Source: Fimbriiglobus sp. (GTDB lineage Bacteria; Planctomycetota; Planctomycetia; Gemmatales; Gemmataceae). From it: DNA of 32,172 nt. Below the pieces are notes generated by a model. It made no database searches. It was not told where the DNA came from and was given only the letters and a program-made list of their open reading frames with translations. Both the position numbers and the translations under genes were made by a program. The stretch is taken from contig JANXWE010000284.1 of NCBI GenBank assembly GCA_025351325.1, positions 1 through 32,172 of the forward strand, given 5' to 3'. Position 1 is the first letter of the stretch; each line of letters opens with the position of its first letter. Shown one piece after another: positions 1 to 32,172 of this stretch.

Positions 1-3
1 AAC

Positions 4-2166
4 ATGTTCGGCCCGAACCCGTTCGCGGTCGCCAGTCCGACGGCAGCGGCCACGGGAGGCCACCGCTCGATGCCGACTCTCTCGGAGTTGTTTCACTCGT
101 TCAAGCGCCGCTGGATCCTCGGGATCCTGATCGGTGGGGTCGTTGCATCTGTGGCGGCGGCCGCCATCTGGATGGTGCTGCCGTCCGGGAAGCACAAGGT
201 GCAGGCCATCATCCAGATCCGGGCCAACCTGTTCACAGGAATGGCCAAGGATACCCCACCGGACAGGGACACTTTTGAACGGCTCAAAGACAGCCACCTG
301 CAAACGATGGCGACTAAGAATTTTCAAGCGAGAGTCGGCAACCTCGAAAAAGTCCGGAGCTTGCCGATGATGGCGGCGGCCGGCGATAAAGCGAGCGTTT
401 ACGAAAAGCTGCTGAAAACCAAATTCGAAAAAGAGGAGATGCTGCACCTTTGGATGAACGGCGACGACAAAGATCAACTCCAAATCCTGCTGTCGGAATT
501 CGTAAAGTATTACGTCGAGAATGCCGTGGCCGAAGAAAAGCAAGCCTACGTGAATCAGGAAAGTGTATTGGTCAAACAACTCGCCGACGCGAATGCCAAA
601 ATCAAAGTGTTGGACGCGCTTCGCACCCAACAAAAGACCCGACTGGGCAACGGTTTCGACCCGGTCATCAAGCGCCCACTGCTGGTCACGGATATCGGCA
701 ACCAGGCCCAAAACATCAACAAATTGCAAGGCGAAATCGATTTCAAGAACAGTCAATTGGACTTGGTGACGCGAACGCTCAGCGGGGAGCCGCAGCCTGA
801 TCCCGATTCGGTCTCGAAAGCGGTCGATTCGGATCCCGCGGTTCGAGCCCGGCTTTCAATGGTCGAAAAATGCAAATCCGAACTCTCTGATTACCGGAAA
901 ATATACCAGGACAATCATCCCAAATTGGCCGAAAAATCCGCCGAAATCGCGAAGCAAAAGTCCGCGCTCGAGGACGAGCGAAACGCGGTGAGACCGCAAA
1001 TTCTCAAACGGGCGCAGGTCGAACGACGCGCTGAGTTGAACGGCGATCAGTTGAAACTTTCCAACGACCTGCAGTCCCTGAAATCGCAGCTGAATTCTAG
1101 CAAAACTAGAAAAGACGCCTTCGAAAAAGAATTGTCCGATTTGGGGCCACTCGCCCCCGAGACTGTCGTCGAGATCTCGGAATTGGCCCCGACGATCGAA
1201 ATGAGAAATCGGTATGTCGTCCAACTCGGCGAGATCCAAAAAATCCTCACCAACAACCAGCCCCGAGTCCTCATCAAAGAGGACGCCGTGATCAACGAGA
1301 ACTACAACCGCGATAATAAGATCATCATGTCAACGGGCGGCGCTTTTGTGGCCATGCTCGGAATTCTGTTGATCATTTCGTACCTCGAATGGCGGAACCG
1401 CCGGGTCGATGGTGTGGATCAAGTCGTTACGGAACTCGGAATGCGGGTCATCGGTACGATCCCGGCCTTCCCGAGTCGCGCTAGCCTGCGATCGGGCGAG
1501 GCGAGCCAGAATCAAAACTGGCGGTTCATTCTGAACGAATCCGTCAACAGCACCCGCACGATGCTGCTCCATGCTGCCAAAACCCAGCAAATGCAGATCA
1601 TTCTCGTGACCAGTGCCATGCAAGGCGAGGGGAAAACGTCGCTGTCGAGCCAACTCGCCACGAGCATGGCCACGGCCGGACTTCGGACACTCATCCTCGA
1701 TTGCGATCTCCGCAATCCGAGCATGCAGAAGCTCTTCGATATCCCGGTTTCACCAGGATGCTCCGAGATCTTGCTCCAGGAAATCGACATCGCCGATGCG
1801 GTGCAGCCGACCAGTGTGCCGAACCTTTGGATCATTCCTGCCGGGCAGTGCAACCACCGGGTCATCGCGGCGTTGGCCCAAGGGCATCCACTCGAAGCCA
1901 TGTTCAACCGCCTCCGCGGCCAGTTCGACATCATCATCGTGGACTCTTGCCCGATCTTGCCGGTCGCCGATACGCTCCTCGTGGCCCAACATGTCGATGG
2001 GGTCGTCTTCAGTATTTTACAAGATGTGAGCCAGTTGCCGAAGGTGCAGGATGCTTCGGAACGGATGGTGCACCTCAACATCCCCCTGTTGGGCGCGGTC
2101 GTGAATGGCATCAAGCCAGACATCCAAGCGTACGGCTACAACTACGTGAAACAACTACCCGCATAG
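4..2166 (+). CDS. Wzz/BY-kinase fusion: polysaccharide chain-length regulator and tyrosine autokinase
   Basis: A 720-residue inner-membrane protein that probably controls exopolysaccharide polymerisation and export by cycles of tyrosine autophosphorylation. A first membrane segment lies near residues 37-58. It is followed by a long, helix-rich periplasmic region (about 60-435) and a second membrane segment (about 440-463). The cytoplasmic kinase domain has Walker A GEGKT (541-545), Walker A' LILDCDLR (563-570) and Walker B ending at D647 (IIIVDS). The C-terminus carries a short tyrosine cluster (Y710, Y712, Y714), the usual phosphorylation site of BY-kinases. The gene is the first of a + strand cluster with an EpsI-like protein and glycosyltransferases. 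The ATG at 4 lies at the window edge, so the true start could be upstream; ATG at 70 is another option. The family assignment is firm; the polymer it acts on is unknown. Confidence 0.9.
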   Translation: MFGPNPFAVASPTAAATGGHRSMPTLSELFHSFKRRWILGILIGGVVASVAAAAIWMVLPSGKHKVQAIIQIRANLFTGMAKDTPPDRDTFERLKDSHLQTMATKNFQARVGNLEKVRSLPMMAAAGDKASVYEKLLKTKFEKEEMLHLWMNGDDKDQLQILLSEFVKYYVENAVAEEKQAYVNQESVLVKQLADANAKIKVLDALRTQQKTRLGNGFDPVIKRPLLVTDIGNQAQNINKLQGEIDFKNSQLDLVTRTLSGEPQPDPDSVSKAVDSDPAVRARLSMVEKCKSELSDYRKIYQDNHPKLAEKSAEIAKQKSALEDERNAVRPQILKRAQVERRAELNGDQLKLSNDLQSLKSQLNSSKTRKDAFEKELSDLGPLAPETVVEISELAPTIEMRNRYVVQLGEIQKILTNNQPRVLIKEDAVINENYNRDNKIIMSTGGAFVAMLGILLIISYLEWRNRRVDGVDQVVTELGMRVIGTIPAFPSRASLRSGEASQNQNWRFILNESVNSTRTMLLHAAKTQQMQIILVTSAMQGEGKTSLSSQLATSMATAGLRTLILDCDLRNPSMQKLFDIPVSPGCSEILLQEIDIADAVQPTSVPNLWIIPAGQCNHRVIAALAQGHPLEAMFNRLRGQFDIIIVDSCPILPVADTLLVAQHVDGVVFSILQDVSQLPKVQDASERMVHLNIPLLGAVVNGIKPDIQAYGYNYVKQLPA

Positions 2167-2178
2167 CCGAGCGAGTTC

Positions 2179-2817
2179 ATGGCGAGCAAATTCACCATCG
2201 GCGCTGTGCTTGCACTGCTCCTCGGAGTCGGCGTTTGGAATGCATTGCGGCCGGGAGCTTCAGATTCAGCCGCCCCGGCTGTCGCCAACGAAAGAATGAT
2301 GGCGATAGCCAAACAATTTGGCCCGTGGGTTGCTACCGATAGCGAAGTGAATTCAAAGACCATGAGGGTTGCAGAGGCCGAAGCGTATTTGAGCCGTAGC
2401 TATGTGAATCAGCTGACCAAAGAGTCTTTTTCCGTGATGTTGATTTATGGGCCACCAGGTGATTTGGGCGCGCATGATCCGAAAACTTGCTACGCGGGGA
2501 CAGGCTTCGAACAATGCGGAATTGGCACGAAACAAAGCGTATCCAAAGCCAGTTTTGAACTTTGGAGATCTCGATTCGAACGGACGAGTCCGAGTCGAGA
2601 AACTTTAGAAGTTTTTTGGGGTTGGGGAACCGACGGAGATTGGAAAGCGTCTGGTTACCCTCGATTGGAGTTTGCGAATGAAAGTCGAATATACAAAATC
2701 TACATTCAACGTTCGTTATCGACCGGTAAGTTATTTCCTGAGGGAGATCATGCTTCGGAATTCCTGGAACCGCTCCTTGCAGGAGTGAAATTAGCTCTTT
2801 CGAACGTCAGCAAGTGA
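2179..2817 (+). CDS. EpsI-like exosortase-associated protein (DUF3485 type)
   Basis: A 212-residue protein with an N-terminal hydrophobic segment (about residues 6-24), so probably anchored in the inner membrane with the rest outside the cytoplasm. The central stretch GAHDPKTCYAGTGF (97-110, with H99 and C104) matches the conserved H-x-P-x-x-C-x-x-G-x-G signature of EpsI domains. In Proteobacteria these are fused to, or encoded next to, exosortases in exopolysaccharide/PEP-CTERM loci. Here the domain stands alone, and no exosortase is visible in the window. The gene begins 12 bases after the kinase stop, so the two are likely co-transcribed. The exact biochemical role of EpsI is not known. 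The family call rests on the motif and the context. Confidence 0.8.
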   Translation: MASKFTIGAVLALLLGVGVWNALRPGASDSAAPAVANERMMAIAKQFGPWVATDSEVNSKTMRVAEAEAYLSRSYVNQLTKESFSVMLIYGPPGDLGAHDPKTCYAGTGFEQCGIGTKQSVSKASFELWRSRFERTSPSRETLEVFWGWGTDGDWKASGYPRLEFANESRIYKIYIQRSLSTGKLFPEGDHASEFLEPLLAGVKLALSNVSK

Positions 2818-2856
2818 CCCGAGCTACAAGACTATTTTTTTAACGCTAGCGACTAT

Positions 2857-3687
2857 ATGCAAACCAAAACAATGATCGTCGAACGGTATTTGTCCTCGTC
2901 ACCCGAACTGTGGCGTGAGGCGGATCGGGTCTGCGCGAAGACACGTTTGCACTTGCCGGCCCCAGATACCGATTGGTATTCGGTGATGAAGCCGTCCATC
3001 GACTTCGTTGTCAGCATGGCATTGCTAATCCCGATTCTTCCGTTCACGGTCTTGGCTTGGCTCTTGGTGAAACTCTCATCTCGAGGGCCTGGATTTTACT
3101 TCCAAACACGCACGGGGCGGGGCGGACTTCCCTACCGGATTATTAAAGTACGCTCGATGCACCACCTCGTCGAAGCGACAACGGGTGGGCCGCAGTGGTC
3201 TCAGTCCGGCGACACACGCGTCTTTGCGATGGGAAAGTTTCTGAGAAAAACACACTTGGATGAACTCCCGCAATTGTTCAACGTGCTCCGCGGAGAAATG
3301 AGTTTGGTCGGGCCGCGACCAGAGCGCCCCGAAGTGATCGCTTCCAAAGGTCTATGCGACGAAGTTCCTGGCTACGATGTCCGAATGATGGCTCGCCCCG
3401 GAATCACTGGCTTGGCTCAAATCCAGCTCCCAGCCGATTCGGATCTTCTGAGCGTCCGCCGAAAAGTCTACTACGATCTCTATTACATCTTGAATCAAAG
3501 CCTTTGGTTCGATATCCGAATCTGTTTGGCCACCAGTTTCAAAGCCATTGGCGTCGGCCCGAAATGGTTGCGTAGGCTCTTTTTTCTGCCTTCACCAGAG
3601 GTCGTTCTTCAACAGTTCTTAAAGGTGGCACGCCCAAACCGTCTGGATCGACCCAGTTCGGCCCGACTTCAGCCGGTTCATTCGTGA
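2857..3687 (+). CDS. Undecaprenyl-phosphate sugar phosphotransferase (bacterial sugar transferase family)
   Basis: A 276-residue enzyme that likely starts the repeat unit by moving a sugar-1-phosphate from a nucleotide sugar onto undecaprenyl phosphate at the inner membrane. A hydrophobic segment (about residues 46-72) precedes the catalytic core. The core shows the family signatures IKVRSM, then DELPQL (135-140), then LVGPRPERPE (150-159), and further on PGITGLAQ. Its size fits the short, single-helix members (WcaJ/PglC-like core) without the N-terminal CoA-binding/multi-helix half. The spacer before it holds a T-run but no convincing terminator. ATG 2857 is taken as the start; ATG 2872 is possible, and neither has a clear ribosome binding site. 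The sugar specificity cannot be read from the sequence. Confidence 0.92.
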   Translation: MQTKTMIVERYLSSSPELWREADRVCAKTRLHLPAPDTDWYSVMKPSIDFVVSMALLIPILPFTVLAWLLVKLSSRGPGFYFQTRTGRGGLPYRIIKVRSMHHLVEATTGGPQWSQSGDTRVFAMGKFLRKTHLDELPQLFNVLRGEMSLVGPRPERPEVIASKGLCDEVPGYDVRMMARPGITGLAQIQLPADSDLLSVRRKVYYDLYYILNQSLWFDIRICLATSFKAIGVGPKWLRRLFFLPSPEVVLQQFLKVARPNRLDRPSSARLQPVHS

Positions 3688-4913
3688 TGCATGAAGTTTC
3701 CACGTTTAAACCACGCGTGCTGTACCTGACGCATCGGCTTCCGTTTCCGCCTGACAAAGGCGACCGCATCCGCAACTTTCACGTTCTACGGGAACTGTCG
3801 AAAGTGGCTCGGGTGACACTGATCAGCCTCGCGGATGAAGAGGTGCACGAGCAATCGATTGCAAAACTCAAATCGTTATGCGAGACGGTCGAAATCGTTC
3901 CTGCGAGCGGTTTTCGCCGCTGGTGGAGAGCGGGTCGAAGCCTGCTCACGGGCGGCAGCCTTTCCGAAGGCCTATTTGCCGAGCCGAAGTTAGATGCGGT
4001 GATCCATCGATTTGCCAAAACGGAGGCGTGGGATGCGTCGTTGATTTCTGCGTCGAGTTTAGCCCCGTATCTACACCGCCATGGCCTACCATCGCACCCG
4101 CGTGTTGTCGATCTTGTCGATGTCGATTCGCAGAAGTGGTTCGACTACGCCGACGCCGCGAGTGGCCCGAAACACTGGCTATACACGTTGGAAGGACACC
4201 GCGTCCGCCGGCTGGAACAATGGATCGCCGAATGGGCCACTGCGGTCACCATTGTCAGCTCAGCCGAGTGTGCCGTGTTCGACGGATTCACGCACCCCGG
4301 TGCAGGAACTGTTGCGACCAATGGTGTCGATCTCGATTACTTCCGTCCACAACCCGAAGTGGAACAAGCGACGGCTTGCGCATTCGTGGGTGCACTCGAT
4401 TACTTTCCAAATATCGACGGGGCCACATGGTTTGCCCACGATATTTGGCCCGCGATCCGTGAACGGCATCCGCGGGCGGAATTTTGGATCATCGGTCGGA
4501 AGCCGACTCCGGCCGTACTCCGATTGGGTGCATTAGAAGGTGTGAAAGTCATCGGAGCTGTGCCGGACGTGAGGCCATACGTGGCGAAAGCGGCGCTGGC
4601 GATTTGCCCGATTCGGATCGCCCGGGGTCTGCAAAACAAGGTTCTGGAAGCCATGGCAATGGCCAAGCCGACCGTGGCGGCACCAGCCGCAATTCAAGCT
4701 CTGTTGGCCTTACCCGGTGAACATCTATTGTCCCCCTCCACTGAAGCGGAGTGGATTTCCACCGTCAGCGAATTGCTTATGGACACGAAGCGTCAACGTG
4801 AGCTCGGCCTCGCAGCTCGGGAATTCGTCGAAGTTCATCATCACTGGGATCGTTGCTTGCAACCACTGATACGAACTCTGCTTGCGACTACGACTCAGCG
4901 AGTGCTGGCGTGA
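3687..4913 (+). CDS. Glycosyltransferase, PEP-CTERM/EpsH1-associated type
   Basis: A 408-residue GT-B fold glycosyltransferase. The N-terminus RVLYLTHRLPFPPDKGDRIR matches the start of the sugar transferase family associated with PEP-CTERM/EpsH1 exopolysaccharide loci (TIGR03087 type). The C-terminal half has a nucleotide-sugar binding region around NKVLEAMAMAKPTVA. It likely adds a sugar to the growing lipid-linked repeat unit on the cytoplasmic side. The ATG at 3687 shares one base with the upstream stop (TGATG), which suggests translational coupling. A GTG at 3684 directly in front is an alternative start. Its 3' end overlaps the next glycosyltransferase gene. The donor and acceptor sugars are unknown. 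Confidence 0.88.
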   Translation: MHEVSTFKPRVLYLTHRLPFPPDKGDRIRNFHVLRELSKVARVTLISLADEEVHEQSIAKLKSLCETVEIVPASGFRRWWRAGRSLLTGGSLSEGLFAEPKLDAVIHRFAKTEAWDASLISASSLAPYLHRHGLPSHPRVVDLVDVDSQKWFDYADAASGPKHWLYTLEGHRVRRLEQWIAEWATAVTIVSSAECAVFDGFTHPGAGTVATNGVDLDYFRPQPEVEQATACAFVGALDYFPNIDGATWFAHDIWPAIRERHPRAEFWIIGRKPTPAVLRLGALEGVKVIGAVPDVRPYVAKAALAICPIRIARGLQNKVLEAMAMAKPTVAAPAAIQALLALPGEHLLSPSTEAEWISTVSELLMDTKRQRELGLAAREFVEVHHHWDRCLQPLIRTLLATTTQRVLA

Positions 4914-6094
4914 ACGCTCCCACTTCGCTTCGATTACCTCGCATGGATTCCCGACCCGTCGTGTTCGATACCCGTGTCGTCACCGGATCTGGAGGTGGGC
5001 CTGACAAAACAATACTCAATTCACCACGCTTTTTGGAACCGCTCGGTTACCGGATGCTCTGCGGCTACCTCACACCACCCGGTGACCCTGGCTATGCCGA
5101 TATCGAACACAAGGCTGCGAAATACGCGGCACCACTGATATCGATTCCTGACCGAGGCCCGACCGATTGGCGAATCATCCCCAACCTGCTGAAGGTCTGT
5201 CGAGACGAGAAGGTGGCCATCTGGCACGGCCACGATTACAAAACAAACGCACTCGGACTGCTGCTCAAAAGGTTCTGGCCGATGCGGCTGGTGACGACGC
5301 TCCATGGCTGGGTGAAACAGACCGCTCGAACGCCACTGTATTACCGGATCGATCAACTCTGTTTGCCACGATATGAACGTGTGTTTTGCGTTTCAGACGA
5401 CCTTTACAAGGCCGCGCGGAACAGTGGTGTGTCGAAACGGAAATGCCTGTTGCTCGAGAACGGAATTGACACGGTTGAATACACCCGCCAACGCAGTGTG
5501 GTCGAAGCCAAGGTCGAGTTGGGGTTGCCGCCACAAGAGTTTTTGATCGGTGCAGTTGGTCGACTCTCCCCCGAGAAAGCATTCGATCTCCTGCTGCGTT
5601 CCGTTAAAATATTGCGCGACGCGGGGCACGCGGCGCGACTGGTGATTGTCGGGGAAGGGGATGATCGCGCACGTCTTGAAGCACTCCAATCCGAGCTCGG
5701 ATTGGAAAACGTTGTGCAACTTCCCGGTTGGCAATCGGACGTCCGCACGTATTACGAAGCGATGGATTTATTCGTTCTCAGCAGCCTGCGAGAAGGATTG
5801 CCCAATGTGTTGCTCGAAGCGATGGCTTTGAAAGTGCCCTGTGTGGCGACACGAATTGCGGGTATTCCCAAACTCATCGAGCATGCCGTCGACGGTTGGC
5901 TCGTGGAACCGGGCGACGGTTCCGCACTGACCGATGGAATTTCTCGCTTGGTGTGCAATTCCGAACTACGTTTACGCTATGCAAATAATGCCCGAGCCAC
6001 GATTGTAAAACGTTATGATTTCCAACAGCGAATCCAGCGATTGGCGAGCGTCTATGATGAACTCCTCTCTCAGCGTCACCCGGGCGCGTCCTAA
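4910..6094 (+). CDS. Glycosyltransferase family 4 protein
   Basis: A GT-B glycosyltransferase of about 394 residues. Visible signatures are a glycine-rich N-terminal stretch (VTGSGGGPDKT), the conserved WHGHDYKTN and GRLSPEKAFD in the C-terminal domain, and the E-x7-E motif in SLREGLPNVLLEAMA that positions the donor. The product likely extends the exopolysaccharide repeat unit. GTG at 4910 overlaps the preceding stop in a GTGA arrangement, typical of coupled genes. ATG 4943 (giving MDSRPVVFDT) is the main alternative and places the first beta strand right at the N-terminus. A longer reading from 4853 would overlap the previous gene by 61 bases and is unlikely. Substrates are unknown. Confidence 0.9.
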   Translation: MNAPTSLRLPRMDSRPVVFDTRVVTGSGGGPDKTILNSPRFLEPLGYRMLCGYLTPPGDPGYADIEHKAAKYAAPLISIPDRGPTDWRIIPNLLKVCRDEKVAIWHGHDYKTNALGLLLKRFWPMRLVTTLHGWVKQTARTPLYYRIDQLCLPRYERVFCVSDDLYKAARNSGVSKRKCLLLENGIDTVEYTRQRSVVEAKVELGLPPQEFLIGAVGRLSPEKAFDLLLRSVKILRDAGHAARLVIVGEGDDRARLEALQSELGLENVVQLPGWQSDVRTYYEAMDLFVLSSLREGLPNVLLEAMALKVPCVATRIAGIPKLIEHAVDGWLVEPGDGSALTDGISRLVCNSELRLRYANNARATIVKRYDFQQRIQRLASVYDELLSQRHPGAS

Positions 6095-6140
6095 GGGTAA
6101 ATCTGCGATTTTGCAAAGTGTTTCCCCTTTCATTCGCTCC

Positions 6141-7208
6141 ATGGCCTCCACCGCGTCGCCCGCGATCACCGTTTCGGTTCACCAACATGCGCGATTTTCA
6201 CAGCGTTTGCCCGCGCTGACTCATTTGGCCATGTCCGGTGACGTTGTTCCCCTGAGTCGGCACCCTAGCTGGTTGAATGTCCTACACGATGGGTTGAAGC
6301 AAGACGTGTTCGCCATCGAAGCGCAGCGGGACGGCGAGACATGCGGTTTTTTGCCATTGGCTTTTGTCAATACTATGCTGTTTGGCCGTTTCCTCGTGAG
6401 TTTGCCATATCTCAATAGCAACGGCGTGATTGCCGACTCGCCCGATGTCCAATCGGCAATGATAAACCGGGCCGTCGAATTGGCCGACGAACTCAATGTG
6501 AATCATTTGGAATTGCGGCACGAAACGCCAATTGAGCACAAAGCCATCAATGGTTCAATGGCTAGTAAAGTTCACATGCGGTTGCCTCTCCCCGCGACGA
6601 ACGAACAGCTATGGAAGAAATTCAGTTCCAAACTCCGCAATCAAATTCGCAAGGGAGAAAAGAACGACTTTCGAATCACTTGGGGTGGCGAAGAGTCGTT
6701 AAATCCATTTTATGCGGTTCTCAGTGAGAACATGCGTGATCTTGGGACACCCGTTTACGGACGATGTCTGTTCGAGTCGATCTTGCAGAATTTCCCATCT
6801 GATGCTGAATTGGCCATTGTTTGGGCCGGCGAGAAACCAATTTCATGCGCACTCTTACTTCATGGCCGCCGGTGCACTGAAGTCCCAACAGCATCGTCTC
6901 TGCGTGATTACAACAACACTTGCGCGAATATGTTGATGTACCGCCATCTGTTGGACAGGGCCGTGGAGCGCGGGCAGACAGTATTCGATTTCGGCCGCTC
7001 GACTGTAGATGGCCCGACATTCAAATTCAAGAAGCAATGGGGGGCGGAACCGACACCGGCCACTTGGCAATACGCGGTGCGTCGCGGAGAAATAGAAGCT
7101 ATGCGCCCGGATAATCCACGGTACGAGCGTATGATTCGGCTGTGGCAGAAACTACCTGTTCGTCTGACGCAATATATTGGGCCGTTGATCGTTCGCGGAA
7201 TTCCTTAA
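6141..7208 (+). CDS. FemAB-like protein, exosortase/PEP-CTERM-associated type
   Basis: A GNAT-fold protein of about 355 residues resembling the FemAB-related family found in exosortase/PEP-CTERM exopolysaccharide loci. Supporting stretches are LWKKFSSKLRNQIRKGEK in the middle, then NMRDLGTPVYGRCLFE, then YRHLLDRAVERGQTVFDFGRS and FKFKKQWGAEP near the C-terminus. Family relatives in cell-wall synthesis transfer amino acids from aminoacyl-tRNA. In exopolysaccharide loci the role is unproven and may be acyl or aminoacyl decoration of the polymer. The reading frame is open from 6015, overlapping the upstream gene. ATG 6141 is chosen because the family's homologous N-terminus (ITVSVHQHARF) begins directly after it. 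ATG 6054 or 6057 are alternatives. Confidence 0.82.
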   Translation: MASTASPAITVSVHQHARFSQRLPALTHLAMSGDVVPLSRHPSWLNVLHDGLKQDVFAIEAQRDGETCGFLPLAFVNTMLFGRFLVSLPYLNSNGVIADSPDVQSAMINRAVELADELNVNHLELRHETPIEHKAINGSMASKVHMRLPLPATNEQLWKKFSSKLRNQIRKGEKNDFRITWGGEESLNPFYAVLSENMRDLGTPVYGRCLFESILQNFPSDAELAIVWAGEKPISCALLLHGRRCTEVPTASSLRDYNNTCANMLMYRHLLDRAVERGQTVFDFGRSTVDGPTFKFKKQWGAEPTPATWQYAVRRGEIEAMRPDNPRYERMIRLWQKLPVRLTQYIGPLIVRGIP

Positions 7209-7432
7209 CTTTGAGCATTTGCACTTGACCTTCGGCGAATTAGTAACGGTCGTACTAGAATTGATGAAAACGATGATTCTGATTTGCATGAACACCATGT
7301 ATTCATTACATTACAGTAGTCGTAAAGGCTGTTAACAAACGGCGAACGATCCGACAACCGGTTCCCCCACCGGACACTCTATCGCCCTGTGGCGACCCCC
7401 GACCCAGGCTCGGCCTGACCCCTCTACATTGG

Positions 7433-7453
7433 CTCGGACGTATTGCGTCCGAG
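7433..7453. promoter_or_regulatory. Perfect 8-bp inverted repeat upstream of the sigma-54 activator
   Basis: CTCGGACG (7433-7440), loop TATTG, CGTCCGAG (7446-7453). It lies 30 bases before the regulator's start codon. No T-run follows, so it is not a standard intrinsic terminator. It could be an operator, possibly autoregulatory, or an mRNA leader hairpin. Function is inferred from position only. Confidence 0.45.
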
Positions 7454-7471
7454 TTCCGCGCTCGCTGCGCT

Positions 7472-7476
7472 GGGAG
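7472..7476 (+). promoter_or_regulatory. Ribosome binding site of the sigma-54 activator gene
   Basis: GGGAG lies 7 bases before ATG 7484 and supports that start codon, which also begins the pseudo-receiver domain. Confidence 0.6.
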
Positions 7477-7483
7477 TCGCTCG

Positions 7484-8926
7484 ATGCTGTTCACACGCCG
7501 GATGTTACTCGTCGGATCCGACCTCCGATTCGCTCAATTAGTTCAAACCCACATTCACAAAAGCTTCCTCCTCACCACGCCTGCTGTGAGATTCGAGGAT
7601 CTTGCGAATCTCGTCAGGCGGGATACGGATGGGGTACTCCTTTTCCTCGCGTCCGATGCCCAAGATGCTGAACGCATCGACGCGTCGGTTCGTGAATTGC
7701 GTTTGCAGCAATTACCCCCGCGTTTAGCGGTCCTCTCTGCCGAACAATTCTCAGCATCACGCCGGCTCGATGCTCTGGCTCCGTTTTTAGATGGTAGCTT
7801 CGTCTGGCCGGGCCATCTCCGGGAATTCAACAGTTGGATTCGCCGTGCCGTTGTCCCAGGTGCTCCATTTCCTGATACCCTCACGGAAAATTTGGCCCAA
7901 CGTATTCGTGGTCGCCTCTTGCCCCTCACTCCCTCATTGGCTCCACTCGCCGATCAGTTGGAAATTGCCGCGACCCACGACGTGACGGTGTTGATCGAGG
8001 GCGAAACCGGGACTGGCAAATCGTACTTGGCGAAACTCATCCACGATTTTTCCCGGCGAGCGGCGCACCGATTTTTAGTCGTTGCGGGGGGAGCGCATTC
8101 CGGGCACCTCTTGGCGAGTGAGTTCTTCGGTCATTCCAAAGGCGCTTTCTCTGGGGCCGATGCCGGCAAGGTCGGTAAATTTGAAGCGGCTGGGGCAGGA
8201 ACACTGTTGATCGATGAAATCGACGCACTGACACTCGATCAACAAGCGAATTTGCTACGGGTCATCGAAAACGGCGAATTCGAGCCGGTCGGCAGTAACG
8301 AAACGCAACGCAGTGATGCCCGCATCATTGTGGCAACGAACTGGAATTTGTCCGAAGCGGTAGCTCTCGGGACTTTCCGCAACGATTTGTACTATCGACT
8401 CAACGTATTACCGTTCCGCATTCCACCACTACGGGATCGCTTGCAAGATGTGTCGCCCCTCGTACGTGGTATGGTCGCCCGTTACAACACACGTTTTGCG
8501 AAACGAATTGGTGGCATTCACCCGGAAACCATGCGTGCTTTAGAAGTCTTTCCTTGGCCAGGGAACATCCGACAACTCGAGAATGTCGTTCAACAAGCCG
8601 TTCTGACTTGTACCGGTGACGAGTTGCGGTTGCAGCATCTGCCTCCGATTGTTCATACTCTTCGGGCGGAACTAACAGTTTCGCTTTCCGTGACGACCCC
8701 AGGGCCAGCCGGTTCTCTCGCACACAATCGCGAGACAACCGAACGTGTGGCGATTTTGCGAGCCTTAGAAAAAGTGACATTCAGTCGTACCCGGGCCGCA
8801 GAACTCCTCGGCGTTAGCCGGGTGACACTCTATAAAAAGATGAAGAAGTACGGCTTGCTTGGGAAACCGTCGGGGAGCGTGGCCCCACCCTACGAGCAAC
8901 AGTTTTCCCGTGTGGGCGGATCCTAA
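7484..8926 (+). CDS. Sigma-54-dependent transcriptional activator with pseudo-receiver domain
   Basis: A 480-residue AAA+ enhancer-binding protein expected to remodel the RNA polymerase-sigma-54 complex. The N-terminus (about 1-125) has the alternating pattern of a receiver domain (RMLLVGSD, GVLLFLASD, RLAVLSA) but lacks the usual acidic pair and the phospho-acceptor aspartate at the end of strand 3. The AAA+ domain shows Walker A GETGTGKS (173-180), a sigma-54 contact loop reading GAFSGA (220-225) where GAFTGA is usual, Walker B LLIDEID (241-247) and the arginine-rich sensor stretch YYRLNVLPFRIPPLRDR. A Fis-type helix-turn-helix closes the protein (RAAELLGVSRVTLYKKMKKYG). In PEP-CTERM loci a sigma-54 regulator of this type (PrsR) controls exopolysaccharide and target genes. 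Here the same role is inferred from context. Confidence 0.92.
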   Translation: MLFTRRMLLVGSDLRFAQLVQTHIHKSFLLTTPAVRFEDLANLVRRDTDGVLLFLASDAQDAERIDASVRELRLQQLPPRLAVLSAEQFSASRRLDALAPFLDGSFVWPGHLREFNSWIRRAVVPGAPFPDTLTENLAQRIRGRLLPLTPSLAPLADQLEIAATHDVTVLIEGETGTGKSYLAKLIHDFSRRAAHRFLVVAGGAHSGHLLASEFFGHSKGAFSGADAGKVGKFEAAGAGTLLIDEIDALTLDQQANLLRVIENGEFEPVGSNETQRSDARIIVATNWNLSEAVALGTFRNDLYYRLNVLPFRIPPLRDRLQDVSPLVRGMVARYNTRFAKRIGGIHPETMRALEVFPWPGNIRQLENVVQQAVLTCTGDELRLQHLPPIVHTLRAELTVSLSVTTPGPAGSLAHNRETTERVAILRALEKVTFSRTRAAELLGVSRVTLYKKMKKYGLLGKPSGSVAPPYEQQFSRVGGS

Positions 8927-8952
8927 AACCTCCGCGGAGAGAGATTGGAATC

Positions 8953-9399
8953 ATGGCTGACGACTTGCACTACATGTACAAGCCGACCCATGCCGGGCCG
9001 CTGCCCGCCGGCGTCGAGTTCTTGTCACTCCCGGAGTTCCTCGCCGATGAAGCGGCGTGCAGCACGTTCTGGGAACTCATCGAGACTCAGTTCCGCACCC
9101 GGAGTAAGTTCCTTTCGATTTGGCCGTCAGTCAGATTTGTCTGCGTCCACCGCGATCAAGAGGGCGGCGCCGACGGATTTGTCCTGATCTCGGCGCCCGT
9201 GAATTGGCAGATTGATTACGTGGTCGTGCGGCCCGATTCTCGCGGCCAAGGAATCGCCCAGAAACTGGTGAAGGCGGCACTCGGCCAAGCGTATCTGCAC
9301 AGTGCCCCGTATGTCATGCTCACGAGCAAAGAATCGTTGCGTTCGCTGTACGAAAATTGCGGATTCACCGTCTTGCCCACGGCTTCTGTTATTGTTTGA
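8953..9399 (+). CDS. GNAT family N-acetyltransferase
   Basis: A 148-residue cytoplasmic protein. The stretch IDYVVVRPDSRGQGIAQKLV (about residues 81-100) is motif A of GNAT enzymes, the acetyl-CoA pyrophosphate loop of the R-x-x-G-x-G/A type. The C-terminal SLRSLYENCGFTVL is the typical last alpha/beta element. A good ribosome binding site (GGAGAGAG) lies just ahead of ATG 8953. It follows the sigma-54 activator by 26 bases and precedes glmS by 34 bases, so it may be co-transcribed with either. The acceptor (amino acid, peptide, sugar or small molecule) cannot be told from sequence. Confidence 0.88.
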   Translation: MADDLHYMYKPTHAGPLPAGVEFLSLPEFLADEAACSTFWELIETQFRTRSKFLSIWPSVRFVCVHRDQEGGADGFVLISAPVNWQIDYVVVRPDSRGQGIAQKLVKAALGQAYLHSAPYVMLTSKESLRSLYENCGFTVLPTASVIV

Positions 9400-9420
9400 T
9401 GATCCCACTACTCGTTTCCT

Positions 9421-9424
9421 GAGG
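9421..9424 (+). promoter_or_regulatory. Ribosome binding site of glmS
   Basis: GAGG sits 9 bases before ATG 9434. It supports that start over the longer open frame beginning at 9302, and so exposes Cys2 as the N-terminal nucleophile. Confidence 0.65.
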
Positions 9425-9433
9425 CGACCCAGC

Positions 9434-11266
9434 ATGTGTGGCATTATCGGTTTTACCGGGCAACGTGAAGCGTCCCCGATTCTGGTGGACGGACTCAAAC
9501 GACTCGAATATCGCGGGTACGACAGCGCGGGCTTGATCACGGGAACTGGCGGTAAACTGCACCTCCGAAAGAAAGCGGGTCGCATCGCCGAACTCGCCAA
9601 GGAAGTCGCCTCCAATCCCGCGCCCGGTCACTACGGCATCAGCCACACCCGTTGGGCGACCCACGGGGCTGCGACCGATACGAATGCCCACCCGCACACG
9701 AGTACTTGCGGCTCGATTGCAGTGGTTCACAACGGGGTCATCGAGAATTACCAAACGCTCAAACACCAGCTGCAAGCCGACGGTGTGGAGTTCGTTTCCG
9801 AGACCGATACCGAAGTCCTGGCTCACCTCATCCGCCACTACTACAACGGCGATTTGTTGCAGGCGGTCAAGGCCACGGTCGAGCTCGTCAAGGGGACCTA
9901 CGGCCTCGCGGTCATGTGCCGGCAAGAACCTGGAGTTCTAGTGGGTGCTCGCCTCGGCAGCCCGCTCGTGATCGGTCTCGGGCCGGATGGCAATTACTTG
10001 GCTTCCGATGCCAATGCGTTGTCTGGATACGCGGACAAAGTGGTCTACTTGAACGACCGGCAAATCTGCCAACTCGACGGAGAGAGCTGGGTCATTCGTA
10101 ACATGGATTTCGACACCGTCGATGTCCCCGTGGAAGATATCCGCCATTACCTCGGCGATTTCGAAGCCGAGAAAGGCGAATACGAACATTTCATGCTGAA
10201 GGAGATCTACGAGCAGCCCGATACCATTGCCAACGCGATGCGTGGCCGCTTAGACGACGCCAGCGCGACAGCCCACTTCGGCGGTTTGAACCTGACTCCC
10301 CAGCAGCTGCGGAGTACCGAACGGATCATCATGACGGCCTGCGGCACCAGCTACCACGCGGGTCTGGTCGGCGAATATCTGTTCGAAGAACTGGCGCGGA
10401 TGCCGGTGGAAGTCGAGTACGCCAGCGAACTGCGGTACCGCAATCCGCCCATGGATCAGAAGACCATCGTGCTCTGTTTGACGCAATCCGGAGAGACCGC
10501 CGACACCCTGGCGGCACTCAAAGAAGCCAAGCGGATGGGTCACCCGACCTTGGCCATCTGCAACGTCGTCGGCAGCAGTATTGCCCGCGAAGCGGATGGT
10601 GGCATTTACCTGCACGCCGGGCCGGAGATCGGCGTTGCCAGCACGAAAGCATTCACGAGCCAAGCGACCGTGCTCGCCATGCTCGCCCTCTTTTACGGGC
10701 GGATGCGGCACCTTTCAGCCGTGCAAGGACAACGCATCATTGAAGAACTGCGGGCACTTCCTGACATCATCCGCAAGACACTGCAATGCCACGATCACGT
10801 CAAGAAGCTGGCGAACCGCTATGGCGACATGCACAACTGCCTCTACCTCGGGAGGCAGTACTTGTACCCCACGGCGCTCGAAGGGGCGCTCAAGCTGAAA
10901 GAAATCAGCTACATCCACGCCGAGGGATATCCGGCCGCGGAAATGAAGCACGGCCCGATCGCTCTCGTGGATGCCGACACACCGAGCGTCTTCCTCGTGC
11001 CGCGTGGAAACGTCTTCGACAAAGTCATGTCGAACATGCAGGAAATCAAAGCCCGTGGTGGGCCGGTGATCGCCGTGTGCAGTGAAGGGGATCGCGAGGT
11101 CGCCTCCATTGCCGATGACTTCATCACGGTGCCCGACGTGCCGGACTACTTGCAGCCCATCGTCTGTAGTATTCCGCTGCAACTCTTCGCCTACGAGGTC
11201 GCCGTACTCCGCGGCTGCGATGTGGATAAGCCGAGGAACTTGGCGAAGAGCGTGACGGTGGAATAG
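9434..11266 (+). CDS. glmS: Glutamine--fructose-6-phosphate aminotransferase (isomerizing)
   Basis: A 610-residue cytoplasmic enzyme making glucosamine-6-phosphate from fructose-6-phosphate and glutamine, the first step toward UDP-GlcNAc. The protein begins MCGIIGFTGQ; after removal of Met, Cys2 is the glutaminase nucleophile. Further glutaminase signatures are GYDSAGL and HTRWATHG. The synthase half has two SIS domains, with MTACGTSYHAG and LTQSGETADTL in the first and LYLGRQYLYPTALEGALKLKEISYIHAEGY-type sequence in the second. The C-terminus is the family-typical LAKSVTVE. Length matches the usual 600-610 residues. Its place next to the exopolysaccharide cluster fits precursor supply, though peptidoglycan-like and lipopolysaccharide synthesis would also need it. 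Confidence 0.98.
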   Translation: MCGIIGFTGQREASPILVDGLKRLEYRGYDSAGLITGTGGKLHLRKKAGRIAELAKEVASNPAPGHYGISHTRWATHGAATDTNAHPHTSTCGSIAVVHNGVIENYQTLKHQLQADGVEFVSETDTEVLAHLIRHYYNGDLLQAVKATVELVKGTYGLAVMCRQEPGVLVGARLGSPLVIGLGPDGNYLASDANALSGYADKVVYLNDRQICQLDGESWVIRNMDFDTVDVPVEDIRHYLGDFEAEKGEYEHFMLKEIYEQPDTIANAMRGRLDDASATAHFGGLNLTPQQLRSTERIIMTACGTSYHAGLVGEYLFEELARMPVEVEYASELRYRNPPMDQKTIVLCLTQSGETADTLAALKEAKRMGHPTLAICNVVGSSIAREADGGIYLHAGPEIGVASTKAFTSQATVLAMLALFYGRMRHLSAVQGQRIIEELRALPDIIRKTLQCHDHVKKLANRYGDMHNCLYLGRQYLYPTALEGALKLKEISYIHAEGYPAAEMKHGPIALVDADTPSVFLVPRGNVFDKVMSNMQEIKARGGPVIAVCSEGDREVASIADDFITVPDVPDYLQPIVCSIPLQLFAYEVAVLRGCDVDKPRNLAKSVTVE

Positions 11267-11270
11267 ATTG

Positions 11271-12248
11271 ATGGACATGTCCGATGCCACCGATCATGAC
11301 CAGTTGTTCAAAGAAGTGATCCGGGAGTTTTTCCCGGACTTCCTCCGGTTGTTTTTCCCCGACCAAGCCGCACGTTTCGATCTTTCCCAAGTTCACTGGC
11401 TCGACAAAGAGTTGTTCGCCGATCCTCCAGACGGCCCGCGGCACCTGCTCGATCTGGTAGCGGAATTGACCTTGCTCGGTGGCGGTGTGGGCGACACTTC
11501 GCTCGCTTTGATCCACATCGAAATCGAATCCGCCGAATCGGTCACAGACATCGAGCGGCGACTGCCGGATTACTATTTTTACCTCCGGCGTACCAGCCAG
11601 AAGCCGGTGCTTCCCCTGGTGGTGTTCCTCAAGGTTGGGCTAGATGGAATCGGCATCCGCGAAGTGACCGACCGATTCGACGGTGAGCCGGTGATGACTC
11701 TTCGCTATCGCTATGTTGGCCTCCCCGCACTGCCCGCCGCAGACTATTTGCGGGGCGACAATTGGCTCGGTATCGCGCTTTCTGCACTGATGAAGTCACC
11801 GAGCAACTTGAGAGTGCCGTTCGGAGTCGAAGCGATCCGACGGCTCGGCGATTCCCCGTTGTCCGACGGCAAGAAATCTTTGCTGGGCGATTGCATCGAA
11901 ACGTACATCGATATCCCGGACGAGGACTCGAAGAGATTTCAGGATATACTGGAAGCAAACGCCACGGGGAGGGTTCCAGCCATGCATAAAACTCGCGTCC
12001 AAATTGCCCACGAGAAGGGCATCGAGAAGGGCATCGAGGAGGGCATCGAGAAAGGAATGGAAGAAGGACACCACCGCGGAATGCGTGCGGCAGTGACCGA
12101 ATTGCTTGAAGCTAAGTTTGGCCCCATACCGATTGAGTTCATCGAATGGGTGGGCGCCGTGACCGACCAGCCGTCACTCAGGCGGTTACTCGTGGCTGCT
12201 GGTACAGCTGCTTCGTTTGAAGAGTTCCGATTGTCCACCGGTTGGTGA
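11271..12248 (+). CDS. Rpn/YhgA-like PD-(D/E)XK family protein
   Basis: A 325-residue protein of the Rpn/transposase-like (YhgA) PD-(D/E)XK group. The N-terminus HDQLFKEVIREFFPDFLRLFFP and LDKELFAD are the family's opening signatures. The probable nuclease core is HLLDLVAELTLL followed by LIHIEIESAES, giving D and E-x-E residues but S/A where lysine is usual, so activity is uncertain. Near the C-terminus five 12-base units encode EKGI/EEGI-like repeats (residues 248-267), a common charged linker in this family. E. coli Rpn proteins promote RecA-independent recombination; many relatives are uncharacterised. ATG 11271 lies 4 bases after the glmS stop; TTG 11268 and ATG 11277 are alternatives. 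It is probably co-transcribed with glmS. Confidence 0.75.
   Translation: MDMSDATDHDQLFKEVIREFFPDFLRLFFPDQAARFDLSQVHWLDKELFADPPDGPRHLLDLVAELTLLGGGVGDTSLALIHIEIESAESVTDIERRLPDYYFYLRRTSQKPVLPLVVFLKVGLDGIGIREVTDRFDGEPVMTLRYRYVGLPALPAADYLRGDNWLGIALSALMKSPSNLRVPFGVEAIRRLGDSPLSDGKKSLLGDCIETYIDIPDEDSKRFQDILEANATGRVPAMHKTRVQIAHEKGIEKGIEEGIEKGMEEGHHRGMRAAVTELLEAKFGPIPIEFIEWVGAVTDQPSLRRLLVAAGTAASFEEFRLSTGW
12012..12071 (+). repeat. Five 12-bp tandem repeats inside the Rpn-like gene
   Basis: Units start at 12012, 12024, 12036, 12048 and 12060. The first two are identical (GAGAAGGGCATC); later ones diverge. They encode EKGI, EKGI, EEGI, EKGM, EEGH. Because units are in frame, slippage would change length without a frameshift. 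Confidence 0.85.
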
Positions 12249-12260
12249 GGCTGACCGTGA

Positions 12261-13493
12261 TCACTCTCCAAGTTGTAGGCAGATCAATTTCTTATCGTCT
12301 CGAAGGTAGAGTTTGCCATCGCTCAATGCCGGGTGTGCCCAAGTCTCGCCGCATACTTTGGCTCGGGCCAATTCCTTGTACTCTTTCTCGTTCGGTTCCA
12401 GCAGCATCAAACTTCCAGAGTCGTCGAGTAGGAGGAGTTTGCCGTCGCCGGTCTTGACGAGAGCCGCGTGATACTTCCCGACGTTCGGCTTTTCCCAAAG
12501 GATCTTGCCCGTTTTAGCCTCGACGCAGCGCAGCACAATGCTCGCATTCGTCAGGCTGGCCTTCCCGTTGACCATGTACAAGTATTCGCCTACGGCGACC
12601 GGCGTCGAGAAATAGCACGTCAGTTTGTCATTTTTCCAGACGCGTTCCGGCGAAGGCTTCCCGTCTTTCTCGCCGATTTTGATACCGACGGATCCAGACA
12701 TCACTGACCCCGCGACGTACAGGTCGCCGACTTTCACCGGTGTCGTTGAGCTTTCCAATAAAGCGTCGGTGAACGGGAACTTCCAGAGTTCCGCTCCGTC
12801 GGTCGCTTTCAAACTGCGCACGTGCGAATTGGTCAAGAAGATTAACTCCGATTGGTCACCACTGCCCACCGTAATCGGGGAAGCGTAACTCGGCGTGTCT
12901 TCGCTCGATTGCCAAACGACTTTGCCAGTCGACTTATCGAACCCGACGATCCCAGCACCTTTGCCGCCCACCATGATAATGACCTGGTTTCCGACAACCG
13001 TCGGACTGGTCGAGACCCCGAACCGGAGATTCTTGGCTTTGAACTCCTTGAGCGTGTCGACCTTCCACACGACTTCGCCTTTTTTCGTCACATCCCAACA
13101 GGCGAGTACACCGGTGTTGCCGAGGGTGTACACCCGATCTCCATCAACGGTTGGGGTACCACGAGGCCCTTCGCCAAACAAAGGCTGGAACTTGTCGCGG
13201 TCGTAACTGGCTTCCCAGAGCAGCTCACCCGACTTGGCGTTGAATGCGGCCAACGCATCCGCGTCTTTCTTAGCCGGCTTATAGAAAGCGTAGACAACCC
13301 CTTTGGCCACGACCGGCGAGCTGTGCGCTTCCCCGACAGGTTTGACCCAAAGTTCCTTAGGTTTGCCATTCCAAACCGCTACCGTTTCCGGCGATGTGGA
13401 ATCGCGATTGGTTCCCAGGAACTGCGGCCAATCGGCAGCGATGGCTGGGCACGACACAACGAGTCCGAAACAAGCAGCCAGGAACGAGCGCAT
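12261..13493 (-). CDS. Secreted PQQ-like beta-propeller repeat protein
   Basis: A 410-residue exported protein. The N-terminus MRSFLAACFGLVVSCPAIAA is a signal peptide; the mature part begins DWPQFLGTNRD, the planctomycete-typical opening of this group (W-P-x-F-x-G). The rest is a series of PQQ/BamB-like blades, recognised by repeats such as AFNAKSGELLWEASY, GFDKSTGKVVWQS, SLKATDGAELWKF and CVEAKTGKILWEK. Such propellers may bind PQQ or act as protein scaffolds; no dehydrogenase domain is attached and no cofactor claim is made. ATG 13493 is chosen over an upstream start at 13523 because it begins the signal peptide and has a GGAG ribosome binding site 8 bases ahead. It is last in the minus-strand run and converges with the Rpn-like gene. 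Confidence 0.92.
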   Translation of the reverse strand: MRSFLAACFGLVVSCPAIAADWPQFLGTNRDSTSPETVAVWNGKPKELWVKPVGEAHSSPVVAKGVVYAFYKPAKKDADALAAFNAKSGELLWEASYDRDKFQPLFGEGPRGTPTVDGDRVYTLGNTGVLACWDVTKKGEVVWKVDTLKEFKAKNLRFGVSTSPTVVGNQVIIMVGGKGAGIVGFDKSTGKVVWQSSEDTPSYASPITVGSGDQSELIFLTNSHVRSLKATDGAELWKFPFTDALLESSTTPVKVGDLYVAGSVMSGSVGIKIGEKDGKPSPERVWKNDKLTCYFSTPVAVGEYLYMVNGKASLTNASIVLRCVEAKTGKILWEKPNVGKYHAALVKTGDGKLLLLDDSGSLMLLEPNEKEYKELARAKVCGETWAHPALSDGKLYLRDDKKLICLQLGE

Positions 13494-13523
13494 GTTGATG
13501 TCTCCAAGTGGACGACGACTCAT

Positions 13524-13991
13524 TTACAAAACGTCCAACGCGATTCGAGATTCGCGCGAAGCTGAACTCAATTGGACGCTCGGACGTTCCGCTGCATTCA
13601 AGAGCACATGCAACGGAGCATAGTTCCAGCCTGTGTCAAACTCATCCGCGATCACTTTAAGCTTCGCCACGGCGACTTCGGTAATGGCATTTTGCTTGTC
13701 TTGGTAACTTGCATCGCAAAAGTAAATCCGGCAGCCAAGGGGCCGGGAATCGCGGGCCGTGCAAAGCCCCTCCGCTTGGAACGGGCAGAAATCTCGGCTG
13801 ACGGGCTGCGTGTAAGCCGGGGCCGTCTCCAGCAGCAGATCCGCTTCGAACTGGCTAAGAAATAGTGTGTGGCCGTACTCTGTGAAGCGGCAACAGCGGC
13901 CGGACGCATCGCAGCGTGGAGCTTCCGCTGCGACCGCGACATCGACGGCAGCGTACACTTCCAAAACCTTGAGTCGCAGGTCGGGTTTCAT
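13524..13991 (-). CDS. YkgJ-family cysteine-cluster protein (second of pair)
   Basis: A 155-residue protein with the cysteine pattern of the YkgJ (CxxCxxCC) family: CDASGRCCRF near the N-terminus, then CPFQAEGLC and CRIYFC. The cysteines are thought to bind an iron-sulfur cluster or zinc; the function of the family is not established. The start ATG overlaps the stop of the upstream YkgJ gene by one base (TGATG on the minus strand), pointing to translational coupling. The frame is open further upstream to 14087, but that would overlap the neighbour and adds sequence unlike the family. The PQQ-like gene follows after 30 bases on the same strand. Confidence 0.85.
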   Translation of the reverse strand: MKPDLRLKVLEVYAAVDVAVAAEAPRCDASGRCCRFTEYGHTLFLSQFEADLLLETAPAYTQPVSRDFCPFQAEGLCTARDSRPLGCRIYFCDASYQDKQNAITEVAVAKLKVIADEFDTGWNYAPLHVLLNAAERPSVQLSSASRESRIALDVL

Positions 13992-14437
13992 CAGATTTTG
14001 ATGACCTTCACACGGCGTAAAATTTCTTCGACCGGTATCAACGGCCCATGGCCGGAGCCAGGGCAGTCGCCCTCGGTGCGCTCCCACGCTTCGGGTGATT
14101 CAAGGTTACTTTCCCAGAAGGGCCACGTGCGGCACTGGCGCGGTCGGACGGAGTAAACGGTGCAGCCGCGCTCGGCATGGAAGAAGACACAATCCCCATT
14201 GGCCTTCTCGCGCAGTGTCACCTTGCCCCGTGATGTCTTGGTGTACAACGCCGTAAACTCATGCCGGACGTCGCCGCGAAACTTGGCGAGTTTGTCGATC
14301 TCTTCGTCGTTGACCCAAACGAACCCCGGTTCGCCGGTGCAGCATTTCCCGCACTGCGTGCACTCGAAGCGCAGCCCGTCTCGGAACCAAGGTTGTTCAA
14401 CGGCATCGGGCATCGACGAGGACTCACACAATCGCAT
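13991..14437 (-). CDS. YkgJ-family cysteine-cluster protein (first of pair)
   Basis: A 148-residue protein with a full YkgJ signature: RFECTQCGKCCTG (residues 23-35), then CVFFHAERGC, then RPRQCRTWPFW and a late cysteine in GDCPGSG. These cysteines likely hold a metal or iron-sulfur centre; some family members are annotated as zinc- or iron-binding, without a proven reaction. ATG 14437 is given; ATG 14413 (MPDAVEQPWF) is nearly as good, since homologues usually begin only about ten residues before the first cysteine. The gene is directly coupled to a second, more diverged YkgJ gene. It lies downstream of the HEAT-repeat gene. Confidence 0.85.
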   Translation of the reverse strand: MRLCESSSMPDAVEQPWFRDGLRFECTQCGKCCTGEPGFVWVNDEEIDKLAKFRGDVRHEFTALYTKTSRGKVTLREKANGDCVFFHAERGCTVYSVRPRQCRTWPFWESNLESPEAWERTEGDCPGSGHGPLIPVEEILRRVKVIKI

Positions 14438-14469
14438 GGTGAAACAATCTTACGATACGGAATCCCCGG

Positions 14470-16281
14470 TCACTTCTTCTCATTCTTCGCCCAATAGTCC
14501 CGCCACAGCTTCGCGTCCGGCGTCGTCGCATCGAAGCCCACGCCGTCGGGGTGACGGGCGAGGTCGCGGAGGACGAGGTCGGCCGTGGCCCGCGTCAGCT
14601 CGGCCGGATCGTCGAGCGCGTCCAGCACGGCCGGCACGGCGGCGGTCATTTTCCGGCGGCCGGCCTGGCACAGGGCGTAGTACCGCATGTCCGCGTCGTC
14701 CGTGCGGGCGATCAGGTCGAGCACCAGCCGGTCGGCCGTCTTCGCGTCGGCCAGCGCGAGGACGCCGTCCAGCGCCGCGGGGCGGGTGGGCGCTTCGGCT
14801 TTCCGGTCCCGCGCGATCCGCTCGAACGCGGGCACGGATTCGGTGTCGCGGAGTTCCGACAGGGCATTCAGGGCCGACCACTGCACCTGCGGTTCCGTCG
14901 AGGCGAGCAACGTTCGCAGCGTCGGCCCGTCGGTCTTCAGGTCGCCGTGCAGTTTGACCGCGTAAATGGCGGCGATGCGAACGTGGTCCGACACCTTCGG
15001 CATTGTCAGGACCGGCCGAGTCAGCCCCACGCCGCCTTTGCCCCACGCGGTGGCCGCGAACAGTGCGTGGTCCGCGCGGTCGTCGTCGCCGCTGCGGATC
15101 GCGGCCCGCAGGTACTTCTCGGCCGCGTCGTTCGGGCCGATGCCGGCGAGCACCCCGGCCACCACCGACCGCGGGGCTTCCTGGAGTTGCGTCAGCTTGT
15201 GCCCTTCCCGTTCGGCGAAGGCGATCAGCGGTTCCACGGCGGCCACCCCGAGCCGGACGAGAGAGTCGCCCGCGTGTTGAACCACGGGGTCGGTCGGCTG
15301 AAGGAAGAGGAGACACCCAAAAGGACCCGGCCTCGCGTATTTGGCCACGAGGTAAAAGGGCGGACCTTCGGAGCCCTCAAGGTTCGTCGTCGGATATTTG
15401 GCCGCGAGCAGTTCCACGGCGGCGGCGATCACCTCGACCGGGGCGGTCGGCGGGAGGCTCCGCACCGCCCGTATCCGCACGTCCGGGGCCTTGTCCTTCA
15501 AGTCGGCGATCAGCTTCTTCGCCTCGGTGTCGGTAAGCTCGCGGTCCTGCGGCACCGTGACCGGGGCGAACGGCGCGGTCACCAGCCGCCATTGGGCCTT
15601 CTCCCACCCGTATTGCCGGCGGAGTCGATCCGACGACTCGTCGTCCAGCCCGGCGACGTACAGGAACAGATCCTCGGAAGGCAAACTATTGCCGCCGCCC
15701 AGCCCACCTCCCCCTGGGATCGGTCGCAATTTCCCTTTCCCGTCCCACTTCTCAAGAGCGGCCCCCGGCTCACGGACGGTGAACGTCAGCTCGTTCGACC
15801 GGAACGTCTTGGTGACGACCTTCTTCGCGGCCGGCGGCTCGTTCGGGATCACCACGGTCATCTTCAGCTTGTAGGTGCCCGGCTTCCAGAACGCGCCCAC
15901 GGCGTGGGCCTTCGTCGGCCACAGGGTGAACGACCAGTTCCCCATTCCGTCCCCGCCGATGCCGCCCCCGTGTTCCTCCAGGCGGAACGGCACCGCCTTC
16001 CCGGCCGCGTCGGTCAGTTCCACGGCGGCGATGCGGTCGAGTCGCGGGTTGACGGCCGGGCCGCTGACGGCGGCGACGGCGAACAGGTCGGCCCGCATCG
16101 GCTGGCCGAAGAACAGGTCCGTCCGCCCGCTGTACAGTCCGAGGAACCCCTTCTCGACCGGTTCGCCGTGCGGGCACGGTTTCCCGAACACGTCCGGAGG
16201 CGACCTCGGATCGGGGTCGGCGGCCGAGACGAACCCGACGAGAAGAACGAGTGCCAACACGGCGAGAATGGGGCGGAACAC
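14470..16281 (-). CDS. Secreted HEAT-repeat protein, very GC-rich
   Basis: A protein of about 603 residues with a signal peptide (FRPILAVLALVLLVGFVSAA), so likely exported. The first half (about 25-190) holds a beta-rich region of unknown family with WSFTLWPTKAHAVGAFWKPG. The second half is alpha-helical with HEAT-like units such as DVRIRAVRSL, VQWSALNALSEL and RPAALDGVLALADAKTADR. HEAT repeats usually mediate protein-protein contacts; no enzymatic motif is seen. GTG 16281 is preferred to ATG 16335 because GGAGT lies six bases before it and it gives a clean signal peptide. Base composition is far above neighbouring genes: one 60-base sample (14581-14640) is 48/60 G+C against 32/60 at 13621-13680. 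This also creates a long open frame on the opposite strand. Recent acquisition is possible. Confidence 0.82.
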   Translation of the reverse strand: MFRPILAVLALVLLVGFVSAADPDPRSPPDVFGKPCPHGEPVEKGFLGLYSGRTDLFFGQPMRADLFAVAAVSGPAVNPRLDRIAAVELTDAAGKAVPFRLEEHGGGIGGDGMGNWSFTLWPTKAHAVGAFWKPGTYKLKMTVVIPNEPPAAKKVVTKTFRSNELTFTVREPGAALEKWDGKGKLRPIPGGGGLGGGNSLPSEDLFLYVAGLDDESSDRLRRQYGWEKAQWRLVTAPFAPVTVPQDRELTDTEAKKLIADLKDKAPDVRIRAVRSLPPTAPVEVIAAAVELLAAKYPTTNLEGSEGPPFYLVAKYARPGPFGCLLFLQPTDPVVQHAGDSLVRLGVAAVEPLIAFAEREGHKLTQLQEAPRSVVAGVLAGIGPNDAAEKYLRAAIRSGDDDRADHALFAATAWGKGGVGLTRPVLTMPKVSDHVRIAAIYAVKLHGDLKTDGPTLRTLLASTEPQVQWSALNALSELRDTESVPAFERIARDRKAEAPTRPAALDGVLALADAKTADRLVLDLIARTDDADMRYYALCQAGRRKMTAAVPAVLDALDDPAELTRATADLVLRDLARHPDGVGFDATTPDAKLWRDYWAKNEKK

Positions 16282-16287
16282 GGCTGG

Positions 16288-16292
16288 ACTCC
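16288..16292 (-). promoter_or_regulatory. Ribosome binding site deciding the HEAT-repeat start
   Basis: GGAGT on the minus strand, six bases ahead of GTG 16281. ATG 16335 has no comparable site, so the shorter protein with a regular signal peptide is favoured. Confidence 0.55.
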
Positions 16293-16332
16293 GTCGGGGA
16301 AGATTGGAGAGTACTACCCTCGCAACACGGAG

Positions 16333-16403
16333 CACCCGACGGCGTTGGCGCCGTGCGTCGGAGAATTCTTGTTGGCGTGGCGTACCGCGTCAGCCGTCGG
16401 GTG
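16333..16403. repeat. 71-bp element bounded by 11-bp perfect inverted repeats
   Basis: CACCCGACGGC (16333-16343) and GCCGTCGGGTG (16393-16403) are exact reverse complements. A smaller hairpin, ACGGCG-TTGG-CGCCGT, lies at 16339-16354. The element sits between the IMPase-like and HEAT-repeat genes. There is no T-run, and no flanking target duplication is obvious. It could be a MITE/REP-like element or a hairpin processing site. Confidence 0.5.
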
Positions 16404-16420
16404 AATCGCGGAACGGGCAC

Positions 16421-17230
16421 TCACACCCGCAGCGCCGCGAGCAACTCCGTTTGCACCAGCCCGTTGGTCGCACAGATGTCCATGCGGAACGGGTCGAACG
16501 GCAAGCCGTCGGCAGTGTGCAGTGCTCCACCCGCTTCGAGGATTAACGCTGCGCCCGCTGCCACATCCCAACTGTAGTTATCGTAGGCCCAGTACCCGTC
16601 GAGGCGTCCGCAGGCGACGTAGGCCAAGTTGAGGGCTGTGGAACCGGTACGGCGGATCGATTGCGAGTGATAGGCCACCCGTTTCCACGTTTCGAGGTTC
16701 CGCAGTTGCGTTTCGTAGTCGGACGGGAAACCCGTGCAGAGCAGGGCACTGCCGAGTTTTGCCGTTTGGCTCACCCGCATCGCCTGGCCATTGAGGAACG
16801 CACCGTGCCCCTTGGCCGCCGTGAAAAGTTCCTTCATGCGCGGGTCGAGGATGACCCCGACCACCGGTTCGCCGTGCAACCAGAGACCGATTGACACGCA
16901 ATAGGCCGGGAAATCGTGGACGTAGTTGCAAGTTCCGTCAAGTGGATCGACGATCCAAACCGGGGCGTCGCCAGGGGGTCGCGTACTCTCGATTGTGTGG
17001 CCGAAATGATCCTCTTCACCAACAAACGCATGGTCGGGGAACTTACCGAGCAGGAACTCCTTCACGGCTTTTTGCGAAGCGTGATCGGCCTCGGTCACCA
17101 AGTTGTTGCGTTCCTTCTCGGTGACGTGGAACTTCGAACGCCAGCCTTCGAGAATCGCCGCGCCAATTTGGGCGGCTTCCACAGCGGCCGCGAGATACTC
17201 GGCCAACGGATAAGATGCGATTGGTTTCAT
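16421..17230 (-). CDS. Inositol-monophosphatase family phosphatase
   Basis: A 269-residue Mg-dependent phosphatase of the IMPase/SuhB/CysQ superfamily. Metal and catalytic motifs are visible: GEE (71-73), WIVDPLDGTCN (92-102, with D95 and D98) and YSWDVAAGAALILEAGG (starting near 219, with W221-D222). The position after DPLDGT is Cys101 where T or S-N/T is usual (DGTTN). Possible substrates include inositol phosphates, histidinol phosphate, fructose-1,6-bisphosphate or 3'-phosphoadenosine nucleotides; the sequence does not settle which. ATG 17230 is chosen over an upstream start at 17272 since the added residues are not family-like. The gene opens a minus-strand run and is divergent from the TerC gene. 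Confidence 0.93.
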   Translation of the reverse strand: MKPIASYPLAEYLAAAVEAAQIGAAILEGWRSKFHVTEKERNNLVTEADHASQKAVKEFLLGKFPDHAFVGEEDHFGHTIESTRPPGDAPVWIVDPLDGTCNYVHDFPAYCVSIGLWLHGEPVVGVILDPRMKELFTAAKGHGAFLNGQAMRVSQTAKLGSALLCTGFPSDYETQLRNLETWKRVAYHSQSIRRTGSTALNLAYVACGRLDGYWAYDNYSWDVAAGAALILEAGGALHTADGLPFDPFRMDICATNGLVQTELLAALRV

Positions 17231-17302
17231 AAAAATTATGATACGAATCTCGGGAACAAGTGTGTTCAGCATCGGGTGTACCTACGAAATCTGGTCTACG
17301 AA

Positions 17303-17414
17303 TGGCCATCCCGGTATTACTCTGACTCCTGTACTTGTTTCCGCGGAGAATACCCCCCTCCCCGTTGCGGAACCAACGGAAGCAGCGGAAACAAGTGCAG
17401 CAGACAGAATGACG
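17303..17414 (+). repeat. Intergenic hairpin repeat, copy A
   Basis: About 112 bases, matching the reverse complement of 23640-23739. Shared blocks include TACTCTGA-like, CGGAGAA, CCCCTCCCC and GCAGACAGAATGACG at the end. Its arms ACTTGTTTCCGC (17333-17344) and GCGGAAACAAGT (17385-17396) are exact reverse complements, with a G-C and a wobble pair extending the base. Between copies, three stem pairs change on both sides. No gene is encoded; it could be a structured RNA, a REP-like element or a small non-autonomous transposon. Confidence 0.8.
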
Positions 17415-17631
17415 ATTGCGACACGATCTTAAACGATGGGCCGGTCATGGGTTCGGATCGTTGTGTTCGGAGTTGCCTACATTTTGGTGAGTACTGTTGA
17501 CTTTGCCAGTATCTTCGTTTTGAGCGGTGTCCTGCCGATACTCGGTTAGGTCCGTGTGCCAGAAACAATTGTTGCACATCACCCATCATCGGGTGCGATA
17601 ACGATTCTTGGAGTCTTTATAAAACCCAGAT

Positions 17632-17715
17632 GAACGCGGATGATACCCGAGATCAAGAGGATCAGAAAGTAGTCAATCTTTTCTGATCCTGCTTGTTTCC
17701 GCGTCATCCGCGTTC
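17632..17715. repeat. 84-bp imperfect hairpin made of two inverted half-repeats
   Basis: Outer arms GAACGCGGATGA (17632-17643) and TCATCCGCGTTC (17704-17715) are exact reverse complements. Inner arms AGGATCAGAAA (17658-17668) and TTTCTGATCCT (17680-17690) are also exact, extended by CAAG/CTTG across a one-base bulge. The two halves look like the same 50-base unit inserted head to head. The middle of the hairpin is not followed by a T-run. Confidence 0.75.
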
Positions 17716-17857
17716 CTCTTGATTTGGTCTTGGTGACGTCGTGAGTGAAACAACCTCCAAAAATCGTTGGCACCCCCCATCATCGGTGGTGTTGCGATGA
17801 GGCCGAGCCGTCGGTACAACAACAACTCGATTTGAATCGACTCCAGGGACTGCGACG

Positions 17858-19021
17858 ATGATTTCCCCGCGACGCTTTTTACTCGTGCTCAGTCTGGCAT
17901 TACTCGCGGGCTGGATCGTAACCGGGGCCGTTCGGAGCAGTCCAGAAACTCCAACTACCCCAACACGTGTGTCGACCCCGGTGGTCGTCGAAGGGGTGCG
18001 CGTCCTAGTCGAACTTCCCGATGAGTCGAAAACGATCAAGCTCGACACCGAGCCGATGTTTGCCACGCTGCGATTCAAACCACATTACGGCACGGTGGAA
18101 TTCGACACGGCCAAACTGAAACAGGTCATCATCGAGAAAGTCGAAGGCGACTCGGTGCGAGCTTCGGTGGAACTGATCGACGGGCACATGGTTCACGGAC
18201 AATTACTTTCGACGAGCTTGCCGGTGAAGGACGGGGCCGAGATTCGACAGTTGCCACTCAAAGAGGGTTTGAAGCTCAAGTTCTATAAGCCCGGTGAGTT
18301 CGGCGTGCTCGCGGCCATCATCGGCCTCATCACGCTCACGCTGATGGAAGTCGTCCTTGGGATCGACAACGTCATCTTCCTCGCCATCATCTCCGGAAAA
18401 TTACCGACCGAGCAGCAGCCGCTGGCCCGCCGCATCGGCTTGGGTGCCGCACTCGGCACCCGGTTGCTCCTGTTGGCGACACTCTCCTTTTTGCTCGGCT
18501 TGACCAAGCCCATTTTCGAGTTGCCCGAGATGCCATTCTTCCACGAGTATGAAGCGCGCAGCATCTCCTGGCGCGACGTGATCCTCCTTGCCGGCGGAGT
18601 GTTTTTGATTGGCAAGAGCACGCTCGAAATGCACGAGAAGGTCAAAGACTCTAAAAAGTCCGAGGATTCCATCTCGAAAAAGACTGCGAAATTTGCTTCG
18701 GTGATCGTCCAAATTGCCATCATCGACATTGTCTTCTCACTCGATTCGGTGATCACCGCCGTCGGCATGGTCGAACAACTCTGGGTCATGGTCACGGCCA
18801 TGATCATCGCCGTCGGAATTATGCTCGTCTTCGCGGAGCCGATCAGCCGCTTTGTGGAGAAGTACCCGACCGTCAAAGTCTTGGCACTCAGCTTCCTGAT
18901 TTTGATCGGCGTCCTGCTGGTCGCAGAGGGGTTGGGCCAGCACATCGATAAAGGTTACATCTACTTTGCCATGGCCTTCGCCGTACTCGTGGAGTTCATC
19001 AATACCCGGCTCCGACCCTGA
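17858..19021 (+). CDS. TerC-family integral membrane protein with N-terminal extracytoplasmic domain
   Basis: A 387-residue membrane protein. Residues 147-385 form the TerC domain, with about seven hydrophobic segments and the conserved acidic motifs VVLGIDNVIFLAI (D170) and DIVFSLDSVITAVGM (D290, D296). TerC relatives are linked to tellurite resistance and to manganese export/metalation of exported proteins; the substrate here is inferred. Before it stands a signal/anchor segment (about 7-27) and a beta-rich region of roughly 115 residues (30-145) with KLKQVIIEKVEGDSVRASV, not part of standard TerC proteins, which usually have 200-350 residues. It probably faces outside the cytoplasm. GGGA upstream of ATG 17858 may serve as ribosome binding site. 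It is divergent from the IMPase gene. Confidence 0.9.
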   Translation: MISPRRFLLVLSLALLAGWIVTGAVRSSPETPTTPTRVSTPVVVEGVRVLVELPDESKTIKLDTEPMFATLRFKPHYGTVEFDTAKLKQVIIEKVEGDSVRASVELIDGHMVHGQLLSTSLPVKDGAEIRQLPLKEGLKLKFYKPGEFGVLAAIIGLITLTLMEVVLGIDNVIFLAIISGKLPTEQQPLARRIGLGAALGTRLLLLATLSFLLGLTKPIFELPEMPFFHEYEARSISWRDVILLAGGVFLIGKSTLEMHEKVKDSKKSEDSISKKTAKFASVIVQIAIIDIVFSLDSVITAVGMVEQLWVMVTAMIIAVGIMLVFAEPISRFVEKYPTVKVLALSFLILIGVLLVAEGLGQHIDKGYIYFAMAFAVLVEFINTRLRP

Positions 19022-19084
19022 CACCGAAAAATTCCGAAGAGTCGGCTTGCCCGCACCCGCTTTCTCCGGCTAAAATGCAGCAAC

Positions 19085-19528
19085 ATGGAAATGCAACTCC
19101 TCTCCTCAATAAGCTCGACTCCGGATCGAAAGATTCCGCAGTTGAGTGTTTACGATGACAGCGAGACGGAAATCAACGATTTTAAGTGGATCGAAAGTGA
19201 GCGTGTTGGCTACGACCTTGGCGAATCGGCCGTGAAACGCTGGGTCGTTCAGCATTGGCGTGGGTACTTGCGGGCGCGGTGGCTGGAGCATTTGCAGGGC
19301 ACACGGTTTTGGATCGAACTCGACCGTGGCGACTTCGGTCTCCTTCTCATTGCATTCGCCCAAGAGCGGGAACTCCTCCAGCCCATCTTGGATCGGCTCA
19401 AGTCGGGCGAGGAAAATTTGGACGTCATCTGTTGGGCGGAAAACAATCACATTTGCACCGAACCTGTCGTTCGCATTCTTGAAGCTCTCGACATCAATTC
19501 CCGCCGACTTCGGCACCGCTTCGACTGA
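19085..19528 (+). CDS. Conserved-looking hypothetical protein
   Basis: A 147-residue soluble protein that I do not recognise. It has no signal peptide or membrane segment. A tryptophan- and arginine-rich block, RWVVQHWRGYLRARWLEHLQG, is followed by RFWIELDRGDFGLLL; the spacing looks like a conserved small domain. The composition and codon use match the neighbours. It lies 63 bases after the TerC gene and 40 bases before ybeY on the same strand, so it may share a transcript with both. ATG 19085 or 19091 can start it; no strong ribosome binding site is visible. No function is proposed. Confidence 0.7.
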   Translation: MEMQLLSSISSTPDRKIPQLSVYDDSETEINDFKWIESERVGYDLGESAVKRWVVQHWRGYLRARWLEHLQGTRFWIELDRGDFGLLLIAFAQERELLQPILDRLKSGEENLDVICWAENNHICTEPVVRILEALDINSRRLRHRFD

Positions 19529-19568
19529 CTTCCCGCGACAAACTCCGCACTCGCCCTAACATATTTGC

Positions 19569-20012
19569 ATGATCTCCATCTCCGTGAAAAACCAGCAAGA
19601 ACTGGTCGAACTCGACTTCGCCTCCCTCAAATTGGCGGCCAAGACCGTGCTGGAAGGGGAGGGGGTGGCGTCCGCGAAAATCACCTTCGCCTTCTTCGAC
19701 GACGCGACCATCCACGCCATGAACAAGCGGCATCTCAATCACGACGAACCGACCGACGTGCTGACCTTCCCGTACAGCATCCGCGGGGCGGCCAAACTCG
19801 AAGGAGACGTGGCCATCGGCGCCGGCGTTGGCAAAGCCGCAGCGGAGGAACGCGGGCATCCGGTGAACCACGAGCTTTGCTTATACGTGATTCACGCGTG
19901 CCTGCACCTGTGCGGCTACAACGATAAGAAAGAAAACGATAGTGCCGAAATGCGAAGCAAAGAACGCTTCTACCTCGCCAAGCTCGACTTGCCCGACATC
20001 GCCGGAGAATGA
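19569..20012 (+). CDS. ybeY: Endoribonuclease YbeY (rRNA maturation), with altered zinc ligand
   Basis: A 147-residue protein of the YbeY family, which acts in 16S rRNA 3' processing and ribosome quality control. It has the family's NKRHLNHDEPTDVLTFP stretch (about residues 56-72) and the zinc motif region VIHACLHLCGYND (107-119). H109 and H113 fit the first two zinc ligands of HGxLHLxGYDH, but the third histidine is replaced by D119. Aspartate can bind zinc, so the protein may still be active. The stop overlaps the rhodanese start (ATGA), implying coupled translation. Length is slightly below the usual 150-170 residues. Confidence 0.92.
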   Translation: MISISVKNQQELVELDFASLKLAAKTVLEGEGVASAKITFAFFDDATIHAMNKRHLNHDEPTDVLTFPYSIRGAAKLEGDVAIGAGVGKAAAEERGHPVNHELCLYVIHACLHLCGYNDKKENDSAEMRSKERFYLAKLDLPDIAGE

Positions 20013-20338
20013 CCATCCGCCAAATTCTGCCCCGAGACGTCCAAGCGTTGCTCTCGACCGGTTCCCCGGTCGTGTTGCTCGACGTCCGTCAACCCGACGA
20101 GCACGCCTTCTGCCACCTACCCGGCAGCGTACTCATCCCACTCGGGGAGTTGGCGACACGGTTCGAAGAACTCGAGATCCCCGATGACGCCCTGGTCGTG
20201 GTCTACTGCCATCACGGCGTGCGCAGCTTGAGCGGAGTCGGAATCTTGCAACAAGCCGGTATCCAAAACGTCGCCTCCATGGCCAGCGGCATCGAAGCCT
20301 GGAGTTTGACCGTCGACACCGGGGTGCCCCGGTATTGA
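20009..20338 (+). CDS. Single-domain rhodanese-like protein
   Basis: A 109-residue cytoplasmic protein with one rhodanese domain, expected to carry sulfur as a persulfide on its active-site cysteine. Signatures are LLDVRQPDEHAFCHLPGSVLIPL near residues 25-47 (read in two parts) and the active loop VYCHHGVRS with C67. The loop size fits the short sulfurtransferase type (GlpE/ThiI-like domain). It starts inside the ybeY stop (ATGA overlap), so both are probably made together. It ends 12 bases before a convergent DUF1501 gene. The sulfur acceptor is unknown. Confidence 0.92.
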   Translation: MTIRQILPRDVQALLSTGSPVVLLDVRQPDEHAFCHLPGSVLIPLGELATRFEELEIPDDALVVVYCHHGVRSLSGVGILQQAGIQNVASMASGIEAWSLTVDTGVPRY

Positions 20339-20350
20339 GGGATGCTCTTC

Positions 20351-21628
20351 TTACATCACGTCCTTCGTGAACGGCACGTTCCCTTTGTCGACGATCTTGA
20401 TCGGCCGGCCGCTGACGGCTTCGTTCTCCTTGGTGTGGTCGATGCCCAACACCTCGCAGACGGTGGCGAGGAAGTCGCCGGTCTTGACGGGGTGATCCGT
20501 GACCGTGGCTCCTTCCGCATCGGTCTTCCCGACCACGCGGCCACCCTTGAGACCGCCTCCGAACATCGCGAGGCTCCACGCTTTCGGGTAGTGATCGCGG
20601 CCCGGCTTCGTCCCTTTGGTGTTGATGTTCGGCGTCCGGCCGAATTCGCCCATCCAGATCACCAGCGTCGTTTCCAGCAACCCACGCTCTTTCAAATCGG
20701 TGAGCAATGCACTCACGGAATTGTCGATCTGCGTCGAGAGTGTTTTCACCTTCTCGAAGTTGTCGAGGTGGGTGTCCCAGCCGCCGAGGGTCACCTCCAC
20801 AAACGGAACGCCGACTTCGACCAAGCGGCGGGCCATCAGCACGCCATCGGCAAACTTTCCACTACCGTACTTGGTTTTGCTCGCGGCCGGTTCGGCCGAG
20901 ACGTCGAACGCCTTGGCTTCCTTCGAGTGCATCAGTTTCACGGCGCGGTCGTAGTTCGTTTTGTGATCCACCGCCGCACCGGTCTGGTAATCGTGATAGA
21001 ACGCTTTTTCCATTTCTTCGAGCAGGCCGGTGCGGTTCGAGAACTGTTTGTCGGACACTTGCGCTTTCAGATCTTCGACGCCCTTCGTGGCATCTTGAAC
21101 GAGGATCGGCTGATACTTCGGCCCGAGGAAGCCGGAGCCGAAGCTGCGGCCACCGATGGAAACGAAGTTCGGCATCGCCGCTTTTTCGCTGCCAAGTTCC
21201 GACGCGGCGATCGCCCCGAGGCTCGGGTACGTCAGACCACCTTGGCCTTCACGGTAGCCGGTGTGCAGATGGTAGCGAGCGCGAGCGTGTGCCCCTTCCG
21301 GCGTGGACATGCTGCGGACAATCACACCCTCGTGCATGTGGGTCGCCAGCTTCGGCAAATGCTCGCTGATCTCGATTCCCGAGGCAGACGTCTTGATCGG
21401 TTTGAAGTCGCCGGCACCTTTGCTATCGGGTTTGAGGTCGAGCGTGTCCTTGTGGCTGACGCCGCCTTCCGACCAAATCAGAATACAGCTCTTCGGTTTC
21501 TTACCGTTCGGTGCTGCCGCTTGAGCACGGTTGGCCAGCACACCCATCCAGCCGGACAGGGCGACGGAACCGACGCCGAGACTACTCGCTTGGAGGAAAC
21601 GCCGCCGGGTCGCTTGATCGAGGTTCAT
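20351..21628 (-). CDS. DUF1501 secreted protein with Tat signal
   Basis: A 425-residue protein of the DUF1501 family, which has an alkaline-phosphatase/sulfatase-like fold and is greatly expanded in planctomycetes. The N-terminus MNLDQATRRRFLQASSLG carries a twin-arginine signal, so export in folded form is likely. Family stretches include SCILIWSEGGVSHKDTLD, GAHARARYHLHTG and VIWMGEFGRTPNINTKG, and near the end DHYPKAWSLAMFGGG. ATG 21628 is chosen because it opens the Tat signal; the frame extends to 21697 without support. It lies 78 bases downstream of a DUF1549/DUF1553 gene, a very common planctomycete pairing. The substrate is unknown. Confidence 0.95.
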   Translation of the reverse strand: MNLDQATRRRFLQASSLGVGSVALSGWMGVLANRAQAAAPNGKKPKSCILIWSEGGVSHKDTLDLKPDSKGAGDFKPIKTSASGIEISEHLPKLATHMHEGVIVRSMSTPEGAHARARYHLHTGYREGQGGLTYPSLGAIAASELGSEKAAMPNFVSIGGRSFGSGFLGPKYQPILVQDATKGVEDLKAQVSDKQFSNRTGLLEEMEKAFYHDYQTGAAVDHKTNYDRAVKLMHSKEAKAFDVSAEPAASKTKYGSGKFADGVLMARRLVEVGVPFVEVTLGGWDTHLDNFEKVKTLSTQIDNSVSALLTDLKERGLLETTLVIWMGEFGRTPNINTKGTKPGRDHYPKAWSLAMFGGGLKGGRVVGKTDAEGATVTDHPVKTGDFLATVCEVLGIDHTKENEAVSGRPIKIVDKGNVPFTKDVM

Positions 21629-21706
21629 GGGATGGCTCGTTGAGGTTGGATGGTTTGTCGGATCGCAATTCTTCTGACCACTCTCTTCTCTGACCACTGA
21701 CCACCA

Positions 21707-23437
21707 CTATCGCACCATGCTGAATTCACTGCTGTTGAGCAAAGCCCACAGGATGTCGCTGTAGCCTTCGGTGGGGCTGCTCGCCTTGGCGAGGTGGGTC
21801 GAGAGTTTCTGAATTTCTGCGCTGGTCGGCCGTCGGGCCAACGTGGTGATGTACATCTTCTCGAAGATGTCTGCCGGTTTGCCGGTGCCGAATTGTTTCA
21901 GGGCGGCCGGATTGCCAGCGATCTTCGAGTTCATCAATTTGAGTGCTTGTGGAATTCCCGCTTCGTAGGTGGTGCTCTTCACTTCGTCCGCTCCAGCCAG
22001 GAAGAAGGTCACAAACGAGGCACGGGGGCCACCATTACCGTATTTCATGCCGGGTCTCTTCACTTCGGGTGCTGGTGAGACCAAACCGGTGATGACGGCG
22101 AGACTGTCGAACAGCTCTTCACCCGACATCATTTTTACATTCATGTGGCTGTAAAGTTGAGCGTCGCCTTTATTGCTCGGTGAATGCTTACTGGTGCGTT
22201 GGTAGGCTTGCGTGAGAGTGATGCATTTGATGAGGTACTTCACGTCAAACCCACTGGCGGTGAACTTGGCTGTCAATTCTTCGAACAATTCCGGGTGCGA
22301 TGGTTTGTTCTTGTCAATCATGTCATCGACGGGATCGACGATGCCATTCCCGAAGAGTTGGGCCCAGGTTCGGTTCACCATCGCCTTGGCGAAATACGGG
22401 TTCTCAGCACTCGTCAACCATTTGGCGAGGGCAGGGCGGTACGGTTCCGCACCGCTCAACTTCGGTTCGTCGCCACCGAAGAATTTGGGAGCGACCGTCT
22501 TCGCCGATTCGGGGAAGAACTCTTTGGTACGCGATTTCGATGCCCCTTCGGTCACGGTGAGTTTGGTGTTATCGCCACCCATCACCGCGTTCTTAGGCCG
22601 TTGCGGAACCACCTTCGAGTAGAACGCGGCTAAGCCCCAATACTCGGTCTGCTTGGTCGACGTGAACGGGTGGTTGTGGCACTGAGCGCAGTTGATCCGT
22701 ACCCCGAGAAAGTGCTGACCGGTGGTGTCGGTGAGTTTGTCGATGCTCCGGTTCGAAAGAAAGTACGTCACGGCTGGGTTCTCATCGACCGGGCCAGTCG
22801 CGGTGACGATGGCCGACACGAATTCATTCCACGGTGTGTTCTGGTTGAATTGATCCTTGAGCCAGTCGGTGAAGGGTTCTTTCTGGACGAATCGATTGTC
22901 CGAATCGACTGTGAACAACTTGGCTCCCCAGATGTCGGCCTGCTTGCGGCCGTAGTGCGAATCGCTCAGCAATTCATCGATCAGTTTTTCACGCTTGTTG
23001 GTCGATTTGTCGTCGAGGAACGCTTTGGCCTTCTCGTACTGCGGGATCACCCCGGTGATGTCGAGGTAGACGCGCCGTAGGAAGTCGGCGTCGGTTCCGA
23101 TCGGCGACACGGGCAAATTGTCTTTCTTCAGCCGGGCGTCGATTTGGCTGTCGATCATTTTGGCCACGGCGGGGGCATCTTGGAGAGCAGACGGTCGTGA
23201 GACGGTTTTCTTGGCGTCGGCCGCTGCTTTCTTCGCCAATTCTGCCGCTTTGGCGTCGTTGACTTTCTTAGCCTCTTCGACCTTCTTGGCTTCGTCGGCC
23301 GCTTTCTTGGCAGCTTCCTCTTTCGCCTTGATCCGTTGTGCTTTCAAATCCGCTTTGACATCGGCAGCGGGTAAGGAGGAGCCGATCATCGCCAACGCTG
23401 AAAAAACGGCCAGTGTGAAAACGCGTAAAGTTTTCAT
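21707..23437 (-). CDS. DUF1549/DUF1553 secreted protein with CxxCH motif
   Basis: A 576-residue exported protein. A signal peptide (MKTLRVFTLAVFSALAMIGS) is followed by a lysine/alanine-rich, probably coiled-coil stretch (about residues 25-80). The DUF1549 domain follows (DADFLRRVYLDITGVIP, then NCAQCHNHPF, a CxxCH that could bind heme c). The DUF1553 domain closes it, with RPALAKWLTSAENPYFAKA, NRTWAQLFGNGIVDPVDD and LWALLNSSEF at the end. Such proteins are paired with DUF1501 proteins throughout planctomycetes and are suspected to act in breakdown of complex polymers, without proof. ATG 23437 starts the signal peptide; longer starts up to 23551 lack support. Confidence 0.95.
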   Translation of the reverse strand: MKTLRVFTLAVFSALAMIGSSLPAADVKADLKAQRIKAKEEAAKKAADEAKKVEEAKKVNDAKAAELAKKAAADAKKTVSRPSALQDAPAVAKMIDSQIDARLKKDNLPVSPIGTDADFLRRVYLDITGVIPQYEKAKAFLDDKSTNKREKLIDELLSDSHYGRKQADIWGAKLFTVDSDNRFVQKEPFTDWLKDQFNQNTPWNEFVSAIVTATGPVDENPAVTYFLSNRSIDKLTDTTGQHFLGVRINCAQCHNHPFTSTKQTEYWGLAAFYSKVVPQRPKNAVMGGDNTKLTVTEGASKSRTKEFFPESAKTVAPKFFGGDEPKLSGAEPYRPALAKWLTSAENPYFAKAMVNRTWAQLFGNGIVDPVDDMIDKNKPSHPELFEELTAKFTASGFDVKYLIKCITLTQAYQRTSKHSPSNKGDAQLYSHMNVKMMSGEELFDSLAVITGLVSPAPEVKRPGMKYGNGGPRASFVTFFLAGADEVKSTTYEAGIPQALKLMNSKIAGNPAALKQFGTGKPADIFEKMYITTLARRPTSAEIQKLSTHLAKASSPTEGYSDILWALLNSSEFSMVR

Positions 23438-23823
23438 GGGTATCGCATCCCTCGTTCGTGTCATTGAGCCTGTCAGCAAATCAACCCAAGGGCGAACGAG
23501 AGGTTTCGCCTGAAACCAATTCCCCGTGCGAATGTCGGAGTGAATACTCAAACTCTCATAGCACGCTCATGGTTTTGACGGAGTTTTGCCGGACTAAATT
23601 GGAAAAGTGATCATCAAGTGGTTCATCGCGGTGAGAAACTCGTCATTCTGTCTGCTGTTCTTGTGTCTGATGCGTCCACAGAGGGGAGGGGGTGTTCTCC
23701 GCAGACACAAGAACAAGCGTCAGAGTAGTACCAGGATGGGCCAAAAGGACGACGGAATCGGTCGGCGCACCCTTTCGTTGTTTTAAGACTGTCGAATGGC
23801 GACTCTTTTCGCAGAATACGGGG
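23438..23823. other. Divergent intergenic region with repeat copy B
   Basis: These 386 bases lie between the DUF1549/DUF1553 gene and the ABC permease gene. The main content is hairpin repeat copy B (23640-23739). The open frames running into the region from both sides look like non-coding extensions. No promoter box was convincing; promoters for both divergent genes should lie here. Confidence 0.65.
23640..23739 (-). repeat. Intergenic hairpin repeat, copy B
   Basis: The reverse complement matches copy A at 17303-17414, with small gaps in the loop. Arms GTTCTTGTGTCTG (23657-23669) and CAGACACAAGAAC (23702-23714) are exact reverse complements (13 bp). Against copy A the stem shows A-T to T-A, T-A to G-C and C-G to T-A double changes and a wobble to T-A. 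As in copy A it lies between divergently transcribed genes. Confidence 0.8.
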
Positions 23824-24960
23824 ATGGATTTCGCCCTCGCCACCATTTGGTACGAACGCCAGCGGTTCCTCCCGGCCATTTTGGCCGTCTCGTTCAGTGC
23901 GATTCTGATGGTCGTTCAGGGCGGACTCGTCGTCGGGCTACTCTCGATGATGTCCGTGCCCGTCGACAAAGCGACCTCCGATGTTTGGATCGGTTCGCCC
24001 GGTGTGAAGAGCGTCGATCTCGGTCAGAAGATCCCCGAGCGCTGGATCGCCCGCGTCGCCAATCAGCCCGAAGTCGTCCGAGCCGAACCGCAAATCATCT
24101 CCTTTTCGATGTGGACTCCCATCGACCGCAACGCACCCCCATCTAGCCCGGCCGTCTGCTTGATCGTGGGCTGCAAGCTCGACAAAGACTCCATCGGCGC
24201 CGTCGAGCAACTCCGGGAAAATCCCGAGTTGATGGTGAAGCTCACCGAACCGAACACCATCGTCGTCGACGAATCCGAAGTCGGCCGGTTGGGCGTCAAA
24301 GGGATCGGCGACCAAGGGGAAATCGCGGGACGTGTCGTGCGGATCGTCGGCCTCGTCCAAGGGTACAAATCGCTCGGCGGGCCTTACGTGTTCTGCTCCC
24401 TCGAGACGGCCCGGGTCATCGCCCGCGAGCGCGCCGGAGACTGCACCTACTTGCTCGCAAAATGCAAGTCGCCCGCCGACGCGCAGATCGTGAAAGAACG
24501 GTTAAAAAAGTACGACCAAATGTCGACGTTCGACGCCGAGGAATTTTCCGTCCGCTCCCGGATGCACTGGCTCACGACCACCAAGGCCGGCATCGCCGTC
24601 GGCTTCACCGCCCTGCTGGGGTTGCTGGTCGGCGCCGTCGTCACCAGTCAAACCCTGTACGCGGCGATGGCCGCGAGCCAGCGGGAATACTCGACGCTGC
24701 GGGCCATGGGCATTCCCGCCTGGCGACTCCGCATGACTGTGATGGCCAAATCATTCTGGGTCGGCTTCTTCGGGTTGATCGTCGCAGCACCTGTCACGCT
24801 GGTGGTTTCTGAAATCGCCACCGCCATCGGCATCAAAGTCACCCTGCATCCGCTAGTCGTGTTGGGGGCCGCCGTCATCACCCTGTCGATGGCGTTGCTT
24901 TCCGGTTTGGCGGCACTCCGGGCGGTGCAGGGCGTCGATCCGGCTCACAATATTCGCTGA
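23824..24960 (+). CDS. ABC transporter permease, DevC/MacB (FtsX-like) type
   Basis: A 378-residue inner-membrane protein. An N-terminal membrane segment (about residues 15-40) is followed by a large extracytoplasmic domain (to about 250) and three more membrane segments in the C-terminal FtsX-like domain. It ends with a coupling-helix-type stretch, REYSTLRAMGIPAWRLR, and SGLAALRAVQGVDPAHNIR, typical of DevC/MacB permeases. It is followed by an HlyD-like adaptor, the order seen in DevBCA-type exporters, but no ATPase gene is nearby. ATG 23824 is chosen: family homology starts at FALATIWYERQRF, GGGG lies just upstream, and the longer frame from 23692 would run through intergenic repeat copy B. 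The exported substrate is unknown. Confidence 0.88.
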   Translation: MDFALATIWYERQRFLPAILAVSFSAILMVVQGGLVVGLLSMMSVPVDKATSDVWIGSPGVKSVDLGQKIPERWIARVANQPEVVRAEPQIISFSMWTPIDRNAPPSSPAVCLIVGCKLDKDSIGAVEQLRENPELMVKLTEPNTIVVDESEVGRLGVKGIGDQGEIAGRVVRIVGLVQGYKSLGGPYVFCSLETARVIARERAGDCTYLLAKCKSPADAQIVKERLKKYDQMSTFDAEEFSVRSRMHWLTTTKAGIAVGFTALLGLLVGAVVTSQTLYAAMAASQREYSTLRAMGIPAWRLRMTVMAKSFWVGFFGLIVAAPVTLVVSEIATAIGIKVTLHPLVVLGAAVITLSMALLSGLAALRAVQGVDPAHNIR

Positions 24961-24968
24961 CGGTCACC

Positions 24969-24972
24969 GAGG
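24969..24972 (+). promoter_or_regulatory. Ribosome binding site deciding the adaptor start
   Basis: GAGG touches ATG 24973 directly but sits 9 bases before ATG 24982, so the second ATG is the likely start. Confidence 0.55.
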
Positions 24973-24981
24973 ATGTTTGGA

Positions 24982-26034
24982 ATGGCGGACGAGGGACGGA
25001 CTTCGGGTTGGGTACGCTGGCTGGCCATCGGGTTGCTCGTCGGCCCGTTGGCGGTTGTCGGCTGGTGGCTGAGTCGACCGGCGGCTCCCAACTCACTGGC
25101 GACCATGGACGAATTGGACGTCCTCTGCACCGGCCGTGTGGACTCGTCCGGCATGGTGGTGTCCCTCGAGCCGAGCCAAGCCGGCCGCGTTCTGAAAATC
25201 TTCGCCCAGGAAAACAAACCGCTCGAAAAGGGTCAGGAAATCCTCCGACTGGACGATTCGACCGCCAAGGCCCGGTTGCTCCAAGCGACCGCCGGGGTGG
25301 ATGGTGCGAAGGTCGATTTCGCTTCTGCCGAAAAAGAAGCCCAGCGATTCCCCGAGCAACTCGAAGCCCGCCGGGCACTCGGTGCGGCGGCGAAAGCCCG
25401 CGTCGATCAAGCCAAGAAGCTCGTCGAGCAACGCAAAGCCCAGCAGCAGATCACCCCGCTGACCAAGATCGAACAGGAGGGCCTGGAGGCGCAAGTCCGG
25501 GAGCTGGAATCGCTGGAATTGGCCGACCGCCTGCAACTCGCCGACATCGAAAAGAATTTGAACCCGCAGTGGCGCATCGACGCCGCCAAAGCTCGTCTCG
25601 ATGCGGCCAAGGCCGATCAGCAACTCGCGCAAAAGAACGTCGAAGATTGCGTCATGCGCGCCCCGAGCGCCGGGCGAATCCTCCGCTTGCAGACCAGCGA
25701 AGGGGCACTCCTCATGCCCGGTGGCTACCCGGCCTCCATCGTCTTCGTCCCGGCCGGGCCACTGGTCGTCCGTGCCGAACTCGACCAAGAATTCATCGGC
25801 CGGGTCCGCGAGGGAATGACCGTCGAAGTCCGTGACGACGGCCGCGCGGATGGGCCGATGTACCCCGGCCGCATCAAGAGCATGTCGCGGTGGGTGGCCC
25901 AACGCCGCACGATGATCCTCGACCCCGGCGAGATCAACGACGTCCGTACCGTCGAGTGCTTGGTCGAACTGCAATCCAGTATCGATGAGTTGTTCATCGG
26001 CCAACGCATGCGCGTCCGCATCAAGTCCAAGTAA
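24982..26034 (+). CDS. HlyD-family periplasmic adaptor (DevB-like)
   Basis: A 350-residue membrane-anchored adaptor of a tripartite or ABC exporter. One N-terminal membrane helix (about residues 10-28) precedes a biotinyl-lipoyl half (LEPSQAGRVLKIFAQENKPLEKGQEILRLDD region, about 55-90). A long helical hairpin/coiled coil follows (about 95-215), then the second lipoyl half (VMRAPSAGRILRL) and a beta-barrel region. It follows the permease by 21 bases and likely forms a complex with it. ATG 24982 is preferred on ribosome-binding-site spacing. No outer-membrane TolC-like partner is seen in the window. Confidence 0.9.
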   Translation: MADEGRTSGWVRWLAIGLLVGPLAVVGWWLSRPAAPNSLATMDELDVLCTGRVDSSGMVVSLEPSQAGRVLKIFAQENKPLEKGQEILRLDDSTAKARLLQATAGVDGAKVDFASAEKEAQRFPEQLEARRALGAAAKARVDQAKKLVEQRKAQQQITPLTKIEQEGLEAQVRELESLELADRLQLADIEKNLNPQWRIDAAKARLDAAKADQQLAQKNVEDCVMRAPSAGRILRLQTSEGALLMPGGYPASIVFVPAGPLVVRAELDQEFIGRVREGMTVEVRDDGRADGPMYPGRIKSMSRWVAQRRTMILDPGEINDVRTVECLVELQSSIDELFIGQRMRVRIKSK

Positions 26035-26059
26035 TTTTGACCACACGGGAATGCTGCGT

Positions 26060-27571
26060 ATGGGACCGTCCATCAGTTCAAACGCAGGCCCCGCGGGATC
26101 GGTCCCCGGTGCGAAGTCGGCACTCGCGCTGCTCATCGGCATCAACTTATTCAACTACATCGACCGGCAGATTCTGTCGGCGGTGCTGCCGCTCTTGCAA
26201 CTCGACGGCACCATCTTCGACCCGTCCGATCCGTGGTTGAAATTCAAGCTGGGCGCCCTCACGAGCGCGTTCCTCGTCGCCTACATGATCTTCTCGCCGC
26301 TCGTCGGCTGGCTCGATGGCCACGGCTATCGCCGCTGGATCATTCTCGGGTTCGGCGTGAGCATTTGGAGCGTCGCCAGCGGCTGCTCCGGGTTCGCCAC
26401 GGGGTATTGGGTGCTCCTCCTCACGCGTTGCCTAGTGGGGGTCGGCGAAGGGGCCTACGGGCCGGTGGCGTCCGCGATGATTGCCGACGCGTACCCGCAG
26501 GCCAGCCGCGCCAAGGCACTGGCGTACTTCAACATGGCCATCCCCGTCGGCAGCGCCATCGGCTTCATTGTCGGTGGCCAAGTCGCCGATTACTACGACG
26601 ACTGGCGGCACGCCTTCTGGCTCACGTTCTCGGGCCTTGGCTTGGGAGTGTTCTGTTTCTTGAAACGGGAACTGCCCCGTCCGCAAACCGCGGAACAAGC
26701 CGCCAATGCCCCGGGCTATTTCGAAGTGCTGAACCGACTCCGGCGCAACCGCTCGTTCGTCGTCTGCTGCATCGGCATGACGGCGATCACCTTCGTTCTC
26801 GGTGGCGTCGCCGCCTGGATTCCGACTTACGTGTTCCAGCGCGAATCGCGGTTCGTGTTGAACGCAGCCGCCGTCGACGGTTTGGCGAACCCGCCCGCCG
26901 ACTCCAAACGCAAAGCACTTCCCGACGACGTGATCGCCAAACTCCGAACCATCACCGACGACCGCGAAGTCGACTTCGGGACGTTGAAAACGACACTCGA
27001 AGGAACGTTGACGAACAACGATCTGGTGCTGCACTTCGAGCCGATAGCCAAGGTCGCCACCACACCCACCTCCATGAAACTCGGCAGCATCACGACCATT
27101 TTTGGAGCAATTGTGGTAGTGGGAGGTTTGATCGCCACCCTCTTCGCCACCTGGCTCGGCGAACGACTGAAGACACGGATTCGCGGAGCGTATTTCTGGG
27201 TCATTTCAGCGGGAGCATTCGGTGCGTTTCCCTGCTTCATCGCGTTCATTTATCTGCCCCTCCCCTGGGGTTGGTTGGTCATGTTCTTCGCCGTGGTGGG
27301 CCTGTTCATGCACGTTGGTCCCGGCTTCACGATTCTGGCCAACGTCGTGACCTCCGGAATTCGAGCGACCGCCTTCGCCATCAACATCCTCGTCATTCAC
27401 GTACTCGGAGATGTGATTTCGCCCCCGCTCATCGGCGCCGCTGCGGACACTTTCAATTGGAATGTCGCCCTACTGCTCACGTCGGGCATGATCCTCGTCG
27501 GTAGTATCGTCTGGATACGCGGGATGAAGTATTTGGACGATGACACCCGCCGGGCGACGGAAATGAGTTGA
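26060..27571 (+). CDS. Major facilitator superfamily transporter, spinster-like
   Basis: A membrane protein of about 503 residues with roughly 12 hydrophobic segments. [17 protein letters not shown] at the first helix is typical of the spinster/sphingolipid-transporter-like MFS group, and the loop 2-3 motif [11 protein letters not shown] is a form of the MFS signature. Between the middle helices lies an unusually long hydrophilic loop (about 275-345) with [19 protein letters not shown], possibly extracytoplasmic. ATG 26060 has GGGA nine bases ahead; ATG 26051 is an alternative, and the longer frame from 25985 overlaps the adaptor gene. It lies 25 bases after the adaptor gene and may be co-transcribed with it. 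The substrate is unknown. Confidence 0.88.
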
Positions 27572-27674
27572 TTTCCATCTAGACAAGGTCCTCAATAAAC
27601 CCCCGGCCATTCCCGGTTGTCCGTCAGTCGATAAGTCTAACCTTTCGATTTCACGGACACCGAGTTCACCGGAT

Positions 27675-30587
27675 ATGCCGAGTTACATTCCCGCCGATGT
27701 CGAACCGCGCTGGCAAGCTTACTGGGACGCGAACGCGACCTTTCGCACGCTCGACCCCACCGATGCTAGCGTGGCCGGGAAGCCGAAGTACTACATCCTC
27801 GACATGTTTCCGTACCCGAGTGGCAGCGGCCTGCACGTCGGCCATCCGGAAGGTTATACCGCCACCGACATACTCGCGCGTTTCCAGCGGATGCGTGGCT
27901 TCCACGTGCTGCACCCGATGGGTTGGGACGCCTTCGGCCTGCCCGCCGAGCAACATGCCATCGCCACCGGCGAACACCCCAGCATCAACACCAAGAACAA
28001 CGTCGACACCTTTCGCCGGCAGATCAAATCCCTCGGCTTCAGCTACGATTGGCAACGCGAAGTCAACACCACCGACCCGGATTACTTCCGCTGGACGCAG
28101 TGGATCTTCCTCCAGATTTACGACACATGGTACGACCCCGTCGCCAAGAAAGGCCGGCCGATTTCGGAGCTTCCAATCCCTGCGGATGTGATCGACCAAC
28201 AAAAATACATCGATTCGCACCGTTTGGCCTACCTCGCCGAAGTACCGGTGAACTGGTGCGAAGCCCTCGGCACCGTGCTCTCCAACGAAGAAGTGATCGA
28301 TGGCAAAAGTGAACGCGGCAGTCACCCTGTCGTGCGCCGCCCACTGAAGCAATGGCTCCTCCGCATCACCGCCTACGCCGAACGGCTGATTGATGACCTT
28401 GAACCGCTCGACTGGAGCGAGTCGATCAAGCAGATGCAGCGGAACTGGATCGGCAAATCCGAAGGAGCGGAAGTACAGTTCCAGGTTCCAAATTCCAGGT
28501 TCCAAGTTCAGGACTCCAACCTGGAACCTGGAACCTGGAACCTGGAACTCTCAGTGTTCACCACACGGCCAGACACTCTCTTCGGCGCCACCTACATCGT
28601 GCTGTCGCCCGAGCACGAACTCGTCGCCCGGATCACCACCGCCGAACAAGAAGCATCTATCGAAGCCTACCAGCAGCAGGCGTCCCGAAAGAGCGAGTTC
28701 GAACGCACCGAGATGGCCAAGACGAAGAGCGGCGTCTTCACCGGGGCGTATGCCGTCAACCCCGTGAACAAGAAAGAGATCCCCATCTGGATCGCCGACT
28801 ACGTGCTGGCAGGCTACGGTACCGGGGCCATCATGGCCGTGCCCGCCCACGACGAACGCGACTTCGAGTTTGCACTCGAACACAATCTCGCAATTCTTCC
28901 GGTCGTCGAGCCATCAGAAATATGGCTCGTAAACGCATACAACCCACTAGCTCTTGCTAAAGTTGCTCGAAGCTCTTATTTCAGGGCGATCCTCGGAGTT
29001 GCAAAACCTTCAAAATCCGATTGGGACCGTCTCGCAGCTCAGAATGATCCCCAGCCTGCCGACCCGATATTGGCTAATGAGATCGAAGCGAAGCTTGCGT
29101 CATTTTCAGGCGCAAGTCTTGCATATTGTGAAGCGTGCTTACACCTCCTCTGTTCGGTTGCAACAAATGGCGAAGCCTCTGTCGGTGAACTTGAGATGTT
29201 ACGTGATTGCTATCTGAAGCACCCGCAATACTTCGCATTGGACGATCACCCATCCGCTTACATCGCAGAAGGGAAAGTTATCAATTCTGGTTTCTTGGAC
29301 GGCATGACCACCGAGGAGGCCAAACGTAAAATCACCGCATGGCTGGTCGCCGAGGGCAACGGCGAAGCGAAGGTCAACTACAAGCTGCGCGACTGGCTGT
29401 TCAGCCGGCAGCGCTACTGGGGCGAACCATTCCCGATCTTGCACGAGCTTGACGCCGCCGGGAACCGCACCGGGGTCATCCGGACGCTCGCACCCACTGA
29501 CTTGCCGTTGACACTGCCGACGCTGGCCGACTTCAAACCGACCGGCTCCCCCGATGGCCCACTGGCCAAGGCGACCGACTGGTTGACGGTCGAACTCGAT
29601 GGCAAAAAGTACCGCCGGGAAACGAACACGATGCCGCAGTGGGCCGGGTCGTGCTGGTACTACCTACGCTACATCGACCCGCAGAACACACAACAGTTTG
29701 CCGACGCCGGGAAACTCAATCACTGGTTGCCGGTTGATCTTTACATCGGCGGGGCCGAGCACGCCGTACTGCACCTGCTCTACTCGCGTTTCTGGCATAA
29801 AGTGCTCTACGACCGGGGCTATGTGAATTGCGTGGAGCCGTTCCAGAAGCTGGTGAACCAAGGGATGATTCTCGGCGAAGACGGTCAAAAAATGTCGAAG
29901 GCTCGCGGGAACGTGATCAACCCGGACAGTGTCGTCGCCGAATTCGGGGCCGATTCGCTGCGACTGTTTGAAATGTTCATGGGGCCGCTCGAAGCGGTCA
30001 AACCGTGGAACACCAAAGGCGTCGAAGGCGTCCACCGGTTCCTCCACCGCGCCTGGCGTTTATTGATTGATGACACTGCCGTGTCACTGACGTTGAACAG
30101 TTCGGTGAAGGAAATCGAACCCGATCGGGATGGGTTGCGAATTTTGCATCGGACGATTCAGAAAGTCACCGACGACACGGCCCGGCTGAGCTTCAACACG
30201 GCGATCTCGGCGATGATGGAGTTCTGCAACTACTTCACCAAGCTCGACATCCGGCCGCGCGCCGTGCTGGAACCGTTCGTGCTGTTGCTGGCTCCCTACG
30301 CCCCGCACATCGCCGAGGAATTGTGGGCCGCACTCGGCCACCCCACAACGCTCGCCTACGAACCGTGGCCGAAATTCGACCCCGAATTGACCAAAGTCGA
30401 CAGCATCGAAGTTCCGGTGCAAATCAACGGCAAACTCAAAGCGAAGTTGCACGTGCCCGCCGAGATCGACGCCGCCGAGTTGGAAGCCACGGCCCTGGCC
30501 GACGCGAAAGTCATTGAGGCATTGGCTGGAAAGACACCCAAGAAGGTGATCGTCGTACCGAAGAAAGTGGTGAGTATTGTGGTGTGA
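27675..30587 (+). CDS. leuS: Leucyl-tRNA synthetase with two in-frame insertions
   Basis: A 970-residue class I aminoacyl-tRNA synthetase that charges tRNA-Leu. Signatures are HVGH (54-57, the HIGH motif), [10 protein letters not shown] at the entry to the CP1 editing domain, [13 protein letters not shown] (T-rich editing motif), [10 protein letters not shown] (390-399, with the conserved editing aspartate), [15 protein letters not shown], and KMSKA (739-743). The usual bacterial length is 800-880 residues. The excess comes from two insertions: about 25 residues (268-293) encoded by a palindromic repeat, and about 100 residues (414-525) of low-GC, unrecognised sequence directly after the editing motif. 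The frame stays open and all catalytic motifs are intact, so the enzyme is probably functional. It ends abutting a convergent oxidoreductase gene. Confidence 0.97.
28476..28551. repeat. Low-complexity palindromic repeat inserted in leuS
   Basis: Left half (28476-28512) is built from GTTCCAG/GGTTCCA units and the right half (28515-28551) from CCTGGAA units, an imperfect inverted repeat with a 7-base period. It is in frame with leuS and encodes alternating stretches such as RFQVQD and TWNLEL. Intergenic repeats of this style occur in many bacterial genomes; here one lies inside an essential gene. Confidence 0.8.
28900..29290 (+). other. Low-GC insertion block inside leuS
   Basis: Composition drops sharply: 26/60 G+C at 28921-28980 against 43/60 at 28801-28860 and 42/60 at 29521-29580. 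The block adds about 100 residues (including [19 protein letters not shown] and [15 protein letters not shown]) between the HDERD editing motif and the conserved INSGFLDG. It looks helical and matches no domain I know. The edges are approximate. Confidence 0.75.
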
Positions 30588-31751
30588 TCAGGCCGCTTTC
30601 GCGTATAAATCGAGGCGATTTTGGTTCAGGATTACCGCGAGCACTTCGCGGATTTGCCCGTGCCCTTGCTTCAGCAGAAAATCCGAGCTCCGTCCGAAAC
30701 TCTTCGCTCCGAGTAGGTAATATCCCGGCTCATCGGTGAGGGTGTCGCCATGTGGTTCTGTCACGCGGAGTTCCGCTGTTAGGTTCGTATCGGGCCGATA
30801 ACCGACATTGGCGATCACTCGTTCGACATCCCAACTCATAGGCCTGCCGCCGACGCGGCCGGAGATTCGGAAGCCTTTATCCGGCCCATGGCAGACCAGT
30901 TCGTCGATCTGCACGAGTGCGTGATATTCCAAATTGCCATCGCCCCGCGTCGCCAGTTGGTTGGCACGTGCGGCGAGTCGGTCACGTTCTTTGAGTGGAT
31001 CATTCGGCACTCGAATCAACGGTTGTGTCCGACTTCCAGATGTTAACCAGATGACCCACGTCGATTGATTCTCGTCTGCCAACTCCGCCAATCCACACAT
31101 GGTGGACGCCGCCGAATAACCACTGCCGATCAGCGCGACGTTCTTGCCGGAATAGGTCGCTTTCTTGGCCCCGCGAATATCTTCGAGCCAGTACGGTACT
31201 TGAGGACGCGCCGCAATTTCCCCGAGCGCCGGGATGCCGCCATCGCCGACCCAATTCGGACGGGTGTAGGTACCTGTGCAATCGAGAATAGCATCCGCAA
31301 CCTCGAACCGTTCGACGTTGTTGGCTTCTCGCACGAGCAACCGGAACGGAGACAGTGGCTTACGGGGGTCGGCCGGATCGGTCTTCCGCCAACCGATCCG
31401 GCCGATGCTGACTACGGTCGCTGGCGTGCGGATCGATTCTTTCAAAATGCTCGAGGCCGCCAAAGGCAGTAGGTAGACTTCTCGGAATTCGCGGCCGGTG
31501 AGGTACTCGGTGTCAGCCGGGAGATTGGGTGAAGCGCGGTCGCTCCGTAAAACTTGTTTGCCGAGGGTCGTGCTGTTCATCCCGAACGGGGTGAACATGC
31601 GGGCGAAACCCCAGCGGTTGACCGACTCGGCGATCTGACCCTGCTCAAACAGTGTGACGGTACAACCGGCTTGTTTGGCGTAGAGTGCCGCTTCGAGGCC
31701 GACTGGCCCCCCGCCCAGGATGGCCAGTCGCGGGAGACCGGGTTTGTTCAT
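30588..31751 (-). CDS. FAD/NAD(P)-binding oxidoreductase
   Basis: A 387-residue flavoprotein-like enzyme. The N-terminal AILGGGPVGLEAALYAKQAG is a Rossmann dinucleotide-binding motif (GxGxxG) followed by the acidic end of strand 2 (LFEQG). A second nucleotide-binding motif, NVALIGSGYSAAST, lies in the middle, as in two-dinucleotide-binding (pyridine nucleotide-disulfide-like) and flavin monooxygenase families. The C-terminal NVGYRPDTNLTAEL and YYLLGAKSFGR are typical of that group. No redox CxxC is seen. It could be a monooxygenase or a thioredoxin-reductase-like protein; the substrate is unknown. ATG 31751 follows the upstream stop by one base. Its stop abuts the leuS stop with no spacer. 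Confidence 0.85.
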   Translation of the reverse strand: MNKPGLPRLAILGGGPVGLEAALYAKQAGCTVTLFEQGQIAESVNRWGFARMFTPFGMNSTTLGKQVLRSDRASPNLPADTEYLTGREFREVYLLPLAASSILKESIRTPATVVSIGRIGWRKTDPADPRKPLSPFRLLVREANNVERFEVADAILDCTGTYTRPNWVGDGGIPALGEIAARPQVPYWLEDIRGAKKATYSGKNVALIGSGYSAASTMCGLAELADENQSTWVIWLTSGSRTQPLIRVPNDPLKERDRLAARANQLATRGDGNLEYHALVQIDELVCHGPDKGFRISGRVGGRPMSWDVERVIANVGYRPDTNLTAELRVTEPHGDTLTDEPGYYLLGAKSFGRSSDFLLKQGHGQIREVLAVILNQNRLDLYAKAA

Positions 31752-31752
31752 G

Positions 31753-32172
31753 TCAATCGGCCGTCAACGACAAGGGATTGTCATTTGCCGTTATCGACAC
31801 GTCGGGGCGAGCGGGTCCAGTCGAAATGGTCGGAATGTGCAACGCGAGTTTCGCCCCGACCTCACGGAGCCACTCGGCACTCGGCAGACCGTAAGGCCGG
31901 AACTTCTCGGGCCGTTCGGTGCCTTCTTCGAGAAAGAGGGCCCGGTGCCGCCCGAGCCGGCTCGCGGCGGGGGAGTCGATCATGTGGCTCGAATCGGCGT
32001 TGCTCATCTGGAAGAGCACCCGCAAGGCGAACTCGCGGAGCCCCTGGCGGTCGATGGCGCGCTGCAAGTTCGTCAGCGAATCGCACCACGCGATCGTGTG
32101 GATGCCGAGCGGTGGGCCTTCGCGGAGGATGTTGGCAAAGAGTTCGCCCGGCGCCGCGGCTTTGTCGGCTTT
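31753..32172 (-). CDS. FtsK/SpoIIIE-like ATPase, C-terminal part (5' end outside window)
   Basis: The frame is open from the window edge to the TGA at 31753-31755, giving the last 139 residues of a longer protein. The segment GELFANILREGPPLGIHTIAW, then ALRVLFQMSNADSSHMIDSPAAS, then HRALFLEEGTERPEKFRPY fits the end of an FtsK/SpoIIIE or EccC-like motor domain, where opening and closing of the hexamer interface use such sequences. The Walker motifs would lie outside the window, so the call rests on the C-terminal pattern alone. It reads directly into the oxidoreductase gene (one-base gap), so the two are co-transcribed. Confidence 0.6.
   Translation of the reverse strand, partial: KADKAAAPGELFANILREGPPLGIHTIAWCDSLTNLQRAIDRQGLREFALRVLFQMSNADSSHMIDSPAASRLGRHRALFLEEGTERPEKFRPYGLPSAEWLREVGAKLALHIPTISTGPARPDVSITANDNPLSLTAD

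Follow-up and report, generated by a model that had tools for sequence, protein, structure and literature searches.

Several described systems come close to the repeats analysed here. Elements of the TnGBS, ISLre2, and ISKra4 groups insert 13-17 bp upstream of sigmaA promoters (Guerillot et al. 2014, PMC3942029). Their orientation is set by unequal IRs, which are 18-39 bp long with a terminal C, and they have 8-9 bp DRs (PMC3942029). For such oriented promoter-upstream elements target choice has been proposed, and the p-MULT 4 elements occur in Planctomycetes (PMC3942029). REPs are 20-40 bp long and lie mainly 3' of genes (PMC3733652), and the alphaproteobacterial alpha-r14/cuckoo sRNAs have an ultraconserved loop on differing stems (PMC10746234). 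Furthermore, a mutational process that restores pairing in quasi-palindromes is documented in bacteria (PMC7202029).

We analysed two intergenic repeats in a window of 32,172 nucleotides (the whole stretch of DNA studied here) from Fimbriiglobus sp., whose genome is a draft assembly of 5.09 Mb in 382 contigs. The repeats belong to a lineage-specific family of non-autonomous DDE-type transposable elements (MITEs), a class assignment that does not require a parent element with the same ends. They are probably ~308-bp MITEs that are moved in trans by a promoter-targeting Mutator-superfamily transposase and carry a stem-loop kept as a structure.

An earlier note on the window had described the repeats at 17303-17414 (+, copy A) and 23640-23739 (-, copy B) as diverged copies with compensatory changes in the stem, each lying between divergently transcribed genes. 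Both are found there and can be aligned end to end, and copy B was retrieved with copy A as the query (75% identity, E = 2e-15). The 12-13 bp stems are present in both copies in the alignment and the sequence: ACTTGTTTCCGC/GCGGAAACAAGT plus a T.G pair in copy A, and GTTCTTGTGTCTG/CAGACACAAGAAC in copy B. All three double changes between the copies (A-T to T-A, T-A to G-C, and C-G to T-A) were seen in the alignment and the pair counts, as was the change of a wobble to a Watson-Crick pair. Folding z-scores against dinucleotide shuffles were -5.0 for copy A and -3.0 for copy B. Divergent genes flank each copy, encoding inositol monophosphatase and TerC at copy A and a PSCyt2/PSD1 protein and an FtsX-like permease at copy B; the PSCyt2/PSD1 and DUF1501-type proteins in the gene content point to a planctomycete.

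A blast of copy A against its own genome gave 40 places at E <= 7e-12. The earlier note had proposed a covariance-model scan of the genome, and a model built from 27 of these 40 places found 51 at E <= 7e-11. The contig-end pairs C223/C91 and C180/C167 are halves of two copies; therefore, the 51 model places correspond to ~49 copies. Thus the family has about 50 dispersed copies in the genome, far above chance. A search of 59 related genomes gave matches no stronger than E = 2.4e-4, and the family in its present form is lineage-specific. A search of the window against Rfam gave no match at gathering scores, and the 16-mer GCAGACAGAATGACGA had 86 scattered matches in 257 Gb of genomes, about the chance expectation.

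The intact form of the element is ~308 bp long, with a region from -61 to +247 around the stem start shared by about 15-18 copies. Its ends are imperfect terminal inverted repeats (TIRs) of about 23 bp, GGGTGC...GCACCC. The left end, GGGTGCGCCAACCGATTCTGGC, can be aligned to GGGTGCAACAATTGTTTCTGGC, the reverse complement of the right end GCCAGAAACAATTGTTGCACCC. The element is non-coding and multi-copy, and a transposase gene would not fit in it. Among 11 copies with both ends, a target duplication length of 9 gave an identity of 0.59, against 0.26 in a null of mismatched copies, and the other lengths from 5 to 12 gave lower identities. The 9-bp duplication is perfect (9/9) in C6, C380, and the joined copy C223/C167, and it reaches 8/9 in C39 and 7/9 in C264. 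The joined copy is not independent evidence, because the pairing across contigs rested partly on matching duplications. Only 5 of the 11 copies have a duplication of at least 7/9, and several have no clean duplication. C223 and C91 carry identical hairpins on different left flanks, which shows recent mobility.

Copy A is a full-length MITE of 306 bp (17274..17579, +), with homology to ~15 other copies over almost its whole length, so the coordinates in the earlier note cover only its first 40% or so. It begins with GGGTGTAC and ends with CAATTGTTGCACAT. The left TIR (17274..17296, +) matches GGGTGCGCCAACCGATTCTGGCG at 15/23 positions and the right TIR (17554..17579, +) matches GTGTGCCAGAAACAATTGTTGCACCC at 24/26 positions; the target duplication is 6/9 at best. 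The hairpin module (17315..17415, +) was identified by the covariance model (E 3e-30, with the copy itself in the model), the fold, and the pair counts. Its stem arms are at about 17333-17344 and 17385-17396 (+), with the C-rich loop ACCCCCCTCCCC. Copy B (23640..23772, -) is a diverged MITE of stem subfamily B with a decayed right half. Its left end, GGGTGCGCCGACC at 23772, was outside the coordinates first given. The hairpin module of copy B (23640..23730, -), with the stem given above, was identified by the fold and the covariance model (E 4e-24, again with the copy itself in the model). A second, different palindromic MITE of 185 bp with the same GGGTGC terminus adjoins copy A (17591..17775, +). 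Its TIR is GGGTGCGATAACGATTCTTGGAG/CTCCAAAAATCGTTGGCACCC, it is flanked on either side by a perfectly matching 9-bp duplication, CCCATCATC (9/9), and relatives of it are found in contigs C4, C120, C227, C264, and C180.

The hairpin module is better conserved than the remainder of the element, outlives its flanks, and is found with more than one type of flank. In 18 full copies the mean diversity was 0.124 in the 101-bp hairpin core and 0.25 in the flanks, and there were 0.38 singletons per site in the core compared with 0.58-0.77 in the flanks. The C-rich loop was the least variable part, with a diversity of 0.069. The hairpin is also intact in many copies whose flanks are unrecognisable. In 27 distinct sequences, 91% of cells were paired, and 8 of 24 pairs had changed on both sides (7 of 14 in the main stem) compared with 1-3 in controls with slid partners. 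The 3' side is built of tandem 9-nt units (GGAACCAAY), and these change together with the stem; the 5' arm can pair either with the true 3' arm or with an inner GYGGAAC unit.

The compensatory-change argument of the earlier note is weaker than it appears. The double changes are real, but two of the three separate the two stem subfamilies as a fixed difference, and the third affects a weak end pair that flips. Part of that covariation is thus a subfamily difference. Parsimony on a flank-only tree traced the double changes at 5/56 and 8/53 to one copy, C380, and showed repeated A-T/T-A flips at pair -1/62 with A-A and T-T intermediates. C380 (18573-18878 in the own genome, G000) combines the stem of subfamily B with MITE flanks of the main type, and its 9-bp duplication, CGTTTTAAT, is perfect. 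This copy is chimeric, and therefore the hairpin module seems to have been exchanged between elements or backbones. It is conceivable that mutation and not selection restores the pairing, either by template switching from one arm of a quasi-palindrome to the other or by gene conversion between copies. The flips of the outer pair -1/62 through mismatched intermediates would fit such a process, the C380 stem on foreign flanks points to module exchange, and the process has a bacterial precedent (PMC7202029). However, this explanation leaves unexplained why the unpaired loop is the most conserved part and why hairpins persist amid unrecognisable flanks, and we consider it unlikely.

The sister species G002, from the same genus, has its own dispersed hairpin family with a different stem. 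The architecture there is CTTTCCGACG, a loop with CCCCACCC, RTCGGAAAGC, a spacer, and TCGGAAAGC...TCGGAATGACC. The hairpins of both genomes have in common the C-rich loop, repeated units on the 3' side, and a GAATGAC tail. Many G002 loops read CCCCACCCCCC and are without CCUCC. One copy of the G002 type is present in the own genome (C289). The G002 family supports conservation of the hairpin architecture, with a common origin of the two families inferred from their resemblance and from weak scores. The G002 hairpins (L275-L285) have a right flank that is conserved over ~70 bp, on the left they stop sharply at the 5' arm, and some of them lie 6-11 bp after stop codons (C252, C330, C348). In another genus, a single hairpin with E 0.005 was found in the genome G035, a single contig (G035:C1, near 978078-978155; L158), where CCGATGCACTTGTTTCCG...CGGAAACAAG is common to it and the own-genome copies.

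The earlier note had read the stem changes as a sign that the paired structure is kept either by selection or by a hairpin-dependent transposition mechanism. That the structure is kept is borne out by hairpin variation half that of the flanks, by main-stem pairs changed on both sides in 7 of 14 cases, and by the sister-species architecture with another stem. The transposition mechanism was not supported: the intact element has ordinary TIRs and 9-bp target duplications.

The note had also suggested an undescribed structured RNA, which the hairpin may be. Raw folding energy favoured the bottom strand in 47 of 51 copies, but after composition control the z-scores were equal between strands (-3.6 and -3.3), and the preference for a bottom-strand RNA was gone. 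Because both strands fold equally well by this measure, reading the hairpin as RNA has no advantage over reading it as DNA. In its most specific form, the hairpin would be a structured sRNA with an anti-Shine-Dalgarno-like C-rich loop (CCCCUCC) that pairs with ribosome-binding sites and hitch-hikes on the MITE. The low loop diversity (pi 0.069) would agree with this, as would the persistence of the C-rich loop while stems differ between subfamilies and species, and conserved CCUCCUCCC loops with divergent stems are a precedent (PMC10746234). We nevertheless find this form rather doubtful: folding shows no strand preference, conservation of a sense promoter or terminator is not established, the many sister-species loops that read CCCCACCCCCC do not have CCUCC, and the window has no Rfam match.

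The preferred explanation, a MITE moved by a promoter-targeting transposase, draws on where and how the copies are inserted. With genes called by a simple codon score trained on long ORFs, the left end of MITE-type copies faces the start of the neighbouring gene in 23 of 23 cases (intergenic null 0.53, p = 4.6e-7). Among core-only copies, 19 of 26 have a left-hand gene that reads away from the element (p = 0.03). A sigma70 scan reading outward from 20 left ends, in which promoters were predicted by an E. coli-style consensus, gave a mean best score of 7.32, compared with 5.72 in random DNA (p = 1e-11) and 6.07 upstream of other genes (p = 2.6e-8). The predicted -35 box lies at a median of about 16 bp outside the left end, mostly at 7-24 bp. 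Clear predicted promoters are TTGACA-N18-TAGATT at C248, TTGCAA-N18-TACACT at C169, and TTGTCC-N17-TATATT at C135. In the window, the predicted promoter of the inositol monophosphatase gene (17231..17265, -) is outside the left end of copy A, from the promoter scan and the sequence, with TTGTTC or TGAACA as the -35 box and TATCAT/CATAAT as the -10 box. A spacer with a weak predicted promoter (23773..23823, +) separates the left end of copy B from the FtsX-like gene, whose ATG is near 23824. The core-only (+,+) copies C162, C4, and C127 lie 3-16 bp after stop codons, and promoter targeting gives no account of them.

The one orientation might instead be kept by selection on the expression of the left gene, with the element acting as a mobile promoter or operator, and not by target choice. 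The uniform orientation is in line with this, and so is a TATAAT-like box in the right part that points to the gene from the complementary strand. However, promoters of the neighbouring genes are predicted outside the element, the candidate internal promoter in the right part scored 6.75, near background, and was rejected, and for published elements with such behaviour target choice has been proposed (PMC3942029). We therefore judge a mobile promoter to be improbable.

The weakest alternative is that the repeats are REP/BIME-type palindromes moved by a RAYT (Y1) transposase, the REP-type family that the earlier note had offered together with a check for RAYT genes, and we reject it as highly improbable: like REPs with GTAG/CGTC tags (PMC3733652), the hairpins are palindromes dispersed outside genes and have a CGTC end on one strand, and the genome has three Y1_Tnp genes, but each of these is flanked by its own, unrelated palindromes, and unlike REPs, which are 20-40 bp long and mainly 3' of genes, the hairpin is a ~100-bp module in a much longer element of 308 bp that has TIRs and 9-bp duplications and is found mostly at gene starts. 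The inverted repeats of the Y1_Tnp (RAYT-like) genes at C329, C113, and C139 of the own genome (L203-L205) are ~50-130 bp long, and these loci are probably genuine REP/RAYT systems unrelated to the hairpin family.

For the promoter-targeting MITE, candidate mobilisers were sought in the same genome. There is one intact ISKra4-like transposase gene (C322, 135 bits, below the curated cut-off of 205), along with several fragments, and no MITE ends were found around C322. Transposase_mut (PF00872) is absent from the genome, and the ISLre2 model gave weak matches only. Whole-element blast, the TIR pattern, and the surroundings of TIR-only loci revealed no autonomous parent in the fragmented draft assembly. 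Since the ISKra4-like gene scores below the cut-off and has no MITE ends around it, the mobiliser is inferred. The right TIR is present at several further loci of the draft assembly with no recognisable transposase beside them. At six loci of the own genome, C83, C142, C215, C15, C153, and C197 (L217-L222), this right TIR, GGGTGCRACAATTGTTTCTGGC, occurs without the hairpin, and C83 and C15 have ~180 bp of a further element in common. Several MITE families seem to share the right-TIR terminus.

In the mechanism that we propose, a Mutator-superfamily transposase, most likely of the ISKra4 (p-MULT 4) type, would mobilise the MITEs in trans and dock them upstream of -35 boxes, and the two unequal ends would set the orientation of insertion. 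The ~100-bp internal stem-loop would be kept because its stem and loop are recognised as a structure. It would most likely be a DNA or RNA structure that affects transcription near the promoter, or one that is bound by a protein of the host or the element. It could act as a barrier or binding site by the promoter, work as an anti-Shine-Dalgarno-type RNA, or be required for transposition.

A bolder proposal, to which we give low confidence, is that the hairpins are a new class of stem-loop with a C-rich loop and a stem-switching architecture, in which one 5' arm is complementary to several tandem 9-nt 3' units, and that this class is kept by selection across a planctomycete genus and spread to promoter-proximal sites by a promoter-targeting MITE. 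If so, a transposon would wire the same structured regulator into dozens of genes. 

The promoter-targeting MITE itself would take oriented insertion at promoters beyond the ISs and ICEs from which it is known, to a non-coding element present at about 50 sites in a single planctomycete-like genome. Since the intact copies share their orientation and have similar spacing to the predicted promoters, the MITEs are a natural test of whether docking rewires expression. With its constant loop and a stem that varies by subfamily and species, the module is a concrete candidate for a structured unit that a transposon has spread. Literature searches on Gemmata hairpin repeats and on mobile promoters in connection with MITEs yielded no usable results.

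Compared with known systems, the hairpins resemble the alpha-r14/cuckoo sRNAs in having several copies, a conserved C-rich loop, and divergent stems. Unlike those sRNAs, they are carried on a transposable element, their loop is not always CCUCC, and they are described here at the DNA level. As in other bacterial MITEs, the element is short and non-coding, with TIRs, target duplications, and dozens of copies per genome, but unlike bacterial MITEs generally it has an internal stem-loop that is more conserved than the TIRs, survives decay, and occurs on more than one flank background. It differs from the TnGBS, ISLre2, and ISKra4 elements in being non-coding and ~308 bp long, with a conserved hairpin and no transposase tied to it. 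Apart from the identity of the transposase, the MITE as modelled here has all the testable features of p-MULT 3/4 elements. Like the promoter-upstream elements of the Mutator superfamily, it is oriented, sits ~13-17 bp upstream of the predicted -35 box, and has unequal IRs within the 18-39 bp range with a terminal C and 8-9 bp duplications.
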